Part shown: positions 1-64,000 of the stretch, in pieces
Position numbering within the stretch: the first letter of the stretch is position 1
How the letters are laid out: every line of letters starts with the position of its first letter
Assembly: GCF_000504305.1 (NCBI RefSeq)
Contig: NZ_KI632512.1
Location: 1,734,250 to 1,798,249 of the forward strand
Origin: Nitratidesulfovibrio termitidis HI1
GTDB lineage: Bacteria > Desulfobacterota > Desulfovibrionia > Desulfovibrionales > Desulfovibrionaceae
DNA length: 64,000 nt
Reading direction: 5' to 3'
Made by a program: the position numbers and the translations under genes
Notes under the pieces: model-generated
The model's input: only the letters and a program-made list of their open reading frames with translations
Database searches by the model: none
What the model was told of the DNA's origin: nothing

Positions 1-3000
1 GACATGGTGAAACGCATGTCCGCGAACACGGGATGGATGAGCGGATTCACCGTGCCGCCCACCAGCACCGGCACCCCTTCGATGCCAGCCCGTAGCTGCA
101 CCTCGGCCCGCGAGGCCGGGTCCAGCGAAACGCCGGAAATGCGCCCCTCGATGTCGGACATTTCCGCAACATAGGCCGGGGACATGCGCTCATCGCGGAA
201 GCGCAGCGCACCGCCGGAAATGGACAGGCTGCCCACGTCCAGCGTGGTGAACGGCCCGGCATTGGGACGGGCCGCAACCGCCGCGCCGTCACTCTGGGCA
301 GAAGGTGCGGGTGGCGGCGATGCCGAATCCGTGACAGGCCCCGACGCGGCCTTGGCAGGCTGCGCAGCGTCACCCGCCGGGGCCCTGGCGTCCTTGTCCG
401 CTACCGCCGAAGGCTTCGCATCCTCCGTGGCTGCCACCGGGGGCTTCGCGTCCTTCACTGCCGCCGGGGGCTTCGCGTCATTCGCTGCCACCGGGGGCTT
501 CGCCCCCAGGGCCCGCCCGATGCTGGTGGAGCCGTCCTTGAACACCACCACCGAAAGCTTCGGCCTTTCCAGCCCCACCTCCTGCACGCGCAGGGAAAGA
601 TCGCCCGAAGCCTGCTGGCCAAAGCGCAACCCGCGCACCGCAAACCGCCGCAGAGAGGCAAGCTCCTGCTTGCCCCCGGCCAGCTTCAGCGACAGGTTGT
701 CCAGACGGGCCGCGCCCTCCACGCTTACCTCAAGAGCCGGTTCCGCCGCCTGTCCGGCGGACGCGGACGTGCGGCGAGCCCTGCCCGTCGGAGCCGCCGG
801 CGCAGGCTGCTCGCGCAGGGCCACCTTGAGTTCTGACGACACCTCGCCACTGCCGAACAACAGATCGCTCACTTCGCCCAGGTACGGGTCCAGCGGGCGC
901 AGGTTCACCTTGGCCAACTTGCTGTCCACGGTCAGGTGCAGCGGCTGCGCCGTACCCTTGGCCTTGATGCCGATGGCGCCCTGCTTCTGCCAGCGCGCGG
1001 AAAAATCCACGTCCAGCGGTGCGCCGCGCTGCGGCGACAGCGGGCCGGTGACCAGGCGCATCCCTTCCAGGGTGAGCGCACCCGGTTCTTTGGGCTGTCG
1101 GTCCTCGAAGGTCACGCGGCCCTCGTCCATGCGCAGCGAGGCCACGGATACCTGCCACTCCGACCCTTCCGGCGCGGGGGCAGGTTTTTGTGCGGCGACA
1201 CGTGAGGCTTCGCGCGCTGCCGGGCGTTCCTGCCCCCTGCTCACTGTGGATCGGGCCGATCGGGCCGATCGGGCGGACGCGGGCTGTGCCTTGCCGGACT
1301 CTGCCGGGGACGCCCCCCCCGCCAGCGCGGCAAGGTCGATGATGCCGTCCTTGCCGCGCACCACCCGGACGTCCGGCTTCGTCAGCGTCACCGGCCCCAC
1401 GGCCACGGTGCGCGCCGCAAGGTCCACACTGGTGTCGGACACTTCCAGCTTGCCCAGACTCACGGAAGGCTGCTTCTGCCCGGTCGGCGCCCCGGCCAGG
1501 GACAGAATGAGTCCGGACACCTGCGCCGCGCCCTTGCGCAGCACAAGGCCGGGGGCATCGGGCGCGGCCAGGGAAAGATCGATCTCGCCCTGCACGCCCG
1601 TGGACCCTGCGTCCAGCGACAGGGGCAGGGCCTGGGCCACGTAGCCGCGCACCGGCACCAGGGGCAGGTCGCGCGCATCCAGCCGCAGGGTCACGCCCAG
1701 CGGTTCCAGGGTCACGTTGCCCTCCGCCTTCAGCGTACCCGTCCCCGGTTTGGCCGGGGCACCGGGCTTGGGGGCATCGCCCGTCGCACCGCCGCCGTCC
1801 ATGCGCAGCGACACGGTGAACGCGCCACCGCCCTTGGGACTCTGCATGCCGCCGGGCGTGGCGAAATCGGTCAGGGTGGCATCAAGGCCGCTCAGACGCA
1901 CCACCGCGCCGCCGGGCACCGAGGCGTCCTTCCAGACCACAGTCGCGTCGCGCAGCCCCAGGGTACGCACGTTGACCACGAAGGGCGGCTCGTCCGACGC
2001 CACGTTTCTGGCAGATGCCTTGGCGGGTACGTCGCTTGCCCCGATTCCGCCAGTTCCATTGGTGCCGTCAGTCCCGTTCGCTCCAAGAGGAGCGCTGGCG
2101 GCCATTGATCCATTCCGCGCCACGTCGGACTTTCCAGCCTGGTCCTGTTGCGCCCGTTCCGCCGGAAACGGTTGCGTCCGGGCCTGCTCCTGCCGCTTCC
2201 CCCCAGCCGGGGCCACGAAGCCCAGCCAGTCGATGGAGCCGTCGGCCAGCCGCCCCGCCCGCGCCAGCAACCCGTCCAGGTCCACCCGGCGCACGTCCAC
2301 GTGCCGGTCCAGCAATGAAAATTGCTCCACCTCCACCACGCCGGAGGTCAGGCCCAGCACCGTGTCCTTGCCGTCGGGCGCATTCACGCGCAGGTCGTTC
2401 AGGGTCACGGAACCCGCTAGGCCAAACTCCACGTCGTGCGCGGCAGGCTGCTCCACCACCAGCTTCAGGTTCACACCCAGCCGCCCCGACTCCAGGCGCA
2501 GCGGCGTGAACGCGGCCAGGTATTCGCGGTACCGGGTCAGGTCCACCTCGTCGGTGACCACGTCGAACTCGGTGCGCAGGTGCTCGGCAAAAGGCAACAG
2601 CCGCCCCTGCACGGACAGCGCCTTGCCGTCCACCGTGGCGTTGAGGCTGGGGGTGATGGCCCGCTCGCGGTCGCGTTCCATGGTGGAGGTGAACGGCACC
2701 ACGAACTGCAATTCCGTGATGGTGTGGATGGTCTTGAGCGGCGCGTCGTGGAAGATCACCGTGCCGTTGACCACCTCGAAGTCACTGGCGGCAAAGGGGA
2801 ACAGCGGCTTGTCCGTCTCGTCGGCATGGTCCTTTTTTCCCTCTTCGCCTTCTCCGTCCGGGGGGATGAATTCCGAGAAGGAATAGCGTCCGTCGCCGAA
2901 ATGGGCCACGTACACCACCGGGTTCACCAGCCGCACGTAGGCCAGCACCGGGGCAAGGCGCAGCGCCGCGGAAAGGCCGGGCGAGAATTCCAGCGCGTCG

Positions 3001-3314
3001 AAGGTCAGCATGTCGCCGTCGCCGGTGGGGTTGGGCACGCGCACGCCCTGGATGGACAACGCCCACGTGTACGGATTGAAGCGCACCTTCTCCACGGTGC
3101 AGCGCACCCGCAGCTTGTCGGACAGCTGGTTTTCCAGCACGCCGCGCAGCAGTGGCGGCATGGCCAGACCGGCCAGCACGCCCCATGCCACTACGATGCC
3201 GACGATGGTGTATGTCCAGCGACGCACCCGCCGCAAGGCCCACCATGCTTTTCCACGTGATGCAACGGTCGCTGGCGACCACTTCGACGCACTCTTTTCC
3301 GGCTTCGCGCTCAT
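1..3314 (-). CDS. AsmA/DUF748-family giant envelope protein (3' end beyond window)
   Basis: The minus-strand frame is open from an ATG at 3314 to the left edge, so about 1,100 amino-terminal residues are visible and the stop is outside the window. An Arg-rich start (MSAKPEKSASK) precedes one hydrophobic segment at about residues 35-55. After it come long runs of beta-rich, Gly/Leu/Asp-rich repeats typical of AsmA-like, DUF748 or YhdP-type proteins (for example LSIQGVRVPNPTGDGD and VNGTVIFHDAP). These families are inner-membrane-anchored, periplasm-spanning proteins implicated in lipid transport or outer-membrane homeostasis; that role is family knowledge. Ala/Pro/Lys linkers carry internal repeats: a 9-residue unit (AKPPVA-type, about 430-510) and three SAR units (1251-1277). 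Many out-of-frame ORFs on both strands here are shadows. Family assignment is good; exact function is not known. Confidence 0.8.
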   Translation of the reverse strand, partial: MSAKPEKSASKWSPATVASRGKAWWALRRVRRWTYTIVGIVVAWGVLAGLAMPPLLRGVLENQLSDKLRVRCTVEKVRFNPYTWALSIQGVRVPNPTGDGDMLTFDALEFSPGLSAALRLAPVLAYVRLVNPVVYVAHFGDGRYSFSEFIPPDGEGEEGKKDHADETDKPLFPFAASDFEVVNGTVIFHDAPLKTIHTITELQFVVPFTSTMERDRERAITPSLNATVDGKALSVQGRLLPFAEHLRTEFDVVTDEVDLTRYREYLAAFTPLRLESGRLGVNLKLVVEQPAAHDVEFGLAGSVTLNDLRVNAPDGKDTVLGLTSGVVEVEQFSLLDRHVDVRRVDLDGLLARAGRLADGSIDWLGFVAPAGGKRQEQARTQPFPAERAQQDQAGKSDVARNGSMAASAPLGANGTDGTNGTGGIGASDVPAKASARNVASDEPPFVVNVRTLGLRDATVVWKDASVPGGAVVRLSGLDATLTDFATPGGMQSPKGGGAFTVSLRMDGGGATGDAPKPGAPAKPGTGTLKAEGNVTLEPLGVTLRLDARDLPLVPVRGYVAQALPLSLDAGSTGVQGEIDLSLAAPDAPGLVLRKGAAQVSGLILSLAGAPTGQKQPSVSLGKLEVSDTSVDLAARTVAVGPVTLTKPDVRVVRGKDGIIDLAALAGGASPAESGKAQPASARSARSARSTVSRGQERPAAREASRVAAQKPAPAPEGSEWQVSVASLRMDEGRVTFEDRQPKEPGALTLEGMRLVTGPLSPQRGAPLDVDFSARWQKQGAIGIKAKGTAQPLHLTVDSKLAKVNLRPLDPYLGEVSDLLFGSGEVSSELKVALREQPAPAAPTGRARRTSASAGQAAEPALEVSVEGAARLDNLSLKLAGGKQELASLRRFAVRGLRFGQQASGDLSLRVQEVGLERPKLSVVVFKDGSTSIGRALGAKPPVAANDAKPPAAVKDAKPPVAATEDAKPSAVADKDARAPAGDAAQPAKAASGPVTDSASPPPAPSAQSDGAAVAARPNAGPFTTLDVGSLSISGGALRFRDERMSPAYVAEMSDIEGRISGVSLDPASRAEVQLRAGIEGVPVLVGGTVNPLIHPVFADMRFTM

Positions 3315-3506
3315 ACCCGCTCCATGCTCCCGGATTGATGATTCTGCCAACACCATAGAGCAGTTGCGCCTTCATGAGAAGAGGTGTGCGCCACAACGCG
3401 GGGCAACCCTACCTCCCCCTCCCCTCTACTCCTTGCCAGCCCCCATGTGGACCATGTGGAGTTGCCACGACGCCGTATGGCGCAACAGGCATACCGCAGA
3501 CCATGC

Positions 3507-3560
3507 GGACCAGGCGGACCAGGCGGGTCAGGCGGGTCAGCGAATCAGGCGAATCAGGCA
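3507..3560. repeat. 9-bp-period degenerate tandem repeat in intergenic spacer
   Basis: About six units alternate GGACCAGGC, GGGTCAGGC and GAATCAGGC, each variant appearing in pairs. They lie in the 361-bp gap between the RTX-like gene (stop at 3676) and the AsmA-like gene (start at 3314). The pairing of variants suggests slippage duplication. I see no gene in the rest of this gap. Confidence 0.75.
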
Positions 3561-3675
3561 GGCCGGGTGGTTGCGGACGCAAAAAAACGCCACCGGAAGC
3601 CCCTCTTCCGACAGCGCGGGTGCAACCGTGGCATATCGCGGTGCACTTCATGCGTACGCGGCAGCGCCTCCGCCC

Positions 3676-5163
3676 CTAGACGTAGGGCATGAGCAGCACG
3701 GGAATTTCTCCGTCCTCCTCCTCGCCGTACAACTGCCCCATGCGCTGCATGGCTCCGTAGATGGCCACCAGGTCGCGCCCCCGGCCTCCGCTGACCCGGG
3801 CGGGCTCATCCAGTCCACGCCGGTTTCCGGGCGCGCCGTACACATTCACGTTGTCGTCGCCATCGCCGCCGTTCACCACGTTCTGGACCAGATCGCCTTC
3901 GGCGTAGTAGGCGCCCGGCAGGCCGTCCACTTTCCATGCCGTGGGGGAAAGCCCGCCGGGCACAAGGTAGCCCCCCTTGCTGACGTGGCGCTTGCGCCCC
4001 AGTTCCAGCACGTCGTCGCCTTCGCCGCCATCGTAGCTGGCAAAAAACGAGGTGACGGCCCGCATGACATCGTCGCCTGCCCCCCCCGTGAACTCGGTGG
4101 TGTGCGCCCCGCGGATGGCAAAGGTATCGCCGTCCTCCCCGCCGTCGACCGTGCCCCGCTCGTACAGCCCGGCAAACGTGTCGCGGCCTTCCTCGCCGAA
4201 CAGATTGGAACCCCGGAACCGCCCGTCGAAAGTATCGTCTCCCAGTCCGCCATTGATGGTGGACCGCCGGAAATCGCCCTTGACCACATCGTCGCCCAGG
4301 CCCGCCTTGACCTGGGAAAGGGCCACAAGGTCCATCTTGAAACTGTCGTTGCCGTCACCCGCATCGATGTCCGCAAAGTGCATCTCGCCCTGCAGCCTGT
4401 CGTCACCAAGCCCCCCCCTGACGATGACATGGGCCATGGCGCCATCCAGCGTATCGTCGCCATCGCCGCCATCCAGCAGTGCGTGCATGCTGTTGGTCAG
4501 TTCGATCCGATCGTCGCCAGCCCCGCCGGAAAGCAGCGCCATGCCGCCCTCACCGGACGCGGCGTTGCCGCGCACCGCGCCCAGGATGCTGTCGTTGCCG
4601 TCGCCGCCATCCACCCCGCCGCTGCCGCCCAGCGAGATGACCATGTCGTTGCCGGCCCCGGCGTTCACCTGCCGGTCGCTTAGCCGGATCAATATGTCGT
4701 TGTCCTTCGTGCCCTCGAAGGTGACACCATCGGCGGCCTCCTCCAGCGTCACGCTGCCGTCGGGGTTCGTCACCACCCGGGTATCGGCGGTAATCTCGCC
4801 GCGCGCCACTTCGGTGCCGCCCCTGCTGACCACCACGCGCCATTCCTTGCTGCTGTTGCCGTCCTTGTCCTGCTCGTGGGGGGCCAACATCTGCACGTCC
4901 AGCCCGTCGACACTTCTGGCATGCAGTCCGGCGGCTTGTCCCGCCATGATGCGGTTGTAGCGCAACTCCTGTTCTTCGGACGCACTTGACACATCGCCAA
5001 ACTTGAACACCACGTCGGGCGTGCGAGTGGACACCTTGTCGTAGGCGTCGGTCAGGCTGCCGCGCAGGCTCACCGGGCCGGTACCGTACCGGGCGCGGCG
5101 GGCCTCCTGCTGCCGTTCCTGCGATTCGCGCAGCAGGTAGCCGGAAATGGGGGAAAGGATCAT
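3676..5163 (-). CDS. RTX-like GGxGxD repeat protein, calcium-binding type
   Basis: 495 residues with no signal peptide. The amino-terminal ~150 residues are charged and unlike known domains to me. From about residue 165 there are about 14 nonapeptide-like motifs (GGAGDD, GGDGDD, GGLGDD, GGEGDD). Canonical RTX proteins stack nonapeptides back to back, but here motifs recur about every 18-19 residues, with the intervening half-turn lacking the Gly/Asp ligands. The last residues (EEEDGEIPVLLMPYV) are acidic then hydrophobic, which would fit a type I secretion tail; that is inference, and no exporter genes are nearby. RTX motifs bind Ca2+ in known family members. The start at 5163 has a purine-rich GGGGTG upstream. 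It could equally be an intracellular scaffold. Confidence 0.8.
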   Translation of the reverse strand: MILSPISGYLLRESQERQQEARRARYGTGPVSLRGSLTDAYDKVSTRTPDVVFKFGDVSSASEEQELRYNRIMAGQAAGLHARSVDGLDVQMLAPHEQDKDGNSSKEWRVVVSRGGTEVARGEITADTRVVTNPDGSVTLEEAADGVTFEGTKDNDILIRLSDRQVNAGAGNDMVISLGGSGGVDGGDGNDSILGAVRGNAASGEGGMALLSGGAGDDRIELTNSMHALLDGGDGDDTLDGAMAHVIVRGGLGDDRLQGEMHFADIDAGDGNDSFKMDLVALSQVKAGLGDDVVKGDFRRSTINGGLGDDTFDGRFRGSNLFGEEGRDTFAGLYERGTVDGGEDGDTFAIRGAHTTEFTGGAGDDVMRAVTSFFASYDGGEGDDVLELGRKRHVSKGGYLVPGGLSPTAWKVDGLPGAYYAEGDLVQNVVNGGDGDDNVNVYGAPGNRRGLDEPARVSGGRGRDLVAIYGAMQRMGQLYGEEEDGEIPVLLMPYV

Positions 5164-5248
5164 GGCGTCACCCCGTGGCTGGTTACCGTCACAAGGTCAT
5201 ATCGGCGTCCATTTACATATCTTTACACGTAGCCGGGCATTCAACGCG

Positions 5249-5279
5249 AAAACGCCGCCCCGGCGAACCGGAGCGGCGT
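5249..5279 (-). terminator. Rho-independent terminator of tyrS
   Basis: A 12-bp GC-rich stem (ACGCCGCTCCGG pairing with CCGGGGCGGCGT, one mismatch) with a TTCG loop is followed by TTTT in the minus direction. It lies 80 bp past the tyrS stop. Confidence 0.75.
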
Positions 5280-5358
5280 GACAAAACCATGGAGATGTCT
5301 GTAAAAGCGCGGTGTTGCTGCGCAAGCGCAAAAACGCCGGAGACCCGGAATCCGCCTG

Positions 5359-6558
5359 CTACCCCGTCACGGTCAGACGCAGGAAGCGCTTCTTGCCCAG
5401 CTTGACCACGTAGCTGCCGGGAGCCAGCGGGGCCATGGCGTCGTCGCAACGCACGCCGTCCACGGACAACGCGCCTTCCTTGATCAGCCGCTTGGCCTCG
5501 CCGCGCGACTTGACCAGGCCCGCCGCTTCCAGGAACACCGGGGGGGTGCTGTCCTCGCCCTGGGCGCAGGCGTGTTCGGGCGCGTCGTCCGGCACGCCGC
5601 CACCGGCGAACACGGCGTTGAAGCCCTGACGGGCCTCTGCGGCCTTGTCGTCGCCGTGGTAGCGGGCGGTGATTTCGAAGGCCAGGTCTTCCTTCACCGC
5701 CTTGGGGTGGGCTTCACCGGCCTGCACGCGGCGCTTCATGTCCGCGATGTCTTCCAGCGAGCGGGCGGAAATGAGTTCGTAGTAGCGCCACATGAGATCA
5801 TCGGACACGGACATGATCTTGCCGAACATGTCGGACGGCGGTTCGTCGATACCCACGTAGTTGCCGAGGGACTTCGACATTTTCTTCACGCCGTCCAGCC
5901 CTTCCAGAATGGGCACGGTAAGGATGCACTGCGGCTCCTGCCCGTACTGCGATTGCAGCGTGCGGCCCATGAGCAGGTTGAACTTCTGGTCGGTGCCGCC
6001 CAGTTCCACGTCGGCGCGCAGGGCCACCGAATCGTACCCCTGCACCAGCGGGTACAGGAATTCGTGGATGGCGATGGGCCGCCCGTCGCGGTAGCGCTTT
6101 TCGAAGTCGTCGCGCTCCAGCATGCGGGCCACGGTGTAGCGCGAGGCAAGGCGCACGAAATCGGCGGCGGAAAAGGCGTTCATCCAGCGCGAGTTGAAAT
6201 CGACCTCGGTCTTTTCCGGATCCAGGATCTTGAAGACCTGCTTCTTGTAGGTCTCGGCGTTGTCCAGGATCTGTTCCGGCGTCAGCGGCGGGCGGGTATC
6301 CGACCGACCCGAAGGATCGCCGATCTGCCCCGTGAAGTCGCCGATCAGGAAGATGACGGTGTGGCCCAGTTCCTGGAAATGGCGCAGCTTGTGGATGAGC
6401 ACCGTGTGGCCAAGGTGCAGGTCCGGCGCGGTGGGGTCGAAGCCCGCCTTGACGCGCAGCGGCGTGCCGCGCGCGATCTTCTTGCGCAGTTCGGCCTCGT
6501 CGATGAGCTCGGCCATGCCGCGCTTGATGCGTTCCAACTGGGTGTCGATGTCGATCAT
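5359..6558 (-). CDS. tyrS: Tyrosyl-tRNA synthetase
   Basis: 399 residues. Cytoplasmic class I aminoacyl-tRNA synthetase that charges tRNA-Tyr. The HIGH-type signature HLGH is at about 48-51, and the KMSKS loop appears intact as KKMSKSLGN at about 224-232. The substrate-pocket region [13 protein letters not shown] is present. A carboxy-terminal S4-like RNA-binding segment follows ([18 protein letters not shown] onward). Sequence style matches the ~400-residue TyrS type 2 subgroup. The upstream in-frame ATG at 6618 would add 20 unconvincing residues, so I chose the ATG at 6558, which has AGAGGGG upstream. A terminator follows. Confidence 0.97.
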
Positions 6559-6801
6559 GGTCTGCAACCCCTCTGCATGGTATCGGGACGGTCTTCCAGA
6601 GATGGCGGGTGGTGTCAACCCGATTGGGGCCCCCTCACGGGCTGGTCGGGGCCGACTGGGAGCCAGACGGTCACCGGACGGATGCCGAAGGCGGGCCTAT
6701 GCGGGACCGGTAGCGGCTGGCGGAAGCCGCTGCGGACCGACGAAAGGCATGGCCGGACGCTGTGCCCCCCTGCCGCCCCGCGCCAGCCTGCGACGCCTCC
6801 C

Positions 6802-7644
6802 TCAGGCGTCCGGCGTCTGCGGCGCGCCGTTGCCCGTATCGAACGCCTCTGCCGCCGGGCAGGCCACGCGCAACGCGCGGATGGACCGCGCCCTGCCTGT
6901 GGCCTCGTCCACGTCCAGCAGCACGCCGTTCAGCGAGCCGCGCCCCGTGGCCGGGCGAAAACGCTGCGGCAGCCGGGTCAGAAAGCGGTCCACGATGACC
7001 TTGTGGTCCATGCCCAGCACGGACGCCTCCACCCCGCACATGCCTGCGTCGGTAAGGTAGGCGGTGGAGCCGGGCAGCAGCATGGCGTCGGCGGTCTGCA
7101 CGTGGGTGTGGGTGCCGATAACCGCACTGACCCGGCCATCCAGAAACCAGCCCAGGGCCTTCTTTTCGCTGGTGGCCTCGGCATGAAAATCCACAAGGCG
7201 GACAACGGGAGCGCCCTCTTCCGCCTCCAGCCGGGCCAGCAGGGCCTCTGCCGTGCGGAAGGGGCAGTCCAGCGGGTCCATGTAGGTGGTGCCGCACAGG
7301 TTCAGTACCGCCAGGCGATGCCCGCCGGGCAGGTCGTACACGCCAAGGCCCCGCCCCGGCGCACCCGCCGGGTAATTGGCGGGGCGCAGCAGGCGCGGCT
7401 CCTTGTCCAGCGCGCCGTACAGGTCGCGGTGTTTCCATACGTGATTGCCGGTGGTCAGGATGTCGATGCCCATGCCCAGCAGTTCGCGCAGGGTTTCCGC
7501 CGTCAGGCCGATGCCGCCGGAGGCGTTTTCGCCATTGGCGATGACCACGTCGGCAGCGTGCTCGCGCCGCAGGGCGGGCAGCAGTTCCTTCAGGGCCTGC
7601 CTGCCCGGCTTGCCCACGATGTCGCCGAAAAAGAGGATGCGCAT
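6802..7644 (-). CDS. YmdB/TIGR00282-family metallophosphoesterase
   Basis: 280 residues. It starts MRILFFGDIVGKPGR, the hallmark opening of the YmdB family, with metal-ligand motifs GDIVG, ANGENASGG, TGNHVWKH, DFHAEATSEK and GTHTHVQTAD in order. Characterised homologues hydrolyse 2',3'-cyclic nucleotides and affect RNA turnover and cell-state decisions; the in vivo substrate here is unknown. I chose the ATG at 7644 because the family always begins at this motif; the upstream extension (MGTRVHHTERPT) has no support. It sits between moeA and tyrS on the same strand. Its upstream region is filled by a palindromic repeat element (7697-7843). Confidence 0.92.
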   Translation of the reverse strand: MRILFFGDIVGKPGRQALKELLPALRREHAADVVIANGENASGGIGLTAETLRELLGMGIDILTTGNHVWKHRDLYGALDKEPRLLRPANYPAGAPGRGLGVYDLPGGHRLAVLNLCGTTYMDPLDCPFRTAEALLARLEAEEGAPVVRLVDFHAEATSEKKALGWFLDGRVSAVIGTHTHVQTADAMLLPGSTAYLTDAGMCGVEASVLGMDHKVIVDRFLTRLPQRFRPATGRGSLNGVLLDVDEATGRARSIRALRVACPAAEAFDTGNGAPQTPDA

Positions 7645-7696
7645 GGTTGGTCGTTCCGTGTGATGTACGCGTGTACCCAAAAGGCCACGTTGAGGC

Positions 7697-7843
7697 AGGG
7701 GCTGCTTCCAAATTAGGATTTTCGTTCGTTGGCGAGGAAAACGAGCCTGCCATGAGGGAGTATACTCTTATCGTATTCGACCGACATGGCAGGCGAAGCT
7801 TGACGACGCCAACGGGCGAAAGGACAATTTGGGAGCAGCCCCT
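7697..7843. repeat. MITE-like palindromic repeat, copy A
   Basis: A 147-bp element with 18-bp terminal inverted repeats (AGGGGCTGCTTCCAAATT at 7697-7714 and its 17/18 complement at 7826-7843). The interior is also largely self-complementary (TTCGTTCGTTGGCGAGG... against ...GACGCCAACGGGCGAA; GCCTGCCATG against CATGGCAGGC), so either strand could fold into one long hairpin. The centre has the palindrome GAGTATACTC. The right end overlaps the moeA stop codon TAG. Copy C (33245-33382) is nearly identical across the core. No target-site duplication and no transposase gene are visible. Confidence 0.8.
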
Positions 7844-9107
7844 AAATCAGATACGCGTCGTGCTCGGAGCCCGCCACAAGCCCTTCCGCCCGCTCGGGTA
7901 TGCGCACCAGCGCGTGCGCCCCGGTCAGCGTGTGCAGCAGGCCGGACTTGCCCAGCAGCGGCACGGCGGACGGCAGCCCGCCATCTTCCTGCCGGGTCGG
8001 GTCGATGCGCACCCGCACCCAGTCCTCGCGCCCCTGCCGCGACGCCACGTTGCGCGCCAGACGCACCCGGCGCGCAGGCCACAGCGACCGGTCGAAGGCA
8101 TCGGTCCGGCCGGAGAGATGATGCAGGAAGGGTATCCCCAGCACGAACATGACCACCTGGGCAGAGGTCACCTGCCCAGGCAGGCCCCACACCGCGCGGC
8201 AGCCGCCGCCGTCCCCCTCGGGCACACGGGCAAGGATGGTCGGCTTGCCGGGGCTGATGGCCACGCCGTGGGCCAGCAGTTCCGCCCCTTCGATGCGCGA
8301 CAGCGCGGCCACGGTCAGGTCGCGCACGCCCACTGAACTGCCGCCGGACAGCAACACCACGTCGGCGTCACGCAGCCCCTCGCGCAGAGCCGCCTCCAGC
8401 GCGCCCAGTTCGTCGGGCACGATGCCGAGGCAGCGCGCCTCGCATCCGGTCCGGCGCACCAGCGCGGCCAGGGTGTGGCTGTTCACGTCACGCACCTGGC
8501 CGGGCCGGGGCGTGGCCTCCGGGGCCACCAGTTCATCGCCGGTGGAAATGATGACCACGCGCGGCGCACAGTGCACGCGCACGGACGTGGCGCCCACGGC
8601 GGCCAGCATGCCCACTTCCTGCGGGCGCAGCCGGGTGCCCGCCGTCAGCGCGGGTGTGCCCGCCATGGCGTCCTCGCCGCGCAGCATCACGTTTTCCCCG
8701 GGGGCAACGGCGCGGCGCATCTCTATGGTGCCTGCCCCCAGTTCATGGGTGTGCTCCACCATGACCACCGCGTCGGCGCCTTCAGGCATGACGCCGCCAG
8801 TGACGATGGCGGCGCAACGGCCCGGCGTCACGGCAAAGGTGGCGGGGTGTTCGATGTCCACCCTGCCGTCGCATTCGAGGTAGGCAGGGTTCGTTTCCGT
8901 GGCGCCGAACAGGTCGGCGGCGCGCACTGCGTAGCCATCCATGCCCGCGCGGTCGGTAAGGGGCAGGTCTTCCCCGGCAATGACGTCCGCCGCAAGCACG
9001 CGGCCATCGGCCCGGTGCAGGTCCACCGTTTCCGCCGCCAGGGGCGAAAAGGCGCGCAAGAGTTCGGTGAACGCCTCCACCGAGAGGACGTTGAAAAATC
9101 CGGTCAT
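7842..9107 (-). CDS. moeA: Molybdopterin molybdenumtransferase MoeA
   Basis: 421 residues. It inserts molybdate (or tungstate) into adenylylated molybdopterin, the last step of molybdenum cofactor synthesis, which this kind of organism needs for formate dehydrogenases (family knowledge). Visible motifs: DRAGMDGYAVRAAD near the amino terminus, GEDAMAGT, the MoCF-type segment STGDELV, LLSGGSSVGVRD, ISPGKPT and WGLPGQVTSA. Classical MoeA has GLPGNP where this has GLPGQV. The domain order (I-IV) fits MoeA. I prefer the ATG at 9107; GTG at 9113 is possible, with AAAAGGA 8 nt upstream of it. The TAG stop overlaps the end of repeat copy A. Confidence 0.93.
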   Translation of the reverse strand: MTGFFNVLSVEAFTELLRAFSPLAAETVDLHRADGRVLAADVIAGEDLPLTDRAGMDGYAVRAADLFGATETNPAYLECDGRVDIEHPATFAVTPGRCAAIVTGGVMPEGADAVVMVEHTHELGAGTIEMRRAVAPGENVMLRGEDAMAGTPALTAGTRLRPQEVGMLAAVGATSVRVHCAPRVVIISTGDELVAPEATPRPGQVRDVNSHTLAALVRRTGCEARCLGIVPDELGALEAALREGLRDADVVLLSGGSSVGVRDLTVAALSRIEGAELLAHGVAISPGKPTILARVPEGDGGGCRAVWGLPGQVTSAQVVMFVLGIPFLHHLSGRTDAFDRSLWPARRVRLARNVASRQGREDWVRVRIDPTRQEDGGLPSAVPLLGKSGLLHTLTGAHALVRIPERAEGLVAGSEHDAYLI

Positions 9108-9430
9108 GGTCACGGTCGGTTCCTTTTCCTTCTCGCGCACAGGGGGCACCGCCCCGCGCGGGATGGCCGCACGGCGCTACTGCACGTCTGTGGTGGCACG
9201 GGGTGGACGCGAACACCTCTCCTACCCCGCGCGGGCGCTACGGGCAAGGGAGCCGGATGACGCCAACGGCAGCCGGGAATGGCCCGAGAGCAGAACACGA
9301 CACCGGAAAGGCTGGCCGGACAGGACAAGATTCCGGGGGGGACCGAACGGTATCGAAACAAGGTCGGAGCGATGTGCGCAGCCCTGCGGCCCGTTGCCTC
9401 GAAAGCATGTCCGAAATGTGATCGCCGGTG

Positions 9431-9459
9431 TTGACACGTTTTCATCAAACAGCTAGACA
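9431..9459 (+). promoter_or_regulatory. Sigma70-type promoter candidate
   Basis: TTGACA at 9431-9436, a 17-bp spacer, then TAGACA at 9454-9459, inside an AT-rich island. The same -10 hexamer and spacing occur at the atp operon promoter (42378-42406). It points toward the DMT exporter, about 340 bp downstream. Confidence 0.5.
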
Positions 9460-9466
9460 TGACGCA

Positions 9467-9485
9467 TACGATTTATAAAATCGTA
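9467..9485. promoter_or_regulatory. Operator-like palindrome
   Basis: TACGATTTATAAAATCGTA is a perfect 8-bp inverted repeat around ATA. It lies immediately downstream of the promoter above, at the expected transcription start, so a bound protein would block initiation. It is also upstream of the divergent moeA gene. The cognate regulator is not identifiable from the sequence. Confidence 0.5.
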
Positions 9486-9807
9486 ACACTGAAGCCGTCG
9501 ATGTGCTTCGCAAGCAAGCTACGCATCCCTCCCGCCTGCGCCCCCGTCGTTCCCGCCGACGGGGGCGCGCTGCGTACACCCCCGTACTTTAGGCTGTCGC
9601 GGCCATGCCGCCACCCCGCGTCGACTGAACACGGTTGGCGAGTGTCGCGCGCCTTCGTCTGCACGTCCTCATCTGGCATGCCCCCGCTCCACCCCACCCG
9701 GTGTGCCGTCTGGCCCGACCTGTTGCGGTTCGGCCCGGCCTGACCTGGCTTGACACCCCCATGCCCCCGGCGTAGGCAGGATGCTCCTCAATTTCCGGAG
9801 CACATCC

Positions 9808-10707
9808 ATGCACGCATCTTCACGCACGGGCGTGGGCACGCGCGGCGTCCTGCTGGCGCTGGCGGCCACCGTCATCTGGTCCGGCAACTTCATCGTGGCG
9901 CGCGCGCTGGCCGACAGCATGCCGCCGGTATCCGTCTCGTTCGCGCGGTGGCTGGTGGCCACCTGCGTCCTGCTGCCCTTCGGCCTTGGCCCGCTGCGCC
10001 GCGAATGGCCCGTGGTGCGCGCCCACCTGGCCTACTTCTGCGTGACCGGCTTCGTCGGGGTTTCGGTGTTCAACACCCTCATCTACGTGGCCGGACGCAC
10101 CACCGCAGCGCTGAACATGGCGCTTATCGCCACGTCCTCGCCCATCTTCATCATCCTGTTCTCGCGGGTATTCCTGGGCGAGGCGGTGACCCTGCGCCGC
10201 CTGGCGGGCCTGGCCACGGCGGTGACAGGCATCGTGGTGCTGGTGACGCGGGGCGACCTTGCGCGACTGTCCACCCTTACCTTCACCAGCGGCGACCTGT
10301 GGATGGTGGCCGCCTCCATGCTGTTCGCGGGGTATTCGGTGCTGGTGCGCAAGCGCCCCACGGGCGTGGGGCAGACCACCTTCCTGATGGCCACCTTCAT
10401 TCCAGGCCTGCTGGGCATCCTGCCCATGCTGGCGTGGGAACTTTCCACCGGGTCCATGCCGGTGTTCACACCGCAGGCCGTGATCGGGGTGCTGTACATC
10501 GGGCTGGGGGCATCGCTCATCGCCTACCGCTGCTGGAACCTGGCCATCGCGGCCATCGGCCCCAGCCGTTCGGCGCTGATCTACTATTCCCTGCCCGCGT
10601 TCAGCGGGCTGGAGGCGCTGCTGCTGCTGGGCGAACCGGTGACGCCCGCCCACTTCACCAGCGGCGCGCTGATCCTGGGCGGCATTCTGGTGGCCACGCG
10701 GGAGTGA
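9808..10707 (+). CDS. EamA/DMT-superfamily transporter (RhaT/YdcZ-like exporter)
   Basis: 299 residues, almost entirely hydrophobic, with about ten predicted membrane segments in two EamA repeats. The first repeat opens ALAATVIWSGNFIVARAL and contains the conserved region FCVTGFVGVSVFNTLIYVAG. The second carries ASMLFAGYSVLVRKRP and IGLGASLIAYRCWNLAI. The family exports small metabolites or amino acids through the inner membrane; the substrate cannot be told from sequence. The ATG at 9808 has GGAG eight bases upstream and is preferred over the ATG at 9781. It is followed by repeat copy B instead of a simple terminator. Confidence 0.9.
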   Translation: MHASSRTGVGTRGVLLALAATVIWSGNFIVARALADSMPPVSVSFARWLVATCVLLPFGLGPLRREWPVVRAHLAYFCVTGFVGVSVFNTLIYVAGRTTAALNMALIATSSPIFIILFSRVFLGEAVTLRRLAGLATAVTGIVVLVTRGDLARLSTLTFTSGDLWMVAASMLFAGYSVLVRKRPTGVGQTTFLMATFIPGLLGILPMLAWELSTGSMPVFTPQAVIGVLYIGLGASLIAYRCWNLAIAAIGPSRSALIYYSLPAFSGLEALLLLGEPVTPAHFTSGALILGGILVATRE

Positions 10708-10723
10708 GGTTCACGCCCCGCCA

Positions 10724-11068
10724 AGGGCTGTTTCTGAATGAGGATTTTCGTTCGTTGGCAAGGGAAACGAGCCGGCCATGAAGGAGTGCCCTAGCCGTTA
10801 GGTGAGCTTGCGAACCTTACGGATAAGGACAGCAGAGCGCGGCAGCCGTTATGCGAGTCTTCGAGCATTACGGATGGCGACCGCAGAGCTATGGCAGGCG
10901 AAGTTTGACCGCGTTGCGCACGATGCCCGTATCGCTGCTGTCCCCATCCGTACGGCTCGCAGACTCGCCTACGGCTGGGGCAAGGCTCGCAAGCTCGCCT
11001 AACGGGCACGCTCCGCGCCCTTCGGGTCGGTCAGCCAACGGGCGAAAAGACCATTCAGATGCAGCCCT
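10724..11068. repeat. MITE-like palindromic repeat, copy B (expanded, composite)
   Basis: Terminal inverted repeats (AGGGCTGTTTCTGAATG at 10724-10740 and its near complement at 11052-11068) and outer arms match copies A and C. The centre is replaced by about 200 bp of a second nested inverted repeat: a unit resembling GTTAGGTGAGCTTGCGAAC occurs near 10798 and again degenerately near 10849. The complementary units are near 10960-11001. The element fills the whole gap between the convergent DMT exporter and sigma54 activator genes. Its right end abuts the TAG stop of the latter. Confidence 0.7.
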
Positions 11069-12671
11069 AGCCCCGGAACTCGCCCACATCCATCCCCAGT
11101 CGCGCCACCATCTTCTGGATGGCCACCCGCGACAGGCCGGACAGCCGCGCCGCCTCGGACACGTTGCCCCCGGTCTGGGCCAGCAGGTCGCGCAGGTAGC
11201 CCTGGGTGAACTGGTCGGTAACGCGGGCCTTGGCCGCCTTGTACGGCACGACGCCGCCCCCGCCCGCAGCAACTGCCCCGCCTGTCCCGACTGCCCCGAC
11301 TGCCCCGACTGCCCCGACGGGGGAGACAGGCGCAATGCCCCCGGATGCTTCCGTGTGCCCCTGTCCTCCAACCTGACCACCCGTCGGCCCGGTGACCACA
11401 CCTCCAGTTCCGACACTGGCGGGATTCGTGGAACCGGCTATTCCCCCCTGTCGGGTCCGCAGCCAGTCGCCCGTGCGGCCAAGCCCGCCCGCCGCCACAT
11501 GGCGCACCGTATCCATGCCCAGCACCTCCCCGCCACTGAACAGGGTCAGCCTGCGCACCACGTTTTGCAGTTCGCGCACGTTGCCCGGCCAGTCGCGCCC
11601 GGCCAGATGGTCGAGCACGTCCGGCGCCACGGTCTTCTGCGGCAGGCCCAGCTCGTCGCAGGCATTGCGCAGGAAGGTGACCGCCAGCAGGGGGATGTCC
11701 TCCACCCGTTCGCGCAGGGGGGGCACCCGGATGGTGACCACGTTGAGCCGGTAGAACAGATCCTCGCGGAATTCGCGCGAGGCCATGCGGGCCTCCAGGT
11801 CCTGGTTGGTGGAAGCCACCACCCGCACGTCCACGTTTTCGGTGCGGCCGGAACCCACGGGGCGGATTTCGCCCTCTTGCAGAAAGCGCAGCAGTTTGGT
11901 CTGGATGGGCTGCGAGATGTCGCCTATTTCGTCCAGATGCACGGTGCCGCCATCCGCCATGGCGAACAGCCCCTTGCGGTCACGCTCCGCCCCGGTGAAG
12001 GCCCCGCGCACATGGCCGAACAGCTCGCTTTCCAGCAGATGTTCCGGAATGGCCGGGCAGTTCACGGCCAGAAAAGGCATGGAGGCGCGCTGGCTCTGCC
12101 TGTGGATGGTGCGGGCCACCATTTCCTTGCCCGTGCCCGATTCGCCCCGCACCAACACCGTGTAGTCCGACTGGGCCACGGTGGCGATGGTGCGGCGCAG
12201 GGCCTGCATGGCCTGCCCCTGCCCCACCAGGTCGTCGCGGCCGGTGCCCAGCGAAACCACGTCGCGCAGGCGGCGGTTCTCCGCCAGCAGGCGGCTGCGT
12301 TCCAGCCCCTTGCCCAGCACGCGGGCCAGTTGGTCCGGCTCCACGGGCTTGGCCACGAAATCGTAGGCCCCGGCGCGTAACGCCTCCACCGCCGTTTCGA
12401 TGGAGCCGTGCGCGGTCAGCACCACCACGCTCAGGTCCGGGTCCTGTTCCAGCGCCATGGGCACCAGTTGCAGACCGGTCATGCCAGGCATGCGCAGGTC
12501 GGTGAGCAGCACGTCCACCCGCTGCGCCCGCAGGCAGTCCAGCGCCTCTGCACCGGAGAAAGCCTGGGCCACCTCCACCTCGGGAAACAATTCCGCGGCC
12601 AGACGCGAAAGCCCCCGGGCGAAATCCGGTTCGTCGTCCACGATGAGCACGTGCGGTCGGTGGGGCATCAT
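11067..12671 (-). CDS. NtrC-family sigma54-dependent response regulator
   Basis: 534 residues. The receiver domain spans 7-120, with the phosphoacceptor Asp in LLTDLRMPG (about 58) and acidic pocket VDDEPD. The AAA+ domain has Walker A GESGTGKE (about 176-183), the sigma54-contact loop GAFTGA (about 223-228), a Walker B-like GGTVHLDEIGD, and the arginine-finger region FREDLFYRLNV. A Fis-type HTH is at the carboxy end (GGNVSEAARLSGLSRVAIQKMV). A ~75-residue Gly/Val linker between AAA+ and HTH contains an iterated VGA tripeptide encoded by a 9-bp DNA repeat. The start ATGA overlaps the kinase stop, so the pair is translationally coupled. It likely activates the sigma54-like promoter ahead of the exporter gene at 17705 (inference). 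Confidence 0.95.
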   Translation of the reverse strand: MMPHRPHVLIVDDEPDFARGLSRLAAELFPEVEVAQAFSGAEALDCLRAQRVDVLLTDLRMPGMTGLQLVPMALEQDPDLSVVVLTAHGSIETAVEALRAGAYDFVAKPVEPDQLARVLGKGLERSRLLAENRRLRDVVSLGTGRDDLVGQGQAMQALRRTIATVAQSDYTVLVRGESGTGKEMVARTIHRQSQRASMPFLAVNCPAIPEHLLESELFGHVRGAFTGAERDRKGLFAMADGGTVHLDEIGDISQPIQTKLLRFLQEGEIRPVGSGRTENVDVRVVASTNQDLEARMASREFREDLFYRLNVVTIRVPPLRERVEDIPLLAVTFLRNACDELGLPQKTVAPDVLDHLAGRDWPGNVRELQNVVRRLTLFSGGEVLGMDTVRHVAAGGLGRTGDWLRTRQGGIAGSTNPASVGTGGVVTGPTGGQVGGQGHTEASGGIAPVSPVGAVGAVGAVGTGGAVAAGGGGVVPYKAAKARVTDQFTQGYLRDLLAQTGGNVSEAARLSGLSRVAIQKMVARLGMDVGEFRG

Positions 12672-15379
12672 TCCTCCCGGATTGGGGCGTCACTGTCCGC
12701 CGGTTGACCGGCAGCCGGGCCGGATTCGAAGTCGGACGAGGGGTCGGGCAGGGGCGAAAGCTCCGGATCTGCGGACGACACGGACATGGCGGACGACGCG
12801 GATACAGCGGACGACGCGGATACGGCGGACGGCACGGGAACGGCGGGCGGCGTGGAACAGACGGCGCCCACCACCGGCAGGCGCACCGTGAACTCCGCGC
12901 CGCCGAGTTCGGCGCTGTCGCCCGCCGTCACGCTGCCGCCCGCGTCCACCACCAGACCGTAGACCACGGCAAGGCCGAGGCCCGTACCCATCTCCTTGGT
13001 GGTATAGAACGGATCGAACACGTCCTTGCGCAGATGCTCGGGCACGCCGGGGCCGGAGTCGGCCACGGTGGCCACCACCTCGCCGGGGTTCTCGCCCCGC
13101 CGCACCCGGATGCGCACCCTGCCCTCGCCCGAGGCGGGCAGCGCGTCCAGCGCGTTGAGCACGAGGTTGCTGAAAATCTGTTCCAGGGCCTGCTCACCCG
13201 CAGTGACCGGGGGCAGGTCCGGCTCCGTCTCCGCCGTGACCGAGGCGAATTTCTTGGCCCCCTGCACCGCAAAGACCTCCGCCACCGAGCGCGCCACGCG
13301 GGCAATGTCCGATGGGGCCACCCCGGCGGCCTTGGGCCGGGCGAAGTTCAGCAGGTCGCGCAGCACGCGCTGGGCCTGGCGGGTATGCCGCAGGATCACG
13401 TCCAGGTCGGCCTGCTGCTGGGCATCGCCGGTATTGCGGCGCAGCAGCTCGGCGTAGCACAGGATGACCCCCAGCGGGTTGTTGATCTCGTGGGCGAGAC
13501 CGGCGGCCAGCTTGCCCACGGTGACCATCTTTTCGCTTTGGCTGACCTGTGCGAACATGCGCTTTTCCAGCGTGGTCTCGCGCACGTAGACCGCCGCGCG
13601 GCCAGGCTCGTCGGCCCCGCGCGCCAGCGGATACAGGTTGACCATGAACGAACGCCCGCCAGGCAGCACCACCTCGCGCGATTCCGCCCCCTGTGCCGGG
13701 ACGGGCATGGCGGGCACGGCCCGGCCGGAGACGCCGGAACCGCGGGCCTGCCCCGCATTACCGGGCAGGCGTGTGCCGTCCCCGCCGCCCAGGGCGGCCA
13801 GCAGGTCGCCAGAGGGTGCGGAACCGCCGGAAAGCTCCAGCGACAGCCGTCGCGCGCCCTCGTTGGCGATGATCACCGCGCCGGAACCGTCCACCAGCGC
13901 CAGCGGATCGCGGATACCCTCGAACACCGATTGCAGCACGTCCATGTGGCGCACCAACCGGTCCAGCGCCGAAAGGTTCTCGGCCACGGTGCCAAGCTGC
14001 CGCCCCAGCGCGGCCAGCACGTCCAGGTTCTGGCGCGCCGCGTTGTCGGCGTCGTCCCATTCCAGGCACAGCAACCCCTCGGCGGCGCCCGCCTGCGCTT
14101 CCACGGGCACGAAGACGCTGGCCCCGCGCAGCAGGGCGCACCCGCCGGTCAGCACGTCGGCCAGGGGCACGGGCAGGTCGGGCCGCCGGTCGCGCTCGGG
14201 CCAGGCGTAGAAATTGTGCGAGGCAAAGGTGCACACGTAGGCGATGCGCCGCGCGCCGAAGCGCCGGGCGATCTGCGGCAGGGCGTAGCGCCACAGCTTG
14301 TCGCGGGTGCGCAGGCCGCGCATGTCCTCGAACAGCTTCACGAACAGGTCCACGTCGGCGCGGCGCTCGCCCGCCTCGCGCGAAAGCTCGGCGGTGCGCT
14401 CGTCCACCATCTGGCGCAGGTTGTCGGCGTAACTTTGCAGGCGTGCACGGGCATCGGCCAGGTGGTGGGCCACCTGCTCTATGCCGTCCACCAGTTCCTC
14501 GATTTCGTCGCCCTGCTCCAGCCGCGCGATGAGTGCGGCGGGCCGGACGCCACCGCCGCCCCCGTCCATTCCATCGGGCCCTTCTCCCCCCTCGCCCCCC
14601 TCACCCCCCTCACCTAGGGTCCGGCGAAACACCCCGGTCAGGCGGCGCAGGTTGCGCACCACCAGCACGCGGAACACCACGTTGGCCGAAGAAAAGAAGA
14701 TCAGCGCGCACACGATGAGAAAGGCGAAATAGGTGGTGATGGACTGGCGCAGGTGCGACACCGCATCGGAAACGGGCACGCCCACGTAGTCCAGCCCGGC
14801 GATGCCATCCTGTTCCTGGCCAAACCCCCTGTCGCCGTACATTTCCACCAGTTGCGGCGGCGCATCCGCCGGGTTGCCGTGGCAGGTCATGCAGGGCGCG
14901 GCAAAGGCCACCGGACGGGCAATGACGTAGTACTGCTGCCCGCCCACCGTATCATAGCCGGTCCACAGCGACTGTTCGGGGTTCAGGCGGAAGTGGCTGA
15001 TCAGCCCCCGCTCGTGGGGCGTGGCCTCGAAGGAAGGATTGCGGGCGCCTATGGCCACGCGGCGGTAGATGTGGCCCGTACCGTCGTTGTCCATGCGGTC
15101 CATGACCTGGCGCGAGATGTACGACGAGGACATGGCCTCGATGATGAATTCGCCGGGGTGGGTTTCCATCATGCGCGGGCGCAGCGCCTCGCGCACGAAG
15201 CCCTGGATGGCGTCGATCTGCGAAAAGACCAGGCGGGCCTTGGCGTGCACCTCTTCTTCCAGCACCGTGCGCAGGTGCATGTACAGCACCGTGGCGAACA
15301 GCCCGCCCAGGCCGATGACTGCCACGGCCAGACCGGCAAGGAACTTGTGCTGGAGAGTATGCGGTTTGGGAATGTACAT
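12668..15379 (-). CDS. DUF3365 (Tll0287-like) haem-type sensor histidine kinase
   Basis: 903 residues. TM1 is at about 13-35. A periplasmic DUF3365-type sensor follows, with a single CMTCH c-haem motif at about 163-167, then TM2 at about 213-236 and a HAMP-like region. Next come a GAF-like region, a PAS-like segment, a HisKA H-box (GLAHEINNPLGVI, His about 631) and a HATPase with DSGPGVPE and GTGLGLAVVYG. The cytochrome motif predicts redox, oxygen or NO sensing; DUF3365 domains in characterised proteins bind c-type haem. A Gly-Glu-Gly linker near residue 250 and a Ser/Ala/Val tail near 860-885 are encoded by 9- and 18-bp DNA repeats. It is cotranscribed with its activator and probably with the two upstream genes. 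Confidence 0.93.
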   Translation of the reverse strand: MYIPKPHTLQHKFLAGLAVAVIGLGGLFATVLYMHLRTVLEEEVHAKARLVFSQIDAIQGFVREALRPRMMETHPGEFIIEAMSSSYISRQVMDRMDNDGTGHIYRRVAIGARNPSFEATPHERGLISHFRLNPEQSLWTGYDTVGGQQYYVIARPVAFAAPCMTCHGNPADAPPQLVEMYGDRGFGQEQDGIAGLDYVGVPVSDAVSHLRQSITTYFAFLIVCALIFFSSANVVFRVLVVRNLRRLTGVFRRTLGEGGEGGEGGEGPDGMDGGGGGVRPAALIARLEQGDEIEELVDGIEQVAHHLADARARLQSYADNLRQMVDERTAELSREAGERRADVDLFVKLFEDMRGLRTRDKLWRYALPQIARRFGARRIAYVCTFASHNFYAWPERDRRPDLPVPLADVLTGGCALLRGASVFVPVEAQAGAAEGLLCLEWDDADNAARQNLDVLAALGRQLGTVAENLSALDRLVRHMDVLQSVFEGIRDPLALVDGSGAVIIANEGARRLSLELSGGSAPSGDLLAALGGGDGTRLPGNAGQARGSGVSGRAVPAMPVPAQGAESREVVLPGGRSFMVNLYPLARGADEPGRAAVYVRETTLEKRMFAQVSQSEKMVTVGKLAAGLAHEINNPLGVILCYAELLRRNTGDAQQQADLDVILRHTRQAQRVLRDLLNFARPKAAGVAPSDIARVARSVAEVFAVQGAKKFASVTAETEPDLPPVTAGEQALEQIFSNLVLNALDALPASGEGRVRIRVRRGENPGEVVATVADSGPGVPEHLRKDVFDPFYTTKEMGTGLGLAVVYGLVVDAGGSVTAGDSAELGGAEFTVRLPVVGAVCSTPPAVPVPSAVSASSAVSASSAMSVSSADPELSPLPDPSSDFESGPAAGQPADSDAPIREE

Positions 15380-15543
15380 GCGCGGGAACGACCAGAGGCA
15401 CCGGTCGCCTCGTTGGGATGTGGGGAGGCCCCAGCCTAGCCGCCGCCATGGGCCCCGTCAAGAACCACCGGGCACGCCGGAAGCCCCGGCCCTGCGTGGT
15501 TCGCCGGGAAGGCCGCCAGCCGGAAGCCCGCGGCCCAGCGGAT

Positions 15544-15903
15544 TCAGTTGGCCGTACCGGAGGTTCCGGATGCGGGTGCGGCAGCCACAGGCCCGACAAC
15601 CGCACTGGCCTCGCTGTGTCCGTCGCCGTGCCCGGCCCCCGTGGCCCCTTCGGGTCCGGTGGGCGTGAACCGCCAGGTGGAGCGGGAATTGATCTCCGCC
15701 TGCTGCGACATCTCCACATCCGTATAGTACAACTGGCCGCTGCGGATGCCGTAGATGTCCTGCACCTCGCCATAGTGCTGCAACGCGGGCAGGTGCGCCA
15801 CCACGCGCGGCCCGACAACGAAGAAGAGCGCCCACAGCACCGCCACGGAAACGCCAAAGGCGGCAAGCCGCCCCATGAAAGTATGCTGCAACGTGTGTCG
15901 CAT
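15544..15903 (-). CDS. Small single-pass membrane protein in yeiH operon
   Basis: 119 residues starting MRHTLQHTFMGRLAAFGVS, with one transmembrane helix at about 10-33, a periplasmic segment (HYGEVQDIYGIRSGQLYYTDVE) and a low-complexity Gly/Ala/Pro tail. I do not recognise a family. The opening HTLQH plus hydrophobic stretch resembles the start of the downstream kinase (HTLQHKFLAGLAVA), suggesting a shared membrane-entry module or a sensor accessory subunit. The start was chosen from a GGGAG Shine-Dalgarno six bases upstream; a longer in-frame extension to 16053 overlaps the exporter gene and is unlikely. It lies 59 bp after the exporter stop, with a hairpin between them. Confidence 0.75.
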   Translation of the reverse strand: MRHTLQHTFMGRLAAFGVSVAVLWALFFVVGPRVVAHLPALQHYGEVQDIYGIRSGQLYYTDVEMSQQAEINSRSTWRFTPTGPEGATGAGHGDGHSEASAVVGPVAAAPASGTSGTAN

Positions 15904-15920
15904 GTAAGCTCCCGGAAGGG

Positions 15921-15952
15921 GGAGCCCGCCCCCGCGGAAAGGGACGGGCTCC
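15921..15952 (-). terminator. Intra-operon hairpin between exporter and small membrane protein
   Basis: GGAGCCCG pairs with CGGGCTCC around a 16-nt loop. There is no T-tract, so it may stabilise or attenuate the message and not end it. Confidence 0.3.
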
Positions 15953-15962
15953 GACATGTTCC

Positions 15963-17705
15963 CTAGATCTTTGCGGTGATCTCGGGGAACACGATGTAGA
16001 ACATGATGTAGGCCATGGTCAGGGTAAGCACCAGGTTGAAGCTCTGGCCGCACACGTACAGGATGAGCGGCTTGCCGCCCTTGAAGTAGTGGGCCAGTTC
16101 GCGGAAGTTGGTGGCCAGGCCGATGGCGGTGAAGGCAAGGCAGAAGAACCAGCCGCGCGCGGAGGCGGTAAGGCCCTTCAGCACGCCCTGGTCAAGCAGG
16201 GCCTTGCCCATGTCCGGACCCAGGCTGCCGCTGATCAGCGAGAAGACGATCGACGCGGCCAGGAAGCCCAGCACGAACTTGGGGAAGCGGTGCCAGATTT
16301 CGCCCACGCCCACCGAATGCCCTTCGCGCGCTTCGACGCGGGTGCACCAGTACACGGCCACGCCGAAGGCGGTGACGCCGATCAGCACGTTCTGGATCAT
16401 CTTGATGGTGGCGGCCACGTACAGGGCCTTTTCACCCAGGAACGCGCCAGCCGCAGCCACCGCGCCGGTGGCGTCGATGGTGCCGCCCATCCAGGCGCCG
16501 CCCAGAATCTGCGGCATGTCCACGGCCTTGATGAAGGCGGGCATGGCGATCATCATGATCGCGGTGAACACCAGCGAAAGGCCGATGGAGAGGGTCAGTT
16601 CCTCTTTCTTGGCCCGGCACGCGGCGGCGGTGGCGATGGCGGCGGAGGTGCCGCACACCGACATGTCGGCCGAGATGACCACGTTCAGGGTCTTGGATTC
16701 CATCTTCAGGATACGCTGGCCGAAGATGAAGGTGCTGATGAGCACGATGGGGGTGACCACCCAGGCCACGAAGATGCCGGGAATGCCGATGGCGATGATC
16801 TTGTCGAACAGCACTTCGGCGCCCAGCAGCACGAGGCCGGTCTTGATGAAGTATTCCACTTCAAGGGCGGGCTTGATCCACTTGGGCGTGCCCACGGTGT
16901 TGGCGATGAGCATGCCGATGATGATGGCCCACGCCTCGGTGCCGATGCCCCAGTACTTCATGGTGGCCTGGCCACCCATCATGGTGGCAAGGCAGGCGAC
17001 CGCGAACACGCCGATGAAGCCCAGCAGGAAGCCGGGCACCGACTTGCCCATGAACTTCATGCCGATGGCGAAGAACAGACCCATGCCCACCATGAGCAGC
17101 GGCAGGCTGGTCAGCAGGTTGACGGGCTTGGACTTGGCCTTGTCGGCGGCGGACTTGGCCTTGGCTGCGGCGGCGCGCCAATCGGCGATCTTGGCCTTGG
17201 CCCCGTCGTTCAGGCCGGCATCGGCAAAGGAGGCGCCAGCGGCGGCCGTTTCGGCGGCCACGGCGGCGGCCATGGCGGCATCGGCCTTGGCCTTGGCTTC
17301 CACGGCCTTCTCGGCATTGGCGGCGGCCTTGGCGTCAGCGGCTTCCTTGCTGATCACAAAGGAATCCAGCGGATTGCTGCTCCAGCCGCCCGGCTTCTTC
17401 AGGAAGGCGGAAATGGCCTTGCCGGTGGGGCTGTCCATGGCCTTCACCTTGGCCTTGTCGTCCTGGGCCTTGTAGTAAGCAATGGTCTTGAACGGGGCGC
17501 GCTGCGCCTCGGCGGCCATGACGGCGTTGGCCTTGGCGATCTTTTCGCCGTATTCCGCCGGGGGATTCAGCAGAAAGACGCAGATGCCCGCGATGATGAT
17601 GACGAAGCCGAGCCAGATGGCCCAGTAGTCTTCCTTGGTCCACAGGTCGGACAGGCGCGATTGCCCGTGATCGACGACGACGTTGGCATTGTCGTTGGTT
17701 GCCAT
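15963..17705 (-). CDS. YeiH/UPF0324-family putative sulfate (sulfur-anion) exporter
   Basis: 580 residues. The carboxy-terminal ~350 residues match the YeiH/PSE family: multiple membrane helices with LGAEVLFDKIIAIGIPG, SADMSVCGTSAAIATAAAC, WMGGTIDATGAVAAAG and the final FCLAFTAIGLATNFREL. Typical members are ~340 residues. This one has an extra amino-terminal module: one helix (AIWLGFVIIIAGICVFLLN, about 32-50), then ~150 residues rich in Ala, Lys and Asp that look like a long helical or coiled-coil segment before the core. The start at 17705 follows AGGAGGAG. The family label of sulfate exporter is prediction. It is the first gene of a probable operon with the small membrane protein, haem kinase and activator. 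Confidence 0.88.
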   Translation of the reverse strand: MATNDNANVVVDHGQSRLSDLWTKEDYWAIWLGFVIIIAGICVFLLNPPAEYGEKIAKANAVMAAEAQRAPFKTIAYYKAQDDKAKVKAMDSPTGKAISAFLKKPGGWSSNPLDSFVISKEAADAKAAANAEKAVEAKAKADAAMAAAVAAETAAAGASFADAGLNDGAKAKIADWRAAAAKAKSAADKAKSKPVNLLTSLPLLMVGMGLFFAIGMKFMGKSVPGFLLGFIGVFAVACLATMMGGQATMKYWGIGTEAWAIIIGMLIANTVGTPKWIKPALEVEYFIKTGLVLLGAEVLFDKIIAIGIPGIFVAWVVTPIVLISTFIFGQRILKMESKTLNVVISADMSVCGTSAAIATAAACRAKKEELTLSIGLSLVFTAIMMIAMPAFIKAVDMPQILGGAWMGGTIDATGAVAAAGAFLGEKALYVAATIKMIQNVLIGVTAFGVAVYWCTRVEAREGHSVGVGEIWHRFPKFVLGFLAASIVFSLISGSLGPDMGKALLDQGVLKGLTASARGWFFCLAFTAIGLATNFRELAHYFKGGKPLILYVCGQSFNLVLTLTMAYIMFYIVFPEITAKI

Positions 17706-17771
17706 GCTAGGGTGCTCCTCCTTTCTGTTTGCCGCCACCGCTGGCAGTGCGGACGGCATGCACCCCTTCCT

Positions 17772-17788
17772 AATCAAGAGGCGTGCCA
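17772..17788 (-). promoter_or_regulatory. Sigma54-type promoter candidate for the yeiH operon
   Basis: In the minus direction TGGCACG, four bases, then TTGAT. The -24 block is perfect with correct spacing, but the -12 block has TTGA where the consensus has TTGC. The predicted start is near 17763, about 58 nt before the exporter ATG. A sigma54 activator is encoded in the same operon. Confidence 0.5.
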
Positions 17789-17851
17789 GACCGGCACAAA
17801 AGCATCATGCCTTCTATTCCGGCAGGTTATGCAGACCCTCACGGCTTCTGG

Positions 17852-17871
17852 CTGAAAACAAAAGTTTTCAG
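17852..17871. promoter_or_regulatory. Palindromic activator-site candidate upstream of the sigma54-like promoter
   Basis: CTGAAAAC-AAAA-GTTTTCAG is a perfect 8-bp inverted repeat centred about 98 bp upstream of the predicted start. That is the usual distance for an NtrC-type enhancer site. Confidence 0.5.
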
Positions 17872-17920
17872 TGCAAACTCCCCTTTTCACTCCATGGTGC
17901 CTCCACGGGTATGCAACGCA

Positions 17921-17946
17921 AACGGCCCGCCCCGTAGGACGGCCCG
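17921..17946 (-). terminator. Possible terminator of fur
   Basis: An imperfect GC-rich hairpin (GGCCGTCC against GGGGCGGGCC) is followed by GTTTGCG in the minus direction, about 105 bp past the fur stop. Confidence 0.35.
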
Positions 17947-18050
17947 TGATCGTATTGCAGGGTGCGGAAGCATGGCCGGTCAGGCGACCGGAAATGCGCC
18001 GGCAAGCGAATGCCGGCCAGTAAACGAATGTCGAAAGGACGGCCCGGCGC

Positions 18051-18509
18051 TCAGTCCTCGCTCGCGGGGCGGCGCTTGCCGTCCGAGCGGCATTTGCCGC
18101 ACACCCCGAACAGGTACATGCGGTGCGAGGTCAGCACGTAGCCGTGGCGACGCGCCAGATCTTCCTGCAACCGCTCTATCTCGTCGTCCAGCACCTCGAT
18201 GTTCTCTCCGCAGGCTTCGCAGATGAGATGATCGTGGTGCTTGCTGCCGTACTTCTGCTCGTAGCGGGCCACCCCGTCGCCGAAGTGCACTTCCTTGGCC
18301 AGACCGGAGTCGCACAGCAGCTTCATGGTGCGGTACACCGTGGCCTGCCCCACGGAAGGATCCGTGGCCTTCACCCGTTCGTACAGTTCCTCGGTGGTCA
18401 GGTGGCCGCCCGCGCTCATGAACACCTCTACGATGAGCATGCGCTGCGGCGTGACCTTCAGGCCGTTGCGGGCGATGTACTCGTGAAACACGTCTATGGC
18501 TTGCTTCAT
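18051..18509 (-). CDS. fur: Fur-family ferric uptake regulator
   Basis: 152 residues. The winged-helix DNA-binding half (KVTPQRMLIVEVF, SVGQATVYRTMKLL) precedes the metal-binding dimerisation half with HHDHLICEAC (HHDH about 91-94, CxxC about 97-100) and a second CxxC (CGKC about 138-141). The order and HHDH motif fit Fur better than PerR or Zur, but metal specificity cannot be settled from sequence. GGAG lies just upstream of the ATG at 18509. It is transcribed toward the exporter gene from its own upstream region, probably as a single gene. Confidence 0.9.
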   Translation of the reverse strand: MKQAIDVFHEYIARNGLKVTPQRMLIVEVFMSAGGHLTTEELYERVKATDPSVGQATVYRTMKLLCDSGLAKEVHFGDGVARYEQKYGSKHHDHLICEACGENIEVLDDEIERLQEDLARRHGYVLTSHRMYLFGVCGKCRSDGKRRPASED

Positions 18510-18690
18510 GGGTCTCCTCGCGATGTGGGGCGTGGTCTGGCTGTTCCTATACCGTGTGCCCGACCAGCGCAACAGGGCCGCTGCGCTGGTGGGACGACAA
18601 GGCCGGAACGTCCGGATCAGCGCCGTTTGGCGCAGGATGCACGCCCGTTGCCCCGGATCGGAAGTCAACAGACGAAAAGACACGTCAGGG

Positions 18691-21606
18691 CTAGAGCACC
18701 CGCTCCACGCGCCAGCCCTTCTCACCCGCCACGCGCTCCAGCGCCGCGCCGCCCAGCACCGCCACCCGGCCCGTGCGGGCCGCTGCGGCCATGACATCGG
18801 CCAGGGCGCGGAAGTGCTCGTTGGTGGTGGAAAGAATCTCCTCGCGCATCTGCTGGCGCGCCGCGTCGGTGTCTCCCACCAGGCTGCGGTACAGCGCGGC
18901 GGAGCCCTTGGCGTCGGGCAGCATGTGCCTGTCCACGTCGCCGATGGCGCCCACGATGGCGTTGGCCAGTTCCGTGGACGACAGCGAGACGCGACGCAGG
19001 TAGTCCGCCGTGGCGTCGTACACGTCCAGTGTGGAGGCCACGTTGGGGTCGCGGTACGAAACCTGGGTCAGCAGGCCGCTGGCCCGGTCGAAGGCGCAGA
19101 ACGCGCCGTACGCCCCGCCCTGCACGCGCACCCGGTCCCACAGAAAGGCCATGCGCAGGTGCTTGAACACCACGTTGGCCGAGCCGTGGTAGGTGTAGCC
19201 AAGGCCGTACAGGTCCGCCGCCTTGCCCACGTAGTTGACCTGGGCGGGCATGACCAGCGCCTCGGCCTCTGCCGGAGCTTCGGCAGGATGCCACCCGTCG
19301 GTCTGGGCCGGGGCAGGCGCGCCCGCCGTATCGGGCAGCGCGGCGGCAAGTGCGGCAGCCGGGCCGGACACCAGGCCCGCAACCTCGGCATCGGCGGTAA
19401 GGTTCATCAGGCAGCCGGAGCGGCGCAGCACAAGCCCGCGCAACGTCGCAAGGTCGGCCAGCACGCCATCCCAGTCCTTTTCCAGACGTTCCGCAAGGGT
19501 CCGCAGGAAGGCCAGGTACGACACGCCGGTGGTGGCTTCGTCCAGCCAGCCCGCCGCGTTGTAGCCCGCGCGCAGCCGGGCCATGACGATGCCGTGGCCG
19601 GAGGGCACCAGCACATGTTCCTGGCGGGCCTTTTCTTCCAGCACCATGCGCTGGAAGCGTTCGCGGTCGTCGAATTTCGCCTCAAGCAGCACTTCGGACA
19701 GAATGTCGTACAGCGCGGGCACGTTGTCGCGGGTGGCCTTGCCGTGCACCACCAGCCGCGCCACGGGCTGACGCGCGCCCAGGGTGGTGGCGAACAGGGT
19801 GTCCGCATCCATGCCGCCGGTCTTGCGAGCGATACGCATGCCAAGGTCCACGAAGTCGCGCCTGGCGGTGCCCATTTCGAACAGGGCGCGGCCGAACAGC
19901 GGCACCAGCGGCACCAGATGCGCGGGCACGGCGGAAAGGTCGAAGGTGGTTTCGGTGTAGGCGATGCCCGAGGTGTCCAGATCGTGGAACAGCACGGGCA
20001 CCGCGCCCGCCTGCCGGTTCTCGCTGGGGATGGGGCGATTTTCCCCGGGCAGGTCTTCCAGCTTCAGGCCGGGGATGGTGGCCAGGGCTTCCAGACTGTC
20101 CGGGGCTTCCTGCAGCGTGCGCAGGGCGCGGGTTTCCTCCACCTGGGCCACCCGCTCGCACTGGCGCAGGCCTTGGCGGTACGCCTCCAGCCCGGCGGCC
20201 TCGGCGGCCTCGCGCCGGTCGGCCAGCTTGCGGTCCGGGGTCAGCAGCACCGTGGCCACGTGCTGGTTGTCCAGCAGCCATTCACGGATCAGCCCTTCAA
20301 AGTATCGCTCGCCCGCGGCGATGCGCGCCTTGATGGACGACAGCGGCGCTTCCCATTCCAGCAGGGCCAGCGGGTCACCGTCGTACAGCCAGGTGGTCAG
20401 GCTGCGCACCATCACCGCAAGGCCCACCGGGTAGCGGCCGGAATTGTTCTCGCGCAGGGCGAATTCCACGCTGTTCACGGCGGCTTCCACGGCGTCGGCG
20501 GGCAGTCCGTCCTCCGCCAGGTCGGCCAGGGTTTCCATGATCAGCATTTCCACGTCGGACGCGGTCCTGGGCTCGATGCCCCTGAGGCCCACGGAAAAAT
20601 ACATCTGGCGCAGGTCGCTTTCCAGCCCCACGCCCGCCACGTCCTCGCCCAGGCCCGATTCGATCAGCGCACGGCGCAGCGGCGAGCCGGGCAGACCCAG
20701 CAGGATGTGCTCCAGCATCTCGAAGGCGAAGTTGCGCTCCACGTCGGCGGTTTCGCACAGCAGCCAGTTCATGGTCACCATGCCCCGGTCGTCTCCCTCT
20801 GACGCGGCGTAGCCAACCTCGAGCATGCGCGGCGTGTCCGAGCGGGGCTGCAAGGGCACGGCGGAATCCACGTCAATGCGCTCGAAACGCGCCAGCACGG
20901 CGGCCAGGCAGGCCAGCCGGTCCTCTTCCGGGTCGTCCCCCCAGAAGAAGAAGCGGGCATTGCTGGGGTGGTAGTAGGTGGCGTGGAAATTGGCGAACTG
21001 CTCGTAGGTCAGGTCGGGGATGTGCTCCGGGTTGCCGCCGGAATCGAGCCCGTAGGTGATGTCCGGGAACAGCGCCTGCTGCGACTGCTCGGACAGGATG
21101 GATTCCGGCGAGGAATACACACCCTTCATCTCGTTGTAGACCACGCCCTTGTAGGCAAAGGGGCCTTCCGGCGCGTCGGCCTCGATGTGCCAGCCTTCCT
21201 GCCGGAAAATTTCCTCGGTGATGCGCGGAAAGAACACCGCGTCCAGGTACACGTCCACCAGGTTGCGGAAGTCCTGCAGGTTGGCCGAAGCCACCGGGTA
21301 GCAGGTCTTGTCCGGGTAGGTGAACGCGTTGAGGAAGGTTTGCAGCGACCCCTTCAGCAGTTCCACGAAGGGCTCCTTGACCGGGTACTTCTCGGACCCG
21401 CAGAGCACCGAATGTTCAAGGATGTGCGCCACCCCGGTGGAATCGGACGGCGGCGTGCGGAAGGTGACGCCGAAGACCTTGTTCTCGTCGGCATTGCAAC
21501 AGGAAAGCAGTTGCGCGCCTGTGGCCCCGTGGCGCCACAGACGGATGCGGCTGTTCAGTTCATGGACGGTGCGCTCGAAAACGAGATCGAACCCGTGGGA
21601 TTGCAT
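18691..21606 (-). CDS. Presequence-protease-like M16C zinc peptidase
   Basis: 971 residues, the usual size for PreP/Cym1-type enzymes that fuse two M16 halves into one chamber. The inverted zinc motif HILEH (HxxEH) is at about 61-65 with the downstream Glu region VVYNEMKGVYSS about 90 residues on. The conserved block CGSEKYPVKEPF follows the zinc site, and the second half ends with RVRVQGGAYGAFCAFD, the substrate-tunnel R/Y region. These enzymes degrade short peptides, including signal-peptide fragments. No signal peptide is visible, so it is cytoplasmic. The ATG at 21606 has GGAGGAA upstream; another in-frame ATG at 21636 is less likely. Confidence 0.92.
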   Translation of the reverse strand: MQSHGFDLVFERTVHELNSRIRLWRHGATGAQLLSCCNADENKVFGVTFRTPPSDSTGVAHILEHSVLCGSEKYPVKEPFVELLKGSLQTFLNAFTYPDKTCYPVASANLQDFRNLVDVYLDAVFFPRITEEIFRQEGWHIEADAPEGPFAYKGVVYNEMKGVYSSPESILSEQSQQALFPDITYGLDSGGNPEHIPDLTYEQFANFHATYYHPSNARFFFWGDDPEEDRLACLAAVLARFERIDVDSAVPLQPRSDTPRMLEVGYAASEGDDRGMVTMNWLLCETADVERNFAFEMLEHILLGLPGSPLRRALIESGLGEDVAGVGLESDLRQMYFSVGLRGIEPRTASDVEMLIMETLADLAEDGLPADAVEAAVNSVEFALRENNSGRYPVGLAVMVRSLTTWLYDGDPLALLEWEAPLSSIKARIAAGERYFEGLIREWLLDNQHVATVLLTPDRKLADRREAAEAAGLEAYRQGLRQCERVAQVEETRALRTLQEAPDSLEALATIPGLKLEDLPGENRPIPSENRQAGAVPVLFHDLDTSGIAYTETTFDLSAVPAHLVPLVPLFGRALFEMGTARRDFVDLGMRIARKTGGMDADTLFATTLGARQPVARLVVHGKATRDNVPALYDILSEVLLEAKFDDRERFQRMVLEEKARQEHVLVPSGHGIVMARLRAGYNAAGWLDEATTGVSYLAFLRTLAERLEKDWDGVLADLATLRGLVLRRSGCLMNLTADAEVAGLVSGPAAALAAALPDTAGAPAPAQTDGWHPAEAPAEAEALVMPAQVNYVGKAADLYGLGYTYHGSANVVFKHLRMAFLWDRVRVQGGAYGAFCAFDRASGLLTQVSYRDPNVASTLDVYDATADYLRRVSLSSTELANAIVGAIGDVDRHMLPDAKGSAALYRSLVGDTDAARQQMREEILSTTNEHFRALADVMAAAARTGRVAVLGGAALERVAGEKGWRVERVL

Positions 21607-21922
21607 GCGTGGGATTCCTCCGTGGGGGGATGTCATGACTATGGGCGTCTGTACGAAGCTGGGGCCAGGCTGGGGCGTGACCGCGTGTGGCCGGAATATG
21701 CCCGGCAGGATGGAAATGGTCCGGTGCGGCGCAAGGCCGGGACGACGCGGGCAGAACCGCGAAGCTCCGTGCAATGCGCCGACGCCCCGCAGCCCTGTAC
21801 CATGAACATTTCGTGGCGTCATGGCAACCGGGACCGCGCAGGCATGGGACGGAAGACGACGGCAGCGCAGCGACGCGAGCGGACCCGCAACGGGCTGGCA
21901 AAAGACACGGGACCGACAGGCC
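21607..21922. other. Intergenic region, no feature seen
   Basis: 316 bp between the diguanylate cyclase stop and the M16 peptidase start. It is GC-rich, and I found no hairpin with a T-tract and no convincing ORF. Confidence 0.4.
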
Positions 21923-22699
21923 TCAGCAGGGCCCCAACTGGTCCTCGACACCGCCCGGCCAGGCGGGTTCCACCCGGTCGCGCCCCAGGCCCTTGGCCCG
22001 GTACAGGGCGTCGTCCGCCAGGCGGAACAGTTCCGTGGGCCCGGACACGGCCAGCCGCTCGGTGCTGGCCACGCCGATGGAAATACGCACCGCAATGCGC
22101 GTGCCCGGCCCCACCAGAAAGATGCCGTCGCGCACGGCAATGCGCAGCCGCTCGGCGGCGGCCAGTGCGCCCGCGCCGCCCACGCCGGGCATGATCACGG
22201 CGAATTCCTCGCCACCCACCCGCGCGGCCACGTCCTGGGCGCGCAACCCCGCGCGCAGGATGCCCGCCAGGGTCATCAGCACCTGATCGCCCTCCTGGTG
22301 GCCCCAGGTGTCATTGACCTGCTTGAAGTGGTCCAGGTCGAGCATGAGCAGCGAAAGGTCGGCGCTGTCGCGCAGGTGACGGGCAAACTCGGTTTCCAGC
22401 ATCAGCTCGAAATGTCTGCGGTTGTACAGCGAGGTCAGGGGGTCCACCAGAGTCAGGCGTTCCAGGCGCTGTTCCTTGCGGCCCAGGTGGTAGCCGAACA
22501 CGGCGAACACCAGCACCCCGCCCACGGCCATGTACACGTTCAGCACAAGCTCGTAGTGGGGTGCGGTGGGTGCGAGATCGAACAGCCAGCGCAGCACCTG
22601 CCAGCCCAGCGGCGCGCCAAACCCCAGCGCGGCCCCCTGGACAAGCCGCAGCAACCGGGCCTTTGGCCGTTGTGCACCGCCCCCGCCGTTGCCCGCCAT
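21923..22699 (-). CDS. Membrane-anchored diguanylate cyclase (GGDEF)
   Basis: 258 residues. One or two hydrophobic segments in the first 75 residues are followed by a GGDEF domain. It has TLVDPLTSLYNRRHFE, the Mg2+/substrate region MLDLDHFKQVNDTWGH, and GGEEF at about 162-166. The RxxD inhibitory site (RAQD) is correctly placed five residues before GGEEF. It should make c-di-GMP from two GTP with product inhibition. No EAL domain or sensory domain is present, so its input is unclear. It lies 48 bp downstream of the unknown helical protein gene and may be cotranscribed. Confidence 0.92.
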   Translation of the reverse strand: MAGNGGGGAQRPKARLLRLVQGAALGFGAPLGWQVLRWLFDLAPTAPHYELVLNVYMAVGGVLVFAVFGYHLGRKEQRLERLTLVDPLTSLYNRRHFELMLETEFARHLRDSADLSLLMLDLDHFKQVNDTWGHQEGDQVLMTLAGILRAGLRAQDVAARVGGEEFAVIMPGVGGAGALAAAERLRIAVRDGIFLVGPGTRIAVRISIGVASTERLAVSGPTELFRLADDALYRAKGLGRDRVEPAWPGGVEDQLGPC

Positions 22700-22747
22700 G
22701 GTCCTCCCCCGCGTTGGGCGCCCCCGTTGGACTGTGAAAAACAGCCC

Positions 22748-23509
22748 CTAGCGCATGTAGGACCGCGCAATGCGAAACACGTCGTCGTAGCCCAGCCGGG
22801 CCTTGATGCCCAGGGCCAGTTCCACCGACATGGACATCTTGTCGCGTACGTCGTCCAGCAACACCTGCTTGTGCTTCTTCAGCCACTTGCGCACGAAGGG
22901 CGCATCAAAGCCATCGGCCACCAGCGCCATGCCGTCGGCAAAGAAGCGCGAGCCCAGATGCTCCAGAAAGGGACGGCAGGCCATTCTGCCATGGTGGCGG
23001 GAAAGCAGGACGTAAAACAGCAGGGCCACGACAAGCCTGTCGTCCTGCAGGCGATGGGACACGTCGAAGAACCGTTCGTCGGCAGGCTTTTCCCCGGCCT
23101 GGCGCAACAGTTCCTGGGCGTAACCCAGCGCCTTTTCCGTGGTGATGGGCGGGGCAGGATAGAGAGCGGCGATGCGGGCCATGGTGCGCAAGGGGTTTTC
23201 GCCCCCGGCCACATCCAGGACGGCCACGCGCATCAGGTCCAGCCGCCGGTTCAGTTCGCCGCGCAGCAGATCACCCCGCGCGGCGGCGCAACGGCGCACG
23301 CGGTCTTCGCCCATGTCGCCGCTGAAGGTGATTTCCAGCAGATGCCGCACGAAGGGCTCGGAAGTGAATTCCGCTTCCTGGTCCAGCCCCTTGAAGTTGC
23401 GGCGGTTGCCCACCAGCTTCTTCAGGGAGAGCCAGTAGGCGGCCACCCCTTCCATGGGCATTTCGAGCAGGTCGAAATCCCTGATGCTCTGCGCTGCGGT
23501 TTGCGACAT
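22748..23509 (-). CDS. Predicted helical protein of unknown function
   Basis: 253 residues, no signal peptide or membrane segment, largely alpha-helical by composition, with basic patches (SLKKLVGNRRNFKGLDQEAEF; KWLKKHKQVLLDDVRDKMS). I do not recognise the family. It precedes a diguanylate cyclase gene on the same strand by 48 bp, so it could act with it, but that is only proximity. The gene ends TAG followed by GGGGCTGTTTTTCAC, the same stop-plus-GGGCTG junction seen at the palindromic repeats. The start at 23509 follows a GGAAGG-type Shine-Dalgarno. Confidence 0.7.
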   Translation of the reverse strand: MSQTAAQSIRDFDLLEMPMEGVAAYWLSLKKLVGNRRNFKGLDQEAEFTSEPFVRHLLEITFSGDMGEDRVRRCAAARGDLLRGELNRRLDLMRVAVLDVAGGENPLRTMARIAALYPAPPITTEKALGYAQELLRQAGEKPADERFFDVSHRLQDDRLVVALLFYVLLSRHHGRMACRPFLEHLGSRFFADGMALVADGFDAPFVRKWLKKHKQVLLDDVRDKMSMSVELALGIKARLGYDDVFRIARSYMR

Positions 23510-23868
23510 GGACCTTCCGCCCCTGCATGCTCACGGCGACCCGCCCCCCGGCCGGTTCAGTATTTCAATGCTATAACCGTTTCGGGCGGTTGGCAAGGCG
23601 CGCCGTGAAACATCGCCGCCATCACGGGACTTCCCGGCGGGACGAAACGGCGCGCCGCTGCAAGGGCACGCGTTATCCAGAATGCGTGACCGGAAAGCAC
23701 GCGCGGGCATGCGGACCATCTTGCCGGGCTTGCCTGCGGTCACGCGCGGCATGCATCCACGCGGCATGGCGGAACAGGGGGAAGGTGACGGGAGGCGTGA
23801 CGGGTGCGCGGCAGTGGCGCAAAGGCCGCCCTGCGCGCGCATGCCCGGGGCGTGCCCCCTGGGTGTCG
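23510..23868. other. Intergenic region, no feature seen
   Basis: 359 bp between the CBM48 gene stop and the unknown helical protein start. The ORFs across it have Arg/Ala/Gly-biased shadow composition. A short GC hairpin lies near 23845 without a T-tract. Confidence 0.4.
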
Positions 23869-24183
23869 CTAGACGCTGACCAGCGAATTGTCCGTCCCGG
23901 CGAAGGGGCAATACTCGTAACTGTCGGCCCGGCCATCGTTGAGCCAGCCGGAAGCGCCGCCCGCCAGCAGGTAACGGAAGCGGTATTCGCGCCCCGTCTC
24001 CAGTTCCACCTCGGCGGTGAAAGCGCCGTCCTTCAGGGGGCGCATGGGGGTGGCCCGTTCGTCCCAGTCGTTGAATTCGCCCACAAGATAGACCTCGGTG
24101 GCCTGTCCCACCTCGTCCGCCTCCAGGCGGAATTTCACCTTGCAGGTGGGCCTGCTCTTCAGGAACTGCTTGGTCAATGCCAT
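23869..24183 (-). CDS. Stand-alone CBM48 / isoamylase-early-set glycogen-binding domain protein
   Basis: 104 residues forming one CBM48 (AMPK-beta-like) domain: VYLVGEFNDWDERATPMRPL, then ELETGREYRFRYLLAGG and WLNDGRADSYEYCPF. The aromatic and Asn/Asp positions that contact glucans in this fold are visible (FNDW, YRFRY, WLND). No catalytic domain is attached, so it is probably a glycogen-binding regulator or adaptor; this is inference. The start at 24183 has GGAGGAA immediately upstream; the longer reading to 24423 has no such support. Confidence 0.88.
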   Translation of the reverse strand: MALTKQFLKSRPTCKVKFRLEADEVGQATEVYLVGEFNDWDERATPMRPLKDGAFTAEVELETGREYRFRYLLAGGASGWLNDGRADSYEYCPFAGTDNSLVSV

Positions 24184-24572
24184 GGCTTTCCTCCATGGTG
24201 CCCGGCGGCAAATCCGGACACTGTCGGCAAAAGGGTACCCGGACATTGTGACAGGAACATTATCCGCCGGAAAAGGCAACCCCGGAAAAAGTCTGGCCCG
24301 GAGCCGCGAGGGGCGCGGTTTTTCCACCGGGGCACCCCGCCGCGCCACGGCATGCGAGAGCGAACCGGCCCGCCGTTTCACGCGCGCGGGGGACCTGGGC
24401 ATGCCCGAACCGATGCCGGGCATTCCCCCGCCCCGGCTGCGAAGCCCCCAGCCCGCAACGCCCTGCGCACCAGAACCAGAGCGCGCGCACGCCCCAAAAA
24501 ATGCGAAACGCGCACCCCCCGGCCTGGCCGGAAGGTGCGCGCACGAAATTCGCGCCGCAGGGCTGGTCGCCC
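24184..24572. other. Intergenic region with a terminator only
   Basis: 389 bp between the 130-residue unknown protein and the CBM48 gene. Apart from the hairpin at 24494-24538, I see no gene or repeat. Confidence 0.4.
24494..24538 (-). terminator. Rho-independent terminator after the HTH-unknown operon
   Basis: In the minus direction GCGCACC...CCGGCC pairs with GGCCGG...GGTGCGC, followed by GTTTCGCATTTTTT. It ends the gene at 24573. Confidence 0.6.
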
Positions 24573-24965
24573 CTAACCGTTGGCGGCTTTCAGCGTTTCT
24601 TCCACGCTGGCCAGCAGGGCCGCGTCGGACGGGGCGGCATCAAGCCCGCACAGGCCGCGCACCGCCAGCAGCAGCATGTCGAGCTGCATGGACATGTCGC
24701 ACGCGCCGTTGTTGATGACGCAACGGTCACCCTCCACGCGCAGACGGTAGGCGCGGCGGTTACGCGCGGCGCCGCTGCCGGAGACGATGTAGTAGATCTG
24801 CTCGTTGTCTTCGGTGACGTAGAGCTTCTGGCGGGTAAGCACGCCGGTCTCGTCGTCGTACCACGAGCATTCGGAGAACAGGCGCCCCTTGAACGCGATG
24901 TCGTGGCCCGCGTCGTTGCGCAGCGAAATGTCTTCCATCGCCCTGCAGGTCATGTCCGAACTCAT
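24573..24965 (-). CDS. Conserved-looking small protein of unknown function
   Basis: 130 residues, soluble, with a beta-rich middle (KLYVTEDNEQIYYIVSGSGAARNRRAYRLRVEGDRCVINNG) and a helical tail. I do not recognise a domain. A strong GAGGAGG precedes the ATG at 24965. The upstream HTH gene ends 10 bp away, so the two form an operon and the HTH protein may control or partner with this one. A terminator follows. Cys residues at about 8, 33, 82, 89 and 106 show no CxxC pairing. Confidence 0.75.
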   Translation of the reverse strand: MSSDMTCRAMEDISLRNDAGHDIAFKGRLFSECSWYDDETGVLTRQKLYVTEDNEQIYYIVSGSGAARNRRAYRLRVEGDRCVINNGACDMSMQLDMLLLAVRGLCGLDAAPSDAALLASVEETLKAANG

Positions 24966-24975
24966 GCGCGCCTCC

Positions 24976-25260
24976 TCACGATGTGGGAAGGGTTAGCTGT
25001 CGGGGGCCTTCCGGCTTCTTGGCCTTGCTCGGCGCCGGTCGTTCCGTGGGCGGCACATCCGCCGGGGATTCTCCGTCGCCGAACAGCGCACCGCCTCCCT
25101 GGGCGGTCCAGAAGGCTTCCAGGTCACTGCGCGAGATGCGGTAGCCGCGCCCCAGGCGGGCAGCCCGCAACGTGCCGTCCTTGATGGCGCGGCGAAGCGT
25201 CTCCTTGTGACAGCTCAGGAGATCCGCCGCTTCCGCAAGGGTGAAGGTGGTCTTGGCCAT
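24976..25260 (-). CDS. Excisionase/MerR-type helix-turn-helix DNA-binding protein
   Basis: 94 residues. The first ~55 residues are a classic excisionase-family HTH: FTLAEAADLLSCHKETLRRAI followed by the wing RLGRGYRISRSDLEAFW. The tail (ESPADVPPTERPAPSKAKKPEG) is disordered. AAGGA lies about nine bases before the ATG at 25260. No integrase or att-like sequence is near, so it is more likely a chromosomal regulator than a phage excisionase. It heads an operon with the unknown 130-residue protein. Confidence 0.85.
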   Translation of the reverse strand: MAKTTFTLAEAADLLSCHKETLRRAIKDGTLRAARLGRGYRISRSDLEAFWTAQGGGALFGDGESPADVPPTERPAPSKAKKPEGPRQLTLPTS

Positions 25261-25907
25261 TCGCGCGTCCTTACGCATGCATGGCGCCCAAGGCCCATGC
25301 AGCCACTGCGGGCACACGGCCCGCCTCGGCGCTCGCTGGCACGCCCTGCACCCTGCAGGCACACGGCGCGCCCACCATCCGGCACTCGCAATCGGCCTCG
25401 CGCCGCGTGCTCTCGCGGCGGTCGGCCACCCGCCATGCCTCCCCCGGCGCCGCAAGGCGGCTCCGCATGGTCCGTCGGGAAGGCCGGAATGTTCCGGCCT
25501 GCGCCCATCTCTCCGTCCGACTAGCACCGACAATCAACTGGTGTCAACAATACTCCACTCCGTGCGCACACGCACCACCATTATTTACCCTGAACGGCCC
25601 TTCCCGCTTCTTGTCATCCCAGGGCCACTCCAGGTCGCCCCAAGCTGCTCCGGACTACCATGGCACGAACGCGCCCGCTCCTGCCCTTTCATCGTGCACG
25701 AGCGCCCACCACGCACCACCAACGTCGCCACGGACGGCAACCATGCATCCGCCGCCACTCTCGACCGCCCACGCCCATCCATGCACGCCTATCCATGCAC
25801 ACCACCCGCACCTTCCGCCCGCGCCGCCCCCCGCGCCGCCCCCCGGACGCGAAAAGGCCCGCCCCCTTGCGGGAGCGGGCCGTATTGCGTCATGCCTCGC
25901 GCGGGCG
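25261..25907. other. Intergenic region upstream of HTH gene and downstream of chemoreceptor
   Basis: About 650 bp. It holds the chemoreceptor terminator at 25852-25881 and a CA-rich tract with short ATCCATGCACGC-type direct repeats near 25775-25805. There is an AT-rich patch at 25525-25560 with TTGACA on the minus strand, possibly the HTH gene's -35 element. No convincing gene. Confidence 0.4.
25852..25881 (-). terminator. Rho-independent terminator of the chemoreceptor gene
   Basis: In the minus direction GGCCCGC...GCGGGCC closes a stem that is followed directly by TTTT, 27 bp past the stop. Confidence 0.8.
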
Positions 25908-28334
25908 TCAGCCCTGCACGATTTCGCGCAGGCGCGCCGCCAGCGCGCCAAGGTCGTTGATGGCCCGCGCCGCCTCTTCCATGCGCCGGGCTGTATCGTC
26001 GGACAGGCCGCTGACCTGGCTCACGCTGCGGGTTATCTCCTCGCTGGCGGCGGACTGTTCCTCCGCCGCCGTGGCGATGGAGGTGACCTGGGCCGAGGTG
26101 TCGTTGACCAGGGCCACGATCTCGCGCAGCGCCTCGCCCGAGCGGCCCGCCAGCGTCGTGGCGTTGTCCACGGCGCCGGCCACCTCTTCCATGCTGGCGA
26201 TGTTGCGCGCGGCCCCGGACTGGATGGTTTCTATGGACCGGCGCACTTCCTGCGTGGCGTTCATGGTCTTTTCGGCCAGCTTGCGTACCTCGTCGGCCAC
26301 CACGGCAAAGCCGCGCCCGGCATCGCCCGCGCGGGCCGCCTCGATGGCGGCGTTCAGTGCCAGCAGGTTGGTCTGGTCGGCAATGTCGCTGATCACGTTC
26401 ATGATCTGGCCGATGGATTCCGCCTGCCGCCCCAGTTCGCCCAGATTGCCGCGCAGCACCCCGGTAAGGTTGCTGACCTGGCCGATGGCGGCCACCGCGT
26501 CATCCACCACCTGCGCGCCCTCACGGGCACGGGCCTGGCCGCTGTCGGCCTGGCGCGAGGCGTTGGCGGCGCTGCGCGCCACCTCCATGATGGTGGCGTT
26601 CATCTGTTCGATGGCCGTCACCGATTCGGTGATCAGCCCGCGCTGGTTCTCGGTGCCGCGCATCACGCCCTCGGTCTGGCTCTCGATGGACCCGGTGGCG
26701 TCGGCCACCTGCCCGGCCACGGTGACCAGTTCGGCGTTGACCTTTTCCATGCGTGCCATGTGGGCATGCAGGTCGCGTTCCTTCATCACCAGTTCGCTCA
26801 CGTCGCTGGCCACTTCAAGGTACCCGGCCTTGTTGCCGTGGCAGTCGCGCACGATGTCGCCGTAGGGGCGCACGTAGCGGGTCTGCCCAAGGATGTTCAG
26901 TTCCACGATGCCCGCCTCGAACCGGCCACCAAGCTGCATGGCCTGGTTGATCGGGCACTGGGAGGTGCCGCAGATGGAGGCGTTGAAAATGGAACTGCAC
27001 TTGCGTCCGCGCACCTTCTCGCCGTCGTCCAACCCGGCGATACGGGCCACGGCCGTGTTGGCGAGAATGATGTTGTAGTCGTCGTCCACGGCAAACACCG
27101 GGTCGGGGATGGCGTTGACCACGTTCTTGTAGCCTTCCACCGAGCACAGGATGTCCTCGATCTTGCCCATCAGCCGGTTGAACCACCGGGCCAGCTGGCT
27201 GATTTCGTCGCGACCGGCATCGTTCAGGCGGTCGTTGAGGTTGGCGCGATCCTCGGTGATGTCGCGGATCAGGGCCACCACGCGCGACACCGGCGAGGTG
27301 ACGAAGCGCGACACCAGCACCGAGAACACCACGCCCGGCACCACCAGCAGCGCCAGCAGCGCCGCCAGCATGATGCCGGAGAAGCGTTCGAAGATGGCCG
27401 TGGCCCCGCTGATGTTCGATGTGTGCACGAACACGCCCACCTGCTCGCCCCGGTAATCCTTGACCGGGAAGGCAACCAGCGCCGTATCGCCGCCCTCCGT
27501 GGTGCTCAGCCCCTGCTTGCCCGCCAGCAGCAGTTGCGGGGTGACCAGCGCGGCGGCAGGTATCTGCGGGTTACCTGCGGCAAAGATGAAATCGTTGCCC
27601 ACGCGCGGGTGCTTTGCGGGGTCGCTCATGCCCTGGGCCAGCGACCCCAGCGAGGCGTTCATGTACAGCAGCACGTCCTCGCCCTCGGCGCTGGAAGCGA
27701 TCTTGAGCAGCGGCGCGAACTCGATGAGCACTTCCACCGAGCCGATCTGCTTGCCGTCCGCGCCCTTTACCGGCGAAACGCCGCGGATGTCGAAGCCGCC
27801 GCGCCCCACTTCTATGCCCTTCATGGGCTGGCCGGTGCGGTTCACGTCCACCACGGTCTTGCGGAAGGTGGAAATGTCGTCGGAAACGTCGATTTCCTGC
27901 CCGTCGCGCTTGATCTGCTTCTTGTTCCACAGCCGCACCAGGCTGCGCCCGTTGGGCAGATGGAAATGCAGCTTGAACTTGCGCCCGGTCACCGCCGTGA
28001 ACGAGGCCATGTGCGCGGCAAGATCGCGTCGCAGGGCTTCGCGGGCCTGCTGCGCCATGGGGTCCTTTTCATCGTCTATCTTGCCGGAAAGGGCCGTGGC
28101 GTAAGCCGCCTGCACTTCCGGCAATTGCGAAAACAGCGCGGCCTGTTCCAGGGCCTGCGCCGCCAGCAGTTCCACCGACTGGTTCACCTCGTTGGCCTTG
28201 GCCCGCGCCATCTGGCGCAGGAAGACGCCCTTCAGGTCCGTCAGTTCGCCAGCCAGGAACCAGTATGCGCCGCCGCCCAGCAGCAGAACGGACAGCGCGA
28301 AGGGGAGAAAGAGTTTTTGCCGAATGCCCATCAT
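25908..28334 (-). CDS. Methyl-accepting chemotaxis protein with double-Cache-like sensor and PAS
   Basis: 808 residues. TM1 is at about 8-28. A ~290-residue periplasmic sensor (Cache-like, with [22 protein letters not shown]) is followed by TM2 at about 315-340 and HAMP ([18 protein letters not shown]). Next is a PAS domain ([21 protein letters not shown]) with a Cys-rich insert [16 protein letters not shown]. The MCP signalling tip is canonical: [20 protein letters not shown] and [16 protein letters not shown]. It relays ligand information to CheA/CheW and flagella. The Cys cluster in the PAS could hold a metal or act as a redox switch (inference). A flagellar-sigma promoter candidate lies upstream and a terminator downstream, so it is monocistronic. 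Confidence 0.95.
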
Positions 28335-28400
28335 GACCCCCGTCTGGGTGATTCCGCACGCACCCCCGTGCGCACGGTAGAACTTATGATCCTACCTGCC

Positions 28401-28427
28401 ATATCGGAAAAAACAACAGGACGATTA
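28401..28427 (-). promoter_or_regulatory. Flagellar sigma28-type promoter candidate
   Basis: In the minus direction TAATCGTC, 11 bases, then TCCGATAT, resembling TAAAGTTT-N11-GCCGATAA. It lies about 65 bp before the chemoreceptor start in an AT-rich patch. The -35 block is weak. Confidence 0.35.
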
Positions 28428-29041
28428 GATCGTGAAAATAAGAACTATCATCCCGAAGCAGGCCGAACCGGTCCGGACCGCCGGACACCATGCGGCATCA
28501 ACGAGTTCCTCCGCACCGTTGCAGCAAGTCTGCCACCTTGATGGCAGCGCGTCCATGGCATGAGCGGGTGTTATAGTTTGTGCAACGGTGCGCGCCACGA
28601 CGCCGCACACCATCTCGCCCCCTGTACCAAGCGTTGCCGTGCGCGGTGGCACTGGCACGGCCGACGTGCACTCCATGGGTGTGCACCGCCGCCCGGACAA
28701 GAGAGTGCAGACGCAACGCGATGTCCCAGGCCACGAATGGCGCCTGCCGCTGGGCATGTTCGGCATGCGGGCGGGCGAGGTTGCCCGGGCTGACGCGAAC
28801 CGGGTCGGCGTGACGCGGCAGCCGCCCGCCAGATGGCGAGCGTGACGACAGCGCATCCGGGAAGGGAACGGCGAAGGAGCCGGGTCAACGGATACACGGC
28901 TGGGATACACGACTGGGGAGACGAGACTGGAAAGCAACACCTGTGACAAAGCGGCTGGGGCGAAACGACCGTTCCAACCCGCTTGCCCCGTCAGATTGGG
29001 GCAAGGCAGGACAGAACGGGACAGGGCAGACACGTCCTGGC

Positions 29042-29129
29042 GGGTCCAGGCTGGTCCAGGCTGGCCCGGCCCGATCCGGTCTGGCCCGATCCGGTCTGGC
29101 CCGATCCGATCCGATCCGGACAGGCCGGG
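29042..29129. repeat. GC-rich tandem repeat next to a gene end
   Basis: Units GGTCCAGGCT (twice), then GGCCCGATCCGGTCT (twice), then GATCC steps, ending at the stop of the Cys-rich protein at 29131. It looks like slippage-generated satellite sequence. Confidence 0.65.
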
Positions 29130-29130
29130 C

Positions 29131-29379
29131 TCAATCCTGCCGAAAATGGGTATCGTAGTCCGGGGCCAGACAGTCCAGCGTGCCGCCCATCATGGCCCGG
29201 AACTTTTCCTGCGGCGGCACCTGGGGCGCGTCTGGGTGCTGGCATTCGGCCTGTCCCAGACTCATGCGGCGCGCCTCGTCCAGGCTGCGGTATTCCATCA
29301 CCCCGCAGAAGACGCATTTCAGATGCGTGGCCCGGCGGGTGCAGTTGCAGTCGATCTTGGCGAACTGATGCTTGCGCAT
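29131..29379 (-). CDS. Small Cys-rich protein in kinase/regulator operon
   Basis: 82 residues: MRKHQFAKIDCNCTRRATH then LKCVFCGVMEYRSL, with later single Cys residues. The CxC and CxxC pairs suggest a metal-binding or thiol function. I do not recognise the family. The start codon overlaps the stop of the upstream response regulator (TGATG), so it is translationally coupled to the two-component pair and is probably part of its output or sensing. It is too short and basic for a typical ferredoxin. Confidence 0.75.
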   Translation of the reverse strand: MRKHQFAKIDCNCTRRATHLKCVFCGVMEYRSLDEARRMSLGQAECQHPDAPQVPPQEKFRAMMGGTLDCLAPDYDTHFRQD

Positions 29380-30605
29380 CACACCCCCCGGCGCCCGGCC
29401 ATGTCCGCCCGCGCGGCACACCCTTCGGAAGCGGAGAGGCATCCTTCGCCATCGCGGCGCAGCACCAGCACCGCGCCGATGACCGTGCCGTCCGGTGCGC
29501 GGTAGGGCGAAACGCTGCAGGTGCACGCCTGTCCGCCGGGCAGCAGGCGCACGGGGCCGGACTGGTGCCCGCCTTCTCGCAGGAAGCGGTCGAGGGGCGT
29601 GGGGCCGCCGTCTTCGGACACGCAATCCGGGCAGCGCACCATGACGGCGCCGTCTACCTGCTCCGCCGTATCCGCCGGAATCGCCGCATCCACATGCCCC
29701 GGTCCGCACATCTGCCGCACCCACGAGGCGTTGGCCATGATCACGTTGCGCTCCAGGTCCAGCAGCACCACATGGTCGGGCATGGCGTCGATGGTGCTGC
29801 GCAGGATGCCGAGGGTGGTGCGCCAACGCTGCTCCGCCTCGATGCGGGCGGTGACGTCGACCACGATGCCCTCGTAGTGCCGCAGTTCGCCCGCCCAGTC
29901 GTGCACGGCGGTGCAATGCTCCGACACCCACAGCAGATCCCCGTCGCGCCCGTACACCTGCGAGACGAAACCCGTCACCGTGCCTTCGGCGCGCAGGCGG
30001 GCCAGCAGTTCCTGCCGCCGGCCCGGGGCCTCGTAGATCTGCGCGTCCATGGAGCGCACGCCCGAAACCAGCTCGCCCGGCCCGGACCAGCCCAGCATTT
30101 CGGCAAAGGCGCGGTTGGACACCAGGTACCGCCCTTCCGGGTCGGCCATGTAGATGCCCACCACGGCGTTGTCGAAGATGGAACGGTAGCGCTGCTCGCT
30201 GTCGCGCAACCGGGCATGCAGGCGGGTGTGATGGCGCACGATGCGCAGGTTCATGCGCAGGGCGTCGCCGGTGACCGGCTTGGACATGAAGCCAAGCGCG
30301 CCGCTGCCCGCCACCTGTTCCATGAGCTCGTGGTCCGTGGCCTCGGTGGCGCCGGTGACCAGAATGACCGGAATGTCGAAGTCGGCGGTGATGGCGCGGG
30401 TGGCCTCCACGCCGTTCATGTCTCCGGCCAGCCAGATGTCCATGAGCACGGCGTCGGGCCGTTCGTCGCGGGCCAGACGCACGGCCTCCTCGCCCATGGC
30501 GGCGGGGCCGATCACCACGTGTCCCTCGCGGACCAGCAGCCCGCACAGCAGGGCCGCTCCGACGGCATCGTCCTCAGCGACCAGCACGCGCAACGGCTGC
30601 GTCAT
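29379..30605 (-). CDS. Response regulator with two PAS domains and no DNA-binding domain
   Basis: 408 residues. The receiver domain (LRVLVAEDDAVGAALL; phosphoacceptor Asp in AVLMDIWLAGDMNG; conserved Lys in GFMSKPV) is followed by PAS-1 (IFDNAVVGIYMADPEGRYLVSN) with a PAC segment. PAS-2 follows (AMPDHVVLLDLERNVIMANASW) with a CPDC pair. No HTH, GGDEF or kinase domain is present, so output is probably by protein contact. The ATG at 30605 has GGGGGAG just upstream and lies inside the end of the kinase gene (32-bp overlap). The next gene, a Cys-rich protein, overlaps its stop. Confidence 0.9.
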   Translation of the reverse strand: MTQPLRVLVAEDDAVGAALLCGLLVREGHVVIGPAAMGEEAVRLARDERPDAVLMDIWLAGDMNGVEATRAITADFDIPVILVTGATEATDHELMEQVAGSGALGFMSKPVTGDALRMNLRIVRHHTRLHARLRDSEQRYRSIFDNAVVGIYMADPEGRYLVSNRAFAEMLGWSGPGELVSGVRSMDAQIYEAPGRRQELLARLRAEGTVTGFVSQVYGRDGDLLWVSEHCTAVHDWAGELRHYEGIVVDVTARIEAEQRWRTTLGILRSTIDAMPDHVVLLDLERNVIMANASWVRQMCGPGHVDAAIPADTAEQVDGAVMVRCPDCVSEDGGPTPLDRFLREGGHQSGPVRLLPGGQACTCSVSPYRAPDGTVIGAVLVLRRDGEGCLSASEGCAARADMAGRRGV

Positions 30606-31926
30606 CGCTCCCCCATGCGGTTGCGTCGCGCCCGCGCGCTTCGCTGTTGTCGTTCCACAACGGCCCCTCGCCGGGGGCTTGCCCCTGCTCGCGCGCCCAT
30701 GTGGGCGCACGGTTCGGAGCGCCGGCGCGGATGTCGCCGGGCCCTGCACACGCGCCGGGCGCATCGGGAACATCTGTTACCGTGCCGTTGAAGGCGTTGC
30801 GCGGCAGGCGGACCCGGAATTCCGTCCAGCCCGACGGCGAGGTTTCAAAGCCCACCCGCCCCTTCAGGTAGTTCTGCGTCAGCAGGCGGATGCTGTAGGT
30901 GCCAAGCCCGCGCCCCGCCCCCTTGGTGGAAAACGAACGTTGAAATATCTGGCGCTGCACGTCGGGCCGGATGTAGCCGGGGTTGCGCACCCGAAAGGTG
31001 ACGCACTCGCCGTCGCAATCACAGGCAAGCAGCACCTCGCCCTGCTCGGGGGTGGCTTCCAGGGCGTTCTTGACCAGGTTGCCCAGCACCCGGCCCAGCA
31101 GCGTGGAATCCGTGACCATGGCCGTGTCCGCGGCACAGGACAACACGGTAAGGGCACGGCCCCGCGCGGTGTCGTGCCCGGTGTACAGGTTGGCCACGTC
31201 GCGCAGCAGTTCCACCCCGTCCACCGGGTGCGGGTCCACCGGCAACTCGTCGGTCTCGGCGGCCAGCAGCAGTTTCTGGGTGACGATCTCTTCCACCAGC
31301 GCGTTGGAAAAGCGGTGCAGCAGCATGGTGTCGCCGCGCAGGTCCAGGGGCACTTCTTCCAGGATCATCTGGGCCAGGTTGCGCAACCCGCCCGCCGTGT
31401 TCAGGATGTCGTGGAAAAAGATGCGTTCCAGCGCGCGACGCCGCTTTTCGTGGCTGATGTCGTTGATCGCGAAGATGACGAACCGCTCGCCGTCCCGCTC
31501 GAACGGGGTGGCGCAGACCTTCAGGTCGTAGGCCAGCACGTCGTCGCCCTTGCGCTGGGTGATGCGGCATTCCTCCACCCGGCGCTCGTCGCCCAGGGCG
31601 CACAGCACCGCCTTTACCGCGCCACACTCGCGGCACCCGTCCGCCGTGCCGCAACCGCCGGGGCCTTCGCAGGCGTTCTCGCAGTGGAACAGCTCGCCGG
31701 GGCGCAGCCCCAGCAGGTTGGCGCCGTCGGACAGGGACAGCAGTTCCAGCAGGTTGCGGTTGACGAAAACGATCTGGCGGTGCCGGTTCAGGATCAGCAC
31801 GATGTCCGTCACCGAATCGAGCAGGCTGACCAGGGTGGGGTCGCGGAACAGCCCGGCCTGGCGCAGCAGGTCGGCGTCGGGTGAACGCTCTGCGGGGGCG
31901 TGGAACGTGGGCAGGGGCGGGGTCAT
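30574..31926 (-). CDS. Cytoplasmic PAS sensor histidine kinase with Cys-rich sensor
   Basis: 450 residues with no membrane segment. The PAS domain (SLLDSVTDIVLILNRHRQIV) carries a Cys cluster CENACEGPGGCGTADGCREC, suggesting Fe-S, zinc or thiol redox sensing. The H-box is atypical (ERIFFHDILNTAGGLRNL), and the HATPase has LGNLVKNALEAT (N box) and STKGAGRGLGTYSIRLL (G box). The start at 31926 follows AGGACGACGC; upstream reading frame is GC-rich noise. It overlaps the response regulator start, so kinase, regulator and Cys-rich protein form one unit. Confidence 0.9.
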   Translation of the reverse strand: MTPPLPTFHAPAERSPDADLLRQAGLFRDPTLVSLLDSVTDIVLILNRHRQIVFVNRNLLELLSLSDGANLLGLRPGELFHCENACEGPGGCGTADGCRECGAVKAVLCALGDERRVEECRITQRKGDDVLAYDLKVCATPFERDGERFVIFAINDISHEKRRRALERIFFHDILNTAGGLRNLAQMILEEVPLDLRGDTMLLHRFSNALVEEIVTQKLLLAAETDELPVDPHPVDGVELLRDVANLYTGHDTARGRALTVLSCAADTAMVTDSTLLGRVLGNLVKNALEATPEQGEVLLACDCDGECVTFRVRNPGYIRPDVQRQIFQRSFSTKGAGRGLGTYSIRLLTQNYLKGRVGFETSPSGWTEFRVRLPRNAFNGTVTDVPDAPGACAGPGDIRAGAPNRAPTWAREQGQAPGEGPLWNDNSEARGRDATAWGSDDAAVARAGR

Positions 31927-32281
31927 GCGTCGTCCTGTGGGCGTTCGGGGTGGCGCCGGGGGCGGGCGAGATGGCGCGCGGGGGGTCCGGACATGATCGA
32001 GGAGCGAGGCCAGGCGAGGCTTGCTGGCCGTGCGCGGGCCGGAAGCACCGTGAGAGCCTACCCCAGGTCCATGATATTTCCAAGTCGGCAGGCAGGACTG
32101 GCGGCGGCAGGAAACGGAGCAAGCCCGCGCGCGACCGGATGCGAGCCCGACTGAAGGATGCTGCCCCCCGGACAACGCAAAGGGCCGCCCAAGGGCGGCC
32201 CGGATACGGCAAACAGTTCTGACTCGCCTTTCGCAAAAAACGGAGACCGATAAGGGGGGGAGGGGGAGGCCGCAAGGCCAG
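31927..32281. other. Intergenic region, thiD terminator only
   Basis: 355 bp between the PAS kinase start and thiD stop. It contains the hairpin at 32178-32201 and no other recognised feature. Confidence 0.4.
32178..32201 (-). terminator. Terminator of thiD
   Basis: GGGCCGCCC and GGGCGGCCC form a 9-bp perfect stem, followed by TTTGCG in the minus direction. It is about 80 bp past the thiD stop. Confidence 0.6.
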
Positions 32282-33127
32282 CTAGAACTCGCGCAGGGTC
32301 AGCGGCGCGGCATGGTTGGGCGGGCCGAAGCCCCGGCCCGGGGTGTAGCTTTCGCGCAGGCACAGGTTCAGGTAGCGCTGGGCGCGCTGCACGGCGGGCA
32401 ACAGTTCCATGCCGAGGCCGAGGCAGGTGGCGATGGCGGCGGACAGGGTGCAGCCGGTGCCATGGTTGTTGGGGGTATCCACGCGCGGCTGCGAAAGCGC
32501 GACGATGTCCGGCTGACCATCCGCGCCACCGGGCAGGCCCAGCCAGTCGATCAGGTCGCCGCTGCCCTCGAAGTGGCCGCCCTTCAGCAGCACGGCCTTC
32601 GGCCCCATGTCCAGGATACGGCGCACCGCCTCGCGGGCGTCGCTTTCCGTGGCGATGTCCATGCCCGCCAGCATTTCCGCCTCGGGCCGGTTGGGGGTCA
32701 GCAGATCGGCCAGGGGCAGGATGCGGCGCACCAGGGCTTGCACGGCGTCCTCGCGCAGCAGGCGGTGCCCGCTCTGGCTCACGGACACCGGGTCCACCAC
32801 CAACGGAAAGTTCTTGCGGGCGTCCAGCACGTCGGCCACGGCCTCGATGATGGGCGCGGAGAACAGCATGCCCGTCTTGGCCCCGGCCACGGGAAAGCCG
32901 TCCAGCACGGTGGACAGTTGCAGGGCCACGAACTCCGCGTCCGGGGCGTGGATGCCGGTAACGCCAAGGCCGTTCTGCGCCGTGAGCGCGGTGATGACGC
33001 TCATGCCGAAACCGCCGAGGGCGGTCATGGCCTTGATGTCAGCCTGGATGCCCGCGCCGCCGCCGGAATCGGACCCGGCGATGGTCAGGATGCAGGGGGG
33101 CGTGGCGTGTTGTGCGTGTACGGTCAT
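32282..33127 (-). CDS. thiD: Hydroxymethylpyrimidine/phosphomethylpyrimidine kinase
   Basis: 281 residues. It phosphorylates HMP and HMP-phosphate in thiamine biosynthesis and may salvage pyridoxal-type substrates. Visible motifs: [20 protein letters not shown] at the start, [45 protein letters not shown] and the ATP/anion-hole [13 protein letters not shown]. The start at 33127 follows GAGGAA. No TPP riboswitch is seen upstream; instead repeat copy C lies between thiD and proB. A terminator follows, so thiD may be read with proB or alone. Confidence 0.95.
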
Positions 33128-33244
33128 GCGGGGTTCCTCGTCGACAGGGCGAACAAACCGAAACATACCGTTATTCCGGGATAAAGTTCACGCCTTACAA
33201 TGCATTTGCTGTTAATGTACCCGGCGCTGGCTTCACACTACAAC

Positions 33245-33382
33245 GGGCTGTGCCCAAATTAGGATTTTTGTTCGTTGGCGAGGAAAACGAGCCGGCCATG
33301 AGGGAGTATACTCTTATCGTATTCGACCGACATGGCAGGCAAAGTTTGACGAAGCCAACGGGCAAAAGGACAATTTGGGCCC
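33245..33382. repeat. MITE-like palindromic repeat, copy C
   Basis: Nearly identical to copy A across its core (about seven substitutions in roughly 125 bp), including the GAGTATACTC centre. The left end is GGGCTGTGCCCAAATT (33245-33260). The right end is shortened (AATTTGGGCCC) and abuts the TAG stop of proB. Confidence 0.8.
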
Positions 33383-34569
33383 TACACCACGGCGTCCAGC
33401 AGCAAGTTATCGCGATGGATAACTTCCGGATAATGCGCGTCGCCCAGGATGGCCGCCACCTCGTGGCGCTTGTGCCCCATGATGCGCCGCAGTTCCGCCG
33501 CAGCATAGTTGGAAAGCCCCACCCCGATGACGGTGCCGTCCTGCGCGGCCACGCGCACCAGCGCGCCGGAGCCGAAGCCCCCTTCCACGCCGCACACCCC
33601 GCCGGGCAACAGACTTTTGCCGCCCTGCAGCAGGGCGCGGGCAGCGCCCTCGTCCACGGTGACGGTGCCGGCCGGGTCCGACTGGTAGGCCAGCCAGTAC
33701 TTGCGGCGCGAAACGGTGCGGGCGTCCGCGCGCACCCAGGTGCCGATGGCTTCGCCCGCGAAGGCGCGGGCCAGCACGTCGGGTTCGCGCCCCGGCACGA
33801 TGAGCGTGGGCACGCCGATCTGCGCGGCGCGCCGCGCGGACAACAGCTTGGAGTACATGCCCCCGGTGCCCACGGACGTCTTGCCGCCGCACAGTCCGTC
33901 CAGGTCCAGCCCGTGCACGTCGTCGATGCAGTCCATGACGCAGGCGTCCGGGTTGTCCTGGGGGTTTTCGGCAAACACGCCGCCCGCCGAGGTCAGGTTC
34001 ACGAACAGGTCGGCTTCCACGATGTTCAGCAACAGGCTGGCCAGGCAGTCGTTGTCGCCGAACTTCAGGTCGTGCACGGCCACGGTGTCGTTCTCGTTGA
34101 CCACGGGGATGGCCCCCCAGTCGAGCAGCGCGGCAAAGGTGTTGCGGGCGTTCAGAAAGCGGTTGCGGCTCTTCAGGTCGTCGCGGGTCAGCAGCACCTG
34201 CGCCGATATGCGCCCGCGCCGGGCAAAGGCTTCATCATAATGATGCATCAGGCGGCTCTGCCCGATGGCCGATGCCGCCTGACGGTGGGGCATGCCCGCG
34301 ATCTCGCAGCAGCTGCGCAGCACGCCGCGCCCAGCCGCCACCGCGCCGGAAGACACCAGCACCACGCGCCGTCCGCCTTCCTGCACGGCGGAAAGCTGGT
34401 CCGCCAGCGATTCCACCATGGCCAGGTCCAGCCCTTCGCCGGTGGTCAGCACCGCGCTGCCCACCTTGACCACGACGCAACGCGCCTCCGCCAGCGCCCT
34501 GCGCCGTTCGGATTGCCAGTCGCCCGCCGTATCCGCCTGATCCCGCCTTGTCTCGTTCCGTCCGGACAT
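33382..34569 (-). CDS. proB: Glutamate 5-kinase with PUA domain
   Basis: 395 residues. First step of proline synthesis: ATP-dependent phosphorylation of glutamate. The amino-acid-kinase domain shows VVVKVGSAVLTTGEGLD, VLVSSGAVAAGRGVL, PVVNENDTVAV, FGDNDCLASLL and VGTGGMYSKLLSARRA in order. A PUA domain occupies about 295-380 (AGTVTVDEGAARALLQGGKS). GGAG precedes the ATG at 34569. It follows obgE by 47 bp and is probably cotranscribed with rplU-rpmA-obgE. The stop TAG touches repeat copy C. Confidence 0.96.
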   Translation of the reverse strand: MSGRNETRRDQADTAGDWQSERRRALAEARCVVVKVGSAVLTTGEGLDLAMVESLADQLSAVQEGGRRVVLVSSGAVAAGRGVLRSCCEIAGMPHRQAASAIGQSRLMHHYDEAFARRGRISAQVLLTRDDLKSRNRFLNARNTFAALLDWGAIPVVNENDTVAVHDLKFGDNDCLASLLLNIVEADLFVNLTSAGGVFAENPQDNPDACVMDCIDDVHGLDLDGLCGGKTSVGTGGMYSKLLSARRAAQIGVPTLIVPGREPDVLARAFAGEAIGTWVRADARTVSRRKYWLAYQSDPAGTVTVDEGAARALLQGGKSLLPGGVCGVEGGFGSGALVRVAAQDGTVIGVGLSNYAAAELRRIMGHKRHEVAAILGDAHYPEVIHRDNLLLDAVV

Positions 34570-34616
34570 GCCGTCGCTCCGTTGGGATGCGGGTGCGCCG
34601 CCAGCTTGCGCCGGGG

Positions 34617-35723
34617 CTATTCGCGCACCCAGATCACCTCGATGTCGCTTTCTTCCTCGTCGAATTCCTCGGTCTCGCGCAGGCGCACCAGGGCTTCATG
34701 GATGTCCAGTTCGTCACGCATGCGCCACATTTCGGCCACCACGTCCTCCACCCCTTCGCCGGTCAGCGCGGACATGAAGTGCACGGTGCGGCCATCGGCC
34801 TCGGCGCGGTCGCGCAGGGCCTGCACATCTTCGGGGTCGCGCAGGTCGATCTTGTTGACCACCTGCAACTGCACGCGCTGCCCAAGGTCGGAATCGAAGC
34901 GCACCAGTTCCTCGTTGATGAGATCGAAGCCGCTCCACGGCCCTTCGGGGCTGTCCAGCGACACGTCTTCCACGCTCAGGATGTGCACCAGAAACCGGGT
35001 GCGCTCCACATGCTTCAGGAAGCGGTGGCCAAGGCCCTGCCCGGTGTGCGCCCCCTCGATGAGGCCGGGAATGTCCGCGATGACCAGTCGCTGTTCGGGG
35101 TCGGCATCGTCGATCATCACGCCCAGGTTGGGGGTCAGCGTGGTGAACGGATAGGCCGCGATCTTGGGACGGGCCGCCGACACCTTGGAGATGAACGTGG
35201 ACTTGCCCGCGTTGGGCAGGCCCAGCAGGCCCGCGTCGGCCAGGATCTTCAGCTCCAGCCGCAGCGAGCGGACCTCTCCGGCTTCGCCCTTCTGGGCAAA
35301 GCGCGGGGCGCGGTTGGTGGACGACTTGAAGTGCTCGTTGCCCTTGCCGCCGCGCCCGCCCTGCGCCACCACGAAGACGGTCTCCGGGTCGGAAAGGTCG
35401 CACAGCAGGGTTTCGCCGTCGTCGGTCACCTCGTAGATCTGGGTGCCCACGGGCAATTCCACCGTCAGGTCGTCGCCCTTGCGGCCGTAGCACTGGCTGC
35501 CCATGCCGCCCTGCCCGTTCTGCGCCTCGTAGGTGCGTTGCAGGCGGAAGTCGTAGAGCGACAACAACCGGTTGGAGGCGCGCAGAATGACGCTGCCGCC
35601 GTCGCCGCCGTCGCCCCCGTCGGGGCCGCCGCGCGGCACGAACTTTTCGCGGCGGAACGAAACGCAGCCGTTGCCGCCGTTGCCCGCGCGAACCGTAATG
35701 GTGGCTTCGTCGACGAAGCGCAT
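34617..35723 (-). CDS. obgE: Obg/CgtA GTPase
   Basis: 368 residues. Essential GTPase linked to 50S ribosome assembly and stress signalling. The Gly-rich Obg fold (GNGGNGCVSFRREKFVPRGG, GGDGGDGGSVILRA) is followed by the G domain: G1 GLPNAGKST at about 167, G3 DIPGLIEGAHTGQGLG, G4 NKID and G5-like MSALTGEG. A short acidic tail (EEFDEEESDIEVIWVRE) ends it. The ATG at 35723 fits family starts; upstream frame is spacer. The order rplU-rpmA-obgE is widely conserved, but here 478 bp separate rpmA and obgE, with a terminator in between. Confidence 0.97.
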   Translation of the reverse strand: MRFVDEATITVRAGNGGNGCVSFRREKFVPRGGPDGGDGGDGGSVILRASNRLLSLYDFRLQRTYEAQNGQGGMGSQCYGRKGDDLTVELPVGTQIYEVTDDGETLLCDLSDPETVFVVAQGGRGGKGNEHFKSSTNRAPRFAQKGEAGEVRSLRLELKILADAGLLGLPNAGKSTFISKVSAARPKIAAYPFTTLTPNLGVMIDDADPEQRLVIADIPGLIEGAHTGQGLGHRFLKHVERTRFLVHILSVEDVSLDSPEGPWSGFDLINEELVRFDSDLGQRVQLQVVNKIDLRDPEDVQALRDRAEADGRTVHFMSALTGEGVEDVVAEMWRMRDELDIHEALVRLRETEEFDEEESDIEVIWVRE

Positions 35724-36201
35724 GATGATGCCTGCCTTGAATACGGTGAATATGCGATGGATACGGCGCGCGGAATGTCCGCAGCGCCGGGGCAAAGCCG
35801 GAAGTGACCGGCCTGCCTGGATGCGACCGACGCAATGAACGCGACGGTCACCGAAAAAACCATGTCGAGCCAGCGCCCCGGCGGGTCTGCCCGCCTTTCG
35901 TGTCGGCATCTGCCTGGCAGGGCCTGACTGGCCCGATTGCTCTGGCCGATTGCTCTGGCCGATTGTCCGGATGACGGGTCTGGCCTGACAAGGCTGGCGA
36001 GGGGTCTGCAAGACGAAGCTGACAGACTGCCTGCATGCCGGGCACTGCCAGTGCAACGGAGCAACTGGGCGACGGGGCCGACCAGCCTGCCCTGTGCACT
36101 ACACGAGGCCGTCAGCCAGAGCAAACACGAAAGGGGCGGAAGAACGCTACGCGACTTCCGCCCCGGAAATGCAAGCCGTGGACGTGTATGTGCGGCCTGG
36201 C
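35724..36201. other. rpmA-obgE spacer with 13-bp tandem repeat
   Basis: 478 bp. Three CTGGCCGATTGCT-type units lie at about 35931-35968. The rpmA terminator is at 36129-36164. No gene is seen. The spacer must contain the obgE promoter if the terminator is efficient. Confidence 0.5.
36129..36164 (-). terminator. Rho-independent terminator of rplU-rpmA
   Basis: GGGGCGGAAG pairs perfectly with CTTCCGCCCC around a 12-nt loop, with TTTCG following in the minus direction, 38 bp past rpmA. Confidence 0.7.
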
Positions 36202-36471
36202 CTACGCCTGGGCGGGCACCACGTGCACGCGGGTCTGGACCTTCTTCTTGCGGGTGTACTTTTCGTACTTCACGGTGCCCTCGACGGTGGCGAACAGGGT
36301 GTAGTCCCTGCCCATGCCCACGTTGTCGCCGGGGTGCACGCGGGTGCCCAGCTGACGAACCAGAATGTTGCCGGCCAGAACCTGCTCGCCGCCGAAGCGC
36401 TTCACGCCGCGGCGTTGTCCGGCGCTGTCGCGACCGTTGCGAGAGCTGCCGCCTGCTTTTTTATGTGCCAT
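36202..36471 (-). CDS. rpmA: 50S ribosomal protein L27
   Basis: 89 residues. The canonical start [20 protein letters not shown] is followed by [21 protein letters not shown] and [14 protein letters not shown]. The amino-terminal tail reaches the peptidyl-transferase centre in the ribosome. There is no cleavable Firmicutes-type extension. It lies 18 bp after rplU and is cotranscribed with it. Confidence 0.98.
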
Positions 36472-36489
36472 GACGTGTTCTCCTTGGCG

Positions 36490-36798
36490 CTAGGCCTGGA
36501 TGGCCTTGATCTTCAGGGCCGTAAAGTCCTGACGGTGGCCCTGCTTCTTGCGGGAGTCGTTGCGGCGCCACTTCTTGAACACGATGAGCTTTTCGCCGCG
36601 ACCGTGTTCGACCACCTCGGCGGTGACCTTCGCGCCTTCCACATAGGGAGCGCCGACGGAAAACGCGCCGCCGCCCAGCATCAGAACCTTATCGATGACA
36701 ATTTCGCTGCCGGCTTCGGCCTCGAGCTTCTCGACGAAGATCTTGCCGCCTTCTTCGACGCGGAACTGTTTGCCACCCGTTTCAATAATCGCGTACAT
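36490..36798 (-). CDS. rplU: 50S ribosomal protein L21
   Basis: 102 residues. MYAIIETGGKQFRVEEGGKI at the start and the carboxy-terminal FKKWRRNDSRKKQGHRQDFT are diagnostic for L21, which binds 23S rRNA. GGAGGT lies just upstream of the ATG. First gene of the rplU-rpmA unit, with a promoter at 36828-36855. Confidence 0.98.
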   Translation of the reverse strand: MYAIIETGGKQFRVEEGGKIFVEKLEAEAGSEIVIDKVLMLGGGAFSVGAPYVEGAKVTAEVVEHGRGEKLIVFKKWRRNDSRKKQGHRQDFTALKIKAIQA

Positions 36799-36827
36799 TA
36801 GTAACCTCCATGACGAGAGAGGGCTGA

Positions 36828-36855
36828 CTTATCCTCATTCGGGGCAGGAAGTCAA
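36828..36855 (-). promoter_or_regulatory. Sigma70 promoter of rplU-rpmA
   Basis: In the minus direction TTGACT (36850-36855), a 16-bp spacer, then GATAAG (36828-36833). The start would be about 22 nt before the rplU ATG. Confidence 0.55.
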
Positions 36856-37162
36856 CCCCGGATTGCCACCCTGTGCGGCCGCGCCCCGGGAATATTCGTA
36901 AAATTCCGTCCGGGCGGCCACCAGCGGGCCGCATCCGTGCGCGAACGCGGGTCTTTTTTCCGCGCCACGCTCCCCGGCATGCGGGGCCGATGTCGATAGC
37001 ACACGCCCACCCGGCCCGCAAGGTCGGGATTTCCCTCCGCCAGCAACGGTCACCGTGCCGCGCCCGTATTAGATTTTTCCCTTTCGTCAACGATACCGCG
37101 CGTCAGCAACCACTTACAGCCCGGCACGGCCAGCCCCCGTTAAATTTCTAACAGACGCTCCA

Positions 37163-37328
37163 TGGTTCCGGGGATATACCTCTTCTCGAGTGTGTCTCGT
37201 CTCGCGTCCGGGGGGAACCCCGCACCAAGGCCCTCCCCCAAGGCTGTTCCCCCCGGACCACCAAAAAGCGCGAGCACACCGCAAAGCCCCCGGCGGGGCA
37301 ACCAGACGGCACAGCCGTCTTTTTTTTG
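37163..37328 (+). ncRNA. Candidate structured small RNA with intrinsic terminator
   Basis: A long interrupted hairpin: TGGTT/AACCA (37163/37300), CCGGGG/CCCCGG (37168/37288), GTGTG/CACAC (37190/37275), CTCGCG/CGCGAG (37201/37269) and a perfect 12-bp TCCGGGGGGAAC/GTTCCCCCCGGA (37207/37246). Asymmetric internal bubbles lie between the helices. A perfect 7-bp terminator stem with eight Ts follows at once. Overall size and the stem-bubble-stem layout resemble 6S RNA, but I cannot match conserved 6S residues. No clear promoter was found. Confidence 0.4.
37304..37328 (+). terminator. Strong rho-independent terminator
   Basis: AGACGGC-ACA-GCCGTCT followed by a run of eight Ts. No protein gene ends upstream on this strand, so it probably ends the candidate RNA. 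Confidence 0.85.
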
Positions 37329-37613
37329 CCATGTCGGCGCACGCCGTCTTTCTTGTCGTTTCACCCGCCCCGCCTTTCGTGATGCCCGAACGCGAATGCG
37401 CCCGGTTCGCCAGACACGCTGGTAGCCCAGGGCCTCCATCTTGCCCGCACCTCGGCTGCACAGACAGATCCGGGGCGTTCGCCAAGCCCGCGTGGGCCAG
37501 CGCATCTTCTTCCCCCACCAGCCCCCGCCCCGCCCCCTTCCCTTCCCGCCCCGTCCCGGCTACCATGCCGCACTGCCGTGCCCTGCACGGCACCATCCTT
37601 CAAAGAGGTCGGC

Positions 37614-38492
37614 ATGAAAGGCATCATTCTCGCCGGGGGTTCCGGCACGCGGCTCTATCCCATCACCATGGGCGTCTCCAAGCAGCTCATGCCGGTGTAC
37701 GACAAGCCCATGATCTACTATCCGCTGTCGGTGCTGATGCTGGCGGGCATCCGCGAGATATGCATCATCACCACCCCGGCGGACCAGCCGCGCTTTCGCG
37801 AACTGCTGGGCGACGGCGCCCAACTGGGCCTTTCGTTCACCTACATCGAGCAGCCCCGGCCCGAAGGGCTGGCCCAGGCCTTTCTGCTGGCACGCGACTT
37901 TCTGGCCGGGGAACCCAGCTGCCTGATCCTTGGCGACAACCTGTTCTACGGCGACCGGCTGCCATCATTGCTGCGGCAGTGCGCCAGGCTGGAGCACGGC
38001 GGCGTGGTGTTCGGCTACAAGGTGCGCGACCCGGAACGCTACGGCGTGGTGGAGTTCGACACGGCGTGCAAGGTCATCAGCATCGAGGAAAAGCCCGCCG
38101 AGCCCAGGTCGCGCTTTGCCGTCACCGGCCTCTACTTCTATGACGGACGCGCGCCGGAACTGGCCGCGCAACTCGCCCCCTCGCCGCGCGGCGAACTGGA
38201 AATCACCGATCTGAACAACCTGTACCTGCGCGAAGGCAGCCTGTCGGTGGAATTTCTGGGGCGCGGCGTGGCCTGGCTGGATACCGGCACCTTCGAATCG
38301 CTGCATCAGGCGGCCTCGTTCGTGCGGGCCGTGCAGGACCGGCAGGGGCTGAAGATCGCCTGCATAGAAGAAATCGCCTGGCGCAAGGGCTACATCGACG
38401 ACGCCGCCCTGCGCACGCTGGCCGCCCCCATGCTGAAGAACGACTATGGCCGCTACCTGATGGACATCATGGAAGACCGCCTGCGGGTGTGA
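37614..38492 (+). CDS. rfbA: Glucose-1-phosphate thymidylyltransferase
   Basis: 292 residues, the normal RmlA length. It makes dTDP-glucose from dTTP and glucose-1-phosphate, the first step of dTDP-rhamnose synthesis. Motifs: [18 protein letters not shown] (nucleotide-binding), [48 protein letters not shown] and [20 protein letters not shown] precedes the ATG at 37614. The other rml genes (rfbB, C, D) are not adjacent, so it is an isolated copy here. Confidence 0.96.
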
Positions 38493-38573
38493 CGGCGTGT
38501 GCCCGTTGGGGTGACATCGAACAGGCGACAACGGCCCGGCAACAGCGGCCCAGCGAAAACCGACCGCAGTGCA

Positions 38574-38601
38574 CAAAAGGGCCGCCCTTGCGGACGGCCC
38601 T
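38574..38601 (-). terminator. Terminator of the 46-residue membrane protein gene
   Basis: AGGGCCG and CGGCCCT stem followed by TTTTGTGC in the minus direction, about 110 bp past the stop. It also lies 82 bp past rfbA on the other strand, without a T-tract in that direction. Confidence 0.6.
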
Positions 38602-38710
38602 GCGAAAACTGGCGATGCGCGCGCGGCGCACCATGAAACCTGCGCCACCCCGGCGGGGATAGCGCACGGCGCTGAAGAAACCCGGCGGGCAAGCCCGCTC
38701 CCGGTTCCTT

Positions 38711-38851
38711 CTAATGATGCATGTGGTCGCCCTTGCCGATACGGTAGAAGGCGGTAGCCACGATGACGCAGAAGTAGATGGCGATCAGGCTGACGCCCAG
38801 GAAGCCCTGCGGGCTCGAGTGCATCGCGTTGTGAATCAGTTCGCTCAGCAT
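38711..38851 (-). CDS. 46-residue single-pass membrane protein
   Basis: MLSELIHNAMHSSPQGFLGV opens it, then one transmembrane helix (about 17-36) and a basic, His-rich end (YRIGKGDHMHH). AAGGAG lies eight bases before the ATG, and a terminator follows, which is good evidence for a real small gene despite its size. Family unknown. The layout (short amphipathic start, one helix, short basic tail) resembles accessory subunits of respiratory complexes, but that is only inference. It is divergent from rlmD. Confidence 0.7.
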   Translation of the reverse strand: MLSELIHNAMHSSPQGFLGVSLIAIYFCVIVATAFYRIGKGDHMHH

Positions 38852-39258
38852 GTCCGAACTCCTTGTGCGGCACGGCAGCGGCACGCGGCCGTGCAAGACG
38901 ACCGCCCCGCACCGGGCGGGGATTGACGTGAACACTCCAGGTCCGCAGATTACTTGCCGCTTTTCCGGCAAATGTCAAGCGCGTCGTGAATTCCCGCACA
39001 AGGAACGTACGCCGCAAGCCCCACGCGCACTTGCCTCCCGCGTCGTCCCGCTGTACATGGCCCGGCCCTGCCCCCGGCAGGAATGATACCGGGCACCAGC
39101 AGATCCGACCGGAGTATCCCCCCGGCGAACACCGGCCCGCACATTCCGTTCATTCCACCCATCCCGGATGCCGTGCATCGCCGGGCGGGCCAAAACAACC
39201 CTGCACGCACGGGCGGCCACCCTGACCGCCACATCCCCAACATATCCATGGAGACACC
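38852..39258. other. Divergent promoter region, no further feature seen
   Basis: 407 bp between the 46-residue membrane protein and rlmD. I found no clear promoter hexamers or palindromes. Confidence 0.35.
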
Positions 39259-40692
39259 ATGTCCGATACCACTCCCCGCCCCGGCGACCTTCTGGAACTG
39301 ACCGTGGAAGGCCTTGCCGCTGGCGGCCGCGCCGTGTGCCGCCACGAAGGCCGCGTCGTGTTCGTGGCGGGCGGCCTGCCCGGCCAGCGCGTGCGCGCCA
39401 AGCTGACAACGGTTAAGCGCCGCTTTGCCGAGGCCACGCTGGACGCCGTGCTGGAACCCTCGCCCGTGCAGTGTGCCCCGTTCTGCGCCCACTTCGGCGA
39501 GTGCGGCGGCTGCGCCTGGCAGGATCTGCCCTACACCGAGCAACTGCGCTGGAAGGAGCGCTTCGTGGTTGACGCGCTGGGGCGCATCGGCGGCCTGCGC
39601 GACGCCAACGTGCTGCCCATCCTGGCCTCCCCCGCCGAGCGCGGCTTTCGCAACAAGATGGAATTCGCCTTCAGCCAGGACCGCGACGGCCAGTTGCATC
39701 TGGGCCTGCGCCGCCGCGCCTCGCGCGCGGTGGTGGACATAACGGAGTGCCACCTGCAAACGCCGCTTACGGTGCGCATCGTCGAGGCTGTGCGCGACCT
39801 TGCGCGCGAAAGCGGTCTGCCGGGCTGGGACGACCGCAGACAGGACGGCTTCTGGCGCTTTCTGGTGGTGCGTGAACCGGAACTTGGCCGCGATGCCGGT
39901 ACCGCCGCCCCGGCGGAAGGCGAAAGCCCGCAGGGCCGCCAGTGCATGATCCAGTGCATCACCGGGCGGCACCCCGGCGCGGCGCAGGCCGTGTCCCGCC
40001 TGGCCGAGGCGCTGCGCGCCCGCTTCCCCGAGGTGACCGGCGTGGTGCATTCGCTGCGCCTGGACCCGGAGCAGATCGCCTACGGCGAACGGGTGCTGGC
40101 CGTGGACGGCGAAGCCGTGCTGACCGAACGCCTGGGCGGCAACGACCTGCTGCTGGGCCCCGACTCGTTCTTCCAGACCAACACCGCCGCGGCGGGCCTG
40201 CTGTACGACGAGGCACGCCGCATGGCCGCCGCCGGGCCGGACGACACGGTGTGGGATCTGTACTCCGGCGTGGGGGCCATCGCCCTGCACCTGGCCCGCA
40301 CTGCCGGGGCGGTGCGCGGCTTCGAGATCACGCCCGAGGCGGTCAACGACGCCCGCGCCAATGCCTCGCGCAACAACATCCTGAACTGTTCCTTCGTCTC
40401 CGGCGACGTGCGCGCCAGCCTGCGCCGCGAACGGCCCGGCGAGGGTGTGTCGCCGCGCGTCGTGGTCATGGACCCGCCCCGCGCGGGCCTGCACGAGGAT
40501 GTGGTGGAAGCCGTGGCCGCCCACCAGCCCGAGCGCATCGTGTACGTTTCGTGCAATCCGGCCACCATGGCTCGCGACGTGGCGCTGTTCACGGCGCGCG
40601 GATATGCGCTGCAAGAGGCGCGTCCGGTCGACCTGTTCCCCCATTCGCCCCACGTGGAATGCGTGGCCCTGCTGACCCGCACAGGGGAGTAG
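39259..40692 (+). CDS. rlmD: RlmD/RumA-type 23S rRNA (uracil-5-)-methyltransferase
   Basis: 477 residues. It opens with a TRAM domain (about 8-66). A [4Fe-4S] set follows: Cys about 76, 82 and 85 (CAHFGECGGC) plus Cys in DITECHL. The SAM domain has WDLYSGVGAIALHLA, DPPRAGLHEDV and the catalytic Cys in VSCNPATMARD. These enzymes form m5U in 23S rRNA or tRNA; RlmD, RlmCD and TrmA-like enzymes are hard to separate by sequence alone. GGAG precedes the ATG at 39259. A strong hairpin after the stop separates it from the convergent cytochrome. Confidence 0.9.
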   Translation: MSDTTPRPGDLLELTVEGLAAGGRAVCRHEGRVVFVAGGLPGQRVRAKLTTVKRRFAEATLDAVLEPSPVQCAPFCAHFGECGGCAWQDLPYTEQLRWKERFVVDALGRIGGLRDANVLPILASPAERGFRNKMEFAFSQDRDGQLHLGLRRRASRAVVDITECHLQTPLTVRIVEAVRDLARESGLPGWDDRRQDGFWRFLVVREPELGRDAGTAAPAEGESPQGRQCMIQCITGRHPGAAQAVSRLAEALRARFPEVTGVVHSLRLDPEQIAYGERVLAVDGEAVLTERLGGNDLLLGPDSFFQTNTAAAGLLYDEARRMAAAGPDDTVWDLYSGVGAIALHLARTAGAVRGFEITPEAVNDARANASRNNILNCSFVSGDVRASLRRERPGEGVSPRVVVMDPPRAGLHEDVVEAVAAHQPERIVYVSCNPATMARDVALFTARGYALQEARPVDLFPHSPHVECVALLTRTGE

Positions 40693-40803
40693 CTCGTCAG
40701 GGCACGGGGCGCAGTGCCGGGAAAGCTCGGGCATGTGCCCCAGCGGCAACACCGGAACGGCGCGAACTGCCCCCGCAGAAAAAACCACCCCCGCAGGAAA
40801 ACG

Positions 40804-40839
40804 ACGCCCGCCGCATGGTCAGCACCATGCGGCGGGCGT
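40804..40839. terminator. Bidirectional hairpin between rlmD and cytochrome gene
   Basis: A perfect 16-bp stem ACGCCCGCCGCATGGT with a 4-nt loop. The minus side is followed by CGTCGTTTTCC, the plus side by TGTCGTTTG. It sits between two convergent genes. Confidence 0.7.
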
Positions 40840-40867
40840 TGTCGTTTGCTGCACCTGCGCAGAAAGC

Positions 40868-41527
40868 CTAGTGCGCGCCGCCGTGCAGCAACGGCTTGAA
40901 GTTGAAGCTGCGCACCCGCTGCTCGTTGTGGCAGACCACGCAGCCTTCCATGGTGGGCTTGTCGATGAGCGAAACGTCGCCCCCAGATTCCACGTGGGCG
41001 GAACCGGGACCGTGGCAGACCTCGCACCCCGCGTCGGCCAGGTGGGGGGTGGCCTCGAAGCTGACGAACCCGCCCGGCTTGCCGTAGCCGGTGGTGTGGC
41101 AGGCGTAGCAGCCCTGCACTTCTTCCTTGCTCAGCTTGGAGGCCATGACCTTCACGCTGTGGGCGGAGTTGGATTTCTTGGCGTACTTGCGAAAGGTGGC
41201 GTGCTGGTCGGCATGGCAGGGGGCGCAGGCGTCGGTGCCCACGTAGCTGCGCGCTTCGGCGGCCAACGCCGTGGAGGTCAGCCGACCGGCAATGGGCAAT
41301 GCCAGCAGCACGGCCAGCAAGACCGCCGTCAGGACCGCCGTCAGAATCGCCGTCAGGGGCCCGGACGGAATCAGGGACGGACTTCTGGACAAGACCGGGA
41401 ACGGGGACCGGGGCCGGACTGCAGCCAGTGCAGCCAGTGCGGCCAGTGTGACCGAGATGAAAGGACGGGCTGAAGGCAGGCTGGAATTCGGACGGCGGCA
41501 CACAACGGCAGGCACGGTCAGGCGCAT
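40868..41527 (-). CDS. Tetrahaem c-type cytochrome (cytochrome c554-like)
   Basis: 219 residues with four CxxCH sites in order: CAPCH, CYACH, CEVCH and CVVCH, plus conserved single His residues (HSVKVM, HVESGG). This matches small multihaem electron-transfer proteins of the cytochrome c554 type, exported by Sec and matured in the periplasm. The start at 41527 follows GGGGGGATG. The amino terminus is odd: two hydrophobic stretches (LAALAALAAV and ILTAVLTAVLLAVLLALP) before a plausible cleavage site at ALAAEARS, each encoded by tandem DNA repeats (9 and 12 bp). The first may be a late expansion. Partner proteins are not encoded nearby. Confidence 0.9.
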   Translation of the reverse strand: MRLTVPAVVCRRPNSSLPSARPFISVTLAALAALAAVRPRSPFPVLSRSPSLIPSGPLTAILTAVLTAVLLAVLLALPIAGRLTSTALAAEARSYVGTDACAPCHADQHATFRKYAKKSNSAHSVKVMASKLSKEEVQGCYACHTTGYGKPGGFVSFEATPHLADAGCEVCHGPGSAHVESGGDVSLIDKPTMEGCVVCHNEQRVRSFNFKPLLHGGAH

Positions 41528-41761
41528 GGCATCCCCCCAATGGCAGGTCCGGCGGGTTGACGTAGTGTCGGGCACGACGCGCATGGCGCGCCGTGGCGCA
41601 TTGGTACCGCGTTACAATCGAACAGTCCAGCCTTCATGAATATTTTCGCACGCCTTCGGGGCACACTCCTTCGGGCGGCACGCCTTCCGGGTGCACGATT
41701 CTGGCCGTGGCCCGCACACAGACGCTTGCGCCCCCCTTGCTCATCGTGCGCTATGCGGGCG

Positions 41762-42223
41762 CTATGCGTGGCGCGAGGCGGTCATCCTGTCCGGCACCAG
41801 CCGGAAAAACGCCGTGCGGCCCACGGCTTCCTCATTGACCGGGGCATCCGGGGCCTGCACGGCGGTCAGCAGGGCACGCACCGCCACAGACACGTCGGCG
41901 GGGTCGTGCAACTCTTCGGGCCGCCCCCAGGCAAGCACGCTCAGGAAGCGCATGGAGAACTTGCACCCCGTGCCGTCCGCCGGCCTGACCACCTCCGCAT
42001 AGGGCACGAACGAACAGCAGACCGTTCCGCCGCTCCGCAGCAGTTCCACCTTGTGGCCCTTGCGCGATGAATGGAAATAGATGGCCCCGTCCGCCACCCC
42101 GAACGACAACGGCACGGCATACGGTTCTGCGCCGTCGCACAGCGCCATGGTCATCCACGGGCTGGCGGCCACGCCCGCCCATATTTCCGCAGTGTCGGTC
42201 ACTTCCCTGTCCTTGTGGCGCAT
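41762..42223 (-). CDS. Pyridoxamine 5'-phosphate oxidase-fold flavoprotein (NimA-like)
   Basis: 153 residues with the split-barrel FMN-binding pattern of the PNPOx-like/NimA group: MTMALCDGAEPYAVPLSFGV, then IYFHSSRKGHKVELLRSG, and CCSFVPYAEV near the middle. The family includes nitroimidazole reductases and haem- or F420-related proteins; here substrate is unknown. GGGGG lies just before the ATG at 42223. It is monocistronic, divergent from the atp operon, and its upstream region overlaps the spacer containing the atp promoter. Confidence 0.85.
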   Translation of the reverse strand: MRHKDREVTDTAEIWAGVAASPWMTMALCDGAEPYAVPLSFGVADGAIYFHSSRKGHKVELLRSGGTVCCSFVPYAEVVRPADGTGCKFSMRFLSVLAWGRPEELHDPADVSVAVRALLTAVQAPDAPVNEEAVGRTAFFRLVPDRMTASRHA

Positions 42224-42377
42224 GGTACCCCCGGTAGGGCGCGACTTGATCAGGTTCTGATCTGGTCCTGATCTGGTTCTGAGCAGGACCGCCGCGCGCA
42301 GTTGAATTGTTCAGGCAATCAGCAAACATGTCCGGCACTTCGGTGGGGAATTTTTTCACGAACTCCGCCCCGTCGCG

Positions 42378-42406
42378 TTGACGCCCACCGTCGGCTGTGG
42401 TAGACA
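42378..42406 (+). promoter_or_regulatory. Sigma70 promoter of the Fo operon
   Basis: TTGACG at 42378-42383, a 17-bp spacer, then TAGACA at 42401-42406. The predicted start is near 42413, about 78 nt before the first gene. Confidence 0.6.
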
Positions 42407-42415
42407 CGACCCGAC

Positions 42416-42433
42416 TTGTGAACGTTTGCACGA
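42416..42433. promoter_or_regulatory. Rex operator candidate at the Fo promoter
   Basis: TTGTGAA-CGTT-TGCACGA matches TTGTGAA-N4-TTCACAA at 12 of 14 defined positions. It lies just after the predicted start, where a repressor would block transcription. The rex gene lies just downstream of the operon. Confidence 0.6.
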
Positions 42434-42490
42434 AGTGCCCCCGGCAACCGCTCTTTTCCGAATGGGCGCGAAAGCCACGGGACGGTGCCT

Positions 42491-42766
42491 ATGTTCTTCA
42501 ATAATTGGTTCAAAATCAACGACAAGAAATACCTCGACGCCATTTCCACCGCCGGGGTCATCGGGCTGCACATGGTGTCGGCCACGGTGGTCGGCCTGGC
42601 AATGGGCTGGTACCTTGATCGTTGGTTGGGAACGAAGCCGTGGCTCACCGGGGTGTTCCTGATTCTCGGCATTGTCGCCGGGTTCAAGAACGTCTGGCTT
42701 GACTCGCGGAGGCTGCTCAAGGCCCAGGACAAGGAAGATGCTGAAAGGTTTGGCCCGAAAGACTGA
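42491..42766 (+). CDS. atpZ: AtpZ/AtpQ-type F1Fo accessory protein
   Basis: 91 residues with two transmembrane helices (about 18-40 and 50-70) separated by WYLDRWLGTKPW and ending in a charged tail. It matches the short ATPase_gene1/AtpZ family, which often precedes atpI and has been linked to assembly or Mg2+/Ca2+ supply for ATP synthase. GGGAC precedes the ATG at 42491; an in-frame GTG at 42485 is possible. It overlaps the next gene by 29 bp and is the first gene of the Fo operon. Confidence 0.85.
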   Translation: MFFNNWFKINDKKYLDAISTAGVIGLHMVSATVVGLAMGWYLDRWLGTKPWLTGVFLILGIVAGFKNVWLDSRRLLKAQDKEDAERFGPKD

Positions 42767-43172
42767 TGAATGGCTGTGGCGCAAGGGGTTCCGCTCGTCG
42801 GAAATCCGCCTGCTGCTGCGCTGCCAGATTCTGGTTTCGGGGGCGTCCTTGCTTGTCGGGGTTGCGTGCGCGCCTCTCTGGGACTGGGGGTTGTGGTTCG
42901 GCGTGGGGGCCGCGCTATCGACCTTCAATTTCTACGCCTTGGCCAAGTTCGTGCAGGGCATCGTTTTCATGCCGTACACGCGCGCCATGGCGGCCGGGCT
43001 CATGTTCAGATTCTACGGTCGGCTGCTGCTCACCGGTCTGGTCCTTTTCGGCCTGATCGTTTGGCTAAAGGTCTCTGTCTCCGCGCTGCTGGCGGGGCTG
43101 TCCACGTGCGTTCTCAGTATCGCCGCGTGGGGAATAGCCAGGGGCGCAGGACAAAAAGTGAAGGAGGCGTAG
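42738..43172 (+). CDS. atpI: ATP synthase subunit I
   Basis: 144 residues, four hydrophobic helices, with IRLLLRCQILVSGASLLVGV and FGVGAALSTFNFYALAKFV typical of the ATP-synt_I family, a chaperone-like protein for c-ring assembly. AAGGAAG immediately precedes the ATG at 42738, inside the end of atpZ, which suggests coupling. atpB begins four bases after its stop. Confidence 0.85.
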   Translation: MLKGLARKTDEWLWRKGFRSSEIRLLLRCQILVSGASLLVGVACAPLWDWGLWFGVGAALSTFNFYALAKFVQGIVFMPYTRAMAAGLMFRFYGRLLLTGLVLFGLIVWLKVSVSALLAGLSTCVLSIAAWGIARGAGQKVKEA

Positions 43173-43175
43173 GGA

Positions 43176-43877
43176 ATGGCTGGTGGATTGCCGCATCCGG
43201 TACTCTGGTCCACGCTGTTGCATGTGGATCAGGTCACCATCGGTGGAGCGACCGTCGAATTCAAGCATGTCTTCTACACGTGGTGTGCCATGGCCGTCCT
43301 GTTCAGCCTGGGCCTTGTGGTCCGCGGCGGGCTGAAACTGGTGCCCGGCGGCATACAGAACGTTTTCGAGGTGGTCATCGGGGGTCTTGAAGACTTCGTG
43401 GTGACCAACATCGGCGAGGATGGACGCAAGGTGTTTCCGCTGCTTGGCGGCATCTTCCTGTTCATTCTCTTCCAGAACCTGCTGGGGCTGGTCCCCGGCT
43501 GCGATGCGCCCACGGCCAACGTGAACACCAACGCGGCCATGGCCGTCTTCGTGTTCCTGTACTACAACTACCAGGGCATCAAGCGCTGGGGGCCGGGCTA
43601 CATCAAGCATTTCATGGGTCCCATGTGGTGGCTCACGCCGCTGATGCTGCCGCTGGAACTCATCTCGCACACCGCGCGCCCGCTTTCGCTGACGCTGCGT
43701 CTGTTCGGGAACATCCGCGGTGAAGAAATCGTCATGGTGCTGTTCTTCCTGATGGCTCCCATCGTTGGCACCATTCCGGTGTACTTCCTGTTCCTGCTGG
43801 GCAAGGTCCTTCAGTCGTTCATCTTCTTCATGCTGACGATGATCTACCTGAAGGGCGCTTTCGAACACGCCCACTAG
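43176..43877 (+). CDS. atpB: F1Fo ATP synthase subunit a
   Basis: 233 residues, five to six membrane helices. The essential Arg of helix 4/5 is in [16 protein letters not shown], and the last helix ends [20 protein letters not shown], both diagnostic. The early half has [20 protein letters not shown]. Subunit a forms the ion half-channels facing the c-ring. It is cotranscribed with atpZ and atpI; the F1 and b-subunit genes are not in this window, so the operon is split as in other Desulfovibrio. Confidence 0.97.
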
Positions 43878-44017
43878 GGTCGGGCCTCATGGAGTCGCCG
43901 TCCGCGAAAAGCCGGAAAAAGACGGTTTTGCAGCAGGCGGATCAATGAGGGCTGAGCCTTAATCTCGAAGGGAATGGTCAACCGACCAAAACAACCATAC
44001 GCAAAGAGGAGTTTGTC

Positions 44018-44347
44018 ATGCGCAAGTTTCTGATGATCGCCCTGAACACCGTGGCCCTGATGTCCTTTGCCGCCCTTGCCTTCGCCGCCGATGGCAAGAT
44101 GGACGCTGGCGCGCTTGGCCTGACCTGCCTCGCCGCCGCCATCGGCATGGCCATCGCCGCCGCCGGTTGCGGCCTCGGCCAGGGCATGGGCCTCAAGGCT
44201 GCCTGCGAAGGCACCGCGCGCAACCCCGAAGCGGGCGGCAAGATCATGGTTACCCTGATCCTGGGCCTGGCCTTCATCGAATCCCTCGCCATCTACGCCC
44301 TCGTGGTGAACCTGATCCTGCTCGTCGCCAACCCCTTCGTGGGCTAG
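44018..44347 (+). CDS. atpE: F1Fo ATP synthase subunit c with amino-terminal leader
   Basis: 109 residues. The first 23 look like a cleavable leader ([20 protein letters not shown], then AFA before ADGK). The two-helix c-subunit follows, with the polar loop ARNPEAGG. Ion-binding residues are Gln 55 (GLGQG), Glu 88 and Ser 89 (FIESL) and Tyr 93. Subtracting 23 gives Gln32, Glu65, Ser66 and Tyr70, the positions of the Na+ site described for the Ilyobacter c-ring. AGAGGAG precedes the ATG. A 140-bp gap after atpB and a strong terminator after the stop frame it. Confidence 0.95.
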
Positions 44348-44374
44348 TTCGCGAGCCTCGCTCCGACAGTACGG

Positions 44375-44404
44375 AAGGAGGCCGTTGCAAACGGCCTCCT
44401 TTTT
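44375..44404 (+). terminator. Rho-independent terminator of the Fo operon
   Basis: AAGGAGGCCGTT pairs perfectly with AACGGCCTCCTT around GCA and runs into five Ts. Confidence 0.9.
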
Positions 44405-44459
44405 CAGCATTATGGCGGTTCGCCGTACGACATCCGCCAAACGAGAGACCAATCAAGCC

Positions 44460-45107
44460 ATGCAAACCCCCAAGAGCGAACACATTCCCCGCGCAACCAT
44501 CCAGCGCCTTGCCGTATACGTGCAGGTGCTGGAAAACCTGCTGCGTGAAGGGACCGACGTCATCTCCTCCGAACCGTTGGCTAAGGCGTGCAACGTCAAC
44601 GCATCGCAAATCCGCAAGGACCTTGCCTACTTCGGCGAGTTCGGCGTGCGTGGCGTGGGCTATTACGTCAAGAGCCTCATCGAATCCATCACCAGCGTTC
44701 TCGGAGTGAACCGTGAATGGAGCACCGTGCTTGTCGGGGTGGGCAACCTGGGCCGCGCGCTGCTGAACCACAAGGAATTCAAGCTGCGCGGCTTCCACAT
44801 CGTGGGCGCCTTCGACTGCGACCCCTTCAAGATCGGCGAGGAAGTCTCCGGCCTTGAAGTGGTGTGCACCAAGCGGCTGAAGGAAAAGGTGGCCGACCTC
44901 GACGTGGAGATCGGCATCATCACCACCCCGCCGGAGCGCGCCCAGCGCGCCGCCAACCACCTTGTGGACGCGGGCATCAAGGGCATCCTCAACTTCGCGC
45001 CCGCGCGCATCACGGTGCCGGACGACGTGTTCGTGGAGTACGTGGACTTTTTCCACCACCTCTACGCGCTGTCGTTCAACATCACCTTCGACCGGGCCAA
45101 CCGCTGA
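44460..45107 (+). CDS. rex: Redox-sensing transcriptional repressor Rex
   Basis: 215 residues. The winged helix (RAVY-type: ISSEPLAKACNVNASQIRKDLAYFGEFG) is followed by a Rossmann domain with VLVGVGNLGRALLNH (GxGxxG) and FDCDPFKIG, then GIITTPPERAQ and a carboxy-terminal swap helix (FFHHLYALSFNITF). Rex binds NADH or NAD+ and represses energy genes when NADH is low. The ATG at 44460 fits the family start; an upstream in-frame reading overlaps the atpE terminator. Its own operator-like site is upstream of the adjacent Fo operon. Confidence 0.96.
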   Translation: MQTPKSEHIPRATIQRLAVYVQVLENLLREGTDVISSEPLAKACNVNASQIRKDLAYFGEFGVRGVGYYVKSLIESITSVLGVNREWSTVLVGVGNLGRALLNHKEFKLRGFHIVGAFDCDPFKIGEEVSGLEVVCTKRLKEKVADLDVEIGIITTPPERAQRAANHLVDAGIKGILNFAPARITVPDDVFVEYVDFFHHLYALSFNITFDRANR

Positions 45108-45430
45108 TCCGCCAAGCTTCAATCACGCTCCGCAGCCGTTCACCGCTGCGCCATGGAACCCGCCTTCTGGCGGGTTCCGTAGTTGTGGCAGACACCAGCC
45201 AGGGAGAATGCCAGAGTGGCAGTGCTGGTGCGGACGGATGGGACTCGGCAAAGAAAACGGCGCCACAGCACGGAGATTCCTGCCTCCATGCCCCCCGCTT
45301 GTGGTCGTGCCCTGCCCGCGCTAGGGTACGACCATGCCGCCCGAAGGGTGTGCACTGGCGCGGTGCTCGATCCGCCAGCCTTGATGCCGCGCGCCAACCG
45401 TCCCGCCTCTCTCCAAAACACGGAGCGCCC
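45108..45430. other. Intergenic region after rex
   Basis: 323 bp containing the hairpin at 45155-45178 and otherwise no recognised feature. Confidence 0.4.
45155..45178 (+). terminator. Hairpin after rex
   Basis: GGAACCCGCC-TTCT-GGCGGGTTCC is a perfect 10-bp stem 47 bp past rex. No T-tract follows, so termination may be Rho-dependent or partial. Confidence 0.45.
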
Positions 45431-46318
45431 ATGGACACCCCCCATCGCCCATCCGCATCGGCCTGTCCCCCAACCGCAACGTCCACGTCGTCCACCCCCG
45501 GGTCCGTGTCCGGCAAACCCCGCGCCCATGCCCGCTGCTTCGCCCTGCTGACCGATTTCGGGCTGGACGACCCGTACGTGGGCCAGCTGAAAGGCGTACT
45601 GCACCGGCTGGCCCCCGCCGTGCCGGTCATCGACATTTCCCACGGGGTACCGCCCCACCGGGTGGAAACCGCCGCCTTCTTCCTTGCGGCCAGCCATCCG
45701 CACTTTCCTGCCGGGTCCATCTTCATCTGCGTGGTGGACCCCGGCGTGGGCACCCCGCGCGGCCTTGTCTCCATGGAAACCGGCGGACAGGTGATGCTGG
45801 CCCCGGACAACGGCCTGCTGCACCTGGCGGCGGAGGCCCGTCCCGACGCGGTGCTGCGCAAGCTGGACCCGGACCGCCTGCCCGACCCGCAAAGCGCCAC
45901 CTTTCACGGGCGCGACGTGCTGGCCCCGCTGGCCGCGCGCCTGGCGGGCGGCGAATCCCTTGCCGCCTTCGGCGACCCGGTACTGCCCACGGATCTCGCC
46001 CGCCCCGCTTGGGCCGCACCCCGGCGCGAGTCCGACGGCGTGCATGCCGCCGTGCTGCACGCGGACCGCTTCGGCAACGTGGTGCTGAACCTCTCGCTGC
46101 GCGAATGGGACTGGCTGGCCGCCTGCCGTCTGCACCTGCCGGACGGCACCCTGATCGACATCGCCCGCGCCGCCACCTACGCGGGCATTCCCGCCGGGCG
46201 CACCGGGCTGGTGGCGGGCAGTCAGGGCTATCTGGAACTTGCGGCGGACAAGGCCTCCGCCGCCGAACGCCACTGGCTGCATCCGGGCACGGAAGTGCTG
46301 CTAGAGGATTGCCGGTGA
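45431..46318 (+). CDS. SAM hydroxide adenosyltransferase / DUF62 (chlorinase-like) protein
   Basis: 295 residues. After a ~35-residue Ser/Pro/Thr-rich leader, the family signature LLTDFGLDDPYVGQLKGVL appears, then VIDISHGVPPHRVETAAFFL, CVVDPGVGTPRG, MLAPDNGLLHL and a carboxy-terminal barrel (DRFGNVVLNLSLREWDW). Members hydrolyse S-adenosylmethionine to adenosine and methionine; the halogenase branch uses chloride or fluoride. The Asp-His pair typical of the hydrolase branch is visible. GGAG precedes the ATG at 45431. Its stop overlaps the GTG start of cobS, so they are coupled. Confidence 0.9.
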   Translation: MDTPHRPSASACPPTATSTSSTPGSVSGKPRAHARCFALLTDFGLDDPYVGQLKGVLHRLAPAVPVIDISHGVPPHRVETAAFFLAASHPHFPAGSIFICVVDPGVGTPRGLVSMETGGQVMLAPDNGLLHLAAEARPDAVLRKLDPDRLPDPQSATFHGRDVLAPLAARLAGGESLAAFGDPVLPTDLARPAWAAPRRESDGVHAAVLHADRFGNVVLNLSLREWDWLAACRLHLPDGTLIDIARAATYAGIPAGRTGLVAGSQGYLELAADKASAAERHWLHPGTEVLLEDCR

Positions 46319-47070
46319 AACTGGCCCCCCTGCTGGCCGCCCAATGGCGCGCCCTTGTCCTGTCCACGGGCTTCCTGACCCGGCTTGCTCCGGCCCGCGC
46401 CGCCACCGATGCGGAAATGGCCGCCGGTGTGGCCCATTACCCGCTGGTGGGCCTGCTGGCAGGGCTGGTATGCGCCGGGCCGTTCCTGCTGGGGCTGCTG
46501 GCCGGGCATCCCTGGGTGCAGGCCTTGGGGTATGCGGCCCTGCTGCTGTGGGCCACGCGTGGTCTGCACTGGGACGGATGGGCCGACCTGATGGACGCCT
46601 GGGGCAGTTCCGCCACCGGCGACCGGTTCTGGGACATCCTGAAGGACAGCCGCATCGGGGCCTTCGGGGTGCTGGGCCTCGTCTTTGGCGTGTCGGGGCA
46701 GGTGGTGCTGGCCCACGAGGTCATCACCATGGGCCGGGCCGGGGCGCTGGTGTGGGCTCCCGTGCTGGGGCGCGCCGCCTGCGTGGTGCTGGCGGCCTGC
46801 GTGCCGCCCGGCACCCGCTCTACCCTGGGTCGCCTGACATCCGCCGGGGCCACCCACATGGCCATGCTGTTCTGCGTCGGGGTGGCCGCCGCCACCGGCG
46901 TGGCCCTGGCCGGGCCGCCCGCCGTACTGGCCGCCGCCGTGCCATGTGCCTGCGCCGTGGCCTGGCTGGCTGCGCTGGCCCGACGCGAGGGCGGTCTTAA
47001 CGGCGATTTTCTGGGGGCGTGCATCATTCTGGGCGAATTGTCCGCACTGCTGGGCACAATACTGGCGTAA
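46315..47070 (+). CDS. cobS: Cobalamin synthase (adenosylcobinamide-GDP ribazoletransferase)
   Basis: 251 residues, polytopic inner-membrane protein. CobS joins GDP-cobinamide and alpha-ribazole in the last steps of B12 synthesis. The signature GLHWDGWADLMDAWGSS (DGxAD motif), followed by RFWDILKDSRIGAFGVLGLV, matches the family; the carboxy end has GGLNGDFLGACIILGEL, another conserved block. It starts at GTG 46315 with AGAGGA upstream, overlapping the DUF62 stop. Other cob genes are not adjacent. Confidence 0.93.
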   Translation: MKLAPLLAAQWRALVLSTGFLTRLAPARAATDAEMAAGVAHYPLVGLLAGLVCAGPFLLGLLAGHPWVQALGYAALLLWATRGLHWDGWADLMDAWGSSATGDRFWDILKDSRIGAFGVLGLVFGVSGQVVLAHEVITMGRAGALVWAPVLGRAACVVLAACVPPGTRSTLGRLTSAGATHMAMLFCVGVAAATGVALAGPPAVLAAAVPCACAVAWLAALARREGGLNGDFLGACIILGELSALLGTILA

Positions 47071-47230
47071 CCGGGCATCCTCGCGCCACGGCTCCCACGC
47101 CATCCAACACGTCCGACCAGATGCTTCAGGCGATCCGTTAGGCCCGGTATTTGCTAATCCGGGGTGGACCAGCCGCCGTACGACGACATTCCGACGCCGC
47201 GCCCCGGCCACGACCGAGAAAGGACCACGC

Positions 47231-47671
47231 ATGCCCCCGTTCCGTTTCCGCCTGCAACAGGTTCTCGACTACCGGGAACAGTTGGAGGAGCAGGCCAAAC
47301 TGGCCTTCGCCCGCGCCAAGGCCGCCCACGAGGCGCAGCAGCGCCAGGTGGAGGCGGTGCGCGCGGCCATTGCCGAAGCGGAACGGAAGCTGTACGAAGA
47401 CGCGCGCCTCACGCGCGACGAACTCTGGCTGCAACGCAACTTCCTGCGCGGCCTGCGCGAAGACCTGACCCACGCCGAACTGCGCCTGCGCATGCTGGCC
47501 CAGATGATGGAACAGGCCCGCAGCGAACTGGTGAAAAAATCGCAGGAACGCAAACTGCTGGAAAAGCTCAAGGACAAACAGGCGGCCCGCCATGCGCACG
47601 ACGAACTCCTCCGCGAACAGCGTACCTATGACGAAACCGCAACGCTTCGCTTCGAGCCTCCGTCTTTCTAG
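47231..47671 (+). CDS. fliJ: Flagellar export protein FliJ
   Basis: 146 residues, nearly all coiled coil (FRFRLQQVLDYREQLEEQAK through LLEKLKDKQAARHAHDELLR). FliJ is the stalk-like subunit of the flagellar type III ATPase complex and an escort for export chaperones. Length and start motif fit the family. AAGGA precedes the ATG. The following MotE-like gene starts inside its 3' end, consistent with a flagellar pair. Confidence 0.88.
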   Translation: MPPFRFRLQQVLDYREQLEEQAKLAFARAKAAHEAQQRQVEAVRAAIAEAERKLYEDARLTRDELWLQRNFLRGLREDLTHAELRLRMLAQMMEQARSELVKKSQERKLLEKLKDKQAARHAHDELLREQRTYDETATLRFEPPSF

Positions 47672-48554
47672 GCTCTGCCGCTGGCTGCTCACTGCCGCCG
47701 CCATCAAGGTGGCGCTGCTGGTGGCCTTTGCCCTGGAGCAGCCGTGGCCCTTCGCCACTGCCGATGCCCCGATCTCGGTATCCGACATGTCGGGCGCGTC
47801 GGGGGTCCCCGCCAGCATGCAGGCGGACGCTGCCGCGCGTACCGCACACGCCGGACGCAACGACGAATCCCAGCCTCTGGCGGCGGACATCGCCCGCGCC
47901 GTGGGCCTGACCGCTGCCGCCACGCCCGCCCCCGCTGGCAACGCCGCTGTCGGCGTCAATGACGCGCGGGGTCGCATGAACCGCGAGGGCGCCGCCTGGG
48001 CCGCCGAGGCGCAACCCGCCCCCGCCCAGACTCCTGCTCAGCCGGGCACCGCTCCCGCTGCCCCCGCCGCCCCGTCGTCCGCCCTGCCCGCGGCCGCCGG
48101 GCTGCCGGGGGCATCGTCCATGGGTTCGGGCAGCGCCGCCCCTGCCGCAGCACAGCCCGGCGCCCAAACCGGTCAGGCCACCCAGGCCGCGCTGGACGCC
48201 CTGAACCGCAAGCAGGACGATCTGAACCGCCGCGAGCAGGAACTGAAAAGTCTGGAACAGCAGGTGGACGCCAAGCTGGCCCAGATGCAGGACCTGGAGG
48301 CGCGCATCAAGACCATGCTCAAGGATGCGCAGGGCATGAAGGACGAAAAGCTGCGCCATCTGGTGGACGTGTATACCAACATGAAGGCCAAGCAGGCGGC
48401 GGCCGTGCTGGAAACCCTGGACGAGAAGATCGCCGTCAGGATTCTGGCGGGCATGCGCGGCAGACAGGCGGGCGAAATCCTGACCTACGTGCAGGCGGAA
48501 AAGGCCGCCAAGCTGTCCGAGGCGCTCACCCGCATGCAACTGCCCCTCGAATAG
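47628..48554 (+). CDS. MotE/MgtE_N-like membrane-anchored flagellar protein
   Basis: 308 residues from ATG 47628 (an in-frame ATG at 47592 is also possible). One TM helix (about 20-38), a ~120-residue Ala/Pro-rich periplasmic linker, then a coiled coil (KQDDLNRREQELKSLEQQVD) and an MgtE_N-type repeat domain (YTNMKAKQAAAVLETLDEKI, AVRILAGMRGRQAGEIL). This layout matches MotE-type chaperones of the flagellar motor protein MotC/stator system and similar proteins encoded beside fliJ in delta- and alphaproteobacteria. It overlaps fliJ and ends three bases before truA. Confidence 0.8.
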   Translation: MTKPQRFASSLRLSRLCRWLLTAAAIKVALLVAFALEQPWPFATADAPISVSDMSGASGVPASMQADAAARTAHAGRNDESQPLAADIARAVGLTAAATPAPAGNAAVGVNDARGRMNREGAAWAAEAQPAPAQTPAQPGTAPAAPAAPSSALPAAAGLPGASSMGSGSAAPAAAQPGAQTGQATQAALDALNRKQDDLNRREQELKSLEQQVDAKLAQMQDLEARIKTMLKDAQGMKDEKLRHLVDVYTNMKAKQAAAVLETLDEKIAVRILAGMRGRQAGEILTYVQAEKAAKLSEALTRMQLPLE

Positions 48555-48557
48555 CGC

Positions 48558-49391
48558 ATGGCCCGTCTCGCGCTTACCGTTTCCTACGTGGGCACCCGGC
48601 TGGCCGGGTGGCAGATCCAGGCCCGTACCGACCGCCCCCAGCCGCGCACGGTGCAGGGCGAACTGGAACGCATCGCCGAGCGCATCGTGGGCGCGCCGGT
48701 GCGGCTACACGGCGCGGGGCGTACCGATTCCGGCGTGCACGCGGAAGCGCAGGTGGCCCACATGGACGTGCCCGACCACCGGGCGGACCTGGACTGGCAG
48801 CGCGCCTTCAACGCCGGACTGCCCGACGACATTTCCGTGGCCGCAGTGGTCCGCGTGCCTGACGACTTCCACTCACGTTTCGACGCGCGCGGCAAGACCT
48901 ACACCTACCGCCTGTGGCCCGAACGACGCTGGGCGCCGCCCCGGCTGGCCCCCTTCGCGTGGGCCACGGGGGCGCTGGATCTGGACGCCATGGACGCCGC
49001 CGCCGCGCACCTGCACGGCACGCACGACTTCGCCAGCTTTCAGAACACTGGCACCGACATCACCACCACCGTGCGCACCGTGACCAGGGTGGCACGCCGT
49101 TACGAGGGCGAAGCCCCGGTTCACCCCGCGCTGCCGGGGGCAATGCCCCTGTCGGACGCGGATGGCGACATGAACTGCATATCCGCAGGCCTGCGCGTCA
49201 TCGCCTGGAACTTCGAGGCCGACGGCTTTCTCAAGCAGATGGTGCGCAACATGATGGGCCTGCTGGTGGCCGTGGGGCGCGGCAAGCTGCCCCCGGACGC
49301 CGTGCCCGCCATCCTGGCCGCCCGCGACCGCAAGGCGGCCCCCGCCACGGCCCCGGCGCAGGGGCTGACCCTGACCCGCGTGCATTATTAG
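48558..49391 (+). CDS. truA: tRNA pseudouridine(38-40) synthase TruA
   Basis: 277 residues. The catalytic Asp is in [14 protein letters not shown] (about 58-60). Other conserved blocks are [18 protein letters not shown] at the start, [26 protein letters not shown] and [13 protein letters not shown] near the end. It converts U38, U39 or U40 of tRNA anticodon arms to pseudouridine. It follows the MotE-like gene by three bases and is likely cotranscribed. Its TAG stop is followed by GGGGCTGTTCGC, the same junction seen at the dispersed palindromic repeats. Confidence 0.95.
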
Positions 49392-49436
49392 GGGCTGTTC
49401 GCAGTCTTCCCCCACCGCCATCCCACACGACGCAAA

Positions 49437-49462
49437 ACGGCGCACCCTTCCGGGCGCGCCGT
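49437..49462. terminator. Bidirectional terminator between truA and fliM
   Basis: ACGGCGC and GCGCCGT form a 7-bp stem. TTTT follows in the minus direction (fliM), TGTTC in the plus direction (truA). The genes are convergent. Confidence 0.65.
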
Positions 49463-49494
49463 TGTTCATTCCGCATGCCATATCGGACCGGGCG

Positions 49495-50475
49495 TCAGGT
49501 GTAGCGCGGCTCTTCTTCCTTGATGATCTGGAAGGCCTTGTTGGCCTTCACCGTGCCGGAAATGCCCCAGAACTTGGTCACCCCCTGCACGGTGCATTCC
49601 AGCAGGTCGTCGGTGTCGGTATCCAGCAGCAGCACGTCGCCCACCTGCAACCGCAACAGCTGGTTGCCGGTGATCTTGGACTCGCCGAAGTGAATCTTGA
49701 GGTTCACCGGGGTTTCCATCAGTCGCTCTTTCAGACGCGAAACCCAGGCGTGGTCCACTTCCAGCCGTTCGGTCTGGAAGCTGGCGTGCAGCTTGGAGCG
49801 GATGGGTTCGATGGTGGCGTACGGCAGGCAGATGACCATGGAGCCGATGGCCGTCTCCAGTTCCACCTCGAAGGTGATCACCACCACCACGTCGCTGGGC
49901 GGCACGATGGCCGCGAACTGGGGGTTGATCTCGGAGCGCACCAGTTCAAGGCTCACGTCGTGCACCGGACGCCACGATTCTTCCATGTTGTCCAGGGCGA
50001 TCTTGATCACCCTGTCCACAATGGCCTGCTCGATGCGCGTGAATTCGCGGCCTTCGATCTTGGGCTGGCTGCCCGCGCCGCCGAAGAAATTTTCCACCAG
50101 GGCGAAGACCAGGCGCGAGTCCACCACGATGATGGCGTTGCCGCGCAGCGGTTCCATCTTGAAGATGTTGATGCTGGTGGGCACCGGCAGCGAACGCATG
50201 AAGTCGCCGAACTTGGTCATGTCGATGGAGATGGGGTTCAACTCCACCCGCTTGCGCACCGTGTTGGACAGCGCGTTGGTGCACAGCCGCGCAAACCGGT
50301 CATTGACGATTTCAAGAACCGGCATGCGACCGCGAATGATGCGGTCCTGGTTGGCGAGGTCGAACGGAACGATGCCCGAGTCGTCCTCGGGAATGTCGGT
50401 CTCGCTCTCTATCTCGCCGCCGGAAAGGCCGCGGAGCAGTGCATCGACCTCGTCCTGCGCCAGAATCTTGTTCAT
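49495..50475 (-). CDS. fliM: Flagellar motor switch protein FliM
   Basis: 326 residues. The CheY-P-binding amino terminus (NKILAQDEVDALLRGLSGGE) is followed by FDLANQDRIIRGRMPVLEIV. The middle domain has the conserved ENFFGGAG and VKIALDNMEESW-type segment, and the carboxy-terminal SpoA-like domain (LQVGDVLLLDTDTDD) binds FliN. It sets rotation direction on the C-ring. AGGAG precedes the ATG at 50475. It is alone here on the minus strand; the other switch genes are not in the window. Confidence 0.97.
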   Translation of the reverse strand: MNKILAQDEVDALLRGLSGGEIESETDIPEDDSGIVPFDLANQDRIIRGRMPVLEIVNDRFARLCTNALSNTVRKRVELNPISIDMTKFGDFMRSLPVPTSINIFKMEPLRGNAIIVVDSRLVFALVENFFGGAGSQPKIEGREFTRIEQAIVDRVIKIALDNMEESWRPVHDVSLELVRSEINPQFAAIVPPSDVVVVITFEVELETAIGSMVICLPYATIEPIRSKLHASFQTERLEVDHAWVSRLKERLMETPVNLKIHFGESKITGNQLLRLQVGDVLLLDTDTDDLLECTVQGVTKFWGISGTVKANKAFQIIKEEEPRYT

Positions 50476-50717
50476 GGGGTGCGGGCTCCTCGCGCGTGAA
50501 ATACTGAATGACCGGATAGTGGCAGCGACTGGGGGCGGGGTCAAGCGTCGCCCCGGCCAGAAGGCGCAACGGCACCGGAACGTGCCCCGCAACCAGGATA
50601 ATCCTGCCGCCATCCGGCTTGATGCAAGATAAACGCCAAGCAAGGCACAACGGCCTGCACCGATACCAGATGCCCGACGGGCAAGAGGGAAGAAATGCCG
50701 CCCGGCGGGCCACCACG

Positions 50718-51185
50718 CTATTCGTCGGGCAGTTTGGGATAGCGAAGGCGCATGCGCTGCACCACGTCGGCCTTGACGTAGTCGAGCATGGTCACGATTT
50801 CGGAAAGCGGGTATTGCGCGCGGGTCTGCTCCCTGTAGCTGCGGGCCTTGGCCAGTTGCTCCGCGGTCAGCAACCGCTCGTGCAGCAACACGTCCAGAAT
50901 GGAGCCGAACCGGCTTTCCTGCTGGCGCGCGTCGCGCTGCCTGCGGACCTCCACGGCCTCGCTGGCACGCTTGTCGGCCTCTGCCAGCCTGCGGCCCAGT
51001 TCGTACTCCACCACCTTGAGCTGCTGGATGTTCTCCTGCATCTTGCGCAGGTCCACGGACAACGCGCGCCGCCGGGCATGCAGTTGGCGCAGGCGTTCCT
51101 CGTGCGCGGCGCTGGAGCGCTGGTTGAAAACCAGCACCACCACCAGCAGCACAAAGCCGACCACCGCGCCAAGCACGATTTCCAT
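50718..51185 (-). CDS. Membrane-anchored coiled-coil protein of unknown function
   Basis: 155 residues. One amino-terminal TM helix (MEIVLGAVVGFVLLVVVLVF), then an Arg/Glu/Leu-rich coiled coil (ERLRQLHARRRALSVDLRKM to about residue 90) and a helical carboxy domain (SYREQTRAQYPLSEIVTMLD). AGGAG precedes the ATG at 51185. I do not recognise the family. It lies upstream of fliM on the same strand with a 242-bp gap, so a flagellar role is possible but unproven. The carboxy end could be a small DNA- or protein-binding helical bundle. Confidence 0.75.
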   Translation of the reverse strand: MEIVLGAVVGFVLLVVVLVFNQRSSAAHEERLRQLHARRRALSVDLRKMQENIQQLKVVEYELGRRLAEADKRASEAVEVRRQRDARQQESRFGSILDVLLHERLLTAEQLAKARSYREQTRAQYPLSEIVTMLDYVKADVVQRMRLRYPKLPDE

Positions 51186-51515
51186 GCGCCAACTCCTTTC
51201 GCCAAATCCGGGAATGATACTATAACCATACAGGACCATTGCTGAATGCGCAATGATTACCGAACTTGCGCCGCCCCTTACTTGCGCCGCCCCTTGATAC
51301 GCCGGACGGCAGAGGGTCCTGCCGGGGCCGCGCCAAGACAGTGCCAAGGCCGCACCAGTCCCGCCCCAACTTCGCGCCTGTTCCACACCAATCCACGAAA
51401 CACGAGCCATACGCGGATACCACCGAAACCGCAGGAACGCGGGCACTTGCCATATGCTGCGTCTTGGGGCAGTTGCAGGCAAGGAACCATCTTGGACGCC
51501 CTGGCAGGGAGCCGC

Positions 51516-53480
51516 ATGTCCCCCCATTCTTCGTCAGAACAGCCGCCGCGCACCACCAAAAGCGCCACCGGACCGAGTACGCTGGCCACGCACCCTGCAT
51601 CGGGCGCCGTGGCCGAGGTGACCCTGCCGGATGGACGCATCGTGCATCTGCCCCTGCCCGTGCAGGCGTCGTCCGTCGCAGGCCCGGCCAGCACCCTGGC
51701 CCAACTGGTGTGGCTGAGCGGCCAGGTGGACCCTCCCGCGCTGTGCTCCGGCCTTGGGCGCTGCGGTCGCTGCGCGGCGCGTTTCACGCGCGGCGCACCG
51801 GCACCCCACCCCGCCGACGAAGCCCATTTTTCTCCGCCAGAGCTGACCGACGGCTGGCGGCTGCTCTGCCGCCACGCCCCGACCGTGCCGGATCCATCGA
51901 CACAACCATCGCCCCCTTCCCAGGAAATCGCCCCGGACGGAAACGCCGCCAGCACCGTGGGCGCGCGTTGCTGCATGGCCTTCACCCTGCCCGCCGGATC
52001 GGCCCCGCGCCGCTCGCGGGTGGCGGATGCGCCCCTGCCCGATGCATTCTGGCATGATGCGTCCCGGTCCGATGTGTCCGGGTCCGAACAATTCCCATCG
52101 ACCGGAGCCACTCCGGCCCCGGCAACCGGTGCGCCCCTGCTGCTGGCCATCGACCTTGGCACCACCACCCTGCACTGGTCGGCCCTGACGCCGGATGGTC
52201 GCAGGGTGGCCCACGGCGCGGAACTGAACCCCCAGATGGGTGCGGGCAGCGAGGTCATGTCCCGCCTGGCCGTGGCCTCGTCACCGCAAGGGCTGGCCGC
52301 CCTGCATCGCCTTACCCTGGCCGCCGTGGCCCGCATTGCCGCCAGCCTGCCCGCCCCGGTACGCGCGTTGTGCGTGGCGGGCAACTCGGCCATGACCGCC
52401 ATCCTGCTGGGGCGCGACGTGTCCGGCCTTGCCGCCGCCCCCTACCGCCTGGACTATGCGGGCGGCACCGTGGAAAGCCTGCCGGAACTGTCCGCCCTGG
52501 CTGGCGTTACCGACCTTGCCGACGTGGCCGACGCAACTGCCCCCGCCGTCGCGCCCGAGGTATGGATTCCCCCGCAGCCCGCACCCTTCGTGGGCGGTGA
52601 CGTGGGGGCGGGCATGACGGCACTGCTGTACGGCGGACTCGCCGACATGACCGACCCTGCTCACGCAGCAACGTCCCTGTCGGCAGATGCCGAACCGGCG
52701 CACCCTGCCTTGCCCCGCTTTCCCTTCCTGCTGGCGGACCTGGGCACCAACGGAGAATTCGTGCTGGCCACCGGGCCGGACAGCGCGCTGGTGACCAGCG
52801 TGGCCCTTGGCCCCGCGCTGGAGGGCATCGGCCTGTCCTGCGGCGGGGTAGCCCAGCCGGGGGCCATTGTCGCCTTCACCCTCGGCCCCGCCGGGCTTGT
52901 GCCCACCGTGCTGCCGGAAGGCGACGACGCCCCCGTCGCTCCCACCCACCTGTGCGGCACGGGCTATCTTTCGCTGCTCCGGGTGCTGTTGCGCGCCGGA
53001 CTGCTTGACGAAGACGGCCGCTTCGTGATGGAACCGCATTCCCCGCTGGCGCGCCGACTTGCCGCATCGCTGGTCGAAGTGCGCGGCGAACGACGCCTGC
53101 CCCTGCCAGGGGGCTTGCATCTTTCCGCGAGCGACGTAGAAGAGGTGTTGAAGGTGAAGGCCGCCTTCTCCCTGGCCTACGAGCGGCTGCTGACGGAAGC
53201 CGGCATGCCCGGAACGGCGCTGGACGCCGTGTACCTTGCCGGGGCGCTGGGCGAACATGCCCGCCCCGATGACCTCGAAACACTGGGATTTCTGCCCGCA
53301 GGGGTAGCCGGGCGCACGCGGGCCGTGGGCAACGCCTCGCTACGCGGGGCGGAACTGCTGCTGCTGCGGCCCGAACTGCGCGAGCGCATCAATGCATGGC
53401 GCACCGGCTGCCGGGTGGTGGACCTGACCACCGCCAGCGATTTTTCCGCCGCGTTCCTGCGCCACATGCGCTTTCGCTGA
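51516..53480 (+). CDS. RACo-like [2Fe-2S] corrinoid-protein reductive activator (ASKHA, DUF4445)
   Basis: 654 residues. A ferredoxin-like [2Fe-2S] site has Cys 77, 83, 86 and 118 (CSGLGRCGRC, then LLCRH). A Ser/Pro/Ala linker follows. The ASKHA ATPase domain starts at about 207 with LLAIDLGTTTLHWSAL, then SALAG-type loops, VGGDVGAGMTALLYGG, LADLGTNGEFVLATG and ALGPALEGIGLSCGG. This is the layout of RACo/COG3894 proteins, which use ATP to reduce inactive Co(II) corrinoid cofactors. GGGAG precedes the ATG at 51516. No methyltransferase or corrinoid protein gene is adjacent, so its partner is elsewhere. The enzyme identity is family inference. Confidence 0.88.
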   Translation: MSPHSSSEQPPRTTKSATGPSTLATHPASGAVAEVTLPDGRIVHLPLPVQASSVAGPASTLAQLVWLSGQVDPPALCSGLGRCGRCAARFTRGAPAPHPADEAHFSPPELTDGWRLLCRHAPTVPDPSTQPSPPSQEIAPDGNAASTVGARCCMAFTLPAGSAPRRSRVADAPLPDAFWHDASRSDVSGSEQFPSTGATPAPATGAPLLLAIDLGTTTLHWSALTPDGRRVAHGAELNPQMGAGSEVMSRLAVASSPQGLAALHRLTLAAVARIAASLPAPVRALCVAGNSAMTAILLGRDVSGLAAAPYRLDYAGGTVESLPELSALAGVTDLADVADATAPAVAPEVWIPPQPAPFVGGDVGAGMTALLYGGLADMTDPAHAATSLSADAEPAHPALPRFPFLLADLGTNGEFVLATGPDSALVTSVALGPALEGIGLSCGGVAQPGAIVAFTLGPAGLVPTVLPEGDDAPVAPTHLCGTGYLSLLRVLLRAGLLDEDGRFVMEPHSPLARRLAASLVEVRGERRLPLPGGLHLSASDVEEVLKVKAAFSLAYERLLTEAGMPGTALDAVYLAGALGEHARPDDLETLGFLPAGVAGRTRAVGNASLRGAELLLLRPELRERINAWRTGCRVVDLTTASDFSAAFLRHMRFR

Positions 53481-53929
53481 CAGGACCACGGATCCGGCTC
53501 CACACGCGCCGCGACAGGCGGAGTGATCCGCAACGACACCAGTCGCCAACGTGCGGGCGGGATGCCGCAAGAGCCTCACAGACGCACCACGCAGGTGCAC
53601 CAAGCCGCCCCGGTCCCCTGGTTCCCCGGTTTCACAAAACCACCAGGACCGCCAGCGGCCCCCGAACACCGGAAAGCCCGGTCGGCCACGTGCCCGCCCG
53701 CTTCCACCGATTCCGAGTACTCACGATCCGGGCGGCGCACTGCCGCAAACCGCCCGCACCAGCGCCCACGCTCCACGCCGGGCGCCACGACACCGGTCCC
53801 GCGCTCCGGCCCATGCTGCTGCCCATGGCATGGCATGACCGGCAGGCGCGCTGGCCGCGCCTCGCGCATCACCGCGCGGGGCAGCCCATGCATCGCCGGT
53901 TGCACCGGCACCCAACCAACGGACTTCGC
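53481..53929. other. Intergenic region, no feature seen
   Basis: 449 bp between the RACo-like gene and the Rsm22-type gene. Open frames here extend from neighbours and look non-coding (Arg/Pro-rich). No hairpin with a T-tract was found. Confidence 0.35.
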
Positions 53930-56821
53930 ATGCACCATCTTTTCGCCGCCCTGTCCCCGGAATACCGGCAGCGCCTGGAATCCCTTCCCACTGCGCTGGA
54001 CACCGTGGCCCCGTTGCGCACCGCGCATCGCCGCGACCTGCCCATGGCCATCCGCGACCTGTCGCTGGTGCTCACCAGCGAGCGCGGGTCGCTCTCCGAT
54101 CCCTACTGGGCGGCCCCTCGCCTGCTTTCCGCCTACCTGCGCTACTTCATGCCGTGGAACCTCGTGCGCCTTGGCCGCCTGCTGCCCTCGCTGGAACTGG
54201 TGGACCGCGAAGCCCTGCTGGAACGCCCGCTGATCCTCGACCTGGGCAGCGGCCCGCTGACCCTGCCGCTGGCCCTGTGGCTGGCCCGCCCCGACCTGCG
54301 CACCCTGCCGCTGACCTTCCTGTGCGCGGACATCGCCCCTCACCCGCTGGAAGTGGGCCGCGAACTGCTGCAGGTCATCGCGGGCGAGGAATCACCCTGG
54401 GCGCTGCGCACCCTGCGTGCCCCCATGGAATCGGCCCTGAAGGAGGCGCGCGGCGACGCGGCGCTGATCCTGGCGGGCAACGTGCTGAACGAACTGAAGC
54501 CCCGCCGCGACGAACCGCTGGAATTCCGCATGGAGGAACTGGCCGAGATGGCCGGGTCCGCACTGGCCCACGGGGGCCGCATCCTGGTCATCGAGCCGGG
54601 CACCCGCCTGGGTGCGCGCTACGTCACCCTGTTCCGCCGCGCAGCCATGGAGGTGGGGCTTGCCCCGCTGGCCCCCTGCCCCCACCACGACGAATGCCCC
54701 CTGCTGGAACAGGGCGGCGCGGGCGGCTGGTGCCACTTCACCTTCCCCATCCAGGGCGCGCCCACATGGCTGGAAGAACTGAGCCGCCGGGCCAAGCTGG
54801 AAAAGGGCACGGCCAGCCTGTCTTTCGTGCTGCTGGGTGAGGCGGACAAGGTGACCGCGCCGCGCAACACCATCCGCATCATTTCCGACGCCTTCCCGCT
54901 GCCCGGTCGCCGCGAACCCGTGCGCTACGCCTGCTCCGAACGGGGGCTGGCCCTGCTGCACGACGCGCGGCACGTGCATTCCGGCACGGCTATCGACATT
55001 ACCTGGCCGGAAGTGGAACACCGCGACCGCAAGTCGGGCGCTCTGGAACTGGAATGGACCCCGCCCAGCCGGGACGGCAAGGCGACGGGCGCAGCCGGTA
55101 CCGCAAGCGCTGCGGGCAAGACACCCAGAGGCAAGGCCGATCCGGGTGACCGGGGTGGAAAACCCATGCGCGGCAAGGCTGCCGGGCGTGGGACACAAAT
55201 ACTCGACGAGGGGGACGACACGCAGCCAGCCTTCCTGATGGAAGGCGCGCCGCAGTGGGATGCGCCCGTTGCCGCCGGAGCCGGGACCGAAGGCGAAGAT
55301 GTCGACGGGCCTGATGCCCATGACGCATATGACGGGCACGACCCGTCCGAGCCCAACGGCAACCGCGCCGATGGACCTGACCACGGCGCGACCTACGGTC
55401 AGATGTTCGCCAACCAGCCCCACGGGGGCAGGGCCGCGCAACGGCGCGGCATGCCCCGTTTCGGCGCACGACGTGGGCGCATCCTTGACGACGGATTCGG
55501 CGAACCGTTCAGCGGCGGTGCTGCGGGCGACAGCGGCACGGGCTATGGTGCCCGCCGCCGGGGTGGACTGCCCGATGATTTCGGCAACCGCGCGGAACCG
55601 GGTGGACGCCGCAACGGGCGAACCGATCGCACGGGGCGTGACGGGGGCACCGGCATGCGCAAGACCGGACGAGGCGCCGGGCAACCCGACGGGCAGCGTG
55701 CTGACCGGAGAGAACGTCACCCCGACGGGCAGCGTGCTGACCGGAGACAGAGTCACCCTGACGGGCAACAGGGCAACCAGCGCGGCCAGTGGGCCAACCG
55801 CCGCCTCCGGCGCGACGAGCAGGCCAACGCCGGGCAAGGGCAGCATGGCCCCAACCCAACGGCCCAGCGCGCCCAGAATGCGTGGGACGACGCAGGCGAT
55901 GGGACGCCATCCGCGCGGCAGGAACAGCATCAGGGCCGGGGGCAACGGCCAGCGCTCGGCGACCGCGACGGCCAGCAGCGCATCCAGGGCCGTTCGCAGC
56001 GCCCCTTCGGCAATGCCCGCCGCCAGAGGCCCGACGGCCCGCAGGAAGGACGACGCGAAGGCCGGGACGACAATGCCCGACAGCCGCGCCCCCAGCGGCA
56101 GGACGGCCATCAGGAACGCGGGCAGGAACGCCGCCCGAATCGGGTGGACCGCATGGAGCGGGGAGAACGGAACGAACGGGGCGGTGAACGCCACGACCGT
56201 TCCCAGCGCCACCCCGGTGCCCGTTCCGAGACCCCGCGCGACCGCAGGCCGGACCATCGGCAGGAGCGCCCCGCCGATGCCCGCCCCAATACCCGTCCGG
56301 ATGCTCGGCCCGATGCACGGCCCGACGCCCCGCGCGATTTCGGAGGTCAGCAACGCCCCGACGAGGGCCGCAAGGGCAAGCCGCGCCGCCACTTCGACCG
56401 CGAAGGCAGGCCCGGCGGCCAGCAGGGCCGCGATGGCCGCGCGCCTCGCCGCCCTGATGAGCGTCGGCCAGATGAGCGTCGGCCAGATGAGCGTCGGCCT
56501 GATGAGCGTCGTCCGGAAGGGCGCGGCCCCGCACCCCGGCGCGACGACGGGCAGCAGCGTCCGCAGCAGGGGCGTCCGGGCAACCGGCCCGAACGCACGG
56601 GGCGTGGAGAACACGGTGAGCGCGGCGGCGACCAGCGCAACGCGCCCCGCAACGATCGTCGCCCTGGCGGGCAGGTCGAACAGCGCACGGACCGGCGGCC
56701 AGATCGTCCCGAACGTCCGGAACAGCGTCGGGATGACCGGCGGGACGATCGCCGAGACAACAGGCCGGACAACGCGGATCAGCATCACGCCCGGCGGCGC
56801 AAGCCCCGGCGCGACGACTAG
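53930..56821 (+). CDS. Rsm22-family Fe-S methyltransferase with ~580-residue disordered tail
   Basis: 963 residues from ATG 53930 (an in-frame ATG at 53888 is possible; neither has a strong Shine-Dalgarno). Residues about 1-375 match Rsm22/METTL17: a SAM motif [18 protein letters not shown] at about 100-117, GNVLNELKP, and the Cys cluster [10 protein letters not shown] then GGWCHFTFP near 249-270, typical of the family's [4Fe-4S] ligands. Rsm22 acts on small-subunit rRNA or its assembly. From about 381 to the end the protein is low complexity, rich in Arg, Asp, Gly, Gln and Pro, with units such as RPDER (four times) and RADRR. No usual Rsm22 has such a tail. The frame is intact throughout. 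Confidence 0.85.
56456..56515. repeat. 15-bp tandem repeat inside the Rsm22 gene
   Basis: Four units of GATGAGCGTCGGCCA with minor variants encode (RPDER) repeats in the disordered tail. The period keeps the reading frame. Confidence 0.8.
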
Positions 56822-57003
56822 CAGACGCGGGCAGACGCGCACGGATGCGTAAAGACGCGCACGGACGCGTAAGGACGCGCTCGGGGAACACCTCTCCGCA
56901 ACCGCTTCCGCAACGCCGTTGCATTTACGCCACAGGCACGTCGCAAACTTCAAGGCCGGGGACGCCACCGCCCCCGGCCCTTCGCAACCGGAACACCACG
57001 CGC

Positions 57004-57660
57004 ATGAACATCATCGACCTGGGCCTCATCCGCTACGCAGAGGCCGACGCCCTGCAACGGGCACGGCTGGAGGAAGTGGCGGCGGGGGCGGAAGAAACCC
57101 TGTACCTGCTGGAGCACCACCCGGTGATCACCCTTGGCCGCAACGGCGGGGGCGAAAACCTGCACGTGGGCCGCGAATGGCTGGCCGCGCAGTCCATAGA
57201 CCTTGTGCAGTCCTCGCGCGGGGGCAACATCACCTGCCATTTCCCCGGCCAGCTGGTGGCCTACCCGGTGTTCCGGGTGGCCAAACGGCCCGGCGGCCTG
57301 CGCCAGATGTTCCACGATCTGGAAGAGGTGGTCATCACCACGCTGGCCCACTTCGGGCTGACCGCTGCCCGCTGGGAAGGCCGCCCCGGCGTATGGATCG
57401 AAAACCGCAAGATCTGCTCCATCGGCATGGCCGTGCGCCGCTGGACCTCGTACCACGGGTTCGCCCTGAACGTGGCCCGCGACCTGTCCCTTTTCGAAAT
57501 GATCACCCTGTGCGGCCTGCCCGACGCGCAAGCCACGTCGCTGCACCGCGAACTGGGCGGCGATTCCCCATCCATGCAGGAGGTAAAGGATGTCTGTACC
57601 CGGCAATTCCGCGCCATCTTTGCGGATTCCGCCGTGGCTGCGGGTCAAGCTGCCCTGTAG
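57004..57660 (+). CDS. lipB: Octanoyl transferase LipB
   Basis: 218 residues. It transfers octanoate from acyl carrier protein to lipoyl domains. Motifs: [34 protein letters not shown] and [20 protein letters not shown] (catalytic Lys), with Cys in [12 protein letters not shown]. The ATG at 57004 matches the family start. The next gene, lipA, begins inside its 3' end with an excellent Shine-Dalgarno. Confidence 0.95.
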
Positions 57661-58510
57661 CCACACCTACGGAGACACCCGTTCGCTGGTGGACGACCTG
57701 CGCCTGAACACCGTGTGTCAGAGCGCCAAGTGCCCGAACATGTTCGAGTGCTTCTCTTCGGGGACGGCCACGTTCCTCATCCTGGGCAACGTGTGCACGC
57801 GCAACTGCGCCTTCTGCAACATCACCCCCGGCCAGGCAGCGCCGCCCGACCCGGACGAACCCCGCCGCGTGGCCGAAGGCGCCGCGCGACTGGGCCTTTC
57901 GCACGTGGTGGTCACCTCCGTTACCCGCGACGACCTGCCAGACGGCGGCTCCGCCCACTTCGCGTCCACGGTGCGCGCCCTGCGCGCCGCCCTGCCCGCC
58001 GCGCAGAACGGCCAGCCCGCCACCATAGAGGTGCTGATACCCGACTTTCGCGGCAGCCGGGCCGCGCTGGGCGCCGTGCTGGACGCCGCGCCGGACATCA
58101 TCAACCACAACGTGGAAACCCCTCCCGCGCACTACCCGCGCATCCGCCCGCAGGCCGACTACGCCCAGAGCCTGGAACTGCTGGCCCGCGTGCGCGCCGC
58201 CGGGGCCATTGCCAAAAGCGGGCTGATGGTGGGCCTGGGTGAAACCGACGACGAGGTGCGCGCCACCCTGGCCGACCTTGCCGCCACGGGCTGCCACATC
58301 GCCACCATCGGCCAGTACATGCGCCCCAGCCGCAACCACCCGCCCGTCGAACGCTACGTGCACCCCGATGTCTTCGAAAGCTACGCCGCCCACGGCCACG
58401 CCCTCGGCATCCCCCACGTGTTCTCCGCCCCCCTCGTGCGCAGTAGCTACAACGCCCGCGCCGCCTACGACGCCTTGCAGCAGTTGAGGAAAACCCCAAC
58501 CCCGGCATGA
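57590..58510 (+). CDS. lipA: Lipoyl synthase LipA
   Basis: 306 residues. Radical-SAM enzyme that inserts two sulfurs into protein-bound octanoate. Auxiliary [4Fe-4S] cluster: Cys 43, 48 and 54 ([12 protein letters not shown]) plus the Ser of RSSYNA near the carboxy end. Radical-SAM cluster: Cys 69, 73 and 76 (CTRNCAFC). [15 protein letters not shown] and [10 protein letters not shown] are conserved blocks. A perfect AGGAGG lies 6 nt before the ATG at 57590, within lipB (71-bp overlap), so both are translated from one message. A hairpin terminator follows. Confidence 0.97.
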
Positions 58511-58538
58511 TTGTCCGTCCAGTTGTGCATGACACGAC

Positions 58539-58570
58539 GCCCCGGCTTCTTCCATAGCCGGAGCGTTTTT
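58539..58570 (+). terminator. Terminator of lipB-lipA
   Basis: A 9-bp stem (GCCCCGGCT against AGCCGGAGC, one mismatch) is followed by GTTTTT, 30 bp past lipA. Confidence 0.65.
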
Positions 58571-58624
58571 CATTCAGGTATCAGCAGGCCCCTCACACAA
58601 TTGCCTGCGCCGGGCAATACCGCA

Positions 58625-58653
58625 TCACAAAAAGCCGTTCACCCCAATATAAT
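58625..58653 (+). promoter_or_regulatory. Promoter candidate of the Cache-GGDEF gene
   Basis: A perfect TATAAT lies at 58648-58653 in an AT-rich stretch, with only a weak -35 (TCACAA) 17 bp upstream. The gene starts 66 bp later. Confidence 0.45.
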
Positions 58654-58718
58654 ATCACGGACAGACCGCGCAAAAAAATACATTCTTCCTGAGTAGTTCA
58701 CTCCGCAAGGTCACAACC

Positions 58719-60314
58719 ATGCCCATCACCATACGTCGGACATTACGCATATACACTACAATTCTCGTAGCCCTGCCGTTGTGTGTTTCGGCAGCGGTCT
58801 TCTATTTCTTCATGCGCGAAAACAGCATCCACGACGCGTACGAACGCATGACATGGGAAACAACAACCCTGAGCAATTCTTTGGAAATGTGGTCAAATGA
58901 CCGTATAGGCGACATCGAGCACGTTGCCCTTTCCGCATCGCTCACGAAAAACGAGACCGATGGCATAGCATGGATTTTAAAGTCGTTCGTCAATTCGCAC
59001 CGGGACTTTACGAGTATCGTGCTCATTGACAGCATGGGGAACATCACCCTCGGCAGCGAACCGGATATGCACGCATACATCGGAGACCGAAATTACTTCA
59101 TCCGCGCCATGAAGGGTACCCCAACCATTTCTCAAGTATTGCAAAGCCGACTGACCGGAAAACCCATCCTCGTCATCGCGCATCCTGTCAGGGATGTTCA
59201 GGAACGCATTTATGGCGTTGTGGCCGGAGTGGTCAACATTGATACCCTGTTCCGCATGTTCGCCATCTCGGACAAGCGCAATCCGTGGTCACCGTTTCTG
59301 CTGGCTGCAGACAGTCGCACCCTTTTGCAGGACATGGGCAAGGGCCAGCCGTTTGCAGTGCCGCAAGATGCCGGAGGCGGCAGTTCTCCGCCCATCTACA
59401 CAAACAACAATGGCGTTCTGGTCGTTGGCTCCAGCCAGTTGCTCAAGAACGACCAATGGCTTCTGGTACGCGAAAAGCCCATGGCAGAAATACTTGGCGG
59501 CATGCACCAGATACTGTTGACCCTTGCCGCCGCGTCGCTGACCTCTCTGTTGATCCTGAGGCCGCTCCTGATGCGTCTTTCCGCCTCCATCACAAGGCCC
59601 GTGCAAGCCATATCGGAAATGTCCACCCATATGCTGACTGGTGAGCACAACCAGACCTGCCCGGCTATCGATACCCGGCAGACGCCAGAGGAACTCGCCA
59701 CACTTTATGGCAACTTTTGCCAGATGGCGGACAGGATATCCAGCTACGTGCACGAATTGGAGGTATATACGTCCACCGACGCCCTGACGGGCCTCGGCAA
59801 CCGACGCAGCCTGGATGAAGAGGGCACCCGGATTGTCGAATCGTGCAGTCGGGCGAACAGCGAGTGCGCCTGCCTTGTGCTGGACATTGATCACTTCAAG
59901 AAGATCAATGACACTTACGGGCACCAGACGGGCGATATTGCGCTGCGCAACATAGCAGAGACAATCAGGAAAAATGCCAGAAAGGCAGATTTCACAGCGA
60001 GAATGGGGGGCGAGGAATTCGCCATCATATCGGCCAACACCACGCTGGAACAGGCCCTGGTGCTGGCCGAACGCGTGCGGGCAGACGTAGAGCGCGCGGT
60101 AGTGACGCATAAAGGCAACAGCTTTTCCATGACCATCAGCATCGGTGTTGCTCCTCTGTCTGACGGATGCGCCTTCGGCACCACCCTGCTTGAGAACATG
60201 ATCGGCAAGGCCGACTGTGCTCTGTATAAGGCCAAGGCCAACGGCAGGAATCGCGTGGAAACATGGCAGGATGCCGATGCGGACACCGCCGCGGCATGCA
60301 ACCGCCACGCGTAG
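58719..60314 (+). CDS. Cache-domain membrane diguanylate cyclase
   Basis: 531 residues. TM1 is at about 12-32. A periplasmic dCache-like sensor follows (IVLIDSMGNITLGSEP, IGDRNYFIRAMKGTPTIS, VVAGVVNIDTLFRMFAIS). TM2 is at about 262-285, then a HAMP-like segment and a GGDEF domain with DALTGLGNRRSLDE and LDIDHFKKINDTYGH. GGEEF is preceded by an RxxD site (RKAD five residues upstream), so product inhibition is likely. The base composition is visibly more AT-rich than its neighbours, with many A- or T-ending codons. The start follows a weak AAGGT. It is alone between lipA and the convergent mtaB. Confidence 0.92.
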   Translation: MPITIRRTLRIYTTILVALPLCVSAAVFYFFMRENSIHDAYERMTWETTTLSNSLEMWSNDRIGDIEHVALSASLTKNETDGIAWILKSFVNSHRDFTSIVLIDSMGNITLGSEPDMHAYIGDRNYFIRAMKGTPTISQVLQSRLTGKPILVIAHPVRDVQERIYGVVAGVVNIDTLFRMFAISDKRNPWSPFLLAADSRTLLQDMGKGQPFAVPQDAGGGSSPPIYTNNNGVLVVGSSQLLKNDQWLLVREKPMAEILGGMHQILLTLAAASLTSLLILRPLLMRLSASITRPVQAISEMSTHMLTGEHNQTCPAIDTRQTPEELATLYGNFCQMADRISSYVHELEVYTSTDALTGLGNRRSLDEEGTRIVESCSRANSECACLVLDIDHFKKINDTYGHQTGDIALRNIAETIRKNARKADFTARMGGEEFAIISANTTLEQALVLAERVRADVERAVVTHKGNSFSMTISIGVAPLSDGCAFGTTLLENMIGKADCALYKAKANGRNRVETWQDADADTAAACNRHA

Positions 60315-60332
60315 CCAAGGCCACACCCCTTC

Positions 60333-61709
60333 CTACACCATCTCCACCAGCAGGCTGTCTCGCTCAACGCCAAGGGGACGCACAGCCACCAGATCGCCGG
60401 GGCCTTGATGCTGCCCGCCCTGTGCCGCCTGCGCAGCCAGCCGTCGCCCGCCGGTGAACCGGCACTCGGCGTAAAACTCGCACACGCCCTTCACGCCACG
60501 CGCACCCTCCGGGGCCACCAGCAGGCGCGGTTCATCCAGCAGGCGCTGCAGGAACGTGGCCTTCTTCGCCGCCACCGCGCCGCGCAGCTCCGCCGCCCGG
60601 CGCTTCTTCACCTCTTGCGGCAGTTGCCCCTCCATCACCGCCGCCGGGGTGCCCGGCCTGCGCGAATACGGAAACACGTGCGCATAGGTCAGCGGCAACG
60701 CCCTCACGAAATCCAGCGTCTCGCCAAACTCCGCGTCCGTCTCGCCGGGAAAGCCGGTCAGGATGTCCGCGCCAAGGCCGAACAGCGGCCACACCTCGGC
60801 CAACTCGCGCACGAAATCCAGCAGCGGCGCGGGCCGATAATGCCCCCGCCCCATGCGGCGCAACACGCCGGGGCTGCCGCTCTGCAACGAAAGGTGCAGT
60901 TGCGGGGCCACCAGACGGCTTTCGGCCAGCACGTCCAGCGCGCGCTCGCCAAGCTGGCCAGGCTCAAGCGAACTGATGCGCAGCCGCGCCCGCCCCGCCC
61001 ACTGCGGGGCAAGCTCGCGCTCCAGAAAGGCCAGCAGCTCCCAGAAGTCCGGCCCGCCGCCGGGCAGGTCGCGCCCGTACTGGCGCAGGTTCACGCCGGA
61101 GACGATGAGTTCGCGAAACCCCGCATCCAGCAGGCGGCGCGCCTCCGCCAGCGCCTCGCGCGGGTCGCGGCTGCGTGCCGCGCCGCGCGCCAGCGGCACG
61201 ATGCAGTAGGTGCAGCGGTGCGAACAGCCGTCCTGCACCTTGAGCACCGGGCGTGACCGGGTGAATCCGTCGATGCGGAAGGCCGGGAACGCGGCGGCGT
61301 CAACGGAAAGGTCGTCGCCCCCGTCGCTGCTGCCCCCCCCGCTGACCTCATGCGCCCCCGCCGCGCCTCGTCCCGGGTCGTAGCGCAACAGCGAGACCTT
61401 GGCCTGTTGCCCCACCACGTCGGCCACGCCGGGCAGCGCGGCAATATCGTCGCGCAGAACCTGCGCCGCGCAACCGGTAACCACGATGCGCCCCTGCGGC
61501 GCGGCCCGGTGCATGCGGGCCACGGCCTGCCGCACGTCGGCCACGGCGCGCGCGGTGACAGCGCACGAGTTGATCAGCAGCACGTCGGCATCGGCGGGGT
61601 CGGCGGCCTCGCGCCAACCACGCGCCAGCCATGCCTCGCGCACGGCCTCCGTCTCGTACTGGTTGATCTTGCAGCCCAGCGTCAGCGCGAAAAAGGCGTG
61701 CCCGCTCAT
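60333..61709 (-). CDS. mtaB: MtaB-type tRNA t6A37 methylthiotransferase
   Basis: 458 residues of the MiaB/MtaB/RimO group. The amino-terminal UPF0004 domain has Cys 13 (LTLGCKINQYE), NSCAVTARA and VVTGCAAQV. The radical-SAM motif is QDGCSHRCTYCIVP. Conserved ISSLEPGQL, HLSLQSGSPGVLRRMGRGH and FGLGADILTGFPGETDAEF follow; a TRAM-like carboxy domain ends it. The LGCKINQYE start and the SLQSGS motif fit MtaB, which adds a methylthio group to t6A37. It ends 19 bp from the convergent cyclase gene, with no clear terminator between. Substrate within the group is inferred. Confidence 0.9.
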   Translation of the reverse strand: MSGHAFFALTLGCKINQYETEAVREAWLARGWREAADPADADVLLINSCAVTARAVADVRQAVARMHRAAPQGRIVVTGCAAQVLRDDIAALPGVADVVGQQAKVSLLRYDPGRGAAGAHEVSGGGSSDGGDDLSVDAAAFPAFRIDGFTRSRPVLKVQDGCSHRCTYCIVPLARGAARSRDPREALAEARRLLDAGFRELIVSGVNLRQYGRDLPGGGPDFWELLAFLERELAPQWAGRARLRISSLEPGQLGERALDVLAESRLVAPQLHLSLQSGSPGVLRRMGRGHYRPAPLLDFVRELAEVWPLFGLGADILTGFPGETDAEFGETLDFVRALPLTYAHVFPYSRRPGTPAAVMEGQLPQEVKKRRAAELRGAVAAKKATFLQRLLDEPRLLVAPEGARGVKGVCEFYAECRFTGGRRLAAQAAQGGQHQGPGDLVAVRPLGVERDSLLVEMV

Positions 61710-61760
61710 GGGCGCTTCCCGTTCAGGCCACGCGGAATCCCCATTCCCCCCATCGGCACG

Positions 61761-63239
61761 CTACTGCCCCCCGCCGACGGGCAAACCGGCCCCGCTCGGC
61801 AGGCCAGCCCCGCCGGGCAGAATGGACATGCCCAGCATGCGGGCCACCAACCCGTCCGGGGTGGTCAGGTTGGGCAGTTCGGTGCCGGGCCGCAACGAGG
61901 TGACCACGGCGCGGCCCAGGATGAACCGGCCCTCCTGCCCGCGCTCGCCGTCCTCGCCGATGTTGCTGAACACGCGCAAGCCCCAGAGGTTGTGGAACAT
62001 CACCGGGTGGCCGTCGTATTCGCCAAGGTACAGGGTAATGTGCCCCTTGAGCCAGAGCAGGGTCAGGAAGGGCACGCCCTGTGCGCGGATGATGGCTTCC
62101 TTGCCGTCGGGCGAGGCGCTGCCGAAATCCACGAACCGCCCGGCCCTGGCCTGCGACGCAGAGTTGCGCGGCAACCAGATGCCGAAGGGGGCGAACAGGT
62201 CGCGCAGGGTGGCCGAGCAGTCGCGGTCCTCGTACATGCCGCCCCAGCCGTAGGGCTGGCCCATCATGCGGTTGCCGATTTCGGCCATGCGCGCGGCGGA
62301 GATGACCAGCGGCTTCATGGCGGCGTACCCGGCGGGCAGGGTGGTTTGCCCCAGCACCGCGCGGCCATCGGCATCGCGCAGGGGCACCAGCACGGTAAGC
62401 CCGCCCGGCGATTCCACGGCCACGGGGAATACCGCGCCGATGTGCGCGATGGCGATGAACGTCTGGTTCGGGCTGGTCAGGGCCACGTCGTCGCGCAGCA
62501 CGGCGGCATAGCGGCCATTCTGGTACAGGGCGCGGAAGGTGGGGTCGGCCAGGGCCACGTGCTCTGCGGGCACCCAGCCGGAGGCGAAGCCGGTTTCGCA
62601 GTACAGCCAGGCCCGGTCCAGCGACACGTGCGAGACGAACACCGGGGTGCCGGTCCACACGGCGGACCGCTGCAAATCGTCAAACGGGTAGCCCTGCCCG
62701 GCCTTGTCGGGATTGGCGAACGAGGGGCGCAGGGTGGGCAGTTCGCGCAGGGCGGTATTGCGCACGATGATGCCGCGCTCTGCCAGGGCCGGAAAGGATG
62801 CGGCGTCGCAGTTGGCCACCAGCGCGGCAAAACGGCTGGCGTCCCACGGCAGCAGGTTTTCGGCGTGGCCGCGCGTGCGTCCGTCCTTGGTCAGGTAGGG
62901 CGCGGTGCGGGCCACCTCGGCAATGGTGACCCCGGTGCGGGTCTGCAACCACGGGGCAAAGAAGCGGGTGTTCCAGCGCTCGTCCTGGGCGGCTTGCGTG
63001 GCGGCATCCAGCAGCGGGCTGTCACCGCCCGCGCGGGCGGCGTACACGGAAAGATCCTGCGGATGGCGTTCCAGTTCGGTGAAGCGCGGCGGCACGACCT
63101 CGCGCGGTCCGCGCCCGGCGCACCCGGACAGAAACAGCGCGGCCAGCATCAGCACGACCAACGCGGTAACAAAGGAACGCGCTGTACCGGACGATTGGCG
63201 GCGGGCATTCGCGGTGGACACTTTCTGCGACATCATCAT
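61761..63239 (-). CDS. NlpC/P60 murein-peptidase lipoprotein with SH3 domains
   Basis: 492 residues. A lipoprotein signal: hydrophobic core SFVTALVVLMLAALF and lipobox LSGC with Cys at about 40. An NLPC_P60-stabilising amino domain and SH3-like regions follow (SAVWTGTPVFVSHVSLDRAW). The NlpC/P60 domain has the catalytic Cys in GGMYEDRDCSATLRDLF and His in KGHITLYLGEYDG. The layout matches the gamma-D-glutamyl-diamino acid endopeptidase type known from Desulfovibrio. It likely trims peptidoglycan stem peptides at the outer membrane. Three successive ATGs start at 63239, with AGGGAGA upstream. It lies 51 bp upstream of mtaB on the same strand. Confidence 0.9.
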   Translation of the reverse strand: MMMSQKVSTANARRQSSGTARSFVTALVVLMLAALFLSGCAGRGPREVVPPRFTELERHPQDLSVYAARAGGDSPLLDAATQAAQDERWNTRFFAPWLQTRTGVTIAEVARTAPYLTKDGRTRGHAENLLPWDASRFAALVANCDAASFPALAERGIIVRNTALRELPTLRPSFANPDKAGQGYPFDDLQRSAVWTGTPVFVSHVSLDRAWLYCETGFASGWVPAEHVALADPTFRALYQNGRYAAVLRDDVALTSPNQTFIAIAHIGAVFPVAVESPGGLTVLVPLRDADGRAVLGQTTLPAGYAAMKPLVISAARMAEIGNRMMGQPYGWGGMYEDRDCSATLRDLFAPFGIWLPRNSASQARAGRFVDFGSASPDGKEAIIRAQGVPFLTLLWLKGHITLYLGEYDGHPVMFHNLWGLRVFSNIGEDGERGQEGRFILGRAVVTSLRPGTELPNLTTPDGLVARMLGMSILPGGAGLPSGAGLPVGGGQ

Positions 63240-63374
63240 TCTCCCTGTTCCGAACGGGCTTCCGGGATTTCTCCCCTTCTTCCATCCCGCACGGCGTGAC
63301 GTGACCATGTTCCCACAGCCTCTGCCCTCACGCCCTACACCACAATTGAAAAGTTTGAAGGAGGGGATAGGGGT

Positions 63375-63422
63375 TCGGGGGAAGGGGAGGAAAATTTTCA
63401 AATTTTCCTCCCCTTCCCCCGA
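63375..63422. repeat. Perfect 23-bp inverted repeat with 2-bp loop
   Basis: TCGGGGGAAGGGGAGG plus AAAATTT forms one arm (63375-63397), and its exact complement is at 63400-63422. It sits between the NlpC lipoprotein start and the helicase stop in an unusual purine/pyrimidine-rich spacer. It could be the helicase terminator, but no T-tract follows in either direction. Confidence 0.75.
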
Positions 63423-63466
63423 TTCTTTTCTCTCCCATCCAAAATTCTTCCCGTCCCCTTCCGTCC

Positions 63467-64000
63467 TTACCCCACCCCCACACCCAACGCCAACCGCCGG
63501 GCAAGGCGGGTGTGGCGCTTGTGCATGCGGTTGTTCTTGACGGCCATGGCCAGGGCGCGCGGCTCGCCCACCAGCACCACCAAGCGCTTGCCGCGGGTGA
63601 CGCCGGTGTAGATGAGGTTGCGTTGCAGCAGCATGTAGTGCTGGGTCAGCACGGGGATGACCACGGCGGGGTATTCGGACCCCTGCGACTTGTGCACGGA
63701 GATGGCGTAGGCGGGGACGATCTCGTCCAGTTCTTCCCAGGCGTAGGGCACGTTGCGCTCGTCAAAGCGCACGGTAAGCTGACGCTCCTTGGGGTCCACC
63801 AGGCAGATACGCCCGATGTCTCCGTTGAAGACGTCCTTGTCGTAGTTGTTGCGGATCTGCATCACCTTGTCGTCCAGACGGTACTGACGCTCGCCGCGCT
63901 GCACGCACAGGGTCTGGCCGTTCAGGGCCTGTTGCAGGCGCACGTTCAGGTTGCCCGCGCCCACCGCGCCCTTGTGCATGGGGGTCAGCACCTGGATGTC
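63467..64000 (-). CDS. recD2: RecD2-like ATP-dependent DNA helicase (5' end beyond window)
   Basis: The minus-strand frame is open to the right edge; about 178 carboxy-terminal residues are visible. They contain superfamily-1 helicase motif V (AYAISVHKSQGSEYPAVVIPV) and motif VI (RNLIYTGVTRGKRLVVLVG), with KVMQIRNNYDKDVFNGDIG before them, as in RecD2 and related RecD-type helicases. Walker motifs would lie outside the window. RecD2 unwinds DNA 5' to 3' and works in repair without RecBC. Family placement is good; the gene symbol is less certain because the amino-terminal half is missing. Confidence 0.85.
   Translation of the reverse strand, partial: DIQVLTPMHKGAVGAGNLNVRLQQALNGQTLCVQRGERQYRLDDKVMQIRNNYDKDVFNGDIGRICLVDPKERQLTVRFDERNVPYAWEELDEIVPAYAISVHKSQGSEYPAVVIPVLTQHYMLLQRNLIYTGVTRGKRLVVLVGEPRALAMAVKNNRMHKRHTRLARRLALGVGVG

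Follow-up and report, generated by a model that had tools for sequence, protein, structure and literature searches.

The stretch of Nitratidesulfovibrio termitidis HI1 DNA analyzed here (the window; 64 kb, positions 1734250 to 1798249 of the 4,257,954-bp single-contig genome) holds three palindromic repeats, each of which ends on the stop codon of a gene. This raised the question of whether such an element enters stop codons that are already in place or serves at them as a signal for termination or processing of the transcript.

Palindromes in the window

An initial annotation had placed three copies of a self-complementary repeat, A, B and C, at the TAG stops of minus-strand genes for moeA, a sigma-54 activator and proB, respectively. 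All three copies were present at their positions (Table 1), and the minus-strand reading frames were found to end at 7842, 11067 and 33382, with the stop sharing bases with the element end in every case. Pfam domains agreed with the proposed hosts, the combination of an amino-acid kinase and PUA being consistent with proB, and the self-complementary body was confirmed, since each copy folded better than all of its own shuffles (z values of −11.0 for A, −8.3 for B and −5.6 for C). Copy B is the 345-bp version of the element. Its extra hairpins (10790-11010), like those of L017, L024, L036, L040 and L156, lie at a few recurring internal places, and their inner motif, as judged by eye, is CCGTTAGGCGAGCTTGCGAGCCTTACGG or near it, as though certain subfamilies had acquired a second small palindrome. 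Downstream of moeA and copy A, and in the same direction, lies a ymdB-type phosphoesterase gene (6802-7680, minus strand).

Table 1. Coordinates of the elements, their host genes and the adjoining stop codons in the window
Feature	Position	Strand	Evidence
Copy A, basic 147-bp-type palindrome (minus strand GGGGCTG...CAGCCCC)	7698..7842	minus	CM 181.6 bits
moeA TAG stop at the foot of copy A; G of the stop within the stem	7842..7844	minus	
TGC at the distal end of copy A, read as a decayed former stop	7695..7697	minus	Orthologue alignment
moeA (MoeA_N, MoCF_biosynth, MoeA_C)	7842..9149	minus	Pfam
Copy B, long version with additional internal hairpins	10725..11067	minus	
TAG stop of the sigma-54-dependent response regulator at the foot of copy B	11067..11069	minus	
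Response regulator/sigma-54 activator	11067..12671	minus	Pfam
Copy C, core as in A, shortened outer stem	33245..33382	minus	
proB TAG stop at the foot of copy C	33382..33384	minus	
proB-type gene (AA_kinase + PUA)	33382..34569	minus	Pfam, consistent with proB

Copy number and distribution

The HI1 genome contains about 100 copies of this small self-complementary DNA element. A DNA search with copy A yielded at least 55 matching pieces (40 of 128 candidates scored), and a covariance model built from 46 copies yielded at least 114 matches at E ≤ 1 (150 of 1,668 candidates scored), a number in which at least one element is counted twice (4202989 and 4203102). With the copy A query, at least 21 matches per genome were obtained in all seven other genomes of the genus, and weak matches appeared in 3 of 31 relatives outside it (G010, G015 and G018). 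Across the family, the model at E ≤ 0.001 matched 19 of 59 genomes and 14 of 44 genera, which is a patchy distribution; with up to 52 matches scored per genome, more than 30 were found in 6 of the 19 element-bearing genomes, HI1 and one congener among them. By proB, the closest named relatives of the HI1 genome are Nitratidesulfovibrio oxamicus, N. liaohensis and Desulfovibrio sp. A2. Rfam gave no match in the window at gathering scores, and the five matches obtained at E ≤ 1 over eight loci overlapped no element.

Beyond the genus, 19 loci were listed, and after removal of L179 and L197, which belong to the genus, and of four loci that were too short, 13 were read; L189-L196 and L206, which the search also returned, fall outside this set. 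In 8 of the 13, a long open frame with its stop at the foot could be seen clearly, the stop being TAG in L181, L184, L185, L199, L200 and L205, TAA in L202 and TGA in L187, and L183, L186, L198, L201 and L204 made up the remainder without a clear stop.

Placement, frame and orientation

We analyzed 108 of the 114 model matches, excluding the six weakest. By a first rule, the stem foot carried a stop in 88 copies, the stem was weak in 4, a stop was missing in 6 (L002, L021, L025, L029, L035 and L141) and the core could not be located in 10; eight of these ten have a stop at the foot as judged by eye, whereas L170 and one of the two L158 matches gave no clear reading. The best coding frame held 85 of the 88 stops (P = 9 × 10−37 against an expectation of one in three), and these comprised 75 TAG, 6 TAA and 4 TGA, including one false positive, L018, whose left neighbor runs in the opposite direction.

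A strict coding rule was then applied to all 98 copies with both ends located, without preselection for a stop. An in-frame stop was found at the proximal foot of 83 copies and, in the mirror case, at the distal end of none, compared with such a proximal stop in 31 of 3,099 control windows. These numbers supersede an earlier orientation count (80 versus 0 of 85), which drew on copies preselected for a proximal stop, and the 15 failures include true exceptions as well as copies in which the rule overlooks a host gene that is small or scores low. Genome-wide, the copies are thus not scattered without relation to stops, and the view of the initial annotation that their placement is non-random was sustained. 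Its emphasis on TAG was not, because TAG is the stop of 25 of the 37 genes called in the window, so that TAG by itself is uninformative and it is placement, frame and orientation that carry information. The base before the stop was C in 41, G in 26, T in 11 and A in 2 of 80 copies. The tetranucleotide CTAG is very rare in the window, with 22 occurrences in 64 kb, of which 12 are stops and 5 lie elsewhere in non-coding DNA. Readthrough coding was considered and dropped, as the stop-to-core distance holds no frame.

The HI1 copies without a stop at the foot are L002, L018, L021, L025, L029 and L035, and most of them lie just upstream of a divergently transcribed gene. L035 is flanked on both sides by TC, not by TA. 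In a congener, the copy L064 (G006, about 1490-1650) occupies the TA within the third codon of a reading frame and turns that codon into TAG; the interrupted gene may restart downstream.

Orthologous sites in congeners

Thirteen HI1 sites were read at the same gene end in two to seven congeners each, giving 76 rows. The stop was at the same position in 75 of the 76, L248 alone being shifted. Empty sites, which the initial annotation had proposed looking for in related strains, were indeed found: two or more congeners were element-free at 216030, 2327301, 1148064, 1977584 and 2106869, and at these five sites the post-stop sequence resumes distal of the element. Several sites are empty in most of the congeners; one, for example, reads GCC-TAA-GGGGGAC when empty and GCC-TAAGGAGTTG...CAACCCC-TATGGGGGAT when occupied, and another reads CAT-TAG-GGCGG versus CAC-TAGGGGCTG...CAGCCCC-TAGGGGCG. 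At four of the five, the stop recurs on the distal side, unchanged or decayed (TAG at 216030, TAT at 2327301, where most congeners have TAA, TTG at 1148064 and AGG at 1977584), and at 2106869 about 10 bp are missing on the distal side. By eye, 7 of the 13 sites had a distal flank that aligned with the sequence following the stop and carried a copy of the stop, whether intact or decayed; at 90566, 241994, 1000370, 1081681 and 2118299 the distal flank could not be aligned safely. Stop-like letters on both sides would fit a duplication of 2 or 3 bp, with the TAA site 2327301 fitting 3 bp better. After the terminal GCCCC of 38 main-subfamily copies, the flank begins with T in 33, followed by A or G in 30 and again by A or G in 31; at the level of sequence, the distal flank is a degenerate stop.

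At 443653, 1131132 and 2261555, the stop is occupied in a congener by an older element that has diverged, and the HI1 copy precedes the older arm with TTAG, TGG and GAA, respectively, as spacer. At locus A, the congeners have TGA and then an older arm, likely a remnant of which lies behind copy A: the sequence behind its distal TGC resembles, by eye, an older element's 5′ arm, which the congeners retain (TGATCCAACGCGGCC). The stop at locus A has thus probably been reused. In a second set, 11 of 12 congener copies were at stops also present in the comparison genomes, although not all of these sites are element-free, other or partial elements being present for L042, L061 and L067. At 1000370 and 1131132 (L012 and L032, with orthologues L227-L232, L238-L243 and L278), the element was seen by eye in every genome of the genus that was read, and two or three different arm types occur there, which suggests that the same stops were reused several times.

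Structure and pairing

The core arms CTTTTxGCCC-NCTGGC...CGTCA and TTCCTTGCCAGNGAACxAAAATCC recur across genera, whereas the outer arms vary between copies yet remain complementary (e.g., L150, L122, L128 and L143). The GGGGCTG-type end is confined to one subfamily, and the other termini are unrelated to it but again complementary. The near identity of A and C, from which the initial annotation had suggested recent spread or selection on the structure, reflects recent spread of one subfamily; elsewhere in the family, the outer arms are quite unlike those of A and C. Among the core arms, 57 distinct pairs were examined and 585 of 627 base pairs were Watson-Crick, a fraction that is overstated since the census kept well-paired arm pairs only. 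Several pair types occurred at single core positions, such as T-A 26 and C-G 28 at one and G-C 34, T-A 14, C-G 5 and A-T 2 at another.

The outer stems of 78 copies with at least 55% pairing, read on the sense strand, contained 1,113 Watson-Crick pairs, 25 G.U, 77 A.C, 98 other combinations and 25 gaps, and outside the main subfamily the counts were 44 A.C and 16 G.U. Selection on a transcript predicts more G.U than A.C; the outer stems show the reverse, which favors a constraint on DNA or on the opposite strand. This suggestion is a weak one, because the core mismatches (13 A.C and 9 G.U) have no A.C excess and the copies are related. Hairpin-templated correction is a possible mutational cause of an A.C excess.

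Locating the stem foot by free folding or lenient extension was too noisy, as GC-rich flanks keep pairing, and an anchored pairing profile was used instead, together with the stop-codon rules. In the 78 copies, the Watson-Crick fraction rose across the stop codon, from 0.14-0.33 for its T and the positions preceding it, through 0.56 for the second base and 0.81 for the third, to 0.73-1.0 deeper in the stem; the step at the stop is overstated, since pairing was optimized only within the stop. A stem that continued into the gene would nevertheless give high pairing outside the stop, where the values are low.

Search for a mobilizing enzyme

The IS630-type DDE_3 domain (PF13358) was found in none of the eight genus genomes, and a reverse transcriptase, found in two of the eight, was no consistent partner. 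We took the GGGGCTG end as a hint of an IS5/IS427 partner; this candidate was rejected, as IS5-type PF13340 occurred in just one of the eight genomes and was likewise no consistent partner, and its 3,219-bp locus had a single, unpaired GGGGCTGTTTC-like match. A Y1_Tnp gene is absent from the HI1 genome; PF01797 had no matches in G000 and G005. Across the family, a Y1 gene was present in 9 of 19 element-bearing genomes and in 12 of 40 others; the ten element-bearing genomes without Y1_Tnp include G000, G005, G057, G062 and G073, for which at least 52, 47, 50, 15 and 16 model matches, respectively, were listed. Thus, no gene of the IS630, IS5-type, Y1/RAYT or reverse transcriptase kind tracks the element in the genomes tested.

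Origin of the placement at stop codons

Taken together, the sequence comparisons show gain at sites that are element-free in congeners, an exact site, frame and orientation, reuse of stops and a hairpin with compensated changes. We consider it probable that the element is a non-autonomous mobile palindrome that enters the TA of in-frame stops already in place and does so in a single orientation; the element-free orthologous sites, which already have the stop there, support the targeting of stop codons that was one of two readings in the initial annotation. Insertion would leave stop letters at both ends (TA-GGGGCTG...CAGCCCC-TA), and with these letters left at the proximal end the C terminus of the host protein would be unchanged; since the first base of the main subfamily is G, the proximal stop would usually be TAG. 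It appears that insertion is targeted and not filtered by survival, and targeting at insertion is the simpler reading compared with survival of a subset. The ends are not conserved but the fold is, which points to recognition of a folded strand, and a candidate enzyme may recognize the folded hairpin, perhaps in single-stranded DNA, instead of fixed ends. It might locate the in-frame stop by favoring the ends of translated regions and also requiring TA or TAG, or, alternatively, by a step on mRNA. Against insertion into stops stand the 15 strict-rule failures among 98 copies, the exceptions L035 and L064, the loss at 2106869 and the five unaligned flanks, and the TGA stop of the congeners at locus A is unexplained by a TA target.

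A more specific proposal, which we hold to be possible but on the unlikely side, is that insertion is coupled to translation termination, for instance through an mRNA that is opened or cut at the stop in the ribosome, as in RelE-type cleavage. Such entry would account for in-frame stops and sense orientation and would make the element invisible to the proteome.

It is unlikely that the element is an ordinary TA- or CTAG-targeting miniature transposon whose harmful insertions are lost, so that mainly those in stop codons survive. The rarity of CTAG in the window and its occurrence at stops, the C before the stop in 41 of 80 copies, the insertions outside stops at L064 and L035 and the TA insertion of RUP-type MITEs (PMC2229807) agree with such an origin. 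However, harmless targets should abound, given 94 non-coding TAG/CTA outside stops versus 26 TAG stops in the window (a rough count, with genes from a simple script covering 76% of it); 39 of the 80 copies have no C before the stop, terminal sequences differ between subfamilies and the IS630 DDE_3 gene is missing from all eight genus genomes. Moreover, a palindromic CTAG predicts random orientation, and 83 to 0 was observed. A CTAG preference therefore accounts for part of the enrichment, but neither for the orientation nor for the stops without C. Unlikely, too, is a functional 3′-UTR RNA (a terminator, stabilizer or processing site) selected at the stop, with spread as a side effect. It would be in keeping with the constant sense orientation of copies at stops, the strong and covarying hairpin, the same placement in other genera and the occupancy of 1000370 and 1131132 in every genus genome read by eye; it leaves the zero spacing unexplained by function alone, and element-free orthologues are common, Rfam gave no match and sense-strand G.U pairs are scarce relative to A.C. 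Little speaks for the termination signal that was the other reading in the initial annotation: 6 of 98 copies are followed by a T5 run, the next gene, where co-directional, begins within 60 nt in 33 of 74 cases, and a terminator scan of 7400-11300 found none at A or B. A terminator role is thus unlikely. Lastly, it is highly improbable that the element is of the GTAG-REP type and owes its movement to a Y1/RAYT transposase cutting beside TAG. REPs are hairpins near gene 3′ ends, and the Y1 gene is present in 9 of 19 element-bearing genomes compared with 12 of 40 others, but high-copy genomes are among the ten that lack Y1_Tnp, G precedes the stop in only 26 of 80 copies, TAA and TGA stops are used as well, and stop-like letters lie on both sides.

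Relation to known repeats and significance

Several known systems resemble the HI1 element in part. EFAR and Ypal are palindromic repeats downstream of stops, near the stop codon but not known to lie inside it; the HI1 element shares their position after stops but sits inside the codon. Integron attC sites are palindromes after stops, with structure conserved over sequence, and are used as the folded bottom strand; unlike in attC settings, the three hosts in the window are ordinary housekeeping or regulatory genes. GTAG REPs, SMAG and REPINs (RAYT) are likewise high-copy hairpins with variable complementary stems near gene 3′ ends. The GTAG-tagged REP ends "often provide" TAG stops, and G.T stem pairs, which are scarce in the HI1 element, are often observed in REPs (PMC3733652, PMC2817692). 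Contact with a stop codon as such is therefore not new. The GTAG REPs are, however, 20 to 40 bp in size versus about 147 bp and have GTAG or GTRG at one end, whereas any base may precede TAG in HI1, where the stop pre-exists, stop-like letters are found at both ends, the orientation is single and a Y1 gene is missing. The RUP and Correia/NEMIS MITEs (PMC2229807) share a size of 100 to 200 bp, terminal inverted repeats, terminal TA and empty sites, and Coxiella QMITE2 is found mainly in 3′ untranslated and intergenic regions (PMC5896051). In contrast to these TA-flanked MITEs, the ends of the HI1 element vary with compensation and it lies in one orientation in stop codons, and, unlike IS630-type MITEs, it has no IS630-type gene in the eight genus genomes searched.

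We found no description of stop-codon insertion as a target rule in the open-access literature searched. Small mobile repeats have usually been described near gene 3′ ends, and the HI1 comparison points to entry into a pre-existing stop, that is, to an in-frame, one-orientation insertion that preserves the C terminus in dozens of genes; in other genera the element is placed in the same way. Such an element might be of use for tagging genes at the 3′ end without disruption, and, if insertion is targeted, translation termination would be linked to DNA insertion.
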